Positions 1 through 64,000 of a stretch of DNA of 64,000 bases are shown one piece after another (the first letter of the stretch is position 1; each line of letters starts with the position of its first letter). The notes beneath the pieces are model-generated. The model did not search any database. It worked only from the letters and a program-made list of their open reading frames with translations, and had not been told where the DNA came from. Made by a program: the position numbers and the translations under genes. The stretch covers positions 2,852,001-2,916,000 of the forward strand of contig NZ_CP054143.1 in the NCBI RefSeq assembly GCF_013284055.1. Reading direction: 5' to 3'. This DNA is from Deefgea piscis. GTDB lineage: Bacteria > Pseudomonadota > Gammaproteobacteria > Burkholderiales > Chitinibacteraceae.

Positions 1-290
1 TGCGCCCTAAAGGCTTAACAGGTAAAGCTGCTGATGCCGTTTTGGGTAAAGCTCACATTACCGTTAATAAAAATGCGATCCCAAATGACCCTGAAAGCCC
101 GTTTGTAACTTCAGGTATCCGTATTGGCGCACCTGCAATTACCACTCGCGGCTTTAAAGAAGCAGAAGCCATTCAAGTTGCGCATTTAATTGCTGATGTA
201 TTAGACAACCCGAATGATGAAGCTAATTTGGCGGCAGTTGCTGAAAAAGTAAAAGCATTAACGGCGCGTTTCCCAGTTTACGAAGTATAA
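1..290 (+). CDS. glyA: Serine hydroxymethyltransferase, C-terminal part (partial)
   Basis: The frame is open from the window edge (first full codon at position 3) and encodes about 95 residues of a GlyA C-terminus. Recognisable pieces are [11 protein letters not shown], the end of the small domain with [15 protein letters not shown], and a terminal helix ending PVYEV. GlyA is the PLP enzyme that converts serine and tetrahydrofolate to glycine and methylene-THF in the cytoplasm. The PLP lysine and most of the enzyme lie upstream of the window. A strong intrinsic terminator follows directly, so glyA ends its own transcription unit ahead of nrdR. Confidence 0.93.
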
Positions 291-303
291 TTCGTACGCA
301 ATT

Positions 304-337
304 AAAAAAGGTGGTGCACCTGCACCACCTTTTTGCA
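304..337 (+). terminator. Intrinsic terminator after glyA
   Basis: A GC-rich stem (GGTGGTGCA pairing with TGCACCACC, 310-329) is flanked by an A-run before it and five T residues after it. It starts 14 bases past the glyA stop and could work in both directions. Confidence 0.85.
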
Positions 338-356
338 TTTTGTCGTGTTAGTTTGA

Positions 357-403
357 GGTATATTAATCCAAGGCAGCTGTCAGTTGACTTGGATTAATAT
401 ACC
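357..403. repeat. Perfect 16-bp inverted repeat with GGTAT/ATACC ends
   Basis: Bases 357-372 are the exact reverse complement of 388-403, with a 15-base spacer. The outer ends read GGTATATTAATCC and GGATTAATATACC. No T-run follows, so it is not a classic terminator. Similar GGTAT...ATACC-bounded imperfect palindromes lie at 19382-19428 and 55544-55590, which suggests a dispersed short palindromic element. Confidence 0.6.
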
Positions 404-435
404 AAGCGTATTACTACCAATGTACCTTGGCTTGA

Positions 436-457
436 CTGTTCAATATGAAATGAACAG
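436..457. promoter_or_regulatory. Inverted repeat upstream of nrdR (possible operator)
   Basis: CTGTTCA (436-442) and TGAACAG (451-457) form a perfect 7-bp inverted repeat with an 8-base spacer, 41 bases before the nrdR start codon. The arms do not fit the E. coli SOS box spacing (CTG-N10-CAG). The site could bind a dimeric regulator or simply form a leader hairpin; no binding protein is suggested by the sequence. Confidence 0.3.
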
Positions 458-498
458 CTTAAGATGCTCTTTATTCGTTCTTTTTAGGTTTTCGTGCT

Positions 499-951
499 AT
501 GAAATGCCCATTTTGCGGTTCACCCGACACTCAAGTCGTGGATTCTCGCGTTTCTGACGAAGGGGATACGGTACGCCGTCGTCGTCGCTGTGCGATTTGC
601 GATAAGCGTTTCACCACCTTTGAAACTGCTGAAGTGCGTATGCCGCAAGTGGTGAAACAAACCGGTCAGCGTGTCGAATTTGAAAGAGAAAAAATTCGCA
701 CTAGTTTTATGCGCGCCTTACACAAACGCCCGGTGCCGACCCCTTTGGTTGATGAAGCCATTTCCCGAATTATTCAAAAAGTACTGACTGTTGGCGAGCG
801 AGAAATTATGTCGCGACAGATTGGTGAAATGGTGATTGCTGAGCTCGCCAAGCTCGATAAAGTCGCCTATATCCGCTTTGCCTCCGTATATCGCTCATTT
901 CAAGACGTTGAAGATTTTCGCGACGTCATTCGTGAAGTCAGCAAGGAATAA
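499..951 (+). CDS. nrdR: Transcriptional repressor NrdR
   Basis: A 150-residue protein with the NrdR layout: an N-terminal zinc ribbon ([15 protein letters not shown] near residues 3-17, second CxxC in CAICDKRF near 31-38) and an ATP-cone from about residue 49. NrdR senses ATP and dATP and represses ribonucleotide reductase genes by binding NrdR boxes. Length matches the family. It opens the nrdR-ribD-ribE operon arrangement common in proteobacteria: ribD starts two bases after its stop. The ribosome-binding site is weak. Confidence 0.97.
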
Positions 952-953
952 AC

Positions 954-2063
954 ATGGCTTGGCGTTCGATCGACTACTTTATGATGGCCCAGGCGTTGCA
1001 TCAGGCGAAATTGGGCCAAAACAACACCTCGCCCAATCCAAGTGTTGGCTGTGTTCTGATTAAAAATGATCAAATATTAAGCATGGGGCATACCCAAGCC
1101 GCAGGTGGCGCGCACGCAGAAGTGATGGCACTGCGTGCTGCGGGCCATGCTGCGCAAGGTGCCACTGCATATGTCACTTTAGAGCCATGCAGCCACTTTG
1201 GAAAAACACCACCCTGCGCGGATGCGCTGATTGCTGCTGGTGTTACTCGAGTGGTCGCCGCATTATTGGACCCGAATCCGCTGGTTTCCGGGCAAGGTTT
1301 ACGCCGACTGGCCGAGCATGGCATTGTCGTTGAACATGGTTTAATGGCTGCCGAGGCATTGGCGCATCATCAAGGTTTTTTTAGCCGAATGATTCGGCAA
1401 CGACCTTGGCTGCGTTGCAAAGTTGCCGCTAGTTTGGACGGGCAAATTGCGCTAGGAAATGGGCAATCGCAATGGATTACGGGTGCTGCAGCACGTGCCG
1501 ATGTTCAGCGAATCCGTGCGCGCTCATGTGCGATGATCACCGGCATTTCAACGATTTTGCATGACGATCCACAGCTGAATGTGCGTGATTTTCCGGTTGA
1601 GCGTCAACCGATTAAAGTTATTTTAGATAGCCAAATGCGCACCCCAGTCTCGGCTAAAATTCTACAGCAAGGTCCTGTGTTGATTGTCGCGGCGCAAGAG
1701 ACTGAGCGTCGTTTGCCTTTGGAGGCGGCGGGTGCACAAGTAATTTTGTGTCCTGACCAATCCGGTGCTCGTATTGATTTGGCCGCATTATGTGGCGTAT
1801 TGGCAGCACGCGGTTGCAATGAAGTCACACTTGAAGCCGGCGGCACTTTAGTTGGCGCTTTTTTTGCGGCAAGGTTGATTGACGAATTGTGCCTATATCA
1901 AGCGCCGGTATTGCTGGGACAAGGGCAGGCGATGGCGCAATTTTCCTTAAGTGATTTAAGTCAAAAACAAGTCCCAACGCATATTGCTCGACGTATGGTG
2001 GGGGATGATCAGCGCATTATTATGCGTTTTACTGACCCCGCAACCGATTGGCTAGGAAAATGA
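954..2063 (+). CDS. ribD: Bifunctional diaminohydroxyphosphoribosylaminopyrimidine deaminase / reductase
   Basis: A 369-residue RibD catalysing the second and third steps of riboflavin synthesis. The N-terminal deaminase has the zinc site HAEVMAL (H and catalytic E) and PCSHFGKTPPC (two Cys ligands). The C-terminal reductase begins near residue 150 (RPWLRCKVAASLDGQIA) and contains the NADPH-binding ITGAAARADVQ segment and the late EAGGTLVGAFF motif. It starts two bases after nrdR stops and its stop overlaps the small zinc-ribbon gene, which indicates cotranscription with the rib genes. Confidence 0.97.
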   Translation: MAWRSIDYFMMAQALHQAKLGQNNTSPNPSVGCVLIKNDQILSMGHTQAAGGAHAEVMALRAAGHAAQGATAYVTLEPCSHFGKTPPCADALIAAGVTRVVAALLDPNPLVSGQGLRRLAEHGIVVEHGLMAAEALAHHQGFFSRMIRQRPWLRCKVAASLDGQIALGNGQSQWITGAAARADVQRIRARSCAMITGISTILHDDPQLNVRDFPVERQPIKVILDSQMRTPVSAKILQQGPVLIVAAQETERRLPLEAAGAQVILCPDQSGARIDLAALCGVLAARGCNEVTLEAGGTLVGAFFAARLIDELCLYQAPVLLGQGQAMAQFSLSDLSQKQVPTHIARRMVGDDQRIIMRFTDPATDWLGK

Positions 2064-2065
2064 AA

Positions 2066-2233
2066 ATGAATTCAAAACCCATCATTGTTTGCCCTGATTG
2101 CGGCAAGGAAATTGAAGTGTTAAAAGCGTGTGGCGCTAGTAACTTTTTTTGCAATCATTGCAATGAATTGAAGTCGTCACAGCGCGTCAAGGCAGCCAAT
2201 CCGATTGTCTTTCCCGCTCAACCGGAAAAATAA
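2066..2233 (+). CDS. Small zinc-ribbon protein in the riboflavin operon
   Basis: A 55-residue protein (57 if the ATG at 2060, overlapping the ribD stop as ATGA, is used). The ATG at 2066 is preferred because AGGA at 2054-2057 is 8 bases upstream of it. It has two CxxC pairs, CPDCGKEIEVLK and CNHCNEL, typical of a single zinc ribbon, then a short basic, Pro-containing tail. No catalytic motif or membrane segment is visible. It sits between ribD and ribE with 8 bases to ribE, so it is cotranscribed with riboflavin synthesis genes. It resembles generic YfgJ-like zinc ribbons, but its function is unknown. The tight packing and good coding pattern support it being real. Confidence 0.8.
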   Translation: MNSKPIIVCPDCGKEIEVLKACGASNFFCNHCNELKSSQRVKAANPIVFPAQPEK

Positions 2234-2241
2234 GGACGTTT

Positions 2242-2850
2242 ATGTTTACAGGCATTATTCAAGCGATCGGCCAAATTGAAGCCGTTTCGCCTTTTGATGG
2301 CGGCGTACGCTTAACCATCGATGCGGGTGATTTAGATTTATCTAATGTTGGTTTAGGGGACAGTATTGCTCACAATGGTGCATGCATGACTGTTGTCGAG
2401 CAAATACCCAATGGTAAATATTTAATCGACGTTTCAGATGAGTCTTTGCGTTGTACTGCAGGATTAGATGCTGTTGGCCCAGTTAATTTAGAAAAAGCCA
2501 TGCGCTTGGGCGATATGCTTGGCGGTCATTTGGTTTCAGGGCATGTGGATGGTGTTGGGATAGTACGTAGTTTTGATCCAGTGGGTGATAGCCGCGAATT
2601 AATTATTCTGGCGCCGGTGGTCTTAGCCAAATATTTAGCCGTAAAGGGCTCAGTGGTCGTCAATGGCGTTTCGCTCACGACCAACTGGATCCGTGACGTG
2701 AACGATGGCTGTGAATTTTCAATTAACTTAATCCCACACACACTGTCAGTCACAACGCTAGGGGCGATTGAGCCAGGTCAGCGGGTCAATTTAGAAATTG
2801 ATTTGATCGCTCGCTATGTTGAACGTATGGTTTCTTTGGAGTCAAAATAA
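2242..2850 (+). CDS. ribE: Riboflavin synthase, alpha chain
   Basis: A 202-residue protein starting [12 protein letters not shown], the hallmark N-terminus of riboflavin synthase. It has two lumazine-binding repeats (about 1-95 and 96-195); [13 protein letters not shown] marks the start of the second. It dismutates two 6,7-dimethyl-8-ribityllumazine molecules to riboflavin plus the pyrimidinedione. GGACG at about 2233-2237 serves as ribosome-binding site. Its TAA overlaps the ATG of the next gene by one base (TAATG). The same protein is called RibC in some species. Confidence 0.97.
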
Positions 2851-3950
2851 TGAGCCAGATTGCACCTGTTAATGAAATTATTGCCGAATTAAAAGCTGGT
2901 CGCATGGTGGTTTTGGTCGACGAAGAAGACCGCGAAAACGAAGGTGACTTGGTGTTGGCCGCTGATTTTGTGACACCAGAAGCCATTAACTTTATGGCTA
3001 AATTTGGTCGTGGCTTAATTTGCTTAACGCTGGATCAAGCGCGTTGCCAGCATCTTAATTTACCAACAATGGTAAAAAACAATGGCTCGTCGTTTGGCAC
3101 CAACTTTACTGCTTCAATCGAAGCGGCTGAAGGGGTTACCACCGGCATTTCAGCGCATGATCGTGCACTGACGATCCAAAAAGCCGTTGCTTTTGGCGCT
3201 AAAGCCAGTGATTTAGTTTCGCCTGGCCATGTGTTCCCCATTATGGCACAACCGGGCGGTGTTTTAGTGCGTGCCGGACACACCGAGGCTGGTTGTGATT
3301 TAGCAATGATGGCGGGTTTAACCCCAGCATCAGTCATTTGTGAAATCATGAATGAAGACGGCACCATGGCCCGTTTGCCAGAGCTGCTTGAATTTGCGAA
3401 AACACATCAACTCAAGATTGGTACTATTGCCGACCTCATTCATTACCGTAGTCAAACAGAATCACTGGTCGAATGTGTTGGTCGGCGTATGATTCGCACC
3501 TTGGCTGGCGAGTTTGAATTGGCGGTTTATCGCGACAAACTCACCGCCGCAACGCACTTAGCGTTAATCAAAGGTCAGCCAGCAGTCGATCGTGAGGTTC
3601 TGGTTCGGGTACATGAGCCATTATCGGTGATGGATTGGATTGATCTAGACTCATCTGCGCATTCTTGGTCGATTGAAGCCACCTTGAATGCCATCTCCGC
3701 CGCAGGTGAAGGCGTGGTGATTTTATTGCATCGCACCGAACTGGGCTCCGATTTACTAGGTCGAGCGCTACCGGAGTTGAAGCTAAATCCACCGCAAAAA
3801 TGGGATTTACGCACCTATGGTATCGGTGCGCAGATGCTAAAAGATCTTGGCGTTGGCCGTATGCGCCTGATGTCGCCGGAGCGTAAAATTCCGAGCATGA
3901 TGGGATTTGGATTGGAAATTACGGGCTTTGTAGCCCCAGAAGGAAAATGA
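2850..3950 (+). CDS. ribBX: DHBP synthase fused to a degenerate GTP cyclohydrolase II-like domain (RibBX type)
   Basis: A 366-residue protein. Residues 1 to about 205 are an intact 3,4-dihydroxy-2-butanone-4-phosphate synthase with [15 protein letters not shown] and GHTEAGCDL motifs. The C-terminal part (about 206-366) has GTP cyclohydrolase II length and order but lacks its active-site features. After VRVHEP the zinc cysteines expected in the HSECLTGD...RCDCG segment are absent, and the later QEGRG loop is not recognisable. Hybrid RibB proteins with a non-catalytic GCHII-like domain, termed RibBX, are known in Proteobacteria. A true RibA must then be encoded elsewhere. Many databases would label this ribBA. 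It overlaps ribH. Confidence 0.9.
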
Positions 3951-3952
3951 GA

Positions 3953-4420
3953 ATGTCAAAAAATATTCCAACAATTGCACCCGTTTTGTCTGGCGCGGGA
4001 TTGCGAATTGGCGTGGTAATGAGCCGATTTAATACCCCGGTTTGTGAAGGCCTACGTGATGTTTGCCTGACTGAGTTATTAGCGCTTGGCGTGGCAGAGC
4101 AAGACATTGTGCTGTGCTCGGTGGCTGGCGCATTAGAAATTCCTGTCGTGTTGCAAACCATGGCAGAAAGCGATCGTTTTGATGGCTTGATTGCACTTGG
4201 CGCAGTCATTCGAGGCGACACCTATCATTTTGAACTGGTGGCCAATGAGTCAGGCGCAGGAGTAACTCGCGTGGGCTTGGATTTTGGAATCGCGATTGCG
4301 AATGCCATCTTAACCACCGACACTGATGAACAAGCAGAAATTCGTATCAAAGAAAAGGGCCGTGATGCGGCTCGCACTGTCGTGGAAACGGCTAATTTAA
4401 TTAAGGCATTACAAGTATGA
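3953..4420 (+). CDS. ribH: 6,7-dimethyl-8-ribityllumazine synthase
   Basis: A lumazine synthase of about 155 residues with the core features [11 protein letters not shown] (ligand-binding F), [14 protein letters not shown] and the phosphate-binding [13 protein letters not shown] with its catalytic His. It condenses the RibB product with the RibD product to form lumazine. The ATG at 3953 is preferred because AGAAGGA (3938-3944) lies 8 bases before it; an ATG at 3947 in the same frame, overlapping the ribBX stop, is the alternative. Its end overlaps nusB by four bases (ATGA). Confidence 0.95.
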
Positions 4421-4893
4421 CTGAAGCCATCGTAGCACCTCGTCCAAAACCAAAATCGGCTCGTCGCCGTGCGCGTGAATTTGCCGTTCAAGGGACTTAC
4501 CAATGGCTAATGACGCGGGATACGGTCAATAATATTGATCTGTTTATTCACAACAGCACTTCTTATTTTAACAAGTGCGATGAAGCCTTGTACCGTGGCA
4601 TTTTGTTTGGCGTGATTAAAGATGCCGGCGCTTTAACCAAAGCACTTGAGCCACACGTTGAGCGCCCATTGGAAGAAGTCAGCATCGTTGAAATGGCGAT
4701 TTTATATACTGGCGCTTTCGAAATTATTTCAATGCCAGAAACACCTTATCCGGTCATTATCAATGAGTCGATTGAATTGGCCAAAACATTCGGTGGTTCA
4801 GATGGTCATCGTTTTGTGAATGGTGTACTCGACAAATTGGCTGCATTAGTACGTGCCGATGAGTTTGCGGCGGCTGCAGCAAAACGTCGTTAA
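4417..4893 (+). CDS. nusB: Transcription antitermination factor NusB
   Basis: A 158-residue all-helical protein with the NusB signatures [16 protein letters not shown] near the N-terminus, a central [16 protein letters not shown] helix and the C-terminal [24 protein letters not shown]. NusB with NusE (S10) binds boxA RNA and supports rRNA antitermination. The ribH-nusB-thiL order is widespread. An ATGA overlap with ribH indicates translational coupling. Confidence 0.97.
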
Positions 4894-4902
4894 TTTTAAA
4901 TT

Positions 4903-4940
4903 CCCTTAACTGCCCAGTTGATTGGGCAGGGTTAAATTTT
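4903..4940 (+). terminator. Hairpin between nusB and thiL (terminator- or attenuator-like)
   Basis: CTGCCCA (4910-4916) pairs with TGGGCAG (4923-4929) around a 6-base loop, followed by AAATTTT that runs straight into the thiL GTG start codon at 4941. It may partly terminate the rib-nusB transcript or reduce thiL translation. The short T-run makes it a weak terminator at best. Confidence 0.45.
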
Positions 4941-5903
4941 GTGAATGAATTCGATTTAATCGCTAAATATTTTACCCGCCCAGCGGTCAATGCCGACTTA
5001 GGTATTGGTGATGATGCCGCATTAATGTCGATCTCCGCTCAGCATCAATTGGCCATTTCGGTGGACATGCTGGTCGCGGGTCGGCATTTTTTTGCCGATG
5101 CCGATCCTGAACGGTTAGGGCACAAATGCTTGGCCGTTAATTTATCTGACATGGCGGCAATGGGGGCTAAACCGACGTGGTTTACGCTGTCGCTGGCCTT
5201 GCCCGCCATGGACGAAGCTTGGTTGGCAGCATTTAGTCGTGGATTATTTGCCTTAGCCGATCAGCATGCGGTGTCTTTGGTCGGCGGCGACACGACCAAA
5301 GGACCATTAACCATTTCAATTCAAATTGCCGGCGAGATTCCAAGCGGGCAAGCTTTACTACGTAGCGGCGCTCAAATCGGCGACGACGTTTGGGTGTCGG
5401 GCCCTTTGGGCGCCGCCGCTGCCGCGGTCATGCACCGTACCGGTCGCGTCGCCTTGCCTCCCGATATCACCCAGCGCTGTGATTTACGCTTAGATCAGCC
5501 AACACCACGGCTGGCTTTAGGCATGGCTTTGCGCGGTATTGCCAGCGCGGCACTGGATTTGTCGGATGGCATTCTGGGTGATTTGGCGCATATTTGTGAG
5601 CAATCAAAATGTGCCGCACGACTTCATATTGATTTAATGCCTTATGCAGAAGAGCTAAAAGAACTCTCCCCAGCGCTGTCTTTAGAGGCCGTACTTGCGG
5701 GTGGCGATGATTATGAGCTTTGCTTTACGGCATCGTCTTTGCATCGCCAGCAAATTTTAGCCCTTGGACAAAGTTTGGCGACGCCTTTGTATCGGGTCGG
5801 GGAAATAATCGACCATCAGCCGCAATCGCCGTTAGTGCAAGTATTAGATGCATCAGGGGGCGTCATTGCGACCCCGTTTACTGGTTTTGACCACTTTAAA
5901 TGA
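4941..5903 (+). CDS. thiL: Thiamine-monophosphate kinase
   Basis: A 320-residue ThiL that phosphorylates thiamine monophosphate to the active cofactor with ATP. Visible motifs are DLGIGDDAAL near residues 20-29, NLSDMAAMGA, GGDTTKGPL and the late AGGDDYELCF. It has the AIR synthase/PurM-like two-domain length. The start is GTG (GTG AAT GAA TTC), there is no clear ribosome-binding site, and a hairpin lies just upstream. Its end overlaps pgpA by four bases. Confidence 0.96.
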   Translation: MNEFDLIAKYFTRPAVNADLGIGDDAALMSISAQHQLAISVDMLVAGRHFFADADPERLGHKCLAVNLSDMAAMGAKPTWFTLSLALPAMDEAWLAAFSRGLFALADQHAVSLVGGDTTKGPLTISIQIAGEIPSGQALLRSGAQIGDDVWVSGPLGAAAAAVMHRTGRVALPPDITQRCDLRLDQPTPRLALGMALRGIASAALDLSDGILGDLAHICEQSKCAARLHIDLMPYAEELKELSPALSLEAVLAGGDDYELCFTASSLHRQQILALGQSLATPLYRVGEIIDHQPQSPLVQVLDASGGVIATPFTGFDHFK

Positions 5904-6394
5904 AAAAACAACCTCAGATTGCAGTCAATCTGCGCTTTCTTTTGGCGCATCCAGCACATTTTATTGCGCTGGGCTTTGGTAGTGGTTTAGCTAAAGTTGC
6001 ACCGGGCACATGGGGCACTTTGGCGGCACTGCCTTTATTTGCGCTCTTACAGTATTTTTTTACGCCACTGACCATCGCGCTGCTGTGTATTCCCGCTTTC
6101 ATTATTGGTACTTGGGCTGCAGAGCTGACAGGTCGCAATTTGGGGGTGAGTGATTATGGCGGCATCGTGATCGATGAAATCGTCGCCATGTGGCTGGTTC
6201 TTTGCATTGCGCCGCCGACGGCATTGGCTTGGGTGTTGGCTTTTGTCTTGTTTCGTGTGTTTGATATTCTGAAACCTTGGCCAATTCGCTGGCTGGATCA
6301 GTATGTTAAAGGCGGATTTGGCGTCATGATCGACGACATCTTGGCGGCTGTTTTTGCCATGATTCCGCTGTATTTGCTTCGTGCTTATTTATGA
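5900..6394 (+). CDS. pgpA: Phosphatidylglycerophosphatase A
   Basis: A 164-residue inner-membrane protein with about four hydrophobic segments and the PgpA motifs [16 protein letters not shown] and [12 protein letters not shown], whose acidic residues are thought to bind metal. It removes phosphate from phosphatidylglycerol phosphate. ATGA overlaps join it to thiL upstream and uvrC downstream. The preceding pathway enzyme, pgsA, lies two genes further on. Confidence 0.95.
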
Positions 6395-8286
6395 TCGATT
6401 CGCCTGCTGAATTACCCGAATTGAACGAGGCGCAACTGCAAAGAGCGGCCTTGCTCGATACCGTACGTCTTTTGCCCGATTTGCCCGGCGTTTATCGTTA
6501 TATTGCCGCGGATGGGACGGTGTTATATGTCGGCAAGGCCAAAAGTCTAAAAAAGCGGGTGTCGTCTTATTTTCAAAAAAACGATCAAAGCCCACGAATT
6601 CGCTTAATGTTGGCGCAAGTGGCAACGGTTGAAACGACGGTGGTGCGTTCTGAAGCCGAAGCCCTCGTGCTAGAAAACAATTTAATTAAAGCCTTAAGTC
6701 CTCGTTACAATATTTTATTTCGCGATGATAAGTCTTATCCCTATGTGATGCTCAGCGGTCACGCCAGCCCACGGCTAGCGTATTACCGCGGCAGTTTAGA
6801 TAAAAAAAACACTTATTTTGGCCCGTTTCCCAATGGCTATGTGGTCAAAGAAAGCATTCAGTTACTGCAAAAAGTCTTTTTGCTGCGCACCTGTGAAGAC
6901 TCCGTTTTTGCCAATCGCTCTCGTCCTTGTTTATTGCACCAAATCAAACGCTGTTCAGCCCCTTGCGTCGGTTTGATTACGCCTGAAGCATATCGACAAG
7001 ACGTGCATAACGCCGTGTTGTTTTTATCTGGCAAAGAAAACGAAGTTCTCAATACCCTTGAAGAAAAAATGCACGTACTGGCAACAGAATGGCAATTTGA
7101 AGCCGCCGCCGCAGTGCGCGATCAAATCCAAGCATTGTCACAAGTACAAGAGCGGCAGTTTGTTTCGTCCAATACCAGTGAAATGGACGTTGATATTGTG
7201 GCCTGTGTTGAAAGCGAGGGCATGTTGTGTGTCAATCTGGCGATGGTTCGAGGCGGGCGCCATGTTGGGGACAAAAATTTATTTCCTAGCCATGCCGATG
7301 ACTACACACCTGCCGCAGCGATTCATGCATTTTTAGCCCAGCATTATCTAGACCGAATTACCCCCACGATGATTTTATGTTCGCCAGAGCCCGATGAGTG
7401 CGAGGTGTTGGCTGAGCTATTAAGCGCGCAGGCTGCAAGAAAAGTGCTGCTTAATGTCAACCCCAATGGTGAGCGACGTATTTGGCTGGAGATGGCTAAA
7501 CGCAATGCTGAGCTGGCTATACTACAGAAAAAAGGCCAGCAAGCCGATCAGGCGAGCCGCTTGGCGGCCTTGGTTGAAGCGCTAGGTTTGCCTGAGGAGA
7601 CGCAACGTTTAGAGTGCTTTGATATTTCGCATACCTTAGGTGAGGCGACTGTGGCATCGTGTGTGGTTTATGATCGACAAGCGATGCAACCGAAGGAGTA
7701 TCGACGCTACAACATTGGCACCGATAACTCGGGTTCGGCCAAAGATGGCTTTACTTTAATTACGCCTGGTGACGATTATGCCGCAATGCGCCAAGTCTTG
7801 TTACGCCGTTACGAGAAGGTCGCTGCAGGTGAAGGCGTGATGCCGGATGTGATTTTGATTGATGGCGGAAAAGGGCAGTTGGGCATTGCGATTGAGGTGA
7901 TGAATGAAATCGGCTTGACTACGCCATGGCTGGTTGGCGTGGCCAAAGGCGAAACACGCAAAGCCGGTTTAGAGCAATTGATCGTGCCCAAGTCAGGAAA
8001 CACGGTACAATTACGCCGCGACCATCCTGGCTTACATCTGATTCAGCAGATTCGGGATGAAGCACATCGCTTTGCCATTACCGGGCATCGCGCTCGGCGC
8101 GGCAAGGCCAGACTCGCTTCAACGCTTGAAGACGTTGAAGGCGTTGGCCCCAAACGTCGGCAAAAATTGCTGGCCCGCTTTGGTGGTTTGCAAGGAGTAA
8201 AAGCTGCAAGTGTGGATGAGTTAGTGCAAGTTGATGGCATTAACCAAGCGCTTGCTGAGAAAATTCACGCTGCTTTGCGCGGCTAA
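6391..8286 (+). CDS. uvrC: Excinuclease ABC subunit C
   Basis: A 631-residue UvrC. The N-terminal GIY-YIG nuclease ([26 protein letters not shown] about 30-55) makes the 3' incision. A UVR motif near 220-255 contacts UvrB. The RNase H-like 5'-incision domain is recognisable by CFDISH and [11 protein letters not shown], and a helix-hairpin-helix pair ends the protein ([14 protein letters not shown]). A Cys-rich segment (LRTCEDSVF...[13 protein letters not shown]) matches the family. It overlaps pgpA by four bases; uvrC-pgsA adjacency is common. Confidence 0.97.
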
Positions 8287-8298
8287 TAAAGTGTCCTA

Positions 8299-8871
8299 AT
8301 GCCATTTAATTTACCTATTTTTCTGACTTGGTTGCGCGTTGCGCTCATTCCCGTTTTTGTCGGGGTTTTTTCTTTGCCGTACGCTGAATATCCTTTGGCT
8401 TGGCAAAATATGGTCGGCGCTAGCCTGTTTATGCTGGCGGCAGTGACCGATTGGTTTGATGGATTTTTAGCGCGGCGCTGGAATCAAACCTCACAATTTG
8501 GCGCATTTTTGGATCCGGTGGCCGATAAATTGATGGTGGCTGCTGCGTTAATCTTGTTGGTGCAACTAGATCGAACCGAAAGTTGGCTGGCGGTGATTAT
8601 TATTGGTCGCGAAATTACCATTTCGGCCTTACGCGAATGGATGGCGCAATTGGGTAAGGCGAAAAGTGTTGCGGTGAATTTGATTGGCAAACTTAAAACC
8701 ACAGCGCAAATGATCGCGATTGTGTTGTTACTTTGGTCTGAGCCGCTGATTCCGGGCGTATCGACGCAGCTATTGGGCACTTTGGCCTTATATATTGCCG
8801 CTATCCTCACCATTTGGTCGATGTTTTATTATCTACGCGTCGCTGCGGAGCAATTTCGCGAGCATGGATAA
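8299..8871 (+). CDS. pgsA: CDP-diacylglycerol--glycerol-3-phosphate 3-phosphatidyltransferase
   Basis: A 190-residue membrane enzyme with four to six hydrophobic helices and the CDP-alcohol phosphotransferase signature DWFDGFLARRW...GAFLDPVADK (DG-x2-AR-x8-G-x3-D-x3-D). It makes phosphatidylglycerol phosphate, the PgpA substrate. It starts 12 bases after uvrC and closes the forward run that begins at nrdR. No tRNA follows it here. Confidence 0.96.
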   Translation: MPFNLPIFLTWLRVALIPVFVGVFSLPYAEYPLAWQNMVGASLFMLAAVTDWFDGFLARRWNQTSQFGAFLDPVADKLMVAAALILLVQLDRTESWLAVIIIGREITISALREWMAQLGKAKSVAVNLIGKLKTTAQMIAIVLLLWSEPLIPGVSTQLLGTLALYIAAILTIWSMFYYLRVAAEQFREHG

Positions 8872-8877
8872 GTCAAC

Positions 8878-8960
8878 TACGGCGTTATCTCGTATCGTCA
8901 ACGTTTAACGCCGTATAACTAATATCTAAGAGTATTGATCGCTAGCGATCTGTATTACTC
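8878..8960. repeat. Two strong inverted repeats between pgsA and the MFS gene
   Basis: TACGGCGTT (8878-8886) and AACGCCGTA (8907-8915) pair perfectly over 9 bp. An imperfect palindrome then spans 8930-8960 (GAGTATTGATCGC against GCGATCTGTATTACTC), with a perfect 14-bp core GATCGCTAGCGATC at 8937-8950. No T-run follows either, so both are structured, non-classical 3' or leader elements. Confidence 0.5.
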
Positions 8961-8988
8961 CTCTCTATTTATATACCCCATCTAAGAC

Positions 8989-10137
8989 ATGCAAAAGTCA
9001 AAAGCATTACTGCTGATCGCCGGGTTTTATTTTTGTTATTTTGCTTTTAACGGCCTGTTCTCTCCCTATTGGGGCTTGTATCTTGCCGAACTGTCGTTTC
9101 CTGCATGGCAAATCGGTATTCTGACGTCTCTGACGCAAATCAATCGAATTTATGCGCCAGCCCTATGGGGCTGGTTAGCTGATCGCAGTGGGCAACGGCA
9201 AAAAATATTACGTCTGGCGGGCGTGATGGGTTTGGTTTTTTTCTTGCCGCTACTGTTGACGCATTCGTTTTGGCCTTTATTGATTTCTGTGTGGATCGCG
9301 AGTTTTTTCTGGAGCTCGGCACTCCCCTTGGTTGAGGCGACGAGCATGACTTTGCTCGCCGGCAATAGCGGGGCGTATGCGCGACTACGCGTCTGGGGCT
9401 CAATTGGTTTTGTCGTTGCCGCTTTGCTGGCCGGCTATTTGATCGAAGCTTTCGGTGTTGGCGTGTTGCCAATGGCTGTAGTTTCCGTGATGGCCGGGCT
9501 GGCTATTTATTCTTTTTACGTGCCCGAAGCGCCTGCTCTGGTTAAAAATCAGCTAGCCAGCGTGAAATTTTTTGATGTTTTAGCCAAAACCGAAGTTAAA
9601 GCCTTATTGTTGGCGTGTTTTTTAATGGCGCTGGCCCACGGGGCTTATTACAGTTTTTATTCCATTTATATGGTGGAGCACGGTTATAGCAAGCGAGTTG
9701 TTGCTTGGTTATGGACTTTGGGGGTGATTGCTGAGATTGCGGTTTTCTGGTTGATGCCGTCGATTACGCAGCGCTTTAGCCTTAAAAAGATATTTTTATG
9801 GGGTTTGTTGCTGGCAGTATTGCGCTTTATGCTCATTGGCTTGGCAGCTGACTTTATTGTGCTTTTAATTGTGGCGCAATTGGCGCATGGCTTCACTTTT
9901 GGTAGCCATCATGCCGTGACGATGAGTTATATTCATCGTCATTTTTCTGGCGCGCATCAAGCCAAAGGGCAGGCATTAAATATTGCCGTGTCATTTGGTC
10001 TTGGTGGTAGCTTAGGTGGTATTTTGGCTGGCGTGCTGTGGCCGCAAGGCGGGGCGATGGTGTTTATGCTATCCGCTTGCATGGCGTTATTGGGGTTTGG
10101 TGTGGCTTGGGTCGGCATCAATAAAAATAATACTTAA
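8989..10137 (+). CDS. MFS transporter (LacY/HcaT-like)
   Basis: A 382-residue integral membrane protein with about 12 hydrophobic segments and the early loop WGWLADRSGQRQKILR, a version of the MFS loop 2-3 motif. The N-terminus (YFCYFAFNGLFSPYWGLYLAEL) resembles the 3-phenylpropionate permease/nucleoside-symporter-like group (HcaT-related). The substrate cannot be told from sequence. It stands alone between two structured intergenic regions. Confidence 0.8.
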   Translation: MQKSKALLLIAGFYFCYFAFNGLFSPYWGLYLAELSFPAWQIGILTSLTQINRIYAPALWGWLADRSGQRQKILRLAGVMGLVFFLPLLLTHSFWPLLISVWIASFFWSSALPLVEATSMTLLAGNSGAYARLRVWGSIGFVVAALLAGYLIEAFGVGVLPMAVVSVMAGLAIYSFYVPEAPALVKNQLASVKFFDVLAKTEVKALLLACFLMALAHGAYYSFYSIYMVEHGYSKRVVAWLWTLGVIAEIAVFWLMPSITQRFSLKKIFLWGLLLAVLRFMLIGLAADFIVLLIVAQLAHGFTFGSHHAVTMSYIHRHFSGAHQAKGQALNIAVSFGLGGSLGGILAGVLWPQGGAMVFMLSACMALLGFGVAWVGINKNNT

Positions 10138-10152
10138 TTTGCGCTTTATGGT

Positions 10153-10290
10153 TGCTTAGGCTTGATTTTGCCAAGCACCAAGGCGTTAAATTCAATCCTA
10201 GCATTGAGTGTTTAATATTCAATGCATAGAGGTATTGCCAGTGAGTGCTTACTGAGCATAGCCTCGCTTTAAATACATCAGTGTGAGGCT
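10153..10290 (+). promoter_or_regulatory. Structured leader with alternative hairpins before the DAHPS-like gene
   Basis: Three successive inverted repeats precede the start codon at 10294: TGCTTAGGC/GCCAAGCA (10153-10177, one bulge), GCATTGA/TCAATGC (10201-10225) and a long imperfect stem 10229-10245 with 10248-10265. The last part of that stem, AGCCTC (10260-10265), can instead pair with GAGGCT (10285-10290), which contains the GAGG ribosome-binding site 5 bases before the ATG. The two pairings exclude each other, so this is a plausible translational switch. No known riboswitch class was recognised. Confidence 0.4.
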
Positions 10291-10293
10291 TGC

Positions 10294-11310
10294 ATGATTA
10301 TTGTGATGAAGTTCAATGCCAGTGAAGCTGAGGTTGCAGCAGTCATTGCCTATATACGCAGCGCCGGTTTGACTGAACATGTTTCGCGGGGTGCGGAACT
10401 CGTGATTATTGGTGCCATTGGTGACGAAGACGCGCTCAATCCGGCGCGTTTTGAAATGCTCCCTGGCGTTGATCGGGTGTCTCGCGTGACCAAGCAGTAC
10501 CGTATCGTCGCACGCGATACCCATCCAGCGGGCTCGGTGGTTAAAATCCGTGGCATTCCTTTGGGTGGCCAGCAGATTCAAGTCTTTGCCGGTAGCAGTT
10601 CAATCGAAAATGCCGCGCAAATGGCTGCTTTGGCACAAGGCATTGTGGATTTGGGGTGTCCGTTTTTATGGGGCGATATCGCCCAAACGCTAGATGGTCC
10701 TTATCAATTGCAAGGCAATGAGCACGATAATTTGTCTTTGCTGCAGTCAGTGGCCAGCCAGTTTAAATTGCCCTTTGCTGCTGAATTAGTTGATTTGCAA
10801 ATGCTCGATGATTTGATGGCGCACGATGTGGATTTGATTCAAGTGGGCGCAGGGCAAATGCAAAATCGGATTTTACTCAAAGAATTAGGTCGGATTAATA
10901 AGCCGATTTTATTGCGGCGCGGTCATGCCGCAACACTGGCAGAATGGCTGATGGCAGCAGAATATATTGCGGCCGGTGGCAATCATCATATTGTTTTTTG
11001 TGAGCATGGCGCGCGCGCCTTGGGTAGTGAAGGGCGCAATGTATTCGACGTCGCAAGTATTGCATGGTTAAAGCAAGAGACGCATTTACCGGTGGTGGTG
11101 GACGCCAGCAGTGCGGCAGGTAAGTCTTGGCTGGTGCCATCTTTGGCGCAGGCGGCAGTCGCCGCAGGTGCCGATGGCATCTGGCTGGATGTACACCCTA
11201 ATCCGAATGCCGCTTGGCGCAATGCAGATCAGTCGCTTGATTTGTGCCAATTAACGACTTTGCTGTCGACCTTGCGCGCGATGGCTCCCGCGCTCAATCG
11301 TACGATTTAA
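10294..11310 (+). CDS. Degenerate DAHP synthase-like protein (class Ib, metal ligands lost)
   Basis: A 338-residue protein aligning end to end with class I-beta 3-deoxy-7-phosphoheptulonate synthases such as Thermotoga AroF: a ferredoxin/ACT-like domain (1-75) and a TIM barrel (about 85-335) with LIQVGAGQMQN, KPILLRRG, AAEYIAAGGN and AGADGIWLDVHPNP. All four usual metal ligands are replaced: Cys in AGPCS is Ser102, His in DPSH is Ser273, Glu in EVHP is Asp299 and Asp in SDG is Asn310. The KPRTS substrate loop is QTLDG (131-135), and the active-site ERG is EHG. It therefore probably lacks normal catalysis. It lies 19 bases before tyrA, so a regulatory or scaffold role in aromatic amino acid synthesis is possible. 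Automated annotation would likely call it aroF. Confidence 0.85.
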   Translation: MIIVMKFNASEAEVAAVIAYIRSAGLTEHVSRGAELVIIGAIGDEDALNPARFEMLPGVDRVSRVTKQYRIVARDTHPAGSVVKIRGIPLGGQQIQVFAGSSSIENAAQMAALAQGIVDLGCPFLWGDIAQTLDGPYQLQGNEHDNLSLLQSVASQFKLPFAAELVDLQMLDDLMAHDVDLIQVGAGQMQNRILLKELGRINKPILLRRGHAATLAEWLMAAEYIAAGGNHHIVFCEHGARALGSEGRNVFDVASIAWLKQETHLPVVVDASSAAGKSWLVPSLAQAAVAAGADGIWLDVHPNPNAAWRNADQSLDLCQLTTLLSTLRAMAPALNRTI

Positions 11311-11329
11311 ACTTTGGCGTTTTTATATT

Positions 11330-12211
11330 ATGCAGGCAGTAAAAAAATTGGTTTTACTGGGGACGGGTTTGATTTCTGGCTCGTTTGCCTTGGCATTAAA
11401 ACGCGCCCGTTTGGTTGAACACGTGGTTGGCGTTGGCCGAAATCTAGACAATCTTCAGCGTGCGCTCGATTTAAATGTGGTTGATGCCATCAGCGACGAT
11501 GCAGCGCATGCGGTTGTCGGTGCCGATTTGGTGTTTATTGGCACACCAGTTGGACAAATGGGCGCTTTAATGCAAAAAATCGCCCCTCATTTGTCTCGCG
11601 ATTGTATCGTGACCGATGGTGGCTCAACCAAGCAAGATGTCGCTGCTTTATATCAAGCTTATTTACCGCAGCAGTTGGCATACTGTGTACCAGGTCATCC
11701 AATTGCGGGTTCGGATTTATCGGGTGCCGCAGCCGCGCAATTTGGTTTGTATGAAGGGCGCCGCGTGGTATTAACGCCCTTGCCTGAATCGGATGCGGTG
11801 GTGATTGAACAAGTCCGAAATTGGTGGCTGGCCTGTGGCGCTCAGGTGTATCAAATGAGTGCTTTAGCGCATGATGAAATTTTTTCTTCAGTCAGCCATG
11901 TACCGCATTTGCTGTCTTTTGCGTATATGAATTCGGTGCTGGATCGCTACAATGCGGCTGAATGCTTGGATTTTGCTGCCAGTGGCTTTCGCGACTTTAC
12001 TCGCATTGCCGGTTCGCATCCGGATATGTGGCGTGATATTGCGCTGGCCAATCAAAGTGCCATTTTGAATGATTTACGCGCCAATATGCAGCAATTGCAG
12101 TCTTTAATCGAGTTGGTTGAATCGAGCGACGGTATCGCTTTAACGAATTACATTCAACGTGCAAGCTTGGCTCGAATTGAGTGGGGCAAGCCGTTAAAGG
12201 GTAAAAAATGA
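11330..12211 (+). CDS. tyrA: Prephenate dehydrogenase
   Basis: A 293-residue NAD(P)-dependent TyrA that oxidatively decarboxylates prephenate to 4-hydroxyphenylpyruvate for tyrosine. The Rossmann motif is VLLGTGLISGSFALAL (about 8-23), followed by DGGSTK, PGHPIAGSDLSGA and the helical dimerisation domain with SHVPHLLSFA. It ends without an ACT or chorismate mutase domain, so feedback control must come from elsewhere. It overlaps the next gene by four bases (ATGA). Confidence 0.94.
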   Translation: MQAVKKLVLLGTGLISGSFALALKRARLVEHVVGVGRNLDNLQRALDLNVVDAISDDAAHAVVGADLVFIGTPVGQMGALMQKIAPHLSRDCIVTDGGSTKQDVAALYQAYLPQQLAYCVPGHPIAGSDLSGAAAAQFGLYEGRRVVLTPLPESDAVVIEQVRNWWLACGAQVYQMSALAHDEIFSSVSHVPHLLSFAYMNSVLDRYNAAECLDFAASGFRDFTRIAGSHPDMWRDIALANQSAILNDLRANMQQLQSLIELVESSDGIALTNYIQRASLARIEWGKPLKGKK

Positions 12212-13197
12212 CTTATCAAGCAGCAGAGAATCGTTACGCCTCAATGCCTTATCGCCGCTGCGGTCATAGTGGCCTAAAGTTGCCCGCAATTTCTTTGGGA
12301 TTGTGGCATAACTTTGGCGATAACAAGCCCTTTGATAATAGTCGGGCGATGTTGTTACGCGCTTTTGATTTGGGGATTACGCATTTTGATTTGGCCAACA
12401 ATTATGGCCCACGTCCCGGTGCCGCCGAAGAAACCTTTGGCCGAGTTTTAAAGCAAGATTTACGCGCTTATCGTGACGAAATGATTGTAAGTACTAAGGC
12501 GGGCTGGGAGATGTGGCCTGGCCCTTATGGTGAATGGGGTAGTCGCAAATATTTAATGGCGAGTTTGGATCAGAGCTTGCAGCGTATGGGCTTAGAGTAT
12601 GTCGACATTTTTTATTCGCATCGACCAGACCCCGAAACGCCTATGGCAGAAACTATGGGCGCGTTAGATGCGATCGTGCGTCAAGGTAAGGCACTTTATG
12701 TCGGTATTTCATCTTATTCGCCAGCGCAAACTTTAGAAGCCGCCAGTATTTTACAAGCGCTGGGTACACCTTGCCTAATTCATCAGCCTAAATACTCAAT
12801 GTTCGAGCGTGAAATTGAACAAGGATTAACACAAGTGCTCAGTGACTCAGGAATAGGCAGCATTGCATTCTGTCCTTTAGCGCAAGGCTTGTTAACCAGC
12901 CGATATTTGAATGACATTCCTGCTGATTCTAGGGCTGCTGCACTCGATAATCATTTTCTAAATGGCGATGCGGTGACGCCGCGTCTGATGCAATTGCGCC
13001 AGTTGAATGACTTGGCCTTGCAACGTGGGCAAACCTTGGCGCAAATGGCTTTGGCATGGGCATTGCTCACGGTCACTTCCGTCATTATTGGCGCGAGTCG
13101 TGTTTCGCAGTTAGAAGAAAACGTCGGAGCGATTGCTAATTTAGCTTTTTCAGCGGCTGAATTGCAGGAAATAGAGCGCATTTTAGCGTCGACGTAA
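12208..13197 (+). CDS. Aldo/keto reductase, YghZ-type (L-glyceraldehyde 3-phosphate reductase)
   Basis: A 329-residue AKR14-like (YghZ/Gpr) oxidoreductase. Catalytic residues are visible in order: Asp and Tyr in FDLANNYGPRPG, Lys in STKAGW and His in YSHRPDPETP. The C-terminal NADPH-binding IIGASRVSQLEENVGA is present. E. coli YghZ reduces L-glyceraldehyde 3-phosphate and detoxifies aldehydes such as methylglyoxal. It is translationally coupled to tyrA by an ATGA overlap, with no obvious pathway link. Confidence 0.88.
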   Translation: MTYQAAENRYASMPYRRCGHSGLKLPAISLGLWHNFGDNKPFDNSRAMLLRAFDLGITHFDLANNYGPRPGAAEETFGRVLKQDLRAYRDEMIVSTKAGWEMWPGPYGEWGSRKYLMASLDQSLQRMGLEYVDIFYSHRPDPETPMAETMGALDAIVRQGKALYVGISSYSPAQTLEAASILQALGTPCLIHQPKYSMFEREIEQGLTQVLSDSGIGSIAFCPLAQGLLTSRYLNDIPADSRAAALDNHFLNGDAVTPRLMQLRQLNDLALQRGQTLAQMALAWALLTVTSVIIGASRVSQLEENVGAIANLAFSAAELQEIERILAST

Positions 13198-13220
13198 GGT
13201 GTAGCGAGTCCGTATAATTA

Positions 13221-13250
13221 AAAAACCAGCGTGTTCATCGCTGGTTTTTT
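13221..13250 (+). terminator. Intrinsic terminator before cmk
   Basis: AAAAACCAGCG (13221-13231) pairs with CGCTGG plus T-run (13239-13250) around a 7-base loop. It ends the tyrA-aldo/keto reductase unit. A TATAAT lies just upstream at 13213-13218. Confidence 0.85.
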
Positions 13251-13265
13251 AATTTAAGGAACAAT

Positions 13266-13937
13266 ATGAATCATTTTCCAGTGATTGCAATTGATGGCCC
13301 ATCCGCATCAGGCAAGGGTACGGTCGCGCAAAAGGTCGCCAATCAACTTGGTTTTGCTTATCTTGATTCGGGGGCGTTGTATCGCCTAACGGCATTGGCC
13401 GCGCAACGCGCAGGAGTGTTGTGGACTGATGAGGCGGCGGTGGCTGAGTTGGCGGCGAAACTGGATGTGGTCTTTGTTGGTGAGTCTATTTTGTTGTCGG
13501 GCGACGACGTTTCAGTCGAGATTCGTTCGGAATTGATTGGCTCTGGTGCTTCCCAAGTTGCTGCCTTGCCTGCAGTCCGCGTGGCCTTATTGCAAAGACA
13601 GCGTGCGTTTTCTGAGAAAGAGGGGCTGGTCGCCGATGGACGAGATATGGCCTCGGTCGTTTTTCCTCATGCGCAATTAAAAATCTTTTTATCCGCAACA
13701 CCTGAAGTTCGTGCGCAGCGCCGATTTAAGCAATTACTTGCTCGCAACGAGCCGGCCGATTTAGCGGTGATTACTGCTGATTTGCAAGCAAGAGATGAGC
13801 GGGATCGTTTACGAAGTGTTGCGCCGCTAGTTCAAGCTGCGGATGCTTACTTACTAGAAACGTCCAATTTATCGATTGAAGCGGCGGTGAATCAAGTCTT
13901 GCTTTGGTGGCGTGATAAATCGACTAAAACGCTCTAA
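13266..13937 (+). CDS. cmk: Cytidylate kinase
   Basis: A 223-residue CMP/dCMP kinase with the P-loop IAIDGPSASGKGT (about 7-19), YLDSGALYR, the substrate-binding DGRDMASVVFP and a late RDERDRLRSVAPL segment. Length fits the family. It is immediately upstream of rpsA, the classical order in proteobacteria, and a good promoter for rpsA lies in the gap. Confidence 0.97.
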   Translation: MNHFPVIAIDGPSASGKGTVAQKVANQLGFAYLDSGALYRLTALAAQRAGVLWTDEAAVAELAAKLDVVFVGESILLSGDDVSVEIRSELIGSGASQVAALPAVRVALLQRQRAFSEKEGLVADGRDMASVVFPHAQLKIFLSATPEVRAQRRFKQLLARNEPADLAVITADLQARDERDRLRSVAPLVQAADAYLLETSNLSIEAAVNQVLLWWRDKSTKTL

Positions 13938-13941
13938 GCAC

Positions 13942-13970
13942 TTGATAGAGCAAGAAGATTTCCGTATAAT
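13942..13970 (+). promoter_or_regulatory. Sigma-70 promoter for rpsA
   Basis: TTGATA (13942-13947) and TATAAT (13965-13970) are separated by exactly 17 bases, a near-consensus housekeeping promoter. It lies 119 bases upstream of the rpsA start, leaving a roughly 110-base leader, consistent with separate strong transcription of a ribosomal protein gene. Confidence 0.8.
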
Positions 13971-14089
13971 CGCCAGATTCGTTTTTGGCATGTGCTGATT
14001 TTGAATGCTCGCCCCATATTCGTGGGTCGGGATTGATTAACTAACCTGCTGGTGTATTCCACACTAGCTAATGGAATTTTCCACTAAAT

Positions 14090-15781
14090 ATGACTATTGA
14101 TACTATGGAAAGCTTTGCCGCCCTATTTGAGGAAAGCTTAACCCGTCAAGAAATGCGCTCGGGTGAAGTGATTACTGCTGAAGTGGTCGGTATCGACAAC
14201 AACTTCGTAACTGTGAATGCAGGTTTGAAGTCTGAATCGCTGATCCCGTTGGAAGAGTTCAAAAACGACAACGGCGAAATCGACGTTAAGATCGGTGATT
14301 TTGTTCCTGTTGCGATCGACAGCCTTGAAAATGGTTACGGCGAAACTAAGCTTTCTCGCGAAAAGGCCAAGCGCCTCGCGTCTTGGATCGAGTTGGAAGA
14401 CTGCCTCGAACGCGGCGAGATCATGTCTGGCGTTATTTCTGGCAAAGTAAAAGGCGGTTTGACTGTTATGGTCAACGGCTTGCGCGCTTTCTTGCCAGGT
14501 TCATTGGTTGACATTCGTCCGGTTAAAGATACCACGCCGTACGAAGGTAAAATGGTTGAGTTTAAAGTTATTAAACTTGATCGTAAACGCAACAACGTCG
14601 TTGTTTCACGTCGTGCAGTCCTCGAAGACTCACTAGGTGAAGAACGTCAGAAATTGCTAGAAACCTTGAAAGAAGGTTCGATTGTTAAGGGTATCGTTAA
14701 AAATATCACTGACTACGGCGCGTTCGTTGATCTTGGCGGTATTGATGGCTTGCTCCACATTACTGACTTGGCATGGCGTCGTGTTAAACACCCATCTGAA
14801 GTATTGGCAGTGGGTGATGAACTTGAAGCTAAGGTTCTCAAGTTCGATCAAGACAAAAACCGTGTATCTCTTGGCTTGAAACAATTGGGCGAAGATCCAT
14901 GGGTGGGTCTATCACGTCGTTACCCATCGGGCACTCGCATGTTCGGTAAAGTAACTAACTTGACTGACTACGGTTCATTCGTTGAAATCGAACAAGGCAT
15001 TGAAGGCCTGGTTCACGTTTCTGAAATGGATTGGACTAACAAGAACGTTCACCCATCTAAAGTTGTTTCTTTAGGTGATGAAGTTGAAGTGATGATCTTG
15101 GATATCGACGAAGACAAACGTCGTATCAGCCTCGGCATGAAACAATGCATGGCTAATCCATGGGATGATTTCGCAGAAAACTTCAAGAAAGGCGACAAAC
15201 TGAAAGGCGCGATCAAATCGATCACTGACTTCGGTGTGTTTGTTGGCTTGGCTGGCGGTATCGACGGTCTGGTTCACTTGTCTGACTTGTCTTGGCACGT
15301 TGCTGGTGAAGAAGCCGTTCGCAACTTCAAGAAAGGCGACGAAGTTGAAGCAATGGTTCTTTCTATTGATGTTGAAAAAGAGCGCATTAGCCTCGGCATC
15401 AAACAAATGGAAGGTGATCCATTTAACAACTACGTTTCTACGTCTGACAAAGGCGCGATCGTTAAGGGTACTGTTAAATCACTCGACGCTAAAGGCGCAA
15501 CAATTGCCTTGTCGGATGATGTAGAAGGCTACTTGCGTTCGACTGAAGTTTCGCGTGACCGTGTTGAAGATATCCGCACTGTTCTGAAAGAAGGCGACGA
15601 AGTTGAAGCTGTCATCATCAATGTTGACCGCAAAAACCGTTCGATCAACTTGTCAATCAAAGCGAAAGATCAAGCTGAACAAAGCGAAGCAATGAGCAAA
15701 TTGTCTTCTAGCGATGACAATGCAGGCACGACTAACCTCGGCGCATTGTTAAAAGCTAAATTGTCAGGCTCTGCTGAGTAA
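14090..15781 (+). CDS. rpsA: 30S ribosomal protein S1
   Basis: A 563-residue protein with six S1 (OB-fold) repeats; repeats 3-6 carry clear [25 protein letters not shown] and [13 protein letters not shown] type cores. S1 binds mRNA and helps initiation on the 30S subunit. No Shine-Dalgarno is visible before the ATG (TTTTCCACTAAAT), a feature shared with rpsA in other proteobacteria and associated with autoregulation there. Codon use is strongly biased to preferred codons. ihfB follows 14 bases later. Confidence 0.98.
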
Positions 15782-15795
15782 GGGTATTAGCTAGA

Positions 15796-16080
15796 ATGAC
15801 CAAATCAGAACTCATTGCGAAACTTGCTGCTCGTTATCCGCAGTTGGTAGCAAAAGACGCAGAGTTAGCCGTAAAAACGATACTTGATGCGATGGCACGC
15901 AGCCTTTCGCAAGGCCAACGTATCGAAATTCGTGGATTTGGCAGCTTTGACCTGAACTACCGCCCGCCAAGGACTGGACGAAATCCAAAGTCGGGCACGA
16001 AAGTGTCCGTTCCGGAGAAGTTTGTTCCGCACTTCAAAGCGGGCAAAGAATTACGAGAACGTGTTGATATTGATGCGTAA
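15796..16080 (+). CDS. ihfB: Integration host factor subunit beta
   Basis: A 94-residue HU/IHF-family protein with the family signature [21 protein letters not shown], which forms the DNA-bending arm with its intercalating Pro. The start [11 protein letters not shown] and the linkage to rpsA identify the beta subunit. Together with IhfA it bends DNA at promoters and recombination sites. A strong terminator follows. Confidence 0.97.
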
Positions 16081-16100
16081 TTCTTAATTCATTGTGGCAT

Positions 16101-16133
16101 AAAAAAGGCGACACTTTCGAGTGTCGCCTTTTT
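16101..16133 (+). terminator. Intrinsic terminator after ihfB
   Basis: GGCGACACT (16107-16115) pairs with AGTGTCGCC (16120-16128) around a TTCG tetraloop, with an A-run before and TTTTT after. Confidence 0.93.
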
Positions 16134-16203
16134 GTTGGGTACTTAAACCAAAAAAATAATGTGTAATTAAGCTACAATATCAAAAACAGGAGGTTTTAAT
16201 ATA

Positions 16204-16509
16204 ATGCGATATTTATTTTGGGCAGTTAAATTTATAGCCTTTGTTATGCTATTTGGCTTTGCAATGCACAATGCAAATCCAGTAACATTGAATTTCTTCT
16301 TTAATTATACTTGGCATGCGCCACTGGCTTTGATTTTATTGGTATTTTTTGTTTCTGGTGCAGTGATTGGCCTTTTGGCAAGCCTAGGTCAGGTTATTCG
16401 CTTGCGTCGAGAACTCGTTGCTTTACGTAAAGAAAAGCGTCAACCGATTAATAGTATTGTTACCGCTCCTCCTACCGTCGCATTCGAACCGCCGCGTGAT
16501 GCCCTTTAA
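16204..16509 (+). CDS. lapA: Lipopolysaccharide assembly protein A
   Basis: A 101-residue membrane protein of the LapA (DUF1049) family: a first hydrophobic helix at about 5-25 (VKFIAFVMLFGFAMHNA), NPVTLNF, a second helix at about 40-62 and a basic cytoplasmic segment IRLRRELVALRKEKR. LapA and LapB act in the inner membrane to control LpxC degradation and LPS synthesis. A strong ribosome-binding site AGGAGG (16188-16193) precedes the ATG. TACAAT near 16173 may be a -10 box. Confidence 0.93.
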   Translation: MRYLFWAVKFIAFVMLFGFAMHNANPVTLNFFFNYTWHAPLALILLVFFVSGAVIGLLASLGQVIRLRRELVALRKEKRQPINSIVTAPPTVAFEPPRDAL

Positions 16510-16527
16510 TTTTTAAAGCGTTTATAC

Positions 16528-17700
16528 ATGATTGAAATCCAATTTTGGTGGTTAGCCATCCTACCTATTTTCTTTGGTGCTGGTTGGCTAGCCGCTCGTG
16601 TTGACATTAAGCACGTTATTGCCGAAAGCCATTCTTTGCCAATAGCTTACTTCAAAGCGGTTAATCATTTATTAGCCGGTGAAATGAATAAAGCAATTGA
16701 TATCTATATAGAAATCGCAAAGAATCATTCCGAAACAATTGAACTCCAAGTCACACTCGGACATTTGTTTCGTCGCAGAGGGGAGCTTGAACGTGCAATT
16801 CGCATGCATCAAAAAATCCTATCTCGTCGCGACTTAAGCGAGTCACAAAGACAGCAATCACAACTTGATTTGGCCATTGATTTTATTAAGTCGGGTTTAT
16901 TTGATCGCGCTGAGAAAATTTTGCACGATCTATCAAATACTGACTCTGCTCGGTTAGCGCGTGTAGAATTATTGGCAATTTATCAGCAAGAACATGAGTG
17001 GCAAAAAGCCATTGCAACCGCCGAACTACTTCGTGATGAAAGCAACAGTTTCCAGCATGAGATTGCTCAGTTTTACTGTGAACTAGCATCAGAAAGCCTG
17101 ATTCGTAATCAAAACGAAAAAGCAATTAACGAACTCAATCTGGCATTAAAAGAGCACCGCCATAGTGCTCGCGCTCGTCTGATGCTGGGTGAAATTGCGC
17201 TTTCAGAAGCACGGCCAGATGACGCAATTGAACATTGGCTAAAAATGCCAGCCCAAGACATCCATTACTTAGCACTCGCCGCAAGGCATCTTATTGCGGC
17301 CTTCCACAGCAAAAATCAACTTGCCGATGGCATTGCGCTATTAATTCGTTATGTTCAGCAGTATCCCGAATTAGATGTCGTTGATCTGATTTATGAACAA
17401 TTATTAGCGACAGCAGGCATTGATGCTGCTTATGATTTTGTTCGCGAACGTTTACGTGAACATCCAAGCATGCCGGGCCTGAAAAAATTATTAGATGCTC
17501 ATTTGTTGGTCGCACCTGCGGATCAAAAGTCTGAGCTAGAGGTCATTGGTAAACTACTGCACGACAATACCCGCAGTTACAGCATGTATTACTGTAGTGA
17601 ATGCGGCTTTAAAACCCGTCAATTTTTCTGGCATTGCCCTGGCTGCAATCAGTGGGAAACGTACGCTCCAGTTCGCGGAAAAAGCCGTTCAGTGGTGTAA
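16528..17700 (+). CDS. lapB: Lipopolysaccharide assembly protein B (TPR plus rubredoxin domain)
   Basis: A 390-residue LapB/YciM. One N-terminal membrane anchor (WWLAILPIFFGAGWLAAR) is followed by TPR repeats from about 40 to 320 and a C-terminal rubredoxin-like zinc domain, YYCSECGFKTRQFFWHCPGCNQW, with two CxxC pairs. It is an adaptor that promotes FtsH-dependent turnover of LpxC. It follows lapA by 18 bases, as in most gammaproteobacteria and betaproteobacteria. Confidence 0.96.
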   Translation: MIEIQFWWLAILPIFFGAGWLAARVDIKHVIAESHSLPIAYFKAVNHLLAGEMNKAIDIYIEIAKNHSETIELQVTLGHLFRRRGELERAIRMHQKILSRRDLSESQRQQSQLDLAIDFIKSGLFDRAEKILHDLSNTDSARLARVELLAIYQQEHEWQKAIATAELLRDESNSFQHEIAQFYCELASESLIRNQNEKAINELNLALKEHRHSARARLMLGEIALSEARPDDAIEHWLKMPAQDIHYLALAARHLIAAFHSKNQLADGIALLIRYVQQYPELDVVDLIYEQLLATAGIDAAYDFVRERLREHPSMPGLKKLLDAHLLVAPADQKSELEVIGKLLHDNTRSYSMYYCSECGFKTRQFFWHCPGCNQWETYAPVRGKSRSVV

Positions 17701-17747
17701 TTTATTGCATTGGTAATTATTAGATATAAAGCTTGATAGGAAGAATT

Positions 17748-18440
17748 ATGAATTTTGATCCACGTGTTATTGTCGCTCTCGATTTTTCAAGTGCTGCTGC
17801 AGCCTTAGCTTTTGCTGATCGCGTCAATCCAAGCTTATGCCGATTAAAAGTTGGTAAAGAATTGTTTACCGCATCAGGCCCTGCTTTAGTTGAACAATTG
17901 GTTGCTCGTGGGTTTGATGTATTTTTAGATTTGAAATTTCACGACATTCCACACACGGTTGCTCAGGCGTGTAAAGTTGCGGCCAGTTTAGGTGTATGGA
18001 TGGTCAATGTGCATGCATCTGGCGGTCGTAAAATGCTAGAAACGACAAAAGACGCACTTGAAGCGTTACCGCATCGTCCGTTGTTAATCGCGGTAACTGT
18101 TTTAACCAGCATGGGTGCAGAAGAACTCGCAGAAATGGGCTTACCTGCGCCGGCAATACAAGTTGAACGTCTTGCCAAATTAGCGCAATCATGCGGTTTA
18201 GATGGCGTGGTTTGTTCTGCACAAGAAGCCAGTCAACTCAAGCAAGTTTGTGGTGCGGACTTTAAACTGGTTACACCTGGCATTCGCCCAATGGGTAGTG
18301 ATAGCAATGACCAAACTCGGATCATGACACCAAAATCAGCAATGCAAGCTGGCTCAGATTATTTAGTGATTGGCCGTCCAATCACCCAAAGCATTGATCC
18401 TATTTTGACTTTGCAGCAAATTAACGCAGAGTTGGCCTAA
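17748..18440 (+). CDS. pyrF: Orotidine 5'-phosphate decarboxylase
   Basis: A 230-residue OMP decarboxylase making UMP. Motifs in order are [19 protein letters not shown], the catalytic [13 protein letters not shown] (Asp-Lys-His-Asp) and the phosphate-binding TPGIRP and YLVIGRPIT. The ATG at 17748 is chosen because AGGAAG lies 5-7 bases upstream; an in-frame TTG at 17733 is not needed. Confidence 0.97.
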
Positions 18441-18442
18441 GT

Positions 18443-19372
18443 ATGCACACATTGAACGATCGAATTAAAAATGCCAAGGTGCTCGTGGTGGGCGATGTGA
18501 TGCTAGACCGTTACTGGTTTGGTGATGTCGAACGAATTTCACCAGAAGCACCAGTACCTGTTGCTCGGATCACCAAGACCGATGAGCGAGCGGGCGGGGC
18601 AGCGAATGTTGCACGTAATGTAGTCGCCTTGGGTGGGAAAGCAAAATTACTATCCGTGGTGGGGGATGATGAAGCGGGTACCAGTCTTGAGCGCTTACTT
18701 ATTGCGCAAGGGGTTGAAACTGTATTGCATCGTGACGCCGAAATCTCGACCACGGTTAAATTGCGCGTATTGGCCAGACAACAGCAATTACTCCGCATTG
18801 ATTTTGAAAACAGCCCAAGTCATGAAATTTTGGCAGCCAAGCTTGATGATTTCAAAGCTTCGTTACTTGATTGTGATGTAGTTATTTTATCGGATTACGG
18901 CAAAGGCAGTTTAGTGCATGTGCAACAAATGATTTTGGCTGCACGCGCGATGAATAAGCCGGTCTTAGTCGATCCTAAAGGGGATGAATACGAGGCATAT
19001 CGTGGTGCAACCTTGCTTACCCCTAATCGTAGTGAATTCAAACAAGTCGCCGGAAAGTGGAATAGTGAAGCTGAACTGATCGAAAAAGCCGATCAATTGA
19101 GATTAAAATTCAATCTTGATGCCTTACTAGTGACACGTAGTGAAGAAGGAATGACTTTGTTTCGCGATGGGCAGGTGGTGCATAAACCAACCCAAGCGCG
19201 AGAAGTATTTGATGTTTCTGGCGCTGGCGACACAGTGATTGCCACAATGGGACTCATGCTGGCTGCCGGCTTGGACTTACCGGAAGCAATGGATTGGTCA
19301 AATCGCGCAGCAGGGATTGTTGTTGCTAAATTAGGAACAGCGGTCGCGACAAACGCAGAACTATTTGCATAA
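18443..19372 (+). CDS. rfaE1: D-glycero-beta-D-manno-heptose 7-phosphate kinase
   Basis: A 309-residue PfkB-family kinase matching the kinase half of HldE (RfaE). It has LVVGDVMLDRYWFGDVERISPEAPVPV at the start, GGAANVARN and the catalytic VSGAGDTVIA near residue 255. The adenylyltransferase half is absent, so a separate RfaE2/HldC is expected elsewhere. It makes heptose 1,7-bisphosphate for LPS inner core. It starts two bases after the pyrF stop. Confidence 0.94.
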   Translation: MHTLNDRIKNAKVLVVGDVMLDRYWFGDVERISPEAPVPVARITKTDERAGGAANVARNVVALGGKAKLLSVVGDDEAGTSLERLLIAQGVETVLHRDAEISTTVKLRVLARQQQLLRIDFENSPSHEILAAKLDDFKASLLDCDVVILSDYGKGSLVHVQQMILAARAMNKPVLVDPKGDEYEAYRGATLLTPNRSEFKQVAGKWNSEAELIEKADQLRLKFNLDALLVTRSEEGMTLFRDGQVVHKPTQAREVFDVSGAGDTVIATMGLMLAAGLDLPEAMDWSNRAAGIVVAKLGTAVATNAELFA

Positions 19373-19381
19373 ATTTTGATA

Positions 19382-19428
19382 GGTATTGCTTACTACGCTT
19401 TGACTTTGAGGCGTTTGCAAGCAATACC
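19382..19428. repeat. GGTAT/ATACC-bounded inverted repeat between convergent genes
   Basis: GGTATTGCTT (19382-19391) pairs perfectly with AAGCAATACC (19419-19428), with further partial pairing inside (ACGC with GCGT). It fills the gap between the convergent rfaE1 and diguanylate cyclase genes. It lacks a T-run. The outer ends match those at 357-403 and 55544-55590. Confidence 0.55.
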
Positions 19429-19431
19429 CAT

Positions 19432-21201
19432 TTAATCCATGGTTTCTACCCGATTTTTTCCTGATTTTTTTGCAACATACATCGCCTGATCGGCGCGCTC
19501 GATAACGGCATCTCGACTATCTTCTGCGTGAAACAGTGCCACGCCAGCACTAAAGGTAATCAATACCTTTTCATTATTATGCGTAAAAAAGCGTCGTGTT
19601 AGCTCACGCTGCACTCTTTGCATCACTTGCACGCCGGCCTCTAAATCCGTATCAGGCATCAAAACAATAAATTCTTCACCACCATAACGAGCCACACTAT
19701 CGGTTGGGCGTACTAAATCTTTGACGACTTGTACCAAATGCACGAGCGCTTTATCACCAACAGCATGGCCTTGTAAATCATTGAGTTTTTTGAAATTGTC
19801 GATATCTAAAAGTGCGATAGCTAGAGACGATGAATTGCGTACAGCTCTTGCCGCCTCAACGTCAAAAGCCTCTTCTAAACCGCGACGATTTAAAGCGCCG
19901 GTCAGCTGATCAGACCTTACTTTATCGCTGAGCGAGCTGAGTTCTTGCTCTAACTCAATCACACGGCTATGGGCTTCATCGGCTTGCTTTCGTGCATTAA
20001 ATAAATCATCTCTTGAGCGCTGCACATCCAATTGCATGCTTCGAGTATCCAGCAGTAAATCTTCCATGACATGCCGGATACTGGTTAAATCATTCGCAGA
20101 GTCGATTTTTTCAGCATATTGATTGATTTTGTCGTGATATTTGTCCGTACTTTCCGACATCACGCCCAATCGATCAATAAAAGAGGTTAGCATGGTTTTG
20201 AGTACGGTTTGTGCTTCTACTAAACTGTGCTTCACCTGACTTTGTTTAAATAAAACTTCTTTCAGCCCCATCTCGGCATCATAAATCACTCGCATATCGA
20301 GTGGTTGAGCCATGATGTGCTGCACAACCGCAATTTGCCCTCGCACCCAATCATCATCAATGACGATTGAAGCAATATTATCGGTCAGTAGTCTAAGCAA
20401 ACCCATCAAACCATCGCACAAACGCTGCTCGTTATCGTTCTCTAGCTCCAGCTTGAGCCAAAACTTTCTTAAACGAGGCAGCCACTTCTCCATAGATGCC
20501 GAGTTATCCACACTTTTGGCTTCTTGAGCAATGGCATTGGTTTCAGTTTGTAAATCTGGGTTATGTAATAAACGGGCAGATAGCCCAAACTCTAAGGCCT
20601 GCGTAAATGCATCGCGCCACTCTTGCCAACGGATATCCACATTATCGGTGCTGCTGTTTGCCGTATTTTCCACATTGGCAGTGGGTTCGATCACCGAACC
20701 CAAGCCAGCAATCCCAGTTTCTGCCCAGGAATTCACTAAACCACTGAGTTTTTCATTTAGAACATTGCTGTCTTGCTTGAAATTGAGCAACACTTTTTCA
20801 AGCGCATCTTTTTTTCTACTCGGCGGATAGCTTGGATTGCGTAAATCCCACTGCAAAATCAATTCTCGAATCAAATCAGACCAAGTTTTGGTCAGTTCGG
20901 TTTGGCCACTTTGGCTATTGATAATGCGAAATATTTGTTCTGGCAGCTCACCCCATTTTTCGGTACTAATTGAGGTACGAATTTGGCTGATCTGCCGACT
21001 TAACACCGGAGATTGAATCGGTAATGCCTCAAATGCAGCCACTAATTCTTTAAATCCTGGGTGTAGGCGGGCATCGTCGGGTGTTTGCGCTATTTCATGA
21101 TAAATCGCTTCATAATGATCTGGCGAAGGCAAAATACGCCGAACTGCCAGTTGTTTAAGCGTTTCACGGGCGATTTCTGTGGGATTGGTGAGCTTGGTCA
21201 T
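19432..21201 (-). CDS. Diguanylate cyclase (GGDEF domain)
   Basis: A 589-residue protein ending in a complete GGDEF domain (about 425-589). The active loop GGEEF is at 507-511 and an inhibitory-site RxxD (RPTD) lies at 498-501, exactly five residues before it, so product inhibition by c-di-GMP is expected. DNFKKLND and the NRRG substrate motif are also present. The first 400 residues have no transmembrane segment or recognised sensor domain; they look helical and end in a coiled coil (about 330-425). It is probably a cytoplasmic c-di-GMP synthase with an unidentified input. Confidence 0.93.
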   Translation of the reverse strand: MTKLTNPTEIARETLKQLAVRRILPSPDHYEAIYHEIAQTPDDARLHPGFKELVAAFEALPIQSPVLSRQISQIRTSISTEKWGELPEQIFRIINSQSGQTELTKTWSDLIRELILQWDLRNPSYPPSRKKDALEKVLLNFKQDSNVLNEKLSGLVNSWAETGIAGLGSVIEPTANVENTANSSTDNVDIRWQEWRDAFTQALEFGLSARLLHNPDLQTETNAIAQEAKSVDNSASMEKWLPRLRKFWLKLELENDNEQRLCDGLMGLLRLLTDNIASIVIDDDWVRGQIAVVQHIMAQPLDMRVIYDAEMGLKEVLFKQSQVKHSLVEAQTVLKTMLTSFIDRLGVMSESTDKYHDKINQYAEKIDSANDLTSIRHVMEDLLLDTRSMQLDVQRSRDDLFNARKQADEAHSRVIELEQELSSLSDKVRSDQLTGALNRRGLEEAFDVEAARAVRNSSSLAIALLDIDNFKKLNDLQGHAVGDKALVHLVQVVKDLVRPTDSVARYGGEEFIVLMPDTDLEAGVQVMQRVQRELTRRFFTHNNEKVLITFSAGVALFHAEDSRDAVIERADQAMYVAKKSGKNRVETMD

Positions 21202-21271
21202 TTGTCGATTCTAGCCACGAAAGGTAAACGCATTATAGTTGAGCCAAAGTCATGCTCCGCAATTTAAATAA

Positions 21272-21300
21272 CAAAACGCCACGAAAATCGCGGCGTTTTG
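21272..21300 (-). terminator. Hairpin downstream of ispH
   Basis: CAAAACGCC and GGCGTTTTG pair over 9 bp around an 11-base loop, 22 bases past the ispH stop. On the reverse strand the stem ends in GTTTTG, so termination may be partial. Confidence 0.6.
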
Positions 21301-21322
21301 CATTTTGAGTACCAAAACCAGC

Positions 21323-22252
21323 TTAAGACAGCAACCCTTTTGGCAAAGAGAAAATCACATTTTCCTCAATGCCATCCATTGCCACGACTGAATCAGCGCC
21401 AAAACTTTTGATTTTAGCAATGACCTGTTGCACTAAAACGTCGGGAGCAGAAGCGCCAGCGGTAATACCAACTTTCATTTTTTGATCAAACCAAGCTGCA
21501 TTGAGTTCAGTTTCATTGTCAACCATATAGGCATCAATCCCTAAACTAGCACCCACTTCACGCAGACGATTCGAGTTTGAGCTATTGGGTGAGCCAACCA
21601 CAATTAAAATATCAACATCACGCGCGAGTTGTTTTACTGCATCTTGGCGATTTTGCGTTGCGTAACAAATATCGTCTTTTTTCGGGCCGACGATATCAGC
21701 AAAACGCATACGTAATGCTTCAATCACCACTTGGGCATCATCCACAGACAATGTCGTTTGAGTGACGTACGCCAATTTACTGGCATCATTCACTTGCAAA
21801 TGAGCTACATCGCTAGGTTCTTCGACTAAATACATGCCCGATTGCGCCTGGCCCATTGTCCCTTCAACTTCTGGGTGGCCTTTATGGCCAATCATTACAA
21901 TTTCAAAACCCTGCTCGCGCAAACGTTTAACTTCCAAATGTACTTTGGTCACTAAAGGGCAGGTTGCATCATAAATATTTAAGCCACGCTCAGCTGCTTC
22001 AGCACGCACTGCTTGCGAAACGCCGTGTGCAGAAAAAATAAGCGTATTGCCACTTGGCACATCACATAAATCTTCAATAAAGATCGCGCCTTTGGCTTTG
22101 AGATCTTCAATGACAAATTTATTGTGTACCACTTCATGGCGCACATAAATCGGTGCGCCATATTTTTCTAATGCTTTCTCAACAATGGCAATCGCGCGAT
22201 CAACGCCAGCGCAAAATCCACGTGGCTGCGCCAAAATGATATTCATACTCAT
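21323..22252 (-). CDS. ispH: 4-hydroxy-3-methylbut-2-enyl diphosphate reductase
   Basis: A 309-residue iron-sulfur enzyme giving IPP and DMAPP in the last step of the MEP pathway. The three cluster cysteines are visible in [23 protein letters not shown] and [13 protein letters not shown]. The [10 protein letters not shown] motif binds diphosphate. It overlaps the lspA end by four bases, completing the ribF-ileS-lspA-ispH cluster found across proteobacteria. Confidence 0.97.
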
Positions 22253-22731
22253 GTGGTTTTCTCGGGTTTTTTAAAACTATCAATCACCATCAGCACCGCA
22301 CCGATGCAAATGGCTGAATCGGCAAGATTAAACGCCGGGTAATACCATTGATTTTTCCAATGAAACAGCAAAAAATCAATCACATGGCCAAACACCATAC
22401 GGTCAATCGCATTACCTAAAGCGCCGCCCAAAATCAATGACAAGGCCAGAGCATATCGCGTTTCGGCATGATGTTTTTTGATTAAAAAAACCAAAACCAC
22501 AGAAACAATCAGTGCTAAGCCAGTAAAGAAGTAGCGCTGCCATCCCCCTGCATCGGCCAAAAATGAAAAGGCGGCACCGGGGTTATACCTTAGCGTCAAG
22601 TCAAAAAAGCCAGGAATCACCGTTAGAATTTCAGCGTACTGAAACGCCGCCTCGGCAGCATGTTTGGTGATTTGATCTAAGGATAAAACCACCAACGCCA
22701 GCAACATAAACTGCATAAAACGCTTAGGCAT
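22249..22731 (-). CDS. lspA: Lipoprotein signal peptidase (signal peptidase II)
   Basis: A 160-residue inner-membrane aspartyl protease with four hydrophobic helices. The two catalytic Asp lie in [11 protein letters not shown] and [11 protein letters not shown]. It cleaves prolipoproteins such as BamC and NlpD in this window. The ATG at 22731 (MPKRFMQF) is chosen for family length and a GGAG about 11 bases upstream. It overlaps the ileS end by 8 bases. Confidence 0.96.
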
Positions 22732-25603
22732 GTTGACGAGTTTCTCCGGCTCCATGCAAATTGCAATCGCAACGAGTACACAGTGTTGGGTGTGCCGCAA
22801 TCGTGCCTACGCTTGGGTGGTAGTGCCAGCAGCGTTCACATTTTTCCGCTGTCGCCGCAGCCACTTCAATCGCCGGCGTGCCGGGCTGAATGTGGGCTTG
22901 CGAGGTAATCATGATGAATTTCAGTTCATCACCCAAAGATTCAAGGGCTTGAAACACTTCGCCTTGCGCATGAATCGTTACTTCCGCTTGTAAGCTTGAA
23001 CCAAGAGCGCCTTCAGCGCGCTGCAGTTCGATGTCTTTTTGCGCGCTAGCCCGCACTTCACGGATCAAAGCAAACGTCGCTTGTAGCGTATCGGCATCAT
23101 GAATTTCTGGCAGAGTTAACCACTCACCGACAAAGACATTACCGTCGTTTTTCAGTACATCCCATGCTTCATGGGCGGTAAATGACAAAATCGGTGAGAG
23201 CAAACGCACTAAAGCTTGTGTGATATACCATAGGGCGGTTTGTGCTGAGCGGCGGCCATGTGAGCCGGCTGCCATCGTATACAGTCGATCTTTAATAATA
23301 TCGAGGTAGAAAGCACCTAATTCATCAGCGCAATAGCGATGAATTTCTTGCACGCCCAGATGGAACTCATACTTGTCATAAAATGCCGTCAAGTTGTGCT
23401 GGAATTTGGCCAATTCAACCAAAGCATAACGATCTAATGTCAGCAATTCGTTCACTGGCAGTTTATCTTCGGGTGTAAAGTCAGATAAATTAGCCAGCAA
23501 GAAACGTAAGGTATTACGAACACGACGATATGAGTCGGTAGTGCGCTTTAAGATTTCATCTGAAATCGATACTTCACCGGAATAATCCGTACTCGCAGTC
23601 CATAGGCGCAGCATATCGGCGCCCATTTGATTAATCACTTGCTGCGGTGCAACCACATTGCCTTTGGATTTTGACATTTTCATGCCTTTGCCATCGACCA
23701 CAAAACCATGCGTCAGCAATTGTTTATACGGCGCGTGACCCACTGTGGCACAAGCGGTTTTTAATGACGACTGGAACCAACCACGGTGCTGATCTGAGCC
23801 TTCTAAATACAAATCGGCAGCAGGGCGATTGGCGTCGCCATGGTTGAGCTCTTCACGTTGCTGAATCACAGCAAAGTGCGTTGAACCCGAGTCAAACCAA
23901 ACATCGATGGTGTCTTTCAGTTTTTCATAGTGGGCCGCGTCATCCCCCAGCAATTCGCTTGCATCGAGCTTAAACCAAGCTTCAATGCCTTCTTTTTCAA
24001 TGCGTTTAGCAACTTCTTCAAGCAACTCCGTCGAGCGTGGATGCAATTCGGCGGTTTCTTTATGAATAAAGAATGTCATCGGCACGCCCCACGTGCGTTG
24101 ACGTGAAACACACCAGTCTGGACTGTTTTTAATCATCGCCTCTAGGCGTGCTCGACCCCAAGCAGGGAAGAACTCAGTCGCATCAACTGCACGATTGGCT
24201 TTGTCGCGTAAGGTTTCATCACCAACTTTTTTATCCATGCCAATAAACCATTGCGTCGTCGCACGGAAAATCAGCGGTGTTTTGTGGCGCCAGCAATGTG
24301 GGTAGCTATGCTCTAGTTTTTTGTTGGCCAGTAGTGCACCGCGCTCTTCAAGCAAGGCAACGACCTTAGGATTGGCTTTCCAAACCGTTTCGCCGGCAAA
24401 AAATTCCGCTGTTGAGATATAACGACCATCGTTAGCAACTGGATTATCAACCGCTAATTTATATTTAAGACCAACTTGGTAGTCTTCTAGACCATGCGCT
24501 GGCGCAGTGTGCACCAAACCGGTACCGGCATCAGCCGTCACATGCTCACCGCAAATGATTGGCACTTGGCGTGCTAAGAATGGGTGCTGCAATAACAGAC
24601 CATTGAGGGCATCACCTTTGGCTTGCGCAATGACTTCATTGGCATCAATGTCATAACGTTTTAAGGCCGCTTCTGCCAACTCACGCACTAAGATGAGTAA
24701 GCCTTTTTCAGTAGCGATTAGATCATAAGTAAATTCTGGGTGTACCGAAACCGCCTGATTGGCAGGCAAAGTCCAAGGCGTTGTAGTCCAAATGACCGCG
24801 CTCGCGGTTTGTTCGCCTACATTAACGCCACCAAAGGCGGCAGACAAGGCGGCCATGTCGACCACTTGGAAAGCAACATCAATCGCTGCCGATACTTTGT
24901 CTTCATATTCAACTTCGGCTTCAGCCAGAGCTGAGCCGCAGTCGACACACCAATGCACGGGTTTTTGACCTTTGACCAAATACCCATTGTGATGAATTTT
25001 GCCCATCGTACGCACGATGTCGGCTTCAGTTTTGAAATTCATCGTCAGGTATGGGTTTTGCCAATCGGCAAGTACGCCTAAACGAATAAAATCCACTTTT
25101 TGGCGTTCAATTTGAATGGCCGCGTATTCACGGCACAATTCGCGAATAAAAGAACTTGGCAAATGGATTTCTTTTTCATCCAATTGATTGGCTTTACGAT
25201 ACGCCACAATTTGCGCATGAATTGCCGGATTGGCTTTAATGGCGTCTTTATCGGACTTTACCAACTTCTCAATTTGATGCTCAATCGGCATGCCGTGACA
25301 ATCCCAACCAGGAACGTAAGGCGTATCAAAACCGCTGAGTGATTTGGATTTTAAAATAATATCTTTTAAAACTTTATTCATTGCATGGCCAATATGAATA
25401 TCACCATTGGCGTAGGGAGGGCCATCATGCAAAATAAATTTCGGGCGATTTTGTTCTTTCGCCGCTAAACGCAGCTGCTGGTAGATCTGAGCGTCTTCCC
25501 ATTGTTTTAAAAAGCCGGGTTCGCGTTTAGCTAAATCGCCACGCATTGGAAACGGCGTATCCAATAAATTAACTGGATATTTGTTAGCAGGTTTATTGCT
25601 CAT
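22724..25603 (-). CDS. ileS: Isoleucyl-tRNA synthetase
   Basis: A 959-residue class I synthetase. The HIGH signature is in [10 protein letters not shown] and KMSKS in [11 protein letters not shown]. The editing domain includes [10 protein letters not shown], and [13 protein letters not shown] is present. A C-terminal zinc site is formed by CERCWHYH and LCTRCDC. Length and domain order match the bacterial eubacterial-type IleRS. It lies between ribF and lspA. Confidence 0.98.
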
Positions 25604-25627
25604 AGTCGTCTCTTTGTACTCAATAGG

Positions 25628-26545
25628 TTAACGCGCGGCGAACCAAGCGCGGGCTTGATCGCAATCTTTTTGAATCTGAGCGATCAGCGTATCAAAATCA
25701 GGGTATTTTTCTTCATCGCGTAACTTGGCAAGGAAGTTAACACGTAAATGCTGGCGATAAATATCGCGATTAAAATCAAATAAATGCACTTCTAATTTGG
25801 GTTTGATATCGCCACCGTGAATCGTTGGCCGAAATCCAAGACTAGCCACCCCTTGATAGGTGCGATCTAAGCCTAAAACTTCAACGATAAAAATACCAAA
25901 TAACGGTGGCTTATTGTGTTTGAGCTGGATGTTGGCCGTTGGGAAACCAAATTCACGGCCTAAACGATCGCCGCCCACCACTCGACCCGCAATCGAATAC
26001 GGTCGATCAAGCAATTTAGCAGCGTGCGCCATTTGTCCAGATTGTAGCGCCAAACGCACTGCGGTTGATGAAACGCGTTCACCATCTTGCTTGAGCGTAG
26101 GCAAGCTATATGTTTCAAAGTCGCTCGAGGCCGCGAGTAAATTAAAGTCACCACTGCGCTTAGCGCCAAATTGAAAATCGTCCCCCACTAAAACCAATTG
26201 CGCATTCAATTGCCTAGCAACGATATGATCACGAAAGGTGAGGGCATCAATGCTGGCAAAGCTGCGATTAAAGTGCTGCACAATCAGGTAATCAATACCC
26301 GCTTCGCGCAGCAACTCGATCTTTTCGCGCAAACTGGTTAAACGAGCCGGAGCCGAATCAGGCGTAAAAAGCTCGCGTGGATGCGGCTCAAAAGTCATAA
26401 CGACACTCACCAGATGACGCGCTTTCGCTTCGGCTTTTAGCCGCGCCAGCATGGCACTATGTCCACAATGCAGGCCATCAAAATTGCCAATCGTGAGTGC
26501 AGAACGAGGAAGTGGGGTGTGCGGTGTGCCGCGTAATACATGCAT
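25628..26545 (-). CDS. ribF: Bifunctional riboflavin kinase / FAD synthetase
   Basis: A protein of about 305 residues. The N-terminal FMN adenylyltransferase has IGNFDGLHCGHSAML (HxGH), and the C-terminal kinase has GGDRLGREFGFPTANI, whose PTAN motif binds Mg-ATP. It turns the product of the rib operon at the start of the window into FMN and FAD. The ATG at 26545 (MHVLRG) matches family starts; a TTG at 26575 is possible but unlikely. Confidence 0.95.
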   Translation of the reverse strand: MHVLRGTPHTPLPRSALTIGNFDGLHCGHSAMLARLKAEAKARHLVSVVMTFEPHPRELFTPDSAPARLTSLREKIELLREAGIDYLIVQHFNRSFASIDALTFRDHIVARQLNAQLVLVGDDFQFGAKRSGDFNLLAASSDFETYSLPTLKQDGERVSSTAVRLALQSGQMAHAAKLLDRPYSIAGRVVGGDRLGREFGFPTANIQLKHNKPPLFGIFIVEVLGLDRTYQGVASLGFRPTIHGGDIKPKLEVHLFDFNRDIYRQHLRVNFLAKLRDEEKYPDFDTLIAQIQKDCDQARAWFAAR

Positions 26546-26637
26546 TGAGCGTATCGTAGCCGCGCTGGGCGGCAAATCATAAAACCTAAGATTCTAACGC
26601 CTAGCGTGAAAATTGTCAGAATAACCTTCGGGCGCTT

Positions 26638-26690
26638 TTGACGTTCGGCGTGTCTGCAGCATTTACACGGCAAAAAAGCCAACGTCAACA
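26638..26690. repeat. Inverted repeat between ribF and flgA
   Basis: TTGACGTT plus GGC at about 26639-26650 pairs with GCC plus AACGTCAA at about 26679-26689, with a long internal loop and no T-run. It may form a 3' hairpin of the reverse-strand flgA message. Confidence 0.35.
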
Positions 26691-26699
26691 CCCCTTAAC

Positions 26700-27395
26700 T
26701 TACTGCCCCATCATTACAATCGCGCCTTGCTGCGCCGTACCACTAATGATTTTGTTTTTATCAATACGTACCCGTACCGGCTGCCCTTCGGCAGCGGCAT
26801 TCATCGCAATACCCTCGTTGGTGATCTCAATACCGTCTTGCCGATAAATGATTTTTACTTTTTGATTTTGCAAAATCGCCATCGAGGCGCGCAATTGCTC
26901 TTGCCGCAAAGCTTGCCCTGCCGAAACCGGACTATTCAGCGTTCGCCCTAAAATGGGGGTCGGATCTAAAAAGACCGAACCAGGCAACACAGCAAGATCA
27001 CCTTGCTGCATGGCAATGTCACCGACATCCAGAATTTGATTGGCCGCCAAAGGTCGAGCTGCAACCGCATAGTTGACAGCAATACTAATTTTGGTCGGTA
27101 AATTAAAGCTCCAATTGGCGCCATCAACACATTTAACCCGCAACATGGTATTGCCCACCAAGCGATAGCCTGCGGGTAGGCTAATCTCGCGGCGGGCACA
27201 GGCTGTTAATTTAAGGCGCGCATCCATTGGGCGGACCTCAAACGATGCAGTGCCTGGGCTATTGGCTAATTCAGCACTGAGCCATTGATTGACTTCTTGA
27301 GTAATTACTTTCAAATCTTGCGACGTCGGCGCAGCAAATAGCGGCGTTAGCAGGCTTGAAAATAGCGCAAAGCTTGAGATTAATATTTTTCGCAT
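26700..27395 (-). CDS. flgA: Flagellar basal body P-ring formation chaperone FlgA
   Basis: A protein of about 231 residues with a signal peptide (MRKILISSFALFSSLLTPLFAA) and the FlgA arrangement: an N-terminal domain with two Cys (KLTACAR and LRVKCVDG) and a C-terminal SAF domain (about 105-170, RPLAANQILDVGDI). It assists FlgI polymerisation into the P ring in the periplasm. No other flagellar gene is adjacent, so the rest of the regulon is elsewhere. The ATG at 27395 is used; a TTG lies two codons upstream. Confidence 0.9.
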   Translation of the reverse strand: MRKILISSFALFSSLLTPLFAAPTSQDLKVITQEVNQWLSAELANSPGTASFEVRPMDARLKLTACARREISLPAGYRLVGNTMLRVKCVDGANWSFNLPTKISIAVNYAVAARPLAANQILDVGDIAMQQGDLAVLPGSVFLDPTPILGRTLNSPVSAGQALRQEQLRASMAILQNQKVKIIYRQDGIEITNEGIAMNAAAEGQPVRVRIDKNKIISGTAQQGAIVMMGQ

Positions 27396-27455
27396 TGGCA
27401 AATTATAGTCGCATCGTATGCCTTAGCCTACAATCGTCGTTTTCTTGGTCTGGGG

Positions 27456-28952
27456 ATGCACCACATTATGCTAGAACTGCTGTTTGGAGTAACAACCCTT
27501 GTGGTTTTATTAGCGGGCATCTTGGTGGTGGGTCGCTTACATCAATTGGCAAGCGCACAACGTGAGGTACTTGATACCTTAACGCAAGATTTAGAGAATA
27601 AGCATCGTGAGATGCTCAATGATTTGCACCAAGGCATGAGTAAGCAAACCGAATCCATGCAACAGGGATTAATTCAGCATGGCAGCATACTCAATGAAAC
27701 GGTCAATCGTTCTAGCGAGCGTTTACGCGACAGTATGAGTGAATCATTTGAGCGTTTGCGTCATGGCGTCAATCATGAAATGAAAGAAAGCCGCGAAACC
27801 ATAGTGCGAATGCAAACGGTGCAAAGCGAAGCGCTATCGACCTTGCGACTGACCTTAGTCGCCAGCCTTGGCGACTCGCGCGAACAAATGCTCAAGCAAC
27901 TCAGTGATATTTCGGCAGCACTACAAGGCAAGCAAGATGCTTTACGCGAAGATATGCTGCTCAAACTCTCCACCATGTTGGCAGAACAATCCAAACGCGA
28001 AATGGAACAACTGCAGGCAGCACTATTGCAATCCTCCCAAACACTGACCGCCAGCGTAGGAGAACTCACCAAAGCAACGGATTTACGCTTAGCCGAAATT
28101 TCTGGCAAGGTCACCGAGCGCCTGGATGAAGGCTTTAAAAAAACCAATGAAACCTTTGCCAATGTAATGGCGCGCCTGGCCACGATTGATGAAGCGCAAA
28201 AGAAAATCGACGGTTTGACCACCAATGTGGTCAGCTTGCAAGAGCTGCTAGGGGATAAACGTTCGCGCGGTGCTTTTGGTGAGGTTCAGCTCGATCATTT
28301 AGTCAGTAATGTCCTGCCAGCACAAACGTATGAGCTGCAAGCCACGCTGCCGAGCGGGGTTCGAGTGGACTGTCTACTTAAACTGCCCGAGCCGACCGGA
28401 ACCATTGCGGTGGATTCGAAATTTCCACTAGAAAACTATCACCGGATGTTTGGCAGTGACATGGATAAGTTAACTGCAACTCGATTTTTTAAAGCTGACG
28501 TTAAAAAACACGTGGATGACATTGCTAATAAATACATCATTCCAAATGTGACCGCAGACGGCGCGGTGATGTTTATACCGGCAGAAGCCGTGTTTGCAGA
28601 AATTCATGCTTATCACCCAGAATTAGTCGAGTACGCCATGAAACGCCGCGTATGGATTGTGTCGCCAACCACGCTCATGGCGGTACTCAATACGGCGCGC
28701 GCGGTGATTAAAGACGTTGAAACACGCAAACAAGTACACATCATTAAAGAAGCGCTTGGCAAGCTGGGGCAAGAATTTGGGCGCTTTGATAAACGAATGA
28801 AAAACTTAGCCACGCATATTCGCCAAGCCCATGAAGATGCACTGGAAGTGAGCATTACCAGTGAAAAAATTTCCCGCCAGTTTGTCAATATTGAGCAAGT
28901 TCGTCTTGAAGGTGAGGCGGCGCCAGTGCTGGTTGCCGTTGAAACCGAGTGA
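27456..28952 (+). CDS. rmuC: DNA recombination protein RmuC
   Basis: A 498-residue protein with an N-terminal hydrophobic anchor (LLFGVTTLVVLLAGILVV), a long coiled coil (about 30-255) and the conserved RmuC nuclease-like domain (about 265-450) with LLGDKRSRGAFGEVQL, VDSKFPLENY and FIPAEAVFAEI. RmuC limits inversions at short repeats; its biochemistry is poorly known. An ATG at 27468 is a possible internal start. It is divergent from flgA. Confidence 0.93.
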   Translation: MHHIMLELLFGVTTLVVLLAGILVVGRLHQLASAQREVLDTLTQDLENKHREMLNDLHQGMSKQTESMQQGLIQHGSILNETVNRSSERLRDSMSESFERLRHGVNHEMKESRETIVRMQTVQSEALSTLRLTLVASLGDSREQMLKQLSDISAALQGKQDALREDMLLKLSTMLAEQSKREMEQLQAALLQSSQTLTASVGELTKATDLRLAEISGKVTERLDEGFKKTNETFANVMARLATIDEAQKKIDGLTTNVVSLQELLGDKRSRGAFGEVQLDHLVSNVLPAQTYELQATLPSGVRVDCLLKLPEPTGTIAVDSKFPLENYHRMFGSDMDKLTATRFFKADVKKHVDDIANKYIIPNVTADGAVMFIPAEAVFAEIHAYHPELVEYAMKRRVWIVSPTTLMAVLNTARAVIKDVETRKQVHIIKEALGKLGQEFGRFDKRMKNLATHIRQAHEDALEVSITSEKISRQFVNIEQVRLEGEAAPVLVAVETE

Positions 28953-29453
28953 GCCAAGACGCGGTAGGCACAATCATTGACTTAAAGCGGACAAAGTTGC
29001 GCTAAAGGTGTTTCTTTCTGGATGAGAAATCGATTTATTGGGGAATATCCCGAGGCATGAGTAATCGCGGTCAGTAAAATTAAAATAAGCGATTTTTTGA
29101 TTGATTGTCGTTTAGCTGACCGCTGTTAAGCGATAAAAGCATATTTGCTGGGTATATGCATGTGGCGCTTAATATACAGAGTATGGCTATATATACCCCG
29201 TATATAAGCTGGTATTGGCGGAGCCAATATTGCACTAAACTCACATGCTATCTATTTGATTCCACTCAGAGTGTTACTTAAAATTTTCATTCAGCTACAC
29301 ACAATCATCAGCCGGACAATGCTTAGGTGTAAATGTAGTCGATGAAATTCGGCTACTGATCAGTTCACAGCTTGCTGCACTACAGGTAAAATGAGCTGGA
29401 TTTGTTTTTGATCAAGTTTTACTCCCCCTTAAAATTCAAAAAAAGGTATCGCC
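28953..29453. other. 501-base intergenic region rmuC-acnB with several inverted repeats
   Basis: No credible gene is present. Visible structure: GCGGTCAG (29067-29074) with CTGACCGC (29116-29123); GGGTATAT (29150-29157) with ATATACCC (29191-29198); and a tight TATTGGC-GGA-GCCAATA hairpin (29213-29229). The last 100 bases presumably hold the acnB promoter, but no convincing -35/-10 pair was found. A small RNA cannot be excluded. Confidence 0.5.
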
Positions 29454-32039
29454 GTGCTAGTAGCCTACCGTCAACATGTCGCTGAGCGTGCCGCGCAAGG
29501 CATCGCTCCATTGCCACTGTCTGTTCAGCAAACCGTCGATTTAATTGCTTTGCTGCAAAATCCACCTGCAGGTGAAGAAGCCTTTTTGCTTGATTTAATT
29601 ACGCACCGCGTTCCAGCTGGCGTAGATGATGCGGCAAAAGTAAAAGCGGCATTTTTGGCTGCCGTGGCACAAGGCCGCGAAAGCTGTGCTTTGATTTCTC
29701 GCGCCAAGGCCACTGAATTACTCGGCACGATGCTGGGTGGTTTTAATATCAAGCCACAAATTGATTTGTTGGGTGATGCCGAAGTGGGTGAAATCGCCGC
29801 CGCGGGTTTAAAAAACACCTTGTTGATGTTTGATTACTTCCATGATGTTAAAGAACTCGCCGACGCAGGTAATGCCAACGCTAAATCTGTATTGCAATCA
29901 TGGGCCGATGCCGAATGGTTCACTAGCCGTCCAGAAGTACCGGCCAAAGTGACACTGACAGTATTTAAAGTCACCGGCGAAACCAATACCGATGATTTGT
30001 CGCCAGCACCAGATGCTTGGTCGCGTCCTGATATTCCATTGCACGCACTGGCCATGTTGAAAAACCCGCGCGAAGGCATCAACCCAGATGTACCAGGCGC
30101 AGTTGGGCCAATGAAACAAATCGTTGCTTTGCAACAAAAAGGCCACCCAATTGCTTACGTGGGCGACGTTGTCGGCACGGGCTCAAGCCGCAAATCAGCG
30201 ACAAACTCGGTGTTGTGGTGGACAGGTGAAGACATTCCATTCGTTCCAAACAAACGTTTTGGCGGCTATTGCATCGGCGGTAAAATTGCACCGATTTTCT
30301 TCAACACCATGGAAGATGCAGGTGCATTGCCGATCGAATTTGATGTAACGAATTTGAATATGGGCGACGTGATCACGATTTACCCATTTGAAGGCAAAGT
30401 CGAAAAAGACGGTCAAGTGATCACTACCTTCGCGTTAAAAACCGATGTATTACTCGATGAAGTTCGCGCCGGCGGCCGGATTAACTTGATTATTGGCCGT
30501 GGCTTAACGTCAAAAGCGCGTGAAGCACTGGGCTTGCCAGCGTCAACGATTTTCCGTCTACCGCAAGATCCAGCCGCATCCAACAAAGGCTTTACTCAAG
30601 CGCAAAAAATGGTCGGCCGCGCCTGTGGTTTACCAGAAGGCAAGGGCGTTCGTCCAGGCACTTACTGCGAACCAAAAATGACTTCGGTTGGCTCGCAAGA
30701 CACCACCGGACCAATGACACGTGACGAGCTAAAAGACTTGGCATGCCTGGGTTTCTCGGCAGATTTAGTGATGCAATCGTTCTGCCATACTGCGGCTTAT
30801 CCAAAACCTGTTGACGTTAAAACGCACCACACCTTGCCAGAATTTATTCGCAATCGTGGCGGCGTTTCATTACGCCCAGGCGATGGCGTGATTCACTCAT
30901 GGCTAAACCGGATGTTGTTGCCAGATACCGTCGGTACCGGTGGCGATTCACATACCCGTTTCCCAATCGGTATTTCATTCCCAGCAGGCTCAGGCTTGGT
31001 GGCGTTTGCGGCAGCAACTGGCGTTATGCCATTGGATATGCCGGAATCAGTACTGGTTCGCTTTAAGGGTGAATTGCAACCGGGCATTACCTTGCGTGAT
31101 TTGGTGAATGCAATTCCTTTGTACGCCATCAAAGCCGGTTTGTTGACCGTAGCGAAAGCGGGCAAGAAAAACATTTTCTCAGGTCGTATTCTTGAGATTG
31201 AAGGCTTGCCAAATCTTAAGGTTGAGCAAGCATTTGAATTGACGGACGCCTCAGCAGAGCGCTCAGCCGCAGGTTGTTCGGTTCGCCTGAACGAAGAGCC
31301 AATTGCTGAATACCTCAAATCGAACATCGTGTTACTTAAATCGATGATCGCTAACGGTTATGGCGACGCTAAAACCTTGGCGCGTCGTGTAGCCAGCATG
31401 GAAAGCTGGTTGGCTAACCCAAGCTTGATCGAACCCGATGCGGATGCTGAATATGCTGCGGTCATCGAGATTGATCTGGCCGATGTAAAAGAGCCAATCT
31501 TGGCCTGCCCGAATGACCCTGATGATGTGAAAATCTTGTCTGAAGTGGCCGGCACTAAGATTGATGAAGTGTTTATCGGCTCTTGCATGACCAATATCGG
31601 TCACTTCCGTGCGGCGGGCAAATTACTGGAAGGCAAGCGCGATTTGCCAACCAAGTTGTGGATTGCACCACCAACAAAAATGGATGCCGAGCAACTGACT
31701 GAAGAAGGCTACTACGGCACATTTGGCGCTGCAGGCGCGCGCACCGAAATGCCAGGCTGCTCATTGTGCATGGGCAATCAGGCGCAGGTACGTGAGGGTG
31801 CAACGGTGGTTTCAACTTCAACACGTAACTTCCCAAATCGCTTAGGCAAAAACACCAATGTGTTTTTATCTTCTGCCGAATTGGCAGCGATTGCATCACG
31901 TTTGGGTCGCATTCCAACCGTGGCTGAATATATGGCAGATGTCGCTATTTTGGCGCCAAAATCAGCTGAAGTTTATAAATACCTCAACTTCAATCAAATC
32001 GAGTCGTATCAAGCTGAAGCGGATCAAGTTAACGTTTAA
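29454..32039 (+). CDS. acnB: Aconitate hydratase B
   Basis: An 861-residue AcnB with the B-type domain order: N-terminal HEAT-like domain, swivel domain 4 ([36 protein letters not shown]), then the catalytic domains. The three 4Fe-4S cysteines lie in [11 protein letters not shown] and GCSLCMGNQ. It interconverts citrate and isocitrate in the TCA cycle. It starts with GTG after AAGG (CTAGTAGCC follows), and its N-terminus matches E. coli AcnB closely. Confidence 0.97.
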
Positions 32040-32053
32040 TTGACGCTTACGCC

Positions 32054-32082
32054 AAAAGACCCGCATTGCGGGTCTTTTTTTT
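32054..32082 (+). terminator. Intrinsic terminator after acnB
   Basis: AAAAGACCCGC and GCGGGTC pair around a 3-base loop, followed by eight T residues. Confidence 0.95.
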
Positions 32083-32156
32083 GCTAAGCGCTTCATTGCA
32101 CACTGTTTTTTCTTGCCTGAGACCTGAATATCGGGCAAAATTAGCGCCTTTTTTCG

Positions 32157-32182
32157 CATCAAACTCATGGGTTTGATTTTTC
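32157..32182 (+). promoter_or_regulatory. Hairpin with T-run in the leader of the Rieske gene
   Basis: ATCAAAC and GGTTTGAT pair around TCATG and are followed by TTTTTC, 86 bases before the start codon. This looks like a weak intrinsic terminator or attenuator. A second small stem (GCCC...GGGC) follows near 32199-32212. Confidence 0.35.
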
Positions 32183-32267
32183 TCATTTGATGGCTTGCCC
32201 ACCCATCGGGCGTCGGTAATATTGGCGAACAAAGTGGCAAGACCTTCTAGCCCAGGGGGTATTGGAC

Positions 32268-33407
32268 ATGTCCAATCTGGCTACAGTAACCGCGCCACAA
32301 GAATCAAGTTCAGCACTTGATTTAACGACACCACTACCAGTGGCGGCCTATTTTGACGACGCACTCTATCAGCAAGAAATCAAACAACTTTTCAATCAAG
32401 GTCCACGCTATATCGGCCATGAACTCATGGTCCCTGCGGCAGGTGATTACCATGTTCTTGAGTCGAGTCAAGGCGCGCGCTATCTAAAACGCACCGAAGA
32501 GGGCGTCAAGCTGTTTTCCAATATTTGCCGTCATCGACAAGCCACCATGCTGGAAGGTCGCGGCAATGCTACGCATACGGTTTGCCCTTTGCACCGTTGG
32601 ACTTATGATCAGCACGGCAAATTATTAGGCGCCCCCCATTTTAGCGAAAAACCATGCTTGCATTTGCCTGAAACAGAGCTGCAATCTTGGAATGGCATGC
32701 TGTTTGAATCTGGACGGGATATTGAACGCGACCTAAAAAACTTGGGCGTGCGTGAAGACTTAGATTTTTCACAGTATGTTTTTCATAGTGTGACCATTGA
32801 TGAATACCAAGGCAATTGGAAAACTTTCATCGAGGTCTATCTCGAAGACTATCACGTTGTGCCGTTTCACCCCGGCTTGGGGCGTTTTGTCGATTGCAAT
32901 CAACTCAAGTGGGAGTTTGGCGACTGGTATTCAGTGCAAACCGTTGGCGTCCATCATGACTTAGCCCGGCCCGGTTCTAAGGTGTACCAAGATTGGCATC
33001 GCCAAGTTAAACGGTATTCTGAAGACAAAACACCAAAATATGGTGCAATTTGGCTGACTTACTACCCCAATATTACGGTTGAATGGTATCCGCATACACT
33101 GGTGATTTCGACCATCATCCCCACGGGGCCACGCAGCTATAAAAATGTGGTCGAATTTTATTATCCAGAAGACATCGCATATTTTGAGCCTGAATTTATT
33201 GCGGCAGAGCAGGCCGCTTACGCAGAAACCGCGGTCGAAGACGTAGAAATTATTAATCGAATGGAAGCTGGGCGACAGGCACTACATGCCGAAGGTCGAA
33301 ATGAAGTCGGTCCGTACCAAAGCCCTATGGAAGATGGGATGCGGCATTTTCATCAGTTTTTAAGACGAGAACTCGCAGGATTCATTCCTACTCACGACAT
33401 TGAATAA
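32268..33407 (+). CDS. Rieske-type non-heme iron oxygenase, alpha-subunit-like
   Basis: A 379-residue protein. The Rieske 2Fe-2S ligands are C87-R-H89 and C106-P-L-H109. The catalytic domain has E189...D194, H196 and H201 (EDYHVVPFH), and D325 in AVEDVEII is the likely third iron ligand. The layout is that of single-component-type ring-hydroxylating or trimethylamine (CntA/GbcA-like) oxygenases. No reductase or ferredoxin gene is adjacent, so electrons must come from elsewhere and the substrate is unknown. The ATG at 32268 is chosen because AGGGGG lies about 8 bases upstream. Confidence 0.85.
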   Translation: MSNLATVTAPQESSSALDLTTPLPVAAYFDDALYQQEIKQLFNQGPRYIGHELMVPAAGDYHVLESSQGARYLKRTEEGVKLFSNICRHRQATMLEGRGNATHTVCPLHRWTYDQHGKLLGAPHFSEKPCLHLPETELQSWNGMLFESGRDIERDLKNLGVREDLDFSQYVFHSVTIDEYQGNWKTFIEVYLEDYHVVPFHPGLGRFVDCNQLKWEFGDWYSVQTVGVHHDLARPGSKVYQDWHRQVKRYSEDKTPKYGAIWLTYYPNITVEWYPHTLVISTIIPTGPRSYKNVVEFYYPEDIAYFEPEFIAAEQAAYAETAVEDVEIINRMEAGRQALHAEGRNEVGPYQSPMEDGMRHFHQFLRRELAGFIPTHDIE

Positions 33408-33411
33408 CACT

Positions 33412-33438
33412 AAGGCTGCTTCGGCGGCCTTTGTTTTT
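33412..33438 (+). terminator. Intrinsic terminator after the Rieske gene
   Basis: AAGGCTGC pairs with GCGGCCTT across a TTCG loop, followed by GTTTTT. It begins a few bases past the stop codon. Confidence 0.8.
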
Positions 33439-33522
33439 ATTCAACAGTTTTTTGATTTAAGCTACTGTATACTTTGCTAGCCATTTAAAATCATAGCCCA
33501 CATTGATATACCCAAGGATTTA

Positions 33523-34401
33523 ATGAAGCAAATAATTGCATACTGCCGTGAATCTGGGTCTTTTTGGATGATACTGGCCAGCCTCTCGTTTGCCGTTATG
33601 GGGGTCTTCGTTAAGCTTGGCTCAACGGATTTTAGCACTGCAGAATTGGTCTTTTATCGCTGCGCAGCAGGGTTGATTTTTATTGCGGCAATGATTTTGC
33701 CGCAGGGTAAAACACTCAAAGTCAGCTACCCCATTTTTAAAATGCACCTTTCACGCAGCATTGCTGGGTTTATCGCATTGATGCTGTATTTTTATGCGAT
33801 TAGTCAGCTCACCCTACCCATGGCGGTGACACTCAATTACACTTCTCCGCTATTTTTTGTATTAATTACCATCGTTCGACAAAAGAAATGGCCTCAATGG
33901 CAATTATTGGGCAGTATTGCATTGGGCTTTTTAGGTGTCGTCACCTTATTGCAACCCACGTTTGCAGCCGAGCAATGGTTAGGCGGTGTAATGGGCTTGT
34001 TATCGGGCCTATTGGCGAGCGTGGCCTATATGAATGTCAGCGAATTAGGTAAAAGTGGCGAGCCAGAATGGCGAACGGTATTTTACTTTTCGTTGATTTC
34101 GACATTGGGCGCGGCGCTTTTTATGCTGCTGCAAGCCGAGCCTTTACTTCGGCCGAGCTTGTATGATGCATTGATTGTGTTTGGCATGGGCAGCTGTGCC
34201 ACGGTAGCGCAGTTAGCCATGACGCGAGCCTACCGCAAAGGTCGCTCTCTGGTTATTGTCAGCTTGTCGTATTTAACAGTATTGTTTTCCACCTTACTCA
34301 GCTGGATAGTTTGGGGGGATGCGCCAACTTCGCTGGCTGTTGTCGCCATGCTGATGATTGTACTGGCGGGAATCGGCGCCAGATCAAGCCGAGCGTCATA
34401 A
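33523..34401 (+). CDS. DMT-superfamily (EamA) transporter
   Basis: A 292-residue inner-membrane protein with ten hydrophobic segments arranged as two EamA repeats (about 15-145 and 160-285). SLSFAVMGVFVKLG and VTLNYTSPLFFVLI are typical of the drug/metabolite transporter family (RhaT/YdcZ relatives). The exported or imported metabolite is unknown. It has its own upstream gap, so it is probably monocistronic. Confidence 0.85.
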   Translation: MKQIIAYCRESGSFWMILASLSFAVMGVFVKLGSTDFSTAELVFYRCAAGLIFIAAMILPQGKTLKVSYPIFKMHLSRSIAGFIALMLYFYAISQLTLPMAVTLNYTSPLFFVLITIVRQKKWPQWQLLGSIALGFLGVVTLLQPTFAAEQWLGGVMGLLSGLLASVAYMNVSELGKSGEPEWRTVFYFSLISTLGAALFMLLQAEPLLRPSLYDALIVFGMGSCATVAQLAMTRAYRKGRSLVIVSLSYLTVLFSTLLSWIVWGDAPTSLAVVAMLMIVLAGIGARSSRAS

Positions 34402-34464
34402 CAAAGTCGATGTTTTTTCGTACTATGAAAAGCAATTAAAATTCCCAGTAAAAGGGCATCAAAT

Positions 34465-35208
34465 ATGCGTTTTTTAATCAGCAATGATGATGGTTATTTT
34501 TCACCTGGATTAGCCGCCTTAGCGATGTCCTTAGGCGGGCTAGGTGATACTTTTGTGTGCGCACCTGAGCGTGATCGAAGTGGCTCAAGCAATTCACTCA
34601 CACTGGATCGACCACTTTCTGTCAATCAGTCTGCATCTGGCTTTTTTTACGTCAATGGCACGCCGACCGACTGCGTGCACTTGGCCGCAACGGGCTTAAT
34701 GCCTGATTTGCCCGATATGGTGGTCGCAGGGATTAATCATGGCCCGAATATGGGCGACGACACGATTTATTCCGGCACGGTTGCCGCCGCAACTGAAGGT
34801 TTTTTATTGGGCATTCCCGCGATTGCAATTTCATTGGCTTCGCACAATCCAGTGCATTTTGAAACGGCAGCGCAAGTGGCAAATGATTTAGTACAGCGCT
34901 TTATTCGAAATCCATTTCGTGGCGCCGTACTGCTCAACGTGAACGTACCCGATATCGCCTACGAGTCATTGTCTGGCACCAAAATCACTCGACTCGGGCG
35001 ACGTCACAAATCAGCCCCCGTCATTCGTGATGAAAATCCGCGCGGCGAACCAATCTGGTGGGTTGGCCCTATTGGTAAAGTTGCTGACGCCAGTAGTGGT
35101 ACAGATTTTGACGCCATTGCCAATGGCTACGTATCGATCACACCGCTTTCTATTGATTTAACAGCACATCAACAAATTGATTTTATGACTCAGTGGGTAA
35201 ATTCATAA
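34465..35208 (+). CDS. surE: 5'/3'-nucleotidase SurE
   Basis: A 247-residue metal-dependent survival phosphatase. Metal ligands sit in [11 protein letters not shown] (Asp-Asp), RSGSSNSLT (Ser) and [11 protein letters not shown] (Asn). It dephosphorylates nucleoside monophosphates and short polyphosphate in stress or stationary phase. It begins the classic surE-pcm-nlpD-rpoS locus, with a one-base TAATG overlap to pcm. Confidence 0.97.
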
Positions 35209-35858
35209 TGCTGCAGCAAGGTAGTGGCATGACCTCCGTTCGCACCCGAACCAGAATGATAGAGCGGCTGCGTGCACAGGGCATCTCGAACGAAAACATC
35301 CTCACCATCATGGGGCAAATTCCAAGACATGCTTTTGTCGATGAAGCCCTTGCGCACAAGGCCTACGATGACTTTTCATTGCCCATTGGCTTTGCGCAAA
35401 CGATTTCTCAACCCTATATCGTCGCCAGAATGTCAGAGCTGCTCTACGCCGTACCTAAACACAATAAAGTTTTAGAAATCGGCACGGGGTGCGGTTATCA
35501 AACGGCGATTCTGGCTAAGATTTTCAAAACAGTGCATACCATTGAGCGGATTGCTGGCTTAGTGCGTAATACTCGGGATCGACTTAATACGCTGGGTGTG
35601 CATAATGCTCGATTGCGTCATGCTGATGGCAGTAAAGGCTTGCCCGAACTTGCACCATTTGACGCCATTATTATTACTGCTGCAGCGCCCATTGTGCCAG
35701 AGCACCTTATGGACCAACTAAGCATTGGTGGTCGTTTGGTCTTTCCAGTTGGCGATGCCGATCAAGAATTAAGAATGATTGAGCGACTCGACGAAGGTTT
35801 TACTGAAACCCGGCTGGAAAAAGTAAAATTTGTCCCATTGCTACCGGGCATTTCGTAA
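35208..35858 (+). CDS. pcm: Protein-L-isoaspartate O-methyltransferase
   Basis: A 216-residue SAM-dependent repair enzyme for isoaspartyl residues. Motifs are FAQTISQPYIVARM, the SAM-binding LEIGTGCGYQTAILA and DAIIITAAAP. The ATG at 35208 overlapping the surE stop (TAATG) is chosen over an in-frame GTG at 35193 inside surE. It likely cooperates with SurE and RpoS in stationary-phase survival. Confidence 0.96.
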   Translation: MLQQGSGMTSVRTRTRMIERLRAQGISNENILTIMGQIPRHAFVDEALAHKAYDDFSLPIGFAQTISQPYIVARMSELLYAVPKHNKVLEIGTGCGYQTAILAKIFKTVHTIERIAGLVRNTRDRLNTLGVHNARLRHADGSKGLPELAPFDAIIITAAAPIVPEHLMDQLSIGGRLVFPVGDADQELRMIERLDEGFTETRLEKVKFVPLLPGIS

Positions 35859-35897
35859 TTCATCATCTGACTTTACTCAAATAAAAGGAGAACGCGC

Positions 35898-36872
35898 GTG
35901 AGTGCTATTCGTTACAGCGCCATTTGTTCAACCCTCGTCTTATGCGCCTGCTCCAGTACGCCCAACACCCCAGCACCGATTGTTGATCGCAGCAATGCAC
36001 CAGTTGCAGCCGCCGTGCCTGCCGTACCAGCCAGCCAAACCGCGATCAATACCTACACGGTCAAAGCTGGCGATGGTCTTTATCGTATTGCACTTGAAAA
36101 TGGCGTTGCTTACAAAGATTTAGTCGCTTGGAATCAAATTGAAGATGTAAATGGCCTAAAAATTGGCCAAGTATTACGTCTTGGCCCTGCCAATTCGACC
36201 ATCGCCACGTCCGGTGTTGAAATAAGACCCTTGGTTTCCGATGAAGCAATCAACGAGTTGCCCAGCAAACCCGCCAGCAGCCAGCAGTATCCGCGCGCGA
36301 TTAAAGAGCCATATTCCAACCAAACAGCAAGTAGCATAGCGCTGCGTGCCGAAGGGCAAGCTGTTGTTGCCAAACAACAAAATATTTCAAGCCCGAGCAA
36401 AGCGACGATCAGCAAACCAGCCAGCGCACCAGCATCGACCATTAAGTCAGCAAACGTAGAGAAATCAGGCGCTACAGTGGACTTAAATTCAGCAGACAGT
36501 AACACCACTGCCACAATTTGGACCCCACCAACAGCAGGAAAGGTGAGCTCTACTTTCTCTGCTGAAAGTAAAGGCATTGATATCAAAGGGCAAATGGGGC
36601 AATCTATAGTTGCGTCAGGCAGTGGTAAGGTTGTTTACGCCGGGTCCGGATTAAAAGGGTATGGAAAAATGCTCATCATTCAACACAGCGATGGCTTTTT
36701 ATCCGCTTATGCGCACAACAGCAAACTGCTCGTCAAAGAAAATGATCTAGTAAAAAAAGGCGAAAAAATCGCCGAAATGGGGAATAGCGATAGCGATCAG
36801 GTCAAGCTGCACTTCGAATTACGCAAGTTTGGTAAGCCGGTCGATCCGAGCAACTACATCAAGTTGAATTAG
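35898..36872 (+). CDS. nlpD: NlpD-like lipoprotein with LysM and degenerate LytM (M23) domain
   Basis: A 324-residue lipoprotein. A short signal peptide ends in a lipobox (VLCAC, lipidated Cys about residue 18). A LysM domain (about 52-97, YTVKAGDGLYRIALENG) binds peptidoglycan, a Ser/Ala/Pro-rich linker follows, and a C-terminal LytM domain (about 213-322) ends the protein. The LytM metal-site His-x3-Asp is missing (SKGIDIKG) although HFELR remains, so it is probably an amidase activator, as for E. coli NlpD with AmiC. The start is GTG with AAAGGAG 7 bases before. By analogy, the rpoS promoter may lie inside this gene. Confidence 0.92.
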   Translation: MSAIRYSAICSTLVLCACSSTPNTPAPIVDRSNAPVAAAVPAVPASQTAINTYTVKAGDGLYRIALENGVAYKDLVAWNQIEDVNGLKIGQVLRLGPANSTIATSGVEIRPLVSDEAINELPSKPASSQQYPRAIKEPYSNQTASSIALRAEGQAVVAKQQNISSPSKATISKPASAPASTIKSANVEKSGATVDLNSADSNTTATIWTPPTAGKVSSTFSAESKGIDIKGQMGQSIVASGSGKVVYAGSGLKGYGKMLIIQHSDGFLSAYAHNSKLLVKENDLVKKGEKIAEMGNSDSDQVKLHFELRKFGKPVDPSNYIKLN

Positions 36873-36879
36873 AGGCTGT

Positions 36880-37839
36880 ATGAGCGATCAAATCGATATT
36901 TTAGAAGAAGATCTTGCTGACGAAGATGATGAACTCATTGAGGCAGATTCGGATGATGCTGAAGTCGATACCGAAGCCAAAGAAGAAACCGACCGTTACA
37001 CCGCCGAGAGCACCGGCGATGTAACGCAAATCTACCTCAATGAGATCGGGCAAAGTAAATTACTCACTCCAGATGAGGAGCGCGCGCTGTCTCGACGCGT
37101 GGTGCAGGGCGATTTTTCTGCGCGACAGAAAATGATTGAGCACAATTTGCGCCTAGTGGTGAATATCGCCAAACACTATATCAATCGCGGCATGACTTTG
37201 CTCGATTTGATCGAAGAGGGCAATATTGGCCTGATGCATGCCTTAGAGAAATTCGATCCTGAGCGTGGATTTCGCTTTTCGACCTACGCCACGTGGTGGA
37301 TACGCCAAAGTATCGAGCGCTCGATCATGAATCAATCGCGAACGATTCGACTACCGGTACACGTTATTAAAGAGTTGAATGTTTACTTACGTGCGCAGCG
37401 ACATTTAGAAGCCAGCTTGGGACACGAACCCGCAATTGAAGACATTGCCCACTTGGTCGGCAAAGATGTAGAAGAGGTTCGTCGTGTAATGAGTCTGAAT
37501 GAGCGTGTCGCTTCATTAGATGCGCCACTCGATATTGACCCGATGCTATCCATCGGCGAGTCGATCCCTGATGAGCAGCACGATGGTCCAGAAGCCATTT
37601 TACAAAACGCCGAAGTTGAACGTTATGTTAAAGAATGGCTAAAACAGCTTAATGACAAGCAGCGCATGGTCATCGAGCGGCGCTACGGACTAAATGGTTA
37701 CGAAATCTGTACTTTAGAAGATTTGGCCGCCAACCTTAATTTAACGCGAGAACGAGTACGACAAATTCAAATTGAAGCGCTAGATCAATTGCGCAGAATT
37801 TTGCGCCGCTATGGCGTAGCTCGTGATGTGGTTCTGTAA
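36880..37839 (+). CDS. rpoS: RNA polymerase sigma factor RpoS
   Basis: A 319-residue sigma-38. Region 1.2 (DVTQIYLNEIGQSKLLTPDEE), region 2 (HNLRLVVNIAKHYINRGMTLLDLIEEGNIGL with FSTYATWWIRQSI), region 3 and region 4.2 (TLEDLAANLNLTRERVRQIQIEALDQLRRIL) are all present. The acidic N-terminal extension (about 1-45) is typical. It directs stationary-phase and stress transcription. It starts 7 bases after nlpD. Confidence 0.97.
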   Translation: MSDQIDILEEDLADEDDELIEADSDDAEVDTEAKEETDRYTAESTGDVTQIYLNEIGQSKLLTPDEERALSRRVVQGDFSARQKMIEHNLRLVVNIAKHYINRGMTLLDLIEEGNIGLMHALEKFDPERGFRFSTYATWWIRQSIERSIMNQSRTIRLPVHVIKELNVYLRAQRHLEASLGHEPAIEDIAHLVGKDVEEVRRVMSLNERVASLDAPLDIDPMLSIGESIPDEQHDGPEAILQNAEVERYVKEWLKQLNDKQRMVIERRYGLNGYEICTLEDLAANLNLTRERVRQIQIEALDQLRRILRRYGVARDVVL

Positions 37840-37910
37840 TCCATCATTAAAAAACCATCCTTAACTGGGCACTTCAATTTTTTTATCCCCGCATCTATCC
37901 ACACAACAAA

Positions 37911-37942
37911 AACCCCGAGTAGCAAAGCTAACTCGGGGTTTG
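37911..37942. terminator. Bidirectional terminator between rpoS and dapD
   Basis: AACCCCGAGT and ACTCGGGGTT pair around an AGC-AAA-GCT centre. The T-run is better on the reverse strand (GGGGTTTTTG), so it chiefly ends dapD, with some action on rpoS read-through. Confidence 0.85.
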
Positions 37943-37965
37943 ATGTTATTTACGGCAAGTTCGCC

Positions 37966-38787
37966 TTAAATTCCACGCAACAACTCGTTAATACCCACTT
38001 TTGAACGTGTTTTTGCGTCAACTTTCTTCACGATCACTGCGCAATACAAGCTGTATTTACCATCAGCAGACGGCAAATTACCAGAAACAACCACTGATCC
38101 TGCAGGGATACGGCCATAAGTGACTTCACCCGTTTCACGATCATAAATGCGCGTTGATTGCCCAATATAAACGCCCATTGAGATGACCGAACCTTCTTCA
38201 ACGATCACGCCTTCAACCACCTCGGAACGAGCACCGATAAAGCAATTGTCTTCGATAATGGTTGGACCAGCTTGCAATGGCTCGAGTACACCACCAATAC
38301 CAACACCACCAGAAAGATGTACGTTTTTACCAATTTGCGCGCATGAACCCACGGTCGCCCATGTATCCACCATAGTGCCTTCGTCAACAAAAGCGCCGAT
38401 ATTGACATAAGAGGGCATCAATACGACATTTTTGCCAATGTAAGCGCCTTTACGAGCAATTGCATTTGGCACTACACGGAAACCGCCAGCGCGAAAATCT
38501 TCTTCAGTGTAATCAGCAAACTTGCTTGGCACTTTATCAAAAAACTGCGTACAACCGCCATCTAGCACCACATTGTCGTTGATACGAAATGACAGCAATA
38601 CTGCCTTTTTAATCCATTGATGAGTTAGCCAGTTGCCATCAATTTTTTCGGCCACGCGCAATTGACCTTGATCCAAAGCGGCAATCACTTCGTTCACCGC
38701 CACGCGTAAATCGGCCGAGACGTTGCTTGGCGTAATGTCTGCACGGTTTTCGAATGCAGTTTCAATAATGGCTTGCAAATGATTCAT
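37966..38787 (-). CDS. dapD: 2,3,4,5-tetrahydropyridine-2,6-dicarboxylate N-succinyltransferase
   Basis: A 273-residue left-handed beta-helix acyltransferase; hexapeptide repeats are visible from about residue 105 to 235 ([38 protein letters not shown]). It commits tetrahydrodipicolinate to the succinylase branch of lysine and diaminopimelate synthesis. DapC, the next step, lies directly upstream on the same strand. Confidence 0.97.
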
Positions 38788-38898
38788 CTTAATTAGTCCT
38801 CGGGTTGGCAGATCAATAGAAATTCAATAGTCACATCGACATTCAAACCCGCCTTGATGGCTCATTTGAATGCCAGCCCTAAAAACAGGGCACAAGCA

Positions 38899-40101
38899 TT
38901 AACGTTGTTTATGACTTAATGTCTTGCAGTAATGCACAATTCGTTCGGCGGCAGCAACACATTCGTCAAGCGGGGCAACCAATGCAATGCGGACATAACC
39001 CAATCCTGGATTCACACCGTGCGCTTCACGCGCCAAGTAAGATCCAGGCAAAACGGTCACGTGTTGTTGCTCGAATAGCTCACGCGTAAATTGCTCATCA
39101 TCCATCGGCACCTTAGCCCAAAGATAAAAGGCCGCATCAGGCAGCGTAACCTCTAGCACTTCTTGCAACACATGGGTCACCGCAGCAAATTTCTCGGCAT
39201 ATAATTTACGGTTTTCAACTACGTGCGCCTCATCACGCCACGCGGCCGCACTGGCTGCCATCACCATTGGGCTCATAGCGCAACCGTGATAGGTACGATA
39301 CAGCAAAAATTGCGCCAAAATCTGCGCGTCTCCCGCAACAAAACCTGAGCGCATCCCCGGCACATTCGATCGCTTTGACAATGATGAAAATACCACCAGA
39401 CGCGTATAATCACGCCCCAGCAAACGAGCCGCCTCAAGCCCGCCTAATGGCTTATTGTCACCAAAATAGATTTCCGAATAGCATTCATCGGATGCAATCA
39501 CAAAGCCGTACTGATCGGACAGCGCAAACAAACGACGCCAATCATCCAGCGAGGCCACTGCGCCAGTCGGATTGCCCGGCGAGCAGGCAAAAACCACTTG
39601 CACTCTTTCCCAAACGGCTTGGGGCACACTATCCCAATCAGGCTGAAAACGCTGCGATGCGGTGCAATTGACAAACCAAGGCTCGGCGCCGGCCAACAAT
39701 GCCGCGCCTTCATAGATTTGATAAAACGGATTGGGCGACAGCACCACCGGACGATCGCGAGTTGGATCAATAACCGCCTGAACGAAAGCAAAAAGCGCCT
39801 CGCGACTACCATTGACTGGCAATATTTCAGTCGCAATATTGAGTGCGGGTACATTATATCGGCGAGCCAGCCATTCACTAATGCTGGCGCGTAAGTCATC
39901 AGAACCTAAAGTGGCAGGGTAACTTGATAGACCTGATAAATTATTGAGCAAAGCGGCTTTGATGAGCTCGGGGGCAGCATGCTTGGGCTCACCAATCGAC
40001 AAATTAATCGGCTTTAAATCTTTGTTCGGCGTCAGCGTAGCAAAAAGCTGACGCAGTTTCTGGAAAGGGTAGGGCTGAAGTAAATTTAGTCGCGGCGACA
40101 T
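38899..40101 (-). CDS. dapC: Succinyldiaminopimelate transaminase
   Basis: A 400-residue class I/II PLP aminotransferase. The Schiff-base lysine is in SSLSKRSNVPGMRSGF; SPGNPTGAV, SDECYSEIYF and the N-terminal INLSIGEPKH are family features of betaproteobacterial DapC. It converts N-succinyl-2-amino-6-ketopimelate to N-succinyl-LL-DAP. It sits 111 bases upstream of dapD on the same strand; a small hairpin (GCCCT/AGGGC near 38875-38890) lies between them. Confidence 0.93.
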   Translation of the reverse strand: MSPRLNLLQPYPFQKLRQLFATLTPNKDLKPINLSIGEPKHAAPELIKAALLNNLSGLSSYPATLGSDDLRASISEWLARRYNVPALNIATEILPVNGSREALFAFVQAVIDPTRDRPVVLSPNPFYQIYEGAALLAGAEPWFVNCTASQRFQPDWDSVPQAVWERVQVVFACSPGNPTGAVASLDDWRRLFALSDQYGFVIASDECYSEIYFGDNKPLGGLEAARLLGRDYTRLVVFSSLSKRSNVPGMRSGFVAGDAQILAQFLLYRTYHGCAMSPMVMAASAAAWRDEAHVVENRKLYAEKFAAVTHVLQEVLEVTLPDAAFYLWAKVPMDDEQFTRELFEQQHVTVLPGSYLAREAHGVNPGLGYVRIALVAPLDECVAAAERIVHYCKTLSHKQR

Positions 40102-40188
40102 TGCGCGGCTCTTTGGCAGTTAGGGAAGACGGCAATTATAACCTCTTGCACGCTCCCTGCGCCACGCTAGATACAGCAAAAACAAGGC

Positions 40189-40713
40189 TTAGCGTATTTT
40201 TTCTGCAAAATCGAGCATCAACTTCTTAAGCTTAGGTTCAACAACTGCCACGCAATAGGGTTGATTTGAATTTGAACGATAGTAATTGTGGTGAATGACT
40301 TCTGCGGGCCAAAAATGAGTCGCCATTTCTAGCTCGGTCACGATCGGGCCTTGGTCTTGCTGTGCCAGTGCATTGATTTTGCTTTTAGTCACGGCCAGCT
40401 GCTCGGCGCTACTGGCAAAAACAGCCGAGCGATACTGCGTTCCCACATCATGCCCTTGTCGATTGAGGGTGCGTGGATTATGAATTGCAAAGAAAATATC
40501 AAGCAAGTCGGACACACCAACTACAGCATTGTCGAACTCAATCTGCACCACCTCGGCATGACCGGTATTGCCCTGACAGACTTGTTCGTACTGGGGTTGA
40601 TCAACATACCCACCCATATAGCCTGAAACCACCGACTCAACACCGCGTACACGTTGAAATACCGCCTCCAAACACCAAAAGCAGCCGCCAGCTAAAGTAA
40701 TGGTCTCAAACAT
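40189..40713 (-). CDS. msrA: Peptide methionine sulfoxide reductase MsrA
   Basis: A 174-residue MsrA with the catalytic GCFWCLEAVFQ (Cys about residue 12), GYMGG, GHAEVVQIEFD and the HNYYRSNSNQPYC segment. It reduces the S-form of methionine sulfoxide in proteins. It starts 9 bases after the queF stop, so the two are likely cotranscribed. Confidence 0.96.
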   Translation of the reverse strand: MFETITLAGGCFWCLEAVFQRVRGVESVVSGYMGGYVDQPQYEQVCQGNTGHAEVVQIEFDNAVVGVSDLLDIFFAIHNPRTLNRQGHDVGTQYRSAVFASSAEQLAVTKSKINALAQQDQGPIVTELEMATHFWPAEVIHHNYYRSNSNQPYCVAVVEPKLKKLMLDFAEKIR

Positions 40714-40722
40714 AAATTTTCC

Positions 40723-41550
40723 TTATTGACGCGCCGTTCTCGCATTAGAAGGTTGAGCGGCATTAAAATTTGTGCGAAAAGGGTTGATATCCAAACCACC
40801 GCGACGGGTATAACGCGCATAAACCGCCAATTTGAGCGGCGCACAGTCGCGCATAATATCAACAAAGATCCGTTCAACACATTGTTCGTGAAATTCATTG
40901 TGGTTGCGAAACGAAATCAAGTAGCGCAATAAACTTTCACGATTAATCGCCTTGCCGGTGTATTGAATTTGCACACTCGCCCAATCGGGCTGACCAGTAA
41001 CCAAGCAGTTAGATTTCAACAAATCCGAAGTCAGTGTTTCTGTCGTGGTCGCTTCGGTATTTTCACAGCGCAAAATACCGGGTTGAGGCGAATAAAGATC
41101 AACATCCAGATCCAAGTTATCAATATTGTAACCGCTGAGTTCGGCCATTTGTTGCTGTGCGAATAAAGCGGACTCAGTTAACTTCACTTGAACCGGCGCG
41201 CCAACGCCAGCTGAAATATCTTTTTGCAACAACTCACTCAGCTGAGTAAAACCATCGACTTTAGTCTGATTAAAGCTATTTAAATATAATTTAAACGACT
41301 TGGATTCAATAATGTTTGGGCTATTTGCTGGGATATGAAAACTCGCAATCGCTACCTGCGGCTTACCCTTGACATTCAGCCAAGAAAGCTCATAGGCATT
41401 CCAGATATCCACACCAAAAAAAGGTAGGTTTTCATTAATCCCAATTTCTAGCCGCTTTTGCTCACGAGCAATTGGGAACAATAAACTAGGGTCATACTCT
41501 GTAATATATTCGCTCGTTTTTCCTAGCGGCGAAAACTCAACTTCACTCAT
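40723..41550 (-). CDS. queF: NADPH-dependent 7-cyano-7-deazaguanine reductase
   Basis: A 275-residue long-form (YqcD-type) QueF made of two tandem T-fold halves. The NADPH motif [16 protein letters not shown] is in the N-terminal half; the active-site Cys is in [11 protein letters not shown] and the HEQCVERIF Glu is in the C-terminal half. It reduces preQ0 to preQ1 in queuosine tRNA modification. Confidence 0.96.
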
Positions 41551-41608
41551 CGCTTTGCATCCATAAATCGTTTAACGGCCATTGCCGCTGGCAATAATCA
41601 ACTGCATT

Positions 41609-42196
41609 TTATCGGTACTTACGCACCAAACCCACCATAACGCCAAATATTTCCAAACTCGCCTCTGGGCGGATAATGCTGTAGTCGCTATTGTGCGGAA
41701 TCAAAAAGTATCCCGTCTTATCCTTACCCAGCTCTTTAAGCGTGTATTCATTATCCACAATCGCCACGACAATATCACCAACCAAGGCGGCATGGCGTTT
41801 TTCGACAACGGCAATATCACCATCAAAAATACCCGCCTCCATCATCGAGTCGCCTTTGATTTTTACCAAAATCGACGATGCGGGTCGTGGCATCAAAAAT
41901 TCATCCAGCGAGATGGCTTCGCTCATCGCATCATTAGCCGCAGCAGGCAAACCCGCAGGCAGATTAAAGTCGGCCAATTCACGCTCAAAAAATCGCTTTG
42001 TTGGTGCCAGGCGCTTATCCGGCGTCACTTCAATAAAACCCGCCAAAGTCAGACGCTTAACTAGGGCCGACACCGCCGATTTTGAAGCCATGCCGAGTAG
42101 CTCACCAATGGCTGAATACGATGGAATATTGCGATAATCAGCGTAGTAGTCTTGCAGCTTGCCTAGATATTCTGCATCACGATTGGGGTTGGCCAT
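41609..42196 (-). CDS. lexA: LexA-type self-cleaving transcriptional repressor (S24 family)
   Basis: A 195-residue protein with a winged-helix N-terminal domain (about 10-70) and a LexA/UmuD-like peptidase. The cleavage site is A81-G82 in LPAGLPA, the nucleophile is S117 in GDSMMEAG and the general base is K154 in YTLKEL. Their spacing of 37 residues equals E. coli LexA. The DNA-binding helix region (YSAIGELLGMASKSAVSALVKRL) differs from canonical LexA, so its operator may differ. It could be the main SOS repressor or a paralogue. A GAAC-N4-GTTC palindrome lies 40 bases upstream. Confidence 0.85.
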   Translation of the reverse strand: MANPNRDAEYLGKLQDYYADYRNIPSYSAIGELLGMASKSAVSALVKRLTLAGFIEVTPDKRLAPTKRFFERELADFNLPAGLPAAANDAMSEAISLDEFLMPRPASSILVKIKGDSMMEAGIFDGDIAVVEKRHAALVGDIVVAIVDNEYTLKELGKDKTGYFLIPHNSDYSIIRPEASLEIFGVMVGLVRKYR

Positions 42197-42228
42197 CGCG
42201 CACCTCGTAGTATCAATTATATCTCTAT

Positions 42229-42257
42229 AGCGTATTGAACGTTCGTTCTGCTGTCAA
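42229..42257 (-). promoter_or_regulatory. Candidate lexA promoter and operator
   Basis: On the reverse strand a consensus -35 box TTGACA (42257-42252) lies upstream of a weak -10 TACGCT (42234-42229) with a 17-base spacer. The spacer contains GAAC-GTTC-GTTC (forward strand 42237-42248), fitting the GAAC-N4-GTTC pattern known for Bacillus-type LexA. This would place the operator inside the promoter, suitable for autorepression. Promoter and operator assignment are inference. Confidence 0.4.
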
Positions 42258-42339
42258 GCAAGAAAGGGCATATAACTTAGCCATACAAGCAGCGCACAGT
42301 CGATTACAATGGCGCTTTATTTTATTGCTTGAGTTTGCC

Positions 42340-43281
42340 GTGCGGATTTTATTAGCCCCCATGGAAGGGTTGCTCGATTGCGTGTTGCGCGACGTATTAA
42401 CGCGCGCAGGCGGAATCGATTTGTGCGTCACTGAATTTGTCCGTGTCAGTGGCAGTGTATTGCCGTACCGCACCTTCCAAAGAATTGCCCCCGAACTCAA
42501 CAACCAGAGTCACACCAACAGTGGCGTACCGGTTCGCGTACAACTATTAGGCTCTGACGCACAATGCTTGGCGGAGAACGCAGCCAAACTGGCTGAGCTC
42601 AATCCGTACGGCATTGATTTAAATTTTGGCTGCCCCGCCAAAACCGTCAATCGCCACCGCGGCGGGGCGATTTTACTCAAAGAACCAGAGGTTATTTATC
42701 ACATTGTTAGCGCGGTTCGCCAAGCCACACCGGGGCATATTCCCGTAACCGCCAAAATGCGCCTTGGCTATGAAGATACCTCTCAGGCGATTGATTGCGC
42801 CCAAGCCATTGCCAACGCCGGCGCCGCCGAGGTCGTGGTGCATGCACGAACCAAAACCGATGGCTATAAACCGCCAGCTTACTGGGAGTGGATTGCAGAG
42901 ATCAAATCAAACATCACCATCCCTGTCGTAGCAAATGGCGAAATCTGGACTTTGGAAGACTTTAAGCGCTGCCAACAGATCTCAGGCTGTAACGACATCA
43001 TGCTGGGGCGAGGTATCGTCGCCAACCCGGGCCTGGCTTTGGAGGCAAAACTTGGGCGCACCTTAAGCTGGAGTGAGTTGCAACCTTTGTTTTTGATTTT
43101 TTGGCAGCAAGTTTTAACGCATTGCTATCCAAAATATCAGGCGGGCAGGGTAAAGCAGTGGCTTAACTACTTACGGAAACACTACCCTGAGGCCGAAGTG
43201 TTATTTCAGCAAATTCGCACCTTGAATTTACCCGAAGAGATCGAACAAGCCTGTCCAGCGCTCGTTCGAATAGCCGACTAA
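42340..43281 (+). CDS. dusC: tRNA-dihydrouridine(16) synthase
   Basis: A 313-residue flavoprotein of the DusC type. Motifs are RILLAPMEGLLDCVLR, LCVTEFVRVSG, the catalytic NFGCPAKTVN (Cys), AEVVVHARTKTDGY and the FMN-phosphate ANGEIWT. It reduces U16 in tRNA. The GTG at 42340 gives the family N-terminus (VRILLAPMEG) with GAG 7 bases before. An in-frame ATG at 42235 would add an unconserved 35-residue extension. The end overlaps the next, convergent gene by four bases. Confidence 0.92.
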   Translation: MRILLAPMEGLLDCVLRDVLTRAGGIDLCVTEFVRVSGSVLPYRTFQRIAPELNNQSHTNSGVPVRVQLLGSDAQCLAENAAKLAELNPYGIDLNFGCPAKTVNRHRGGAILLKEPEVIYHIVSAVRQATPGHIPVTAKMRLGYEDTSQAIDCAQAIANAGAAEVVVHARTKTDGYKPPAYWEWIAEIKSNITIPVVANGEIWTLEDFKRCQQISGCNDIMLGRGIVANPGLALEAKLGRTLSWSELQPLFLIFWQQVLTHCYPKYQAGRVKQWLNYLRKHYPEAEVLFQQIRTLNLPEEIEQACPALVRIAD

Positions 43282-43571
43282 ACCTCTGGCAAAGTCTGAA
43301 TTAATTGCTCTAAGGTTTCAATCTGCGTCATGCCATTGGCTTCGCAATACCGCTTTAGGCGCTGATGCAAGCTGGCATCAATTTCTACTGAGAGCGCTTT
43401 GGGTAATCGTTGGTTGTGGTCGCGCGTAGCGCGGCCAACTTGCATTGAACGCGAGCGGCGCTTGCGCTCAGCGGCACTCATCGGCTTGCCATGAATTGCT
43501 GGGCGACCGCGTTTTTTTAACAAGGGGATTTCAGGTAGTTCAAGCGTATGCTGATCGCCAGGGTGCTTCAT
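43278..43571 (-). CDS. Small basic DNA-binding-like protein (AT-hook-like segment plus ribbon-helix-helix-like C-terminus)
   Basis: About 97 residues. A KKRGRPAIHGKP segment resembles an AT-hook, followed by the very basic SAAERKRRSRSMQ and a C-terminal stretch LSVEIDASLHQRLKRYCEANG...ETLEQLI with the strand-helix-helix pattern of ribbon-helix-helix proteins. This suggests a small DNA-binding regulator; targets are unknown. The ATG at 43571 is chosen, since an upstream start at 43631 adds an atypical Cys-rich stretch. It overlaps the dusC end tail to tail. Confidence 0.65.
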   Translation of the reverse strand: MKHPGDQHTLELPEIPLLKKRGRPAIHGKPMSAAERKRRSRSMQVGRATRDHNQRLPKALSVEIDASLHQRLKRYCEANGMTQIETLEQLIQTLPEV

Positions 43572-43688
43572 AGTGTGACATGTCGCGAATTTATGGCGCT
43601 CTATTATCCTGCAGAACGCACATTCAGACAATAGGTGACGACCTTAGATTGGCTTTAACTAAAAAATTACCACCCGCAACACCAACCC

Positions 43689-44774
43689 CTAGCGCATCAC
43701 TTTTAAAATCACAAACTTTGCATTTTGTGCCATGACACTCACTCGACGAAATAGCTTTTTTAAATCTGCTTGATAATTCAAATGGCGATTTGCCACCACC
43801 CATAATTCACTGTCGGCATGCATGCATTGCTTGGCCTGTGTAAACATACTGATCGCGATATCTGTGGTAATGGTATTTTGCTGATGAAACGGCGGATTAA
43901 TCAAAATCAAATCAAACTGTTGGGTCACACCCACCAAACCATCGCGATGCAAAATCTCTACCGCCGCCTGCGGGCAATTGGCCGCAAAACTAAGCTGTGC
44001 CGACTCAATAGCAGCCTTTGATTCATCATACAAATACAAGGCCGCATCAGGATGACGCTGATGATAAGCCAAAGACAACAAGCCATTACCGCAACCGACA
44101 TCGGCCACTGTTTTTGCCGCTGGCAACTGCGAAAAGTGCTCGATAAAAAATCGCGACCCGATGTCTATTTTTTGCTCGGCAAAAACCCCAGCCACATTCT
44201 GCAGGATCAAATCAAGCTCAGGCACTGACTGGCTATAGGGTTGTATGCGCTGCTGGCTGGGTCGCAAATTAGCGCGATACATTCTGGCTTTGCGCTGTGT
44301 TGGCAAATATTCAACATCATCACAATACTGCTTGATTAAAGCTAAATGCCCATTACTCACGTGTTTTTGCATACCGGAAAAATACACTTCAACCGGCGAC
44401 GTTATCCCGTTGGCCAGCTGAAGTAGTTGCGCCTCAAGCATAGACAATGACTTTGGTAGCTTGACCAGCGCGCAAGTCGTTACTTGTCCTACATAGTCGA
44501 TCAATTCTGTGTGAGTGTTTTTTTCGATCGCATGCCGTGAACACCACGAATCATTAATATGCAAGACTACGGCAACGCCACATTGAATCGCCATTGCGTG
44601 CAGCGCGCCAAAACTATCGTTAAGCACGACCAGCGCAGCGTCTTTACGAATAAAACTAGCCAAATAGGCATCTGCAGCATCCCAAGCCTGTAAATCTTTA
44701 GCATGCTTAGCGGGGTAGCGTTGCAAATTAAGCGCAGCAAATGGCGCAGAGGACAATAAATCAGCGGACATCAA
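43689..44774 (-). CDS. rlmG: 23S rRNA (guanine-1835-N2)-methyltransferase
   Basis: A 361-residue RlmG with a degenerate N-terminal methyltransferase-like domain (LNLQRYPA, LQAWDAADAYL, VVLNDSFGALH) and an active C-terminal Rossmann domain with SAM motif VADVGCGNGLLSLAY and the catalytic INPPFHQQ. RVSVMAQNAKFVILK closes the protein as in E. coli RlmG. The related RsmC shares the fold, but the N-terminal motif favours RlmG. Confidence 0.9.
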   Translation of the reverse strand: MMSADLLSSAPFAALNLQRYPAKHAKDLQAWDAADAYLASFIRKDAALVVLNDSFGALHAMAIQCGVAVVLHINDSWCSRHAIEKNTHTELIDYVGQVTTCALVKLPKSLSMLEAQLLQLANGITSPVEVYFSGMQKHVSNGHLALIKQYCDDVEYLPTQRKARMYRANLRPSQQRIQPYSQSVPELDLILQNVAGVFAEQKIDIGSRFFIEHFSQLPAAKTVADVGCGNGLLSLAYHQRHPDAALYLYDESKAAIESAQLSFAANCPQAAVEILHRDGLVGVTQQFDLILINPPFHQQNTITTDIAISMFTQAKQCMHADSELWVVANRHLNYQADLKKLFRRVSVMAQNAKFVILKVMR

Positions 44775-45477
44775 GTTTTCTTTATAAAGCTACAGATCGA
44801 GCGACCTTGTTCGAGGCGCAATTCTAGCAGCTCAAGACAAAACCTGCCGCACCCAGACTCAAAAGCCCTACAACGACCTGATTCGCCGTATTCATGCTCG
44901 AGCATTTAAGTAAGCAATTGTTTAGGCCATGATTTAACACCAGTCAAGACCTTAACCCAGGCTGAATTGCAGCACGATACTGTAAAAATATCGAATCCGA
45001 GCGCGAACGAATTCGCACGCAACAAAGAGTGAACTCAACACAATACTTGCGTGACCAATACAATCAACTTAGCAAAGTCTGGTACGACGATTGTTTCAAC
45101 ACGTAGTTGCACGAGGAGGGGACTTGAGTGCGAGATAGCAAGGGACGTACCAACAAAGGAATACACACCAAAACACAGCAAACCCAGCACTAGCGCCGGC
45201 TTGAGTAAATGCGGCTACTTTACTTTACATAATATACATTATGCGAACATATGTAGCCGCAAACTGAAAAACATGACAAATATCAAATAACGTCACTCGG
45301 TAGACGTTTAATCTAGCGACATAGAAATTCATGCCGCAGCAAGCTATAGAGATTTTGTCCAACCAACAATGTTTATAGTTACGCTTATTTATCTGGCAAA
45401 GCTTTAGTGCCTAGTAAATAAAATCAGTGCATAATTTATAGAAATACCAACACCCACTGAAATATACGGAGATCCTA
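44775..45477. other. 703-base intergenic region between rlmG and adhE
   Basis: This gap between divergent genes holds no credible gene. A nested inverted repeat lies at 45210-45261. The last 150 bases are AT-rich and presumably carry the adhE promoter, but no convincing -35/-10 pair or FNR box (TTGAT-N4-ATCAA) was seen. GGAG precedes the adhE start. Confidence 0.5.
45210..45261. repeat. Nested inverted repeat upstream of adhE
   Basis: TGCGGCTAC (45210-45218) pairs perfectly with GTAGCCGCA (45253-45261). Inside lies a second perfect repeat, CATAAT-ATAC-ATTATG. It is 217 bases before the adhE start and could be an operator, a cruciform or the end of an unseen transcript. Confidence 0.5.
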
Positions 45478-48114
45478 ATGACTGTTACTAATGTACAAGA
45501 ACTTGATGCACTGGTCGCTCGGGTTAAAAAAGCACAGCAATTGTTTGCCACTTATTCGCAAGAACAAGTCGATGAAATCTTCCGTGTTGCTGCCTTAGCC
45601 GCTGCCGATGCACGCTTACCACTATCCAAAATGGCAGTTGCCGAAACTGGCATGGGCATTGTTGAAGACAAAGTCATCAAGAATCACTTTGCTTCTGAAT
45701 ATATCTACAATGCTTACAAAGACGAAAAAACTTGCGGCATTCTGTCAGTGGATGATGCTTTCGGCACAATGACAATTGCTGAGCCAATCGGGATTATCTG
45801 CGGCATCGTACCAACGACCAACCCAACTTCAACCGCCATTTTCAAAGCCTTGATTTCTTTGAAAACCCGCAACGGTATCGTATTTAGCCCGCACCCACGT
45901 GCACGCAAATCAACTTGCGCTGCGGCACGTATCGTTCTAGAAGCAGCCATTGCTGCCGGCGCACCGCGCGACATCATCGGCTGGATTGACGAACCAACTG
46001 TTGAATTGTCAAATCACCTAATGAAGCACCCAGATTTGAACTTAATCTTGGCCACTGGTGGCCCAGGCATGGTTAAAGCGGCGTATAGCTCTGGCAAGCC
46101 TGCTATTGGTGTTGGCGCAGGCAATACCCCAGTTGTTATCGATGAAACTGCCGATATCAAACGCGCAGTTGCTTCAATCTTGATGTCAAAAACATTCGAC
46201 AATGGCGTGGTTTGCGCTTCAGAACAGTCAGTTATCGTTGTAGACAGCATCTACGAACAAGTTAAAGAGCGCTTCAACCAAAACGGCGGCTACATCTTAA
46301 GCAAAAAAGAAACCGAAGCAGTTCGTAAAGTGATTTTGGTTAACGGCGGCCTAAACGCCAATATCGTTGGTCAATCTGCAATCAAGATCGCGGAAATGGC
46401 CGGCATTAAAGTACCGGTTTACACCAAAGTATTGATCGGTGAAGTGACTTCAGTTGGCGAAGAAGAAGAATTCGCTCACGAGAAGCTCTCCCCTACCTTG
46501 GCAATGTATCGTGCTAAAGACTTCTTTGATGCGGTATCTAAAGCTGAAGCACTGGTGGCTTTGGGTGGCATTGGCCACACTTCATCACTTTATACCGACC
46601 AAGATTTGCAAGCTGAACGCATCGCTTACTTTGGCGACAAAATGAAAACAGCCCGTATCTTGATTAATACGCCTTCTTCACAAGGTGGTATTGGTGACTT
46701 GTACAACTTTAAATTAGCGCCATCGCTAACTTTGGGTTGTGGTTCATGGGGCGGCAATTCGATCTCTGAAAACGTGGGCCCAAAACATTTACTCAACAAG
46801 AAAACTGTTGCGAAGCGAGCTGAAAACATGTTGTGGCACAAACTTCCAAAAAGCATTTACTTCCGTCGCGGCAGCTTGTCGATTGCACTTAAAGAGTTGG
46901 GTGGCAGCAAAAAACGCGCAGCCATCGTTACCGACCATTTCTTGTTCAATAACGGCATGTGCGATGAAACCATCCGCGTTCTAAAACAACAAGGTTTAGA
47001 AGTTGAAGTATTCCACGAAGTTGAAGCCGACCCAACCTTGGCCGTTGTTCGCAAAGGCGTGGCAATGCTCAATAGCTTCAAACCTGATGTAATTATTGCG
47101 CTCGGTGGCGGCTCGCCAATGGATGCTGCAAAAATCATGTGGGTTATGTACGAGCACCCAGAAGTTCATTTTGAAGATTTGGCGCTGCGCTTTATGGATA
47201 TCCGTAAACGTATCTACACTTTCCCAAAAATGGGCATTAAAGCTGAATTGATTGCCATCCCAACCACTTCAGGCACTGGCTCAGAAGTAACACCATTTGC
47301 CGTGGTAACCGATGAAGTAACTGGCATGAAATACCCAATTGCCGATTACGAACTCACACCAAACATGGCCATCATCGATTCAAACTTGGTTATGAACATG
47401 CCAAAATCGTTGACTGCTTTTGGTGGTATTGATGCAGTAACCCACGCACTTGAAGCCTATGTATCGGTATTGGCGAACGAGTTCTCTGATCCGCACGCCC
47501 TGCAAGCGCTCAAATTACTTAAGCAATACCTGCCATCGTCATACATCAATGGCGCGAACGATCCCAAAGCACGTGAACAAGTTCACAATGCAGCAACGAT
47601 CGCCGGCATGTCGTTTGCCAATGCATTCTTGGGTGTTTGTCACTCAATGGCGCACAAATTGGGTGCTGAATTCCATCTGGCGCACGGCTTAGCCAACGCC
47701 CTATTGATCAGCAACGTGATTCGTTACAATGCAGTCGATATTCCGACTAAACAAACTGCATTTAGCCAATACGATCGCCCACAAGCTAAATGCCGTTATG
47801 CCGATATCGCTGAGCATTTAGGTCTGGCTGGCAAAAACGACGACCAAAAAGTGGAGAGCTTGATTGCTTGGGTTGATGAACTCAAACAAGTATTAAACAT
47901 CCCAATGTCGATCAAAGATGCGGGCGTTAACGAAGCTGACTTTATGGCCCGTGTTGACCGCATTGCTGAAGAAGCGTTTGATGACCAATGTACCGGCGCC
48001 AACCCACGCTTCCCATTGATTAGCGAATTGAAACAACTCCTAATCGACAGCTACTACGGCCGCGCATACAAAGAAACATACGGCGTAGTCGCTGAAGCCA
48101 AAGCCAGCAAATAA
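45478..48114 (+). CDS. adhE: Bifunctional acetaldehyde-CoA / alcohol dehydrogenase
   Basis: An 878-residue AdhE. The N-terminal aldehyde dehydrogenase (about 1-440) has its catalytic Cys in FDNGVVCASEQ. The C-terminal iron-dependent alcohol dehydrogenase (about 455-870) has GGGSPMDAAK and the metal ligands in the ALEAYVS and HSMAHKLG...HGLANA regions. It reduces acetyl-CoA to ethanol, regenerating NAD in anaerobic growth, and forms spirosome filaments in other species. Codon use is biased like a highly expressed gene. A terminator follows. Confidence 0.97.
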   Translation: MTVTNVQELDALVARVKKAQQLFATYSQEQVDEIFRVAALAAADARLPLSKMAVAETGMGIVEDKVIKNHFASEYIYNAYKDEKTCGILSVDDAFGTMTIAEPIGIICGIVPTTNPTSTAIFKALISLKTRNGIVFSPHPRARKSTCAAARIVLEAAIAAGAPRDIIGWIDEPTVELSNHLMKHPDLNLILATGGPGMVKAAYSSGKPAIGVGAGNTPVVIDETADIKRAVASILMSKTFDNGVVCASEQSVIVVDSIYEQVKERFNQNGGYILSKKETEAVRKVILVNGGLNANIVGQSAIKIAEMAGIKVPVYTKVLIGEVTSVGEEEEFAHEKLSPTLAMYRAKDFFDAVSKAEALVALGGIGHTSSLYTDQDLQAERIAYFGDKMKTARILINTPSSQGGIGDLYNFKLAPSLTLGCGSWGGNSISENVGPKHLLNKKTVAKRAENMLWHKLPKSIYFRRGSLSIALKELGGSKKRAAIVTDHFLFNNGMCDETIRVLKQQGLEVEVFHEVEADPTLAVVRKGVAMLNSFKPDVIIALGGGSPMDAAKIMWVMYEHPEVHFEDLALRFMDIRKRIYTFPKMGIKAELIAIPTTSGTGSEVTPFAVVTDEVTGMKYPIADYELTPNMAIIDSNLVMNMPKSLTAFGGIDAVTHALEAYVSVLANEFSDPHALQALKLLKQYLPSSYINGANDPKAREQVHNAATIAGMSFANAFLGVCHSMAHKLGAEFHLAHGLANALLISNVIRYNAVDIPTKQTAFSQYDRPQAKCRYADIAEHLGLAGKNDDQKVESLIAWVDELKQVLNIPMSIKDAGVNEADFMARVDRIAEEAFDDQCTGANPRFPLISELKQLLIDSYYGRAYKETYGVVAEAKASK

Positions 48115-48135
48115 AAAATAATTTGCCTTAACCCC

Positions 48136-48161
48136 AAAAAGCCCGCAAAAGCGGGCTTTTT
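48136..48161 (+). terminator. Intrinsic terminator after adhE
   Basis: AAAAAGCCCGC and GCGGGCTTTTT pair around a four-A loop, 22 bases past the stop. Confidence 0.95.
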
Positions 48162-48228
48162 GCTGTCGGAGGATTGTGCATCAACATGGTAAACTGCCCA
48201 CCCACACCAAAAAACCGGTCGCTTGTGC

Positions 48229-49464
48229 ATGTATGAATTATTAATTGGCCTTCGCTACACCCGCGCCAAGCGGCGCAATGGCTTTATTTCGTTTATTTCT
48301 TTGGTTTCAATTCTCGGGATTGCCCTTGGCGTTGCCGCGCTCATTATTGTTTTGTCGGTAATGAATGGATTTCAAGAAGAAGTACGCAATCGCATGCTCG
48401 GCATGACCTCGCACATTACGATCTCTAGCCCCGACAATAGCCTGCAAGACTGGCATGCGGCAGCAAAAATCAGTGCGCAAAATCCACACGTCAAAGGCGC
48501 AGCACCCTATGTAATGGGCCAAGGTTTATTCACCAATGGTAGCCAAGTCAAAGGGGTTTTGGTGCGCGGCATCAACCCTGAGCTCGAGCCCAAAGTCAGC
48601 GAATTGGCGGACAAAATCGTCAGCGGTCGGCTAGACACCCTGCAACAAGGGCAATTTAATGTGGTTCTAGGCTGGGCCCTAGCGCAAGAGCTCGGCGTGG
48701 GCGTGGGCGACAAAGTCACCCTCATCACCCCACAAGGGCAAGTCACTCCGGCCGGACTACTCCCGCGCATGCGGCAGTTTACCGTCGGCGGCATTTTTAA
48801 AGCGGACTACTACCCGTATGACGCCAATTTGGCGATGATTCATCTGGTCGACGCGCAAAAACTATATCGCACCGGCGATGCAGTCAGCGGCGTACGCCTC
48901 AAGATTGACGACTTATTTAAAGCCCGTGAAGTCGCTCGAGAAATCAATCGCACCTTGCCTGAGCTGATTGTTGCCGACTGGAGCCAAGAAAACCCAACGT
49001 ATTTTCGCGCCGTTGAAATCGAAAAACGCATGATGTTTATTATCTTGACGCTCATTGTCGCTGTCGCTGCGTTTAATCTGGTGTCAACCCTGGTGATGCT
49101 GGTGACTGACAAACAAGCGGACATTGCCATCTTACGAACACTGGGCGCGTCGCCGGCTTCGATTATGAAAATATTTTTAGTTAATGGTGCGATTTCCGGC
49201 TTTATCGGCACTGCGGCTGGCGTCGCGGGTGGCGTATTGGTCGCCGCCAATATTGGCACCATCGTCCCCTTTATTGAAAAAATCATCGGCGCGCAAATTC
49301 TTTCTGCCGACGTGTATTTGATCACCGAGTTGCCATCTAAAATCATCGCCAACGATGTGATCAGCATCGGCGTCATTTCATTGTTATTGGCGCTATTGGC
49401 AACGCTTTACCCAAGCTGGCGTGCATCGCGAGTTAATCCAGCGGAGGCGCTACGCTATGAGTAA
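48229..49464 (+). CDS. lolC: Lipoprotein-releasing ABC transporter permease LolC/LolE
   Basis: A 411-residue inner-membrane protein with one N-terminal helix ([23 protein letters not shown]), a large periplasmic domain (about 50-265) and three C-terminal helices (FtsX-like). Start [24 protein letters not shown] is typical. It extracts outer-membrane lipoproteins from the inner membrane with LolD. Only one permease gene is present; a homodimeric LolF-like complex or a second gene elsewhere is possible. Confidence 0.94.
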
Positions 49465-50131
49465 TCCAATTCTTTCAGCAAAAAACCTAAGCAAAACCTA
49501 TCAATCGGGTCAGCTGCAAACGCCAGTATTAAGTGCGGTGAATTTCGAACTGAATCGCGGTGAAATCGTGGCCATTGTTGGTGCTTCGGGCTCCGGCAAA
49601 TCCACCCTACTACACAGCCTTGGTGCGCTCGACTCCCCTACCAGTGGCGAAGTTCGCCTACTGGAACAAGATCCATTTTTGCTCAATGAAACTGAGCGCG
49701 GCTTATTGCGCAATCATCAACTGGGTTTTGTATATCAGTTCCATCATTTATTGCCCGAGTTTACCGCCGCCGAAAATGTGGCCATGCCGTTATTTATTCG
49801 CCGAATGAACAAGGTCGCCGCCCTAGCGCAAGCGCAAGCCATGCTCGACAAAGTCGGCCTTGGCCATCGTGGGCACCACAAGCCGAGCGAACTTTCGGGC
49901 GGCGAGCGCCAACGCGCCGCCATTGCGCGAGCGCTGGTGACCCAGCCCGCCTGCGTATTGGCTGACGAACCGACCGGCAATTTAGACCGCAAAAATGCCG
50001 GCGTGGTGTTTGACTTAATGCTGGAATTGGCTCGAGAGAGTGGCACTGGCTTTGTGATCGTGACGCACGACACTGAATTGGCCGCGCGCTGTGATCGCTC
50101 ACTGCGTTTAGACTTTGGGGTATTAAGCTAG
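49457..50131 (+). CDS. lolD: Lipoprotein-releasing ABC transporter ATP-binding protein LolD
   Basis: A 224-residue ABC ATPase: Walker [11 protein letters not shown]-loop, signature LSGGERQR, Walker [10 protein letters not shown] and the switch His in VTHDTE. It powers LolC-mediated lipoprotein release. The ATG at 49457 lies inside the lolC end (8-base overlap) with GGAGG upstream, implying coupling. Confidence 0.96.
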
Positions 50132-50195
50132 CAACAGCGAAAGACAATGCTTTGCAGTAAATACCCATTATTATTGTGATTAAGAAGGAAAACAA

Positions 50196-51470
50196 ATGAC
50201 TCAATTTGATTTATTGGCTGACCTAGAACAGCGCGGCCTCATTGCCCAACAAACCGACGCTGTTGCACTTGGCAAACTCATGAGCGAACAAGCCATTACT
50301 CTGTATTGTGGCTTTGACCCAACCGCAGACAGTCTGCACATTGGTAGCTTGGTGCCTATTTTGGTGCTTAAGCGCTTCCAACAAGCTGGCCACAAACCAA
50401 TCGCACTGGTTGGCGGCGCCACCGGCATGATTGGCGACCCCTCATTTAAAGCGGCTGAGCGCAAACTTAATACACTGGACGTTATCGAAGGCTGGGTCGG
50501 TAAAATCCGCAACCAAGTCTCTCCATTCTTAAGTTTTGAAGGCAATAACGCCGCCATTATGGCCAACAATCATGACTGGTACGCCAAGATGGACATTTTG
50601 GCGTTCTTGCGCGACATCGGCAAACACTTCTCTGTTAACAATATGATTAACAAAGAATCAGTAAAACAACGAATTAACCGCGACGGCGACGGCATTTCTT
50701 TTACTGAATTTACCTACAGCCTATTGCAAGGTTACGATTTTGTTGTATTGAACGAGCAATACGGTTGCCAATTGCAAATCGGCGGCTCTGATCAATGGGG
50801 TAATATCACAGCCGGCACGGATTTGACGCGCCGCATGCGCCAACAATCGGTACATGGCTTAACAATGCCATTGGTCACCAAGTCTGACGGCACTAAATTT
50901 GGCAAAACTGAAAGCGGCACCATTTGGCTGGACCGCAAGAAAACCTCACCGTACAAGTTCTACCAATTTTGGCTTTCGACTGCCGATGCCGACGTATACA
51001 AATTCCTGCGCTACTTCACATTCTTGAGTGTGAGTGAGATTGCCGCAATTGAAGCCGCCGATTTGGCTTCAGGTAAAAAACCAGAAGCCCAACGCATCTT
51101 GGCCGAACAAGTCACTGAACTCGTACACGGCAAAGACGCGGTGATCGCGGCTGAGCGCATTAGCCAAAGTCTGTTTGCTGAAGACCAAAACGCCCTCACC
51201 GAACTTGATTTTGAACAACTGGCACTGGATGGCTTGCCAACATTCGAGCTGGCGCGCGACGCCAATGGCTTGATTGATGTCTTGGCCGCTACTGAGCTTG
51301 CCACCTCAAAAAGCCAAGCACGTGGCTTTATTGAAAGCGGCGCAGCGATTGTTAATGGCGCCAAAATCACTGATTTAACCGCGACAATCACCGAAGCCGA
51401 TTACAAATTTGGCCGTTACACCCTACTTCGTCGCGGCAAGAAAAATCATGCGTTGGTGGTTTGGCAGTAA
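50196..51470 (+). CDS. tyrS: Tyrosyl-tRNA synthetase
   Basis: A 424-residue class I synthetase with the HIGH-like LHIGSL, the tyrosine-binding [15 protein letters not shown] and KMSKS as KFGKT. A C-terminal S4 RNA-binding domain runs from about residue 355 ([20 protein letters not shown]). GAAGGA precedes the ATG. A clear terminator follows. Confidence 0.98.
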
Positions 51471-51527
51471 ACCAAAGGTATTTCGCTGCAGCCATAGTCA
51501 TTCATACCCTGCAGTTCAATACGTAAC

Positions 51528-51558
51528 AAAAAGCCCGGCATTTATGTCGGGCTTTTTT
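51528..51558. terminator. Terminator between tyrS and the methyltransferase gene
   Basis: AAAAAGCCCGGCA and the matching TGTCGGGCTTTTTT form a stem with T-runs on both strands, serving the convergent genes on each side. Confidence 0.9.
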
Positions 51559-51614
51559 ATGCCATCTAAGGCCACATAGTGCGTGCAACTACTAACTTGC
51601 CGCCCTACGACGCA

Positions 51615-52439
51615 TCAATACAAGAACCGACCAGTCATATCAGCCAAATTTGTTTCCGCCAGAATCTGTGCGATTTTTTCTCGGGCTTGTTTGCGCGGGG
51701 CATCTTTGCTTTGGCTGGCGATAATGAGCTCGTTTTTCATTGAGTGCTCCCAACCGACCAGTTCGGTCACTGTCACTTGATAGCCATTGGCTTGTAGCTG
51801 CAGGCAGCGCAGCACATTGGTGAGTTGACTACCAAATTCGCGAGTATGAATGGGGTGGCGCCACATTTCCGCCAGCGGCGTACTCGCTAAGGCTTTGCTT
51901 TTGTGTTTACGCAGCACACTGGCGACTTCAGCTTGGCAACACGGCACCAACACCATGTGGCGAGCGTTTTTTTCTAGGCCAAATTTAATGGCATCGTCAG
52001 TTGCGGTATCACAAGCGTGCAACGCAGTCACGATGTCGATTTGCGCTGGCATTTCTTTGGCGCTGGCGGCATTTTCTACCAACATATCCAAAAAAGTCAT
52101 GCGTTCAAACCCACAAAGCTGGGCCAGTTCGCGCGATTTTTGCACTAATTCAGAGCGAAATTCCGTGCCGTAAATATGGCCTGCCGGTTTATCTTTAAAA
52201 AACAAATCATAAATAATAAAACCCAAGTAAGACTTGCCTGCGCCATGATCAACCAAAGTGACATTTTCATGATCAGCCAGCGTTGATTTTAGCAAGGGCT
52301 CAATAAAGTTAAACAAGTGGTAAACCTGTTTAAGCTTACGTCGACTATCTTGGTTTAGCTTGCCATCGCGAGTGAGAATATGCAGCGCTTTTAATAGCTC
52401 AATCGATTGGCCAGCGCGAATTTCTGGAATGGCGTTCAT
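51615..52439 (-). CDS. Class I SAM-dependent methyltransferase (Methyltransf_32-like)
   Basis: A 274-residue protein with the SAM-binding VDHGAGKSYLGFIIYDL, the acidic IYGTEF after beta-2 and ALHACDTATDDAI followed by LVPCCQAEV, features of the Methyltransf_32 group whose members often act on RNA or are uncharacterised. A long helical N-terminus (about 1-55) includes a basic patch (RRKLKQVYHLFNF). The substrate is unknown. It is a single gene, convergent with tyrS. Confidence 0.85.
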   Translation of the reverse strand: MNAIPEIRAGQSIELLKALHILTRDGKLNQDSRRKLKQVYHLFNFIEPLLKSTLADHENVTLVDHGAGKSYLGFIIYDLFFKDKPAGHIYGTEFRSELVQKSRELAQLCGFERMTFLDMLVENAASAKEMPAQIDIVTALHACDTATDDAIKFGLEKNARHMVLVPCCQAEVASVLRKHKSKALASTPLAEMWRHPIHTREFGSQLTNVLRCLQLQANGYQVTVTELVGWEHSMKNELIIASQSKDAPRKQAREKIAQILAETNLADMTGRFLY

Positions 52440-52767
52440 ATCAAATCCTATCTAAGTAATTCTTTGGGTATTGCCCCATCTGTAAGGTATTTAAAAGCCT
52501 TGTTACAGATACATATCATTCAAATTCAAGCACCAGTGTGACTATTTACACTTACTAGAAGTGCCACTAGACGCAATTCGTTTCGATGCTACAGTAGCGA
52601 ACTAAAAATTGACTTCGGTGTCTGTTTAGTGACGGCTTTTATCGGGCTTTTAAAAACCCACCGTCAATCGCTACAAAAACGGGCATGAGCTTTATGGCTC
52701 AACAACGAGTTATATCAATCATGATCGGCACGCCTTAGCGCGCCATGCGGTTTGGATTAGGAACTAT
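52440..52767. other. 328-base intergenic region with two inverted repeats
   Basis: No gene is present. ATCTGTAA (52478-52485) pairs with TTACAGAT (52503-52510), and TGACGG (52630-52635) with CCGTCA (52661-52666), enclosing a smaller GGG...CCC stem. Both divergent genes' promoters must lie here but none is clear. Confidence 0.5.
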
Positions 52768-54102
52768 ATGAAACGGATTTTACCGCAATCATTCACCAAG
52801 GTGCGCGCCACTAGTGCGCTTTCGACGCAAGCATCTTGGCAAAAAAGACATTTAGCATGGTTGACAGCAGCCGTGTTTTTACCCCTAAGCTTGATGGTCA
52901 CCGCTTACGGCGTGGTTGAGTACGGCCCGAGTGAGCCGGTTAATGTGCGCCAAGTCACACAACAGCTCATTACCCCCACGATTGTCTCAGCACAAAGTGA
53001 CACCCCATTCTGGCGTGAAGAAATCATTCAAACCGGCGACGGGCTGGGTAAATTGTTTAATAAGCTATCGATCAACGACAACCAAGCATGGGAATTTATT
53101 CGCACCGACCCCAGTGCCAAAGTGTTGTACGAGCTGTCTGCTGGGCGTTTGATTCGCGCGCAAACCACGCCTGACGGCCGTTTATTACAAATGAGCTACC
53201 TCAACAAGGCCGGCAATTTGATTCAAGTGATTCGCGATGGCGAGCAACTGCGCACTCAAATCGCCCCCGCCGTTACCGAGAAATACACGCAGCAAAAATC
53301 CGGCACCATTAGCAGCTCTTTTTATGGTGCAACCGACGCGATCGGCCTACCCGATGAAGTCGCCCAGCAATTGATCGAAGCATTTGAGCAAAAAGTCGAC
53401 TTCCATAACAGCCTGAAAGCGGGAGATCATTTTTCGGTCATTTACGAAGTTGAAAAAAGTGGCGGCGAAGATTTACGCACCGGGCGGATTTTAGCCGCGC
53501 AATTTACCAATAACGGCCAAAAGCACGAGATTTACTGGTTTGCCGGCGCGGGAATTGAAGGCGCTTATTTTGATCAAAATGGTGAAACCTCAGGGCAAAG
53601 CTTTTTGTCTTCCCCAGTAAAATTCTCACGGATTAGCTCAGGATTTTCTCGCCGTTTCCATCCGGTATTGTTTAAATGGAAATCACACAAAGGCGTAGAT
53701 TACGCCGCACCAACTGGCACGCCCATTTACAGTGCGGCCGACGGCGTAGTAACGCGAGTGACTCGCGATGCTGGCTACGGTAAATTTATCGAGATAAAGC
53801 ATGGCGACCAATACAGCACGCTGTATGCGCATTTATCGGCTTTTGCCAAAGGGCTAAAACCCGGACAAAGCATTAAAAAAGGTGAAGTGATTGGCGCAGT
53901 AGGCCGCACCGGCCGCGTCACTGGGCCACATTTGCATTACGAATTCAAAGTCAAAGGCACGCAAGTTAATCCTTTAACCTTGAAGCTACCCAATAGCAAA
54001 CCACTCAATGCGACACAATTGGCGCAATTTAAACCACAAATGCTGCGCACAAAGCAACAATTGGCGCTGCTGAGCAAGGTAGAATTGGCCAAATTGGATT
54101 AA
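52768..54102 (+). CDS. mepM: Murein DD-endopeptidase, M23 family (MepM-like)
   Basis: A 444-residue membrane-anchored protein: an N-terminal hydrophobic segment (about 30-48), an OapA/LysM-like region (about 80-150, TGDGLGKLFNKLSI) and an M23 peptidase at about 285-415. The zinc ligands are present in HKGVDYAAP (His, Asp) and HLHYE (His), so it should be active. It cleaves D-Ala-mDAP crosslinks to allow wall growth. anmK follows 19 bases later, making a wall remodelling and recycling pair. Confidence 0.92.
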   Translation: MKRILPQSFTKVRATSALSTQASWQKRHLAWLTAAVFLPLSLMVTAYGVVEYGPSEPVNVRQVTQQLITPTIVSAQSDTPFWREEIIQTGDGLGKLFNKLSINDNQAWEFIRTDPSAKVLYELSAGRLIRAQTTPDGRLLQMSYLNKAGNLIQVIRDGEQLRTQIAPAVTEKYTQQKSGTISSSFYGATDAIGLPDEVAQQLIEAFEQKVDFHNSLKAGDHFSVIYEVEKSGGEDLRTGRILAAQFTNNGQKHEIYWFAGAGIEGAYFDQNGETSGQSFLSSPVKFSRISSGFSRRFHPVLFKWKSHKGVDYAAPTGTPIYSAADGVVTRVTRDAGYGKFIEIKHGDQYSTLYAHLSAFAKGLKPGQSIKKGEVIGAVGRTGRVTGPHLHYEFKVKGTQVNPLTLKLPNSKPLNATQLAQFKPQMLRTKQQLALLSKVELAKLD

Positions 54103-54121
54103 TTCACAGGATGTAGCGGCA

Positions 54122-55216
54122 ATGGCGCAGAGTAATCTCTATATTGGGCTCATGACAGGTACGAGCTTGGATGGTATCGATGCAGTGATCGTCGACATGC
54201 AAGACAGCACGCCACGATTGATCGCCAGCTTGGGGGCGCCATTGCCACCACAACTGCGCGCGCAATTATTGCAACTGCAAAGCGCGTCGCACGATGAAAT
54301 CCACTTGGCGCAACTCGCCGCTAACGCCCATAGCCTGGCCTGTGCTGCGGTAGTGGCGACGCTACTCGAGAAAGCCCAACTCAAGCCCAACGCCATTATG
54401 GCCATTGGCAATCACGGCCAAACCATTCGTCATCGCCCTGAGCTGGGGTATACACTGCAAATCGGCAACCATGCACTGCTTGCTGAGCATACTGGCATTA
54501 CCGTGGTCGGTGATTTTCGTTCTCGGGATGTAGCAGCGGGCGGGCAAGGTGCACCGCTAGTTCCCGCATTTCACCAAGCGGTTTTTGCTAGCCCAAATCA
54601 AAATCGGATAATTCTGAATATTGGCGGCATCGCCAATTTAAGCTGGCTAGGTCAAGACCAGCGCATTACTGGCTTTGATAGTGGCCCGGGCAATGTATTG
54701 ATGGACCTGTGGATTCACCAGCACCGAGGGGCGAATTATGATGCCGATGGCGCTTGGGCTGCCAGCGGTCAAATTTTGCCCGATCTACTGGCAGACATGC
54801 TCACCGAGCCATTTTTTGCGCAACCTGCTCCAAAAAGCACGGGGCGTGATTTATTTCACCAGACTTGGCTAGATCAGCATTTGGTCGGACGGAACGATAA
54901 AGCTGCAGACGTGCAAGCGACTTTATGCGCCCTGACCGCCAACAGCATCAGCCAAGCCATTTTAAGCCAAGGCACGCCAGATGAAGTATTAGTCTGTGGT
55001 GGTGGCGCACATAATCAGCAGTTGATGCATCTATTGACCCAGCAACTCTCTTGCCCAGTCAGCAGCACCGCCAGCGTTGGCATTCATCCAGACTGGGTGG
55101 AAGCTTTTGCATTTGCATGGCTGGCCGAGCGCTGCATAACCCGCGCCAGTGCTAATCTACCTGCGGTTACCGGCGCACAAGGCTCGCGCATTTTAGGCGC
55201 CATCTGGCCAAACTAA
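54122..55216 (+). CDS. anmK: Anhydro-N-acetylmuramic acid kinase
   Basis: A 364-residue ASKHA-fold kinase. MTGTSLDGIDAVIVD binds ATP phosphate, GNHGQTIRH and GDFRSRDVAAGGQGAPLVP bind sugar, and GFDSGPGN and VCGGGAHN complete the fold. It cleaves and phosphorylates anhydroMurNAc to MurNAc-6-P in wall recycling. Pairing with an M23 endopeptidase gene is common in betaproteobacteria. Confidence 0.96.
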   Translation: MAQSNLYIGLMTGTSLDGIDAVIVDMQDSTPRLIASLGAPLPPQLRAQLLQLQSASHDEIHLAQLAANAHSLACAAVVATLLEKAQLKPNAIMAIGNHGQTIRHRPELGYTLQIGNHALLAEHTGITVVGDFRSRDVAAGGQGAPLVPAFHQAVFASPNQNRIILNIGGIANLSWLGQDQRITGFDSGPGNVLMDLWIHQHRGANYDADGAWAASGQILPDLLADMLTEPFFAQPAPKSTGRDLFHQTWLDQHLVGRNDKAADVQATLCALTANSISQAILSQGTPDEVLVCGGGAHNQQLMHLLTQQLSCPVSSTASVGIHPDWVEAFAFAWLAERCITRASANLPAVTGAQGSRILGAIWPN

Positions 55217-55280
55217 GCGCAGCAAAATCAATACTCGTTACACCCTAGCAATCAACCTCAAACACAGCCACTGACCGAAT

Positions 55281-55541
55281 ATGAGCATTCAAATCGAAAA
55301 ATCACTCCATCCACAATTACAGCACGCCATTCAACGCTATTGCCGAGAAGAGCTCGACACCGACATTGGCGAGCTGCAAGCGACTTTGGTGCTGGATTTT
55401 GTACTGCGCGAAATTGGCCCACACATCTACAACCAAGCGATTCGCGACGCGCAAAACCATCTTGCGCAACAAGTGGAGTCGCTGCCTGAGCACTGTTTTG
55501 AAGTCGCCACTGGCTATTGGAACAAAAAACCCCAACGCTGA
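55281..55541 (+). CDS. DUF2164 family protein
   Basis: An 86-residue soluble protein matching the DUF2164 pattern: IQRYCREELDTDIGELQATLVLDFVL followed by IGPHIYNQAIRDAQNHL. No catalytic motif, membrane segment or Cys pair is evident; it looks helical. Function is unknown. It stands 64 bases after anmK, followed by a palindromic repeat. Confidence 0.85.
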   Translation: MSIQIEKSLHPQLQHAIQRYCREELDTDIGELQATLVLDFVLREIGPHIYNQAIRDAQNHLAQQVESLPEHCFEVATGYWNKKPQR

Positions 55542-55543
55542 TG

Positions 55544-55590
55544 GGTATATTAATCCAGCGCTTAGCCAATAAGCGCCAGAATTAAATACC
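55544..55590. repeat. GGTAT/ATACC-bounded inverted repeat between convergent genes
   Basis: Left arm 55544-55564 and right arm 55570-55590 pair imperfectly around a GCCAA loop; GCGCTTA/TAAGCGC and the GGTAT/ATACC ends match. It has no T-run. The left end GGTATATTAATCCA is identical to the start of the 357-403 repeat, supporting a shared family. Confidence 0.55.
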
Positions 55591-55605
55591 TACCATGCAA
55601 TCACA

Positions 55606-57636
55606 TCAATCCATCAATTGTTGCTGCAAAAAAACCAAGGTACGACTGAGCTCTTGAGCGGTTTCTAGCGCCGAATAACCGTGCTGATGGCCGCCTTGCG
55701 CTTTTTCAAAAAACAGCACCTGATGTCCTTGCTCAAGCAATTTGGCCGCCATCTTCCTCGCGTGCGCCGGATGAACGCGATCATCACAGCTGGCACAGCT
55801 TAGCAATACGGCAGGATAAGTTTGCTCGCTGGCGGGGGCGACATGCTGGTACGGCGAATACGCCGCCAAAACAGCACCTTGCTCGGCAATCGCTGGGTCA
55901 CCATACTCGGCCAACCAACTGGCGCCCGCCCCTAGCTCGGGGTAGCGCAGCATATCGAGCAAAGGTGCCTCACAAACGACAGCTTTAAATAATTCAGGGC
56001 GCTGAGTCAGGCAAGCCCCGACCAATAAACCACCATGACTCCCGCCTTGAATCGCCAATCGGCGCGGAGATGTCAGCCCTTGCGCGATCAAGTCTTCAGC
56101 AATGGCAATAAAGTCATCAAAACTCACTTGCCGCGCAGCGCCTTGCGCCGCTTGATGCCAAGCGGGGCCAAATTCACCACCGCCACGAATATTGGCCACA
56201 ACAAAAGCCCCGCCTTTAGCCAACCATTGCGGACCCAGATTATCGACGTAATACGGCAACAAAGACTGCGCAAACCCACCGTAACCATACAGAAGGGTTG
56301 GTGTTTGCCCATCCAAAACCAAAGATTGATGATGCACGATAAAGTACGGAATCGGCGTGCCATCTTTGGCACGAGCAAAGCGTTGCTGTTGAATAAAATG
56401 CTGGCTATCAAAAGCCGGCAGTTGTTGGCGTAGTATTTCTGGCGTCTGTTGGCCGAGTAAATCGTAACGGTACAGCGTGGCTGGGTGCAAAAAATCGCTG
56501 TAGTTGAAATACAAAACATCAGTTTGCCAAGGCTGATCCACAAACTCGATCACGCCGCCATCAGGCAATAAATTGGGTTGCTGCTGCCACGCCCCTTGTT
56601 GCCAAACAAAGCCAAGCACCCGACTTTTAACGCAATCGAGCATCGCCACCACGATGCCGCTCAATGTGGCCTCAATGGTCTGAATGCTTTGCTGCGCGTC
56701 AGGTGCAATCAGCAACTGAATTCGCCCCAGTTTTGCGGTTTTTGCATCGCACGCCACCGCCAGCAATGCGCCGGATGGGTAATCCTGCCCTTGTCGCGAC
56801 CAATTGCTGGCCAATTTAACGATTAAATCACCATGGCTATACGCCAAAACATCACAACGTAACGGCAGCGGCAAATGCTGCAGTTGCAAGTCATCATCCA
56901 AATGGTAATAGGCTTTTTGGTCTAGGCTGTGCGCGGCTTCGATCACATCAAATGCGGTCAGGTTGCCGTCTAGAAAACGCCATGCCTGCGCCCTGAGTGA
57001 TGTTTCTGGTAGCACCACCAAATTAGCGGCGCCATCCCAGTCTTGCCCGCGCTGTAGTAACCATACCTCACACGGCAAGCCCGCTTGCGTCAGTTGGCTT
57101 TCATCCCATGCTGGCGCAACAAAAACACTATTGGCGTCTCGCCAATGAATGACATTTTTGCCAAAAGGAAAATGAAAGCCGTTTGCAACAAAACCTTGCT
57201 GCTCTACATCATATTCACGACAAACATGCCCGTCTGACCCACTCACACTCAAGCTAATAAGGCACAAATTAGCTTGCAAAATGCAGTGCGAAATCCCCGC
57301 CAGCTGCCATTCAACCCCTTCATCTGCCGCCAATTGGTCTAAGTCAAAAACAATGTGCCATTGCGGGTCGGGGCTTTGGTACGACGCCAATGTCGTGCGG
57401 CGATAAACGCCGCGCGGCCGGGTGCTGCCTTGGTAAAAGTGATACAGCCAGTCACCATGCTGGGCAAAGTACGGGATTTGCTGTTGGCTTTGGCTAAATT
57501 GCAAGATTTGCTCAGTCATTAGCGCAAATCTTGGATCAGCATCCATTGCCGCACGGCAGCGTTGATTTTGCGCCGCAATCCAGCTTTGTGCTTGGTCGTG
57601 GTCTTCAAGAAAAAGAAAAGGATCTGAGTGTGGCAT
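55606..57636 (-). CDS. Prolyl oligopeptidase family protein (S9A)
   Basis: A 676-residue cytoplasmic serine peptidase without a signal peptide: a seven-bladed propeller (about 75-400) and a C-terminal alpha/beta hydrolase. The triad is the Ser in IQGGSHGGLL (about 533), the Asp in CDDRVHPAH (about 619) and the His in GGHQHGY (about 650). GSHGG replaces the commoner GSNGG. It cleaves short proline-containing peptides. It is transcribed alone. Confidence 0.93.
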   Translation of the reverse strand: MPHSDPFLFLEDHDQAQSWIAAQNQRCRAAMDADPRFALMTEQILQFSQSQQQIPYFAQHGDWLYHFYQGSTRPRGVYRRTTLASYQSPDPQWHIVFDLDQLAADEGVEWQLAGISHCILQANLCLISLSVSGSDGHVCREYDVEQQGFVANGFHFPFGKNVIHWRDANSVFVAPAWDESQLTQAGLPCEVWLLQRGQDWDGAANLVVLPETSLRAQAWRFLDGNLTAFDVIEAAHSLDQKAYYHLDDDLQLQHLPLPLRCDVLAYSHGDLIVKLASNWSRQGQDYPSGALLAVACDAKTAKLGRIQLLIAPDAQQSIQTIEATLSGIVVAMLDCVKSRVLGFVWQQGAWQQQPNLLPDGGVIEFVDQPWQTDVLYFNYSDFLHPATLYRYDLLGQQTPEILRQQLPAFDSQHFIQQQRFARAKDGTPIPYFIVHHQSLVLDGQTPTLLYGYGGFAQSLLPYYVDNLGPQWLAKGGAFVVANIRGGGEFGPAWHQAAQGAARQVSFDDFIAIAEDLIAQGLTSPRRLAIQGGSHGGLLVGACLTQRPELFKAVVCEAPLLDMLRYPELGAGASWLAEYGDPAIAEQGAVLAAYSPYQHVAPASEQTYPAVLLSCASCDDRVHPAHARKMAAKLLEQGHQVLFFEKAQGGHQHGYSALETAQELSRTLVFLQQQLMD

Positions 57637-57694
57637 AGGCGACTACTTAACGTGAAGCGCGACAATATACGCCAATGGCGTTAGCTTTCAACGC

Positions 57695-57725
57695 AAAAAA
57701 GCCACGAGCAGGCTCGTGGCTTTTT
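57695..57725 (-). terminator. Intrinsic terminator after the PTS EIIA gene
   Basis: AGCCACGAGC and GCTCGTGGCT form a tight stem flanked by A- and T-runs. It lies 15 bases beyond the EIIA stop on the reverse strand. Confidence 0.93.
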
Positions 57726-57739
57726 AAAACGCCAACTAA

Positions 57740-58261
57740 TTACTTGGCTTTGAAGCTGTACAGTACTGTTTTGCCTGCCTCAACCGAACCGCTCGCCACA
57801 CTTTCTAGTGCTTGGAACTGATCGGCATTGGACAAAATCACTGGACTAATGATCGACGCAGCATGGGCTGCTAAATAATCAAGATCCAATTCCAAAACTG
57901 GGTCGCCCGCTTTAACACGTGCGCCTTGCTGTGCCAGACGAGTAAAACCTTGCCCGCCTAACTTCACTGTTTCGATCCCGATATGCACGATCAATTCAGC
58001 GCCTGAATCAGTCACCAATGCAAAGGCGTGATTGGTATTGAAAATCTTCACCAATTCACCATCACAAGGCGCGACAACGATTTTACCTGTAGGGCGAATG
58101 GCAACACCTTCACCAACCGCTTTACTAGCAAATGCTGCATCAGGCACTTCTTCGATCGCAATCACTTCACCACTAATCGGTGCCAAGAGGATCGTTTCAT
58201 TGCTATTTACTACGGGTGCTACGCTCGCCGCTGCTGGTGCAGCAGCAGGCGCAACTTCCAT
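57740..58261 (-). CDS. PTS EIIA component (glucose/GlcNAc family, Crr-like)
   Basis: A 173-residue EIIA. An Ala/Pro-rich N-terminal tail (1-20) precedes a Crr-like domain with ILLAPISGEV, the two active-site histidines H78 (TNHAFAL) and H93 (IVHIGIE), and GDPVLELDLDYL. It takes phosphate from HPr and passes it to the EIIB domain of the upstream gene. Its ATG overlaps the EIICB stop (TAATG), so EIICB plus EIIA look like a split version of the three-domain NagE. It may also have regulatory partners as in E. coli. Confidence 0.92.
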   Translation of the reverse strand: MEVAPAAAPAAASVAPVVNSNETILLAPISGEVIAIEEVPDAAFASKAVGEGVAIRPTGKIVVAPCDGELVKIFNTNHAFALVTDSGAELIVHIGIETVKLGGQGFTRLAQQGARVKAGDPVLELDLDYLAAHAASIISPVILSNADQFQALESVASGSVEAGKTVLYSFKAK

Positions 58262-59763
58262 TACTTTTTTGCTGAAGACGCCAACTGAATCCGCAAAGCA
58301 TCAGCAATCAATTCAGCTTTAGGGCCAACAATGATTTGTACACTTTGTTTGTTCAATTTAATCACGCCACTGGCACCCAAGCTTTTTGCTGCAGCTTCGT
58401 TCACCAAGTCAGCGTCAACCACTGACAAACGCAAACGAGTGATACATGCATCAACGTTGGTTACATTGCTCGCGCCACCAACCACAGTCACATACGCCAT
58501 GGCCAATTCGGCAGTGCTACCAGAGGCAACGGCAGCAGAAGCAGCTGCAGATTCTGGTGTTGCGATTTCTTCGATGATTTCGTCTTCACGACCTGGTGTT
58601 TTCAAGTTCATCGCAGTGATCGCTGCACGGAAAGCGAAGTAGTACACCGCAAAGAATACAGCGCCTTGACCTAACAACATAAACCAGTCTTTGGCCAATG
58701 GGTTGCGCGAAGACAAGACCATATCCACCAAACCAGCACTAAAGCCAAAACCAGCAATCCATTGCATGCTTGCAGCGATGTAAACCGATACACCTGTCAA
58801 GAACGCGTGCAATACATACAATACAGGTGCTACGAACATGAATGAGAATTCAAGCGGTTCAGTCACACCGGTAAAGAATGAAGCAAAACCAGCGGCGATC
58901 ATGATTGATGCAACGCGTGCTTTGTTTTCAGGTTTTGCAGTGTGGTAAATCGCCAATGCAGCGCCTGGCAAGCCAAACATCATGATTGGGAAGAAACCAG
59001 CTTGGTAGATACCAGTCACACCGATAACTGCTTTGCCTTCAGCGATAGATTTAGCACCGCCCAAGAAGTTAGGGATATCGTTAATACCGGCAACGTCAAA
59101 CCAAAACACTGAGTTCAGGGCGTGATGCAAGCCAACTGGAATCAACAGACGGTTAAAGAAGGCATAGATACCAGCACCTGTAGGGCCCATATCTTTAATG
59201 CTCATACCGAAGTTAACCAAGCCGTTGTAAATCACTGGCCAAATCGCCATCAAGATAAAGGCAACAACAATCATCACAAACGAAGTGATGATTGGCACAC
59301 AACGACGGCCACTAAAGAAGGCCAAGGCTTTGTGCAACTCAACTTGGCTAAAGCGGTTGTAAATTTCAGCCGCGATCACACCCGTTAAGATACCGATAAA
59401 TTGGTTATTGATTTTACCAAAAGCGACAGGCACGTCTTTGAGTGCAATGCCTTCGATTTGCGATACCGCGCCTGGCGACAATAGTGTCGTCAAAACGTAG
59501 TAACCCACCAAACCGGCCAGTGCCGCAGCACCGTCTTTATCTTTTGACATACCGTATGCAACACCGACTGCGAACAAGATCGACATATTGTCGATGATCG
59601 CAGCACCGGCCTTGATCAAAAAGGCTGCAGTGGCGCTATCCGCACCCCAGCCGTTTGGATCAAGCCAGTAACCGATACCCATCATAATTGCGGCGGCTGG
59701 CAAAGTAGCCACCGGCACCATCAGCGCACGGCCGATTTTTTGTAAATAACCTAAAATATTCAC
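58261..59763 (-). CDS. nagE: PTS N-acetylglucosamine transporter EIICB (NagE-like)
   Basis: A 500-residue permease. The EIIC domain (about 1-385) has about ten hydrophobic segments and the substrate motifs NRLLIPVGLHHALN and TGVTEPLEFSF; NLKTPGRED links to EIIB (about 415-495), with its phosphocysteine in DACITRLRLSV. Similarity to E. coli NagE is closer than to PtsG, especially in the linker and in LGASGVIKLNKQSVQ. It imports GlcNAc as GlcNAc-6-P, fitting a chitin user. Glucose specificity remains possible. Confidence 0.88.
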   Translation of the reverse strand: MNILGYLQKIGRALMVPVATLPAAAIMMGIGYWLDPNGWGADSATAAFLIKAGAAIIDNMSILFAVGVAYGMSKDKDGAAALAGLVGYYVLTTLLSPGAVSQIEGIALKDVPVAFGKINNQFIGILTGVIAAEIYNRFSQVELHKALAFFSGRRCVPIITSFVMIVVAFILMAIWPVIYNGLVNFGMSIKDMGPTGAGIYAFFNRLLIPVGLHHALNSVFWFDVAGINDIPNFLGGAKSIAEGKAVIGVTGIYQAGFFPIMMFGLPGAALAIYHTAKPENKARVASIMIAAGFASFFTGVTEPLEFSFMFVAPVLYVLHAFLTGVSVYIAASMQWIAGFGFSAGLVDMVLSSRNPLAKDWFMLLGQGAVFFAVYYFAFRAAITAMNLKTPGREDEIIEEIATPESAAASAAVASGSTAELAMAYVTVVGGASNVTNVDACITRLRLSVVDADLVNEAAAKSLGASGVIKLNKQSVQIIVGPKAELIADALRIQLASSAKK

Positions 59764-60294
59764 GACGCATCCCCTTTTTTACATGTTCACCAAAATGGTG
59801 ATCTGCACCATGACTGCATGCAGTGTTATTCGCTCGTAGAAGAAACAGCTGAACTTATTCATGCCCTTTGTATTTAGCAATCAACCGCAGATTGAAAATA
59901 CGCAGTACTGAACCCACTTCTATAACAAGACTTGATCCTTTTGATGTCATTACGGCCTGACACTTTGTGGTTCACCTTGCTATTGGCTCAGCGTTTATTT
60001 GCATGAATGGTTTCGATCTTTGTCGATACTTTTTCCAGAACAACCAAAACCCAAACTCATTCTCTGCTACAAGTTTTCCCATATTGTTGAGTTTGCTCAA
60101 CAAGCTCAATGGCATTTGCAACTTCTTAAACATTTGTTACATTAAATTACATATAAAGATGTAATTTAAGGCAAATAAAATTCCAACAGCATCAAAAACG
60201 CCAATATTTCATGCTTTGAATGGAATAAGTCGGTTTCGTGAGTGAATTGCTTCGGTTAGAATGATTCCCTTTTGCTCACTGGTAAAATTTGCTC
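59764..60294. promoter_or_regulatory. 531-base divergent region nagE-dapA with operator-like palindromes
   Basis: No gene is seen. Candidate sites near nagE: ATGGTG-N5-CACCAT (59795-59811) and the perfect palindrome ACTGCATGCAGT (59813-59824). Further off: TTGTTGAG-N4-CTCAACAA (60084-60103) and a perfect 10-bp repeat TAAATTACAT-N6-ATGTAATTTA (60143-60168). Control by a GlcNAc-responsive repressor is plausible, but none of these matches a remembered NagC or DasR site. Confidence 0.4.
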
Positions 60295-61170
60295 ATGCTC
60301 ACAGGAAGCCTAGTTGCATTAGTCACTCCGATGGATGCGGATGGTCAAATCAATTTCTCAGCGCTTAGAAAGCTGGTCGATTGGCATATTGAACAAGGCA
60401 CCGACGGTTTAGTGGCCGTTGGCACAACAGGAGAGTCACCTACTGTCTCAGTGGATGAACATATTGAGATTGTTAAAGTGGTCGTCGAACAAGCGGCGGG
60501 CCGTGTTCCTGTCATTGCGGGCACCGGAGCGAATTCAACCCGCGAAGCCATTCACCTCTCACAACGTGCGTTGTCAGTTGGTGCCAACTACGGTCTAAGC
60601 GTGGTCCCTTATTACAACAAACCATCACAGCATGGTTTGTATTTACACTTTAAAGCCATCGCAGAAAACACCGCCTTGCCAACCCTGCTGTATAACGTGC
60701 CAGGGCGCACGGTGTGTGACTTATCGAACGATACTGCACTGCAATTGGCGCAATTGCCCAATATCGTTGGGATTAAAGACGCGACTGGCAATATGGAGCG
60801 AGCCGCAGATTTAATGCTGCGTGCGCCAAAAGATTTTGCCTTTTATAGCGGCGACGATGCGTCAACACTGCCCTTTATTTTGCTGGGCGGGCACGGCACA
60901 ATTTCAGTGACCGCCAATGTGGCACCGAAAGCCATGCATGAAATGTGTGCGGCGGCATTAAACGGCGACATTCAAACCGCAAAAAGCATTAATGATCGTT
61001 TGCAAGGTCTACATAAACACTTATTTATCGAAGCCAATCCGATCCCAGTTAAGTGGGCACTAGAAACAATGGGCCGGGTTCCAGAAGGGATTCGTCTACC
61101 ATTAACTCGCCTTACAGAGAGTGCTCAGGGTATAGTGCGCCAAGCGCTTATTCAGGCCGGTGCTTTATAA
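60295..61170 (+). CDS. dapA: 4-hydroxy-tetrahydrodipicolinate synthase
   Basis: A 291-residue TIM-barrel aldolase: [13 protein letters not shown] start, GTTGESPT, the Tyr in LYNVPGRT and the Schiff-base Lys in [10 protein letters not shown]. It condenses pyruvate with aspartate semialdehyde, the first step to lysine and DAP, and works with dapC and dapD of this window. The ATG at 60295 is chosen over a TTG two codons upstream. Confidence 0.97.
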
Positions 61171-61201
61171 CTTTGTGTCGTCCACATTTATGGATACAAA
61201 C

Positions 61202-62350
61202 ATGCAGCAAAAGAAATTAGCTTTATATCTATCAAGTGCATTCATGATTGGCAGCCTAATGGGTTGCTCAACCGATCAACTTCTCATGCAAAGCAAAGTT
61301 GATTACCGTGGTGGCAGCGATAATTTAGCGAAAAACGCGCTCGAAGTACCGCCCGATCTAACTGCGGTGAGTGTAAATGCTAACTATGCGGTTCCGAAGA
61401 GCGCCGTTTTGGCCAATGAAGCGCAAGCGCAGAAAACCAGCGGCAACAACGGTAGCGTGCTGCCGGTCTATGAAAACGCCAAGATCATGCAAGCCAACGG
61501 CGCACGCTGGCTGGTGGTTAAGGGTGACCCGGCTAAAATTTGGCCTGAATTGCGTGAGTTTTGGCTCAGCAATGGCTTTTTGCTCACACAAGACAATGAG
61601 CAAACTGGGGTTATGGAAACGGATTGGCTAGAGAATCGCGCCGCTTTGCCGGGCGACTTTGTCACCAATTTATTACGTAAAGTGGCCGATGGTTTCATCT
61701 CTACGGGTGAGCTCGATCGTTACCGCACGCGCATCGAACGCGGCACTGAGCCAGGTACGGTTGAAATTTATGTCACACATCGCGGTATGCGTGAAGTGTT
61801 TGCCGATGGCTCAGAAGAAGCTAAAGTCTCTGCCGCTGGCGGCGGCGGCAAAACCATCTGGACGCCACGTCCTTCAGATCCTGAATTAGACGCTGAAATG
61901 CTTAAATTGATGTTGCAGCAATTTGGCATGAGCAAAGAACAAGCCACGACGGCGATGCAAACAGCAACCACGATTCCATCACGTGCTGCGCTCAACCCTG
62001 CGGGCAATCAACTCGAACTTAAAGATACTTACGATCGCGCTTGGCGCCGTGTTGGCCTAGCCTTTGATCGAATTGGTTATACCGTAGAAGATCGCAATCG
62101 CAATGAAGGCACATTTATTGTGCAACGTGCTGCTGCGAATATTTCGAAAGAAAAAGAAACCGATTACCTAGGTAGCTTGGCATTTTGGCGTAGCAAAGAA
62201 AATCCAAAAGAAACACCGATGCAGCAATATCAAGTTCAGTTAAAACAAGAGCTAGATCGCACTCGTATCACGGCAAAACCACTCAATGGTGGCGCAAACG
62301 ATGCAAACAGCAAACAAATCTTGCAAGACTTGCTGCAGCAATTGAAATAA
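61202..62350 (+). CDS. bamC: Outer membrane protein assembly factor BamC
   Basis: A lipoprotein of about 382 residues: signal peptide MQQKKLALYLSSAFMIGSLMGC with lipobox LMGC, an extended N-terminal region (YRGGSDNLAKNALEVPPDLTA, the part that contacts BamD in E. coli) and two helix-grip domains. It is a BAM complex accessory. The ATG at 61202 fits the signal peptide; 61190 is an alternative. dapA-bamC order is conserved in proteobacteria. Confidence 0.92.
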   Translation: MQQKKLALYLSSAFMIGSLMGCSTDQLLMQSKVDYRGGSDNLAKNALEVPPDLTAVSVNANYAVPKSAVLANEAQAQKTSGNNGSVLPVYENAKIMQANGARWLVVKGDPAKIWPELREFWLSNGFLLTQDNEQTGVMETDWLENRAALPGDFVTNLLRKVADGFISTGELDRYRTRIERGTEPGTVEIYVTHRGMREVFADGSEEAKVSAAGGGGKTIWTPRPSDPELDAEMLKLMLQQFGMSKEQATTAMQTATTIPSRAALNPAGNQLELKDTYDRAWRRVGLAFDRIGYTVEDRNRNEGTFIVQRAAANISKEKETDYLGSLAFWRSKENPKETPMQQYQVQLKQELDRTRITAKPLNGGANDANSKQILQDLLQQLK

Positions 62351-62358
62351 ACGCCAAT

Positions 62359-62430
62359 ACACACTGTGCGCTATTGCGATAGCACACTGTGTGTAACCAT
62401 AAAAAAATCGACCCGAAGGTCGATTTTTTT
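62359..62430. terminator. Tandem hairpins between bamC and the phasin gene
   Basis: A long imperfect stem (62359-62374 with 62379-62394, 14 of 16 positions paired or one G-U) is followed by AAAAAAATCGACC/GGTCGATTTTTTT (62401-62430), a terminator with T-runs on both strands serving the convergent genes. Confidence 0.85.
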
Positions 62431-62445
62431 ATGCGTCAAACCGAA

Positions 62446-62982
62446 TTATTTTGCCGCGTGAGCAACAGTTTTTGCGCTGGTTTCTACTGCAGCAACAGTG
62501 GCATCAGTGAGGTTAGTCACAATGCGTTGGCTGGTTTTATTGATGGCATCGTAAGCGCTGCTTGCACTCTCAACCGCTTTTTTCATTGCCGCAACTGCTG
62601 GGCTAGCCGCTGGCGTTTGTGCTACAGCTTTGTCCAAGCTAGACACTAGATTTTTGTTGAATTCAAGTACTTGCTCTTCAACTAATTTATTCAATTCAGC
62701 TTGAGTGCTGCTAGCTGCTTCATAAACGGTACGAGCAACAGCAATGCTTTTCTCAACATTAGGTTGCGCCAAGCCTTTTTGTAATTCAACCAATTCTTGA
62801 ACCGACTTAACACCCGACAAAGCTTTTGCTGTTTTTGCGTTTTCAGTCAACAAATCACGTGCAATACCCATTTGCAATTGGAACAAACGCTCAGCACCGC
62901 TCAAAGCGATATTAGTTAAACGTAAAGATTTTTCTAGTTGGGCTTGGCCAAGATCAGCAAACTGTTGTTGAGTATTAAACAT
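62446..62982 (-). CDS. phaP: Phasin family protein
   Basis: A 178-residue helical, Ala-rich phasin: MFNTQQQFADLGQAQLEKSLRLTNIALSGAERLFQLQ is the usual N-terminus of betaproteobacterial PhaP, followed by amphipathic helices and an Ala/Lys-rich tail. It coats polyhydroxyalkanoate granules, so PHA storage is implied. The ATG at 62982 has GGAG 8 bases upstream; earlier in-frame starts add unconserved residues. Confidence 0.93.
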   Translation of the reverse strand: MFNTQQQFADLGQAQLEKSLRLTNIALSGAERLFQLQMGIARDLLTENAKTAKALSGVKSVQELVELQKGLAQPNVEKSIAVARTVYEAASSTQAELNKLVEEQVLEFNKNLVSSLDKAVAQTPAASPAVAAMKKAVESASSAYDAINKTSQRIVTNLTDATVAAVETSAKTVAHAAK

Positions 62983-63076
62983 GTAGAATCTCCAAATGGT
63001 TGAATTGTGCACTGCATCAATGGTCATTTTTAGCTTGCGGCCATCGAATGTCAAGTTTTATTTGTGCAGCGCACCA

Positions 63077-64000
63077 TTAACCACTGAGTTGCTTTTGTTT
63101 GATGGCCAAAATCGCCTGATTGCGCAGCGTTTTTAGTAAATTAAGCTGCTCTGGCGCAATGACTAAAGATTGTGCCTGACATTTGTCTGCGTAAAACAAA
63201 CCAATGGTTTTTTTATCTAGCACCAAAGGAAATACAATCAAAGTTTGCGCTGGCACGAGCGCTCGATACCAAGCAGGAATCCGATCAGTAATATTCTTGG
63301 CATTAATATCCTCAACTAGCACATCCGCTTGCTGCGCGATCACCCATTGAAATACGTCGAGCACCGGCTCTAATTTAAATTGAAACTGCGGCAAAATCCG
63401 TTCAATTTCCGTACCAAATCCAAATCGTGCCACCATCCCTGCTGACTTGATGTCTCGCGTACAAAATAAAACCCGCTCAAAACCCACACTGCGATACATG
63501 GTTTCTAAGATCATTCGCAGCACATCGTTTAATTTAAACTCTCCCACCATGGTATTGGTGATGTCTTGCACCCCAGCGGCTAAGCTGGCGGCGGCGTTAG
63601 GCGTTGATGCCGGCTCTTGCAAACGAATTGCGGCCGCTTGCATGCCATCGACTTCTACGCCCTCGGTAGGTATATCGCCGTGCATCACGAGTTTCTTAAT
63701 GCTGCGGGCAAATACACTACCTTGAATATCGACCCCCAGAATCGACAAATAAGACAAATATTGCTGTGCCGCAGATCGCAGCACCTCATGATAAGCAGCC
63801 TCTTTGAAAGCAACTGCTCCGGCATAGCGCTGAGCTACTTGCTGTAAATGCGTCGTTGACGCCTTGCCCGACATACCGACCAAGGGCAATAAATCAGAAG
63901 ATAAATTAGCAAATACGCGTAAACGGTCTGCTTGATTTTGGGGAACATGCCGCACGCTTGGCAATTCACGTAGGCTTTGGGTGATCCGCTCCGGGAAATG
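63077..64000 (-). CDS. GAF-domain protein, C-terminal part (partial; possible HDOD signalling protein)
   Basis: The frame is open to the window edge on the 5' side, giving about 308 residues. The C-terminal 165 residues resemble a GAF domain (LNDVLRMILETMYRSVGFERVLFC, then LIVFPLVLDKKTIGLFYADK). The part before it (ERITQSLRELPSVRHVPQNQADRLRVFANLSSDLLPL) resembles segments found after HDOD domains in betaproteobacterial signalling proteins. The missing N-terminus decides its class (HDOD or kinase fusion). Confidence 0.7.
   Translation of the reverse strand, partial: HFPERITQSLRELPSVRHVPQNQADRLRVFANLSSDLLPLVGMSGKASTTHLQQVAQRYAGAVAFKEAAYHEVLRSAAQQYLSYLSILGVDIQGSVFARSIKKLVMHGDIPTEGVEVDGMQAAAIRLQEPASTPNAAASLAAGVQDITNTMVGEFKLNDVLRMILETMYRSVGFERVLFCTRDIKSAGMVARFGFGTEIERILPQFQFKLEPVLDVFQWVIAQQADVLVEDINAKNITDRIPAWYRALVPAQTLIVFPLVLDKKTIGLFYADKCQAQSLVIAPEQLNLLKTLRNQAILAIKQKQLSG

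Follow-up and report, generated by a model that had tools for sequence, protein, structure and literature searches.

Loss of catalytic residues in a class I-beta DAHP synthase-like protein of Deefgea piscis and its possible retention as a regulator

In the DAHP synthase of Thermotoga maritima, the tyrosine site has been described as being formed by two ferredoxin-like (FXD-type) domains (accessible part of PMC5493349). A ligand at the regulatory domain, either phenylalanine or tyrosine, has been described as restricting access to the active site (accessible part of PMC5526877). A related protein is encoded in the window, which is the whole stretch of 64,000 nucleotides of Deefgea piscis DNA that was analysed. 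It resembles the T. maritima enzyme (PDB 1rzm, 1vr6, 3pg9) in its two-domain architecture over the full length, in its fold (rank 1 in Foldseek) and in an FXD signature with H29 and S31. It is unlike that enzyme in that its metal ligands and the examined residues of the PEP/E4P type are replaced. The PDB title of 4grs names a chimeric DAH7PS, which we take to carry an FXD-type domain as a transferable tyrosine switch.

Degenerate or combined forms of DAHP synthase are known from other bacteria. In Shewanella, a degenerate I-beta DAHP synthase domain is fused to PheA and was termed a pseudogene in 2005 (accessible part of PMC1173090). This is the nearest published precedent found, since it too is a degenerate I-beta DAHP synthase kept in an aromatic-pathway setting. 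In the part of that source that was accessible, however, the Shewanella domain is fused and called a pseudogene, whereas the Deefgea gene is free-standing and open, has the FXD domain and has relatives in which activity appears to have been lost repeatedly. The DAHP synthases of Bacillus and Listeria have a chorismate mutase-like regulatory domain (accessible parts of PMC5493349 and PMC5526877). Together with the complex of DAHP synthase and chorismate mutase in Mycobacterium tuberculosis, they exemplify, as far as the same partial sources go, aromatic-pathway enzymes that serve as mutual allosteric modules. The DAHP synthase in those systems, by the same accounts, is the working enzyme, whereas in Deefgea it would be the part without catalysis. 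HisZ, an inactive HisRS-like protein, is a regulatory subunit of ATP phosphoribosyltransferase with a known partner. As a dead enzyme-like protein turned regulatory subunit in amino acid synthesis it offers a model of how the Deefgea protein might work, but the two are not homologous. In non-metallo synthases of the KDO8P type, the Cys is replaced by Asn and the other catalytic residues are kept, whereas the Deefgea copy has Ser at the Cys position and other catalytic residues altered as well. Among titles and abstract openings of the open-licence literature, which are weak evidence of absence, no description of a free-standing, selected I-beta pseudoenzyme or inactive DAHP synthase was found, and none on this topic in the literature on Deefgea, Iodobacter or Chitinibacteraceae.

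The former active site of the window's copy

Homology to DAHP synthases extends over both domains of the protein (Table 1). Residues 1-335 of the 338 were aligned with T. maritima 1rzm by phmmer. The AlphaFold2 model preserved the two-domain fold (mean pLDDT 86.4), its weakest blocks being residues 131-140 (mean 53) and 241-250 (mean 54), and 1rzm was its top solved Foldseek match (TM 0.77). At the positions that we take to be the Cys/His/Glu/Asp metal ligands of T. maritima-type DAHP synthases, the phmmer alignment places S102 for C102, S273 for H272, D299 for E298 and N310 for D309. In the same alignment KPRTS has become QTLDG (131-135) and CERG has become CEHG. Other changes are R187G in the GARN motif, the conservative K208R in the LKRG motif, and R126W. 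A first-pass annotation of this DNA had claimed the same four ligand replacements, the same changes of KPRTS and of ERG, and a barrel framework and N-terminal domain kept at full length. The 1rzm alignment bears all of this out, and the Pfam matches agree on the last point.

Table 1. Coordinates, within the window, of the DAHP synthase-like gene, its altered positions and its neighbours
Feature	Coordinates	Strand	Basis or remark
MFS transporter gene, upstream	8989..10137	+	PF12832; frequent family neighbour, not needed for the explanation
Class I-beta DAHP synthase-like protein, very probably a pseudoenzyme, 338 aa	10294..11310	+	ATG start, open frame; full-length Pfam and PDB-sequence matches; AlphaFold2 model
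N-terminal ferredoxin-like (FXD / ACT-like) regulatory domain, residues 1-67	10294..10494	+	PF18152 DAHP_snth_FXD 1-67 (1.4e-22)
H29-V30-S31, putative tyrosine site	10378..10386	+	1rzm alignment; H29 and S31 kept in 24/24 ligand-losing copies
(beta/alpha)8 barrel, predicted to lack a working active site, residues 92-338	10567..11307	+	PF00793 DAHP_synth_1 92-332 (4.6e-44); strand/helix pattern of the model
S102 for Cys metal ligand	10597..10599	+	1rzm alignment, family comparison
Q131-G135 (QTLDG) for KPRTS	10684..10698	+	1rzm alignment, AlphaFold2 model; one of the model's least confident stretches
G187 for Arg of GARN	10852..10854	+	1rzm alignment
R208 for Lys of LKRG	10915..10917	+	1rzm alignment
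H238 for Arg of CERG	11005..11007	+	1rzm alignment
S273 for His metal ligand	11110..11112	+	1rzm alignment, family comparison
D299 for Glu metal ligand	11188..11190	+	1rzm alignment; D in all 16 Deefgea and Iodobacter copies
N310 for Asp metal ligand	11221..11223	+	1rzm alignment, family comparison
tyrA, prephenate dehydrogenase, no ACT domain found	11330..12211	+	PF02153 and PF20463; 19 bases downstream, same strand

Ten active-site positions were compared with those of 44 intact relatives, namely the four ligands and K131, R133, T134, R187, K208 and R238 (window numbering). Their roles were presumed by analogy with known DAHP synthases; position 187 is taken to be of the substrate-phosphate type, analogous to E. 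coli AroG R165, and position 208 to be the analogue of AroG K186. The window's copy keeps none of the four metal ligands and none of the six other positions (KPRTS loop, Arg/Lys of PEP/E4P type). Every one of the four closest Deefgea copies is altered at all ten positions, 4/4 ligands included, and each of the other three at nine of the ten, with three or four ligands. In the barrel, 120 columns are invariant in the 44 intact relatives; 34 of them are altered in all four close Deefgea copies, and these include all 10 active-site columns (hypergeometric 1.1e-6). Judged from these replacements, the window's protein very probably has no DAHP synthase activity. Sequencing error was ruled out as the cause of the lost site, which is common to 7/7 Deefgea genomes.

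The protein also scores under both NCBIfam cut-offs for DAHP synthase (PRK08673, 319.6 against 335; TIGR01361, 241 against 267.75), for which three intact relatives score 457-471 and 358-371. Two copies counted as dead, one of Iodobacter (L060) and that of genome G074 (L108), clear at least one of these cut-offs, so that automatic annotation, and metabolic models with it, would list an absent enzyme.

Dead copies in related bacteria

All 43 Chitinibacteraceae genomes examined carry the gene without an internal stop. The Cys/His/Glu/Asp (C/H/E/D) set and KPRTS are present in all 27 genomes outside Deefgea and Iodobacter. In Deefgea, the copy is open in 7/7 genomes and three or four ligands are replaced in each. 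The set S102/S273/D299/N310 occurs in three of the seven, and a fourth has S102/N273/D299/N310. The remaining three, the second half of the genus, have H or R102, H or N273 (two keep the His), D299 and F, G or Y310, and share a deletion of 7 residues following CE-x-x. Ser/Ser/Asp/Asn, which the first-pass annotation had proposed to look for as a clade trait, is thus confined to part of the genus, and the former site differs between its halves. The same annotation had held homologues of this clade with restored ligands to be evidence against its proposal. Homologues with ligands occur outside Deefgea, but no complete ligand set was found inside the genus, the pattern expected of an enzyme that lost its function in the Deefgea lineage. 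Seven residues (R126W, I161F, F192R, V198L, K208R, T254A, E299D) are common to all seven Deefgea copies and absent from the 44 intact copies, so that inactivation may already have been under way when the genus divided. In Iodobacter, 9/9 copies are open and have Y102/D273/D299/A310, a shortened catalytic loop and CEHG. Among residues missing from the 44 intact copies, only E299D is common to all 16 Deefgea and Iodobacter copies.

The losses in Deefgea and Iodobacter look independent, because a five-marker species tree and a tree of the N-terminal part of the protein separate the two genera. The species tree, of 28 family genomes with 6 Deefgea (G304 left out), places Deefgea with Chitinibacter (100/100), apart from Iodobacter. 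In the tree from residues 1-91, Deefgea lies close to Chitinibacter and Chitinilyticum (86/94), and Iodobacter groups with Silvimonas (94/92). Full-length gene trees group Deefgea weakly with Iodobacter (72/91; 50/90), and an AU test on the full-length data did not reject Deefgea with Chitinibacter (p 0.32). A single loss common to both genera was rejected on the first two trees and the AU result, and the full-length grouping was read as long-branch attraction, although transfer between the two genera is conceivable.

The survey was extended to 300 genomes of the GTDB order. It was based on 97 examined matches including the query; many lower-scoring matches and genomes G222, G273, G127, G199, G229 and G262 fall outside this count. 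The C/H/E/D set is present in 89 of the 97. The other eight matches belong to two Deefgea, to four members of genus g81 of family f27, to G074 of the same family (P/Q/N/E) and to G130 of family f44. In G074, 7/10 active-site positions and 4/4 ligands are altered. In genus g50 of family f44, a relic is present in three genomes (G130, G262, G292) with 9-10 of the 10 active-site positions altered; its barrel is only 0.24-0.25 identical to two intact sets, and its FXD domain 0.49-0.58. A further genome of g50, G044, had no match in the order survey and was not among the genomes with an FXD match. These relics (L321 7436-8353, L322, L323) have a shortened, near-unrecognisable barrel that is yet 0.72 conserved within the genus, and a conserved FXD domain. 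The relic of G130 sits between AsmA-like and Dus genes.

Four lineages were counted as dead (Deefgea, Iodobacter, that of G074, and f44 g50). The losses led by Cys, in f27 g81 and Crenobacter oryzisoli, were left out of this count since they may still be active. In g81, which includes an Aquitalea MAG, Cys is replaced by Ala in four copies and Glu by Asp in three of these; Crenobacter oryzisoli has S/H/D/D. The Cys-losing I-beta copies (L139 4688-5701 of Crenobacter oryzisoli; L104/L155 of Aquitalea; L034, L102, L103), some of which also have Glu to Asp, keep the His, the Asp and the loop Lys and Arg. It is possible, from these residues, that they are metal-independent DAHP synthases or early stages of loss. 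Of the 120 barrel positions, 22-34 are altered throughout in each Deefgea half, in Iodobacter and in G074, 74 in f44 and 3 in g81. Active-site positions are enriched among the altered ones in the first four of these groups (p 1e-6 to 5e-4), borderline in f44 (0.05) and not in g81 (0.23).

Constraint on the sensor domain and the barrel

The window's copy retains the FXD fold, the putative tyrosine-site residues H29 and S31, and 16/16 FXD positions that are invariant in the 44 intact relatives. Taken singly, the ligand-losing copies have 0 to 2 of these 16 altered (I2M in one Deefgea; A41V in all Iodobacter; G58 in two f44 copies and K67 in all three). We take H29 and S31 to match the tyrosine-contact residues of T. 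maritima DAHP synthase. His29 is not universal even among enzymes, being Asn in 53 of 155 rows.

Selection was estimated as dN/dS by the Nei-Gojobori method with our own script, a simple counting approach in which many deep pairs are saturated. For the barrel, dN/dS was 0.07-0.10 among the four close Deefgea, 0.15-0.19 in divergent Deefgea pairs with a computable dS, 0.045-0.056 in Iodobacter and 0.02-0.13 in intact genera. The linker reached 0.47 in divergent pairs. One outlier is the FXD value of 0.445 in the near pair G302-G304, where dS is as low as 0.06. When substitutions alone were simulated without selection to 0.35 per site, which is close to the dS of the closest pair, 0/2000 copies remained without a stop. 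The Deefgea and Iodobacter copies are under purifying selection, with dN/dS well below 1, and in Deefgea this selection is weaker than in most intact genera. The first-pass annotation had read loss of catalysis without loss of the gene as selection for a non-catalytic role. The low dN/dS, the open frames in 7/7 Deefgea and 9/9 Iodobacter and the preserved FXD domain agree with it.

The two domains differ in how far they have changed. Comparing the two Deefgea halves gives FXD/barrel identities of 0.76/0.51; the second half by itself gives 0.84/0.61, and Iodobacter 0.94/0.89. The corresponding values are 0.62/0.88 for Chitinibacter-Silvimonas, 0.80/0.91 for Andreprevotia and Chitiniphilus and 0.78/0.92 for family f21, all intact. 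In a column bootstrap, the FXD minus barrel difference excludes zero between the Deefgea halves (0.15..0.35), within the second half (0.13..0.31) and, narrowly, in Iodobacter (0.01..0.10), and it is negative in all seven intact comparisons. The contrast is missing within the first Deefgea half (half A, 0.94/0.93) and within f44 (bootstrap difference -0.00). The interval for half A against Chitinibacter touches zero (-0.00..0.24), Iodobacter against Chitinibacter is 0.63/0.66, and two intact sets have no barrel excess (Chitinibacter 0.93/0.93; f27 g33 0.99/0.97). FXD identity between Deefgea and Chitinibacter is 0.67, against 0.62-0.66 between intact genera. By these identities, the FXD domain holds an enzyme-like constraint between lineages while the barrel drifts; in most intact comparisons it is the barrel that is better conserved. 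The Deefgea barrel evolves fast and with indels. As a rough measure, from branch lengths under different models, the whole-protein distance G000-G054 is about 8x the marker-tree distance, against 0.75x for an intact Chitinibacter pair. Partial relaxation would also fit this rate. The lineages can be read as a natural series that begins with a working enzyme, continues with loss of the metal site and ends with a wrecked barrel, the regulatory domain surviving longer than the catalytic domain.

Genomic setting and possible role

In the family loci compared, pgsA-(MFS)-DAHPS-tyrA-cmk-rpsA is the common gene order, whether the DAHP synthase is alive or dead. TyrA had been named as one possible partner in the first-pass annotation. 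The loci do not support it as the indicated one, since tyrA follows intact and dead copies alike, and pheA (CM-PDT-ACT) is nearby instead at two ligand-losing loci of f27 (G253, G074) and at that of Crenobacter oryzisoli. The aromatic setting gives TyrA no special place among the candidates. No terminator-like site was found between the gene and tyrA in a scan that did not rise above chance, with 5 promoter-like sites where 5.0 were expected and 2 terminator-like sites where 5.9 were expected. No RNA element was found in 9000-13500 at Rfam gathering thresholds. A PheA-DAHPS fusion was considered as a clue to the partner and rejected, as three large PDT open frames that were read have no DAHP synthase part (a fourth, in G411, of 520 aa, is outside these three).

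Separate intact DAHP synthases, which the first reading had proposed to look for, were found in the source genome. It encodes two intact enzymes of class I-alpha, at C1:1148483-1149364 and C1:1258386-1259270, along with two KDO8P synthases. Class I-alpha copies were read in 28 of the 43 family genomes, made up of every Deefgea (7), every Iodobacter (9) and 12 others, along with 13 from other families, and C/H/E/D is present in all. At the position of E. coli AroG Ser211, which we take to be the Phe/Tyr switch, every copy read has Ser except the second Deefgea copy, which has Gly in 7/7 genomes. This second copy (L002; G000 C1:1258386-1259270) is present in all seven Deefgea, and its best PDB match is 6agm, a Tyr-sensitive DAHP synthase. 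In the family census a second I-alpha row is found for the 7 Deefgea and for three genomes of genus g137; the two g137 copies that were read carry Ser. The nearest relatives of the second Deefgea copy in the class sample, up to 69% identical, are in other orders, which hints at horizontal gain, although in that sample the order itself is represented by just two further genomes (57%). This Tyr-type enzyme may have replaced the old I-beta enzyme in Deefgea. Iodobacter has no second I-alpha copy in the family census and no type II DAHP synthase in a PF01474 search of the 43 family genomes. As no such replacement enzyme is present there, the Iodobacter dead copy is the better case for a retained regulatory role.

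We suggest, with a probability of about 0.5, that the dead class I-beta DAHP synthase is kept as a tyrosine-responsive, non-catalytic regulator of the aromatic amino acid pathway. A regulator is suggested because the site was lost but the sensor kept, apparently separately in several related bacteria. A response to tyrosine is favoured because the kept part is the aromatic sensor of the T. maritima enzyme and because H29 and S31 persist in all 24 ligand-losing copies. The sequences themselves show that family relatives encode normal-looking I-beta DAHP synthases with the same gene neighbours, that Deefgea has lost residues of the metal and substrate types although purifying selection still acts on fold and FXD domain, and that intact class I-alpha enzymes are present, including the extra Tyr-type copy in all seven genomes. 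On the proposed reading, the FXD domains would still pair and bind tyrosine, and the movement driven by the ligand would go to another protein (class I-alpha DAHP synthase, PheA or TyrA) and not to the protein's own active site. A wider and distinctly more tentative proposal is that in Neisseriales and their kin the I-beta DAHP synthase has repeatedly, in at least four lineages, turned into a free-standing tyrosine-feedback subunit. In such a subunit the FXD domain would read tyrosine and the dead barrel would dock on a Phe-type I-alpha DAHP synthase, PheA or TyrA for tyrosine control in trans. If the tyrosine-subunit reading is true, allosteric control can detach from its enzyme and act in trans, in a form accessible to ordinary biochemistry.

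Could the protein regulate or scaffold without sensing tyrosine? Its barrel or FXD surface might hold pathway enzymes together or bind another ligand, and the fold kept in the model and the purifying selection on the barrel fit such a role. The DAHP synthase of M. tuberculosis provides a parallel, as it activates chorismate mutase by complex formation (accessible part of PMC5493349). The persistence of H29 and S31 in every ligand-losing copy goes beyond the needs of a pure scaffold if these residues are tyrosine contacts, as we assume, and we consider this role unlikely. Slow decay of a redundant enzyme drifting to loss, with residual selection for expression coupling with tyrA or against misfolding, is rather unlikely too. 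The fast, indel-bearing barrel of Deefgea speaks for it, as do the genome of f44 g50 without a match and the Tyr-type second I-alpha enzyme, which would make the old one redundant in all seven Deefgea. However, Iodobacter has no second I-alpha copy and still keeps the dead gene open in 9/9 genomes, the FXD domain is at an enzyme-like constraint (0.67 against 0.62-0.66), and barrel dN/dS is about 0.1 even between near species.

Enzymatic explanations fare less well. A new chemistry in the old barrel would account for the selection on the barrel and for a pocket that varies little or not at all among the four close Deefgea and among the nine Iodobacter. One shared new chemistry is disfavoured because the former active site differs between the Deefgea halves and again in Iodobacter, with only E299D, of the residues missing from intact copies, in all 16. 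The model, moreover, has some of its lowest confidence in the former catalytic loop. We regard a new chemistry as quite improbable. Activity as a DAHP synthase without metal, as in non-metallo KDO8P synthases, has relatives within the superfamily (PDB title of 2nxh). It is a reasonable reading for the copies that lost only Cys, with or without Glu to Asp (f27 g81 with Aquitalea; Crenobacter oryzisoli), in which the loop Lys, the Arg and the His are kept. For the Deefgea copy, which is also altered at the PEP-/E4P-type positions K131, R133, T134, R187, K208 and R238, it is very improbable. A type II DAHP synthase was rejected as the true enzyme, since PF01474 matches only 2 of the 43 family genomes, neither of them Deefgea or Iodobacter.

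Several further genes were seen at these loci and genomes. The two type II matches (G177:C25:30669-31643 and G208:C20:25154-26131) are both in the Chitiniphilus genus. The two KDO8P synthases of the source genome lie at C1:2948487-2949272 and C1:1037725-1038510 (L003, L004), with the census pointing to one in most relatives. Between the DAHP synthase gene and tyrA, an Iodobacter and a Chitinibacter locus (L094 10025-10678, L077 10027-10704) have a small gene that by eye looks META/HslJ-like and is absent from the Deefgea locus.
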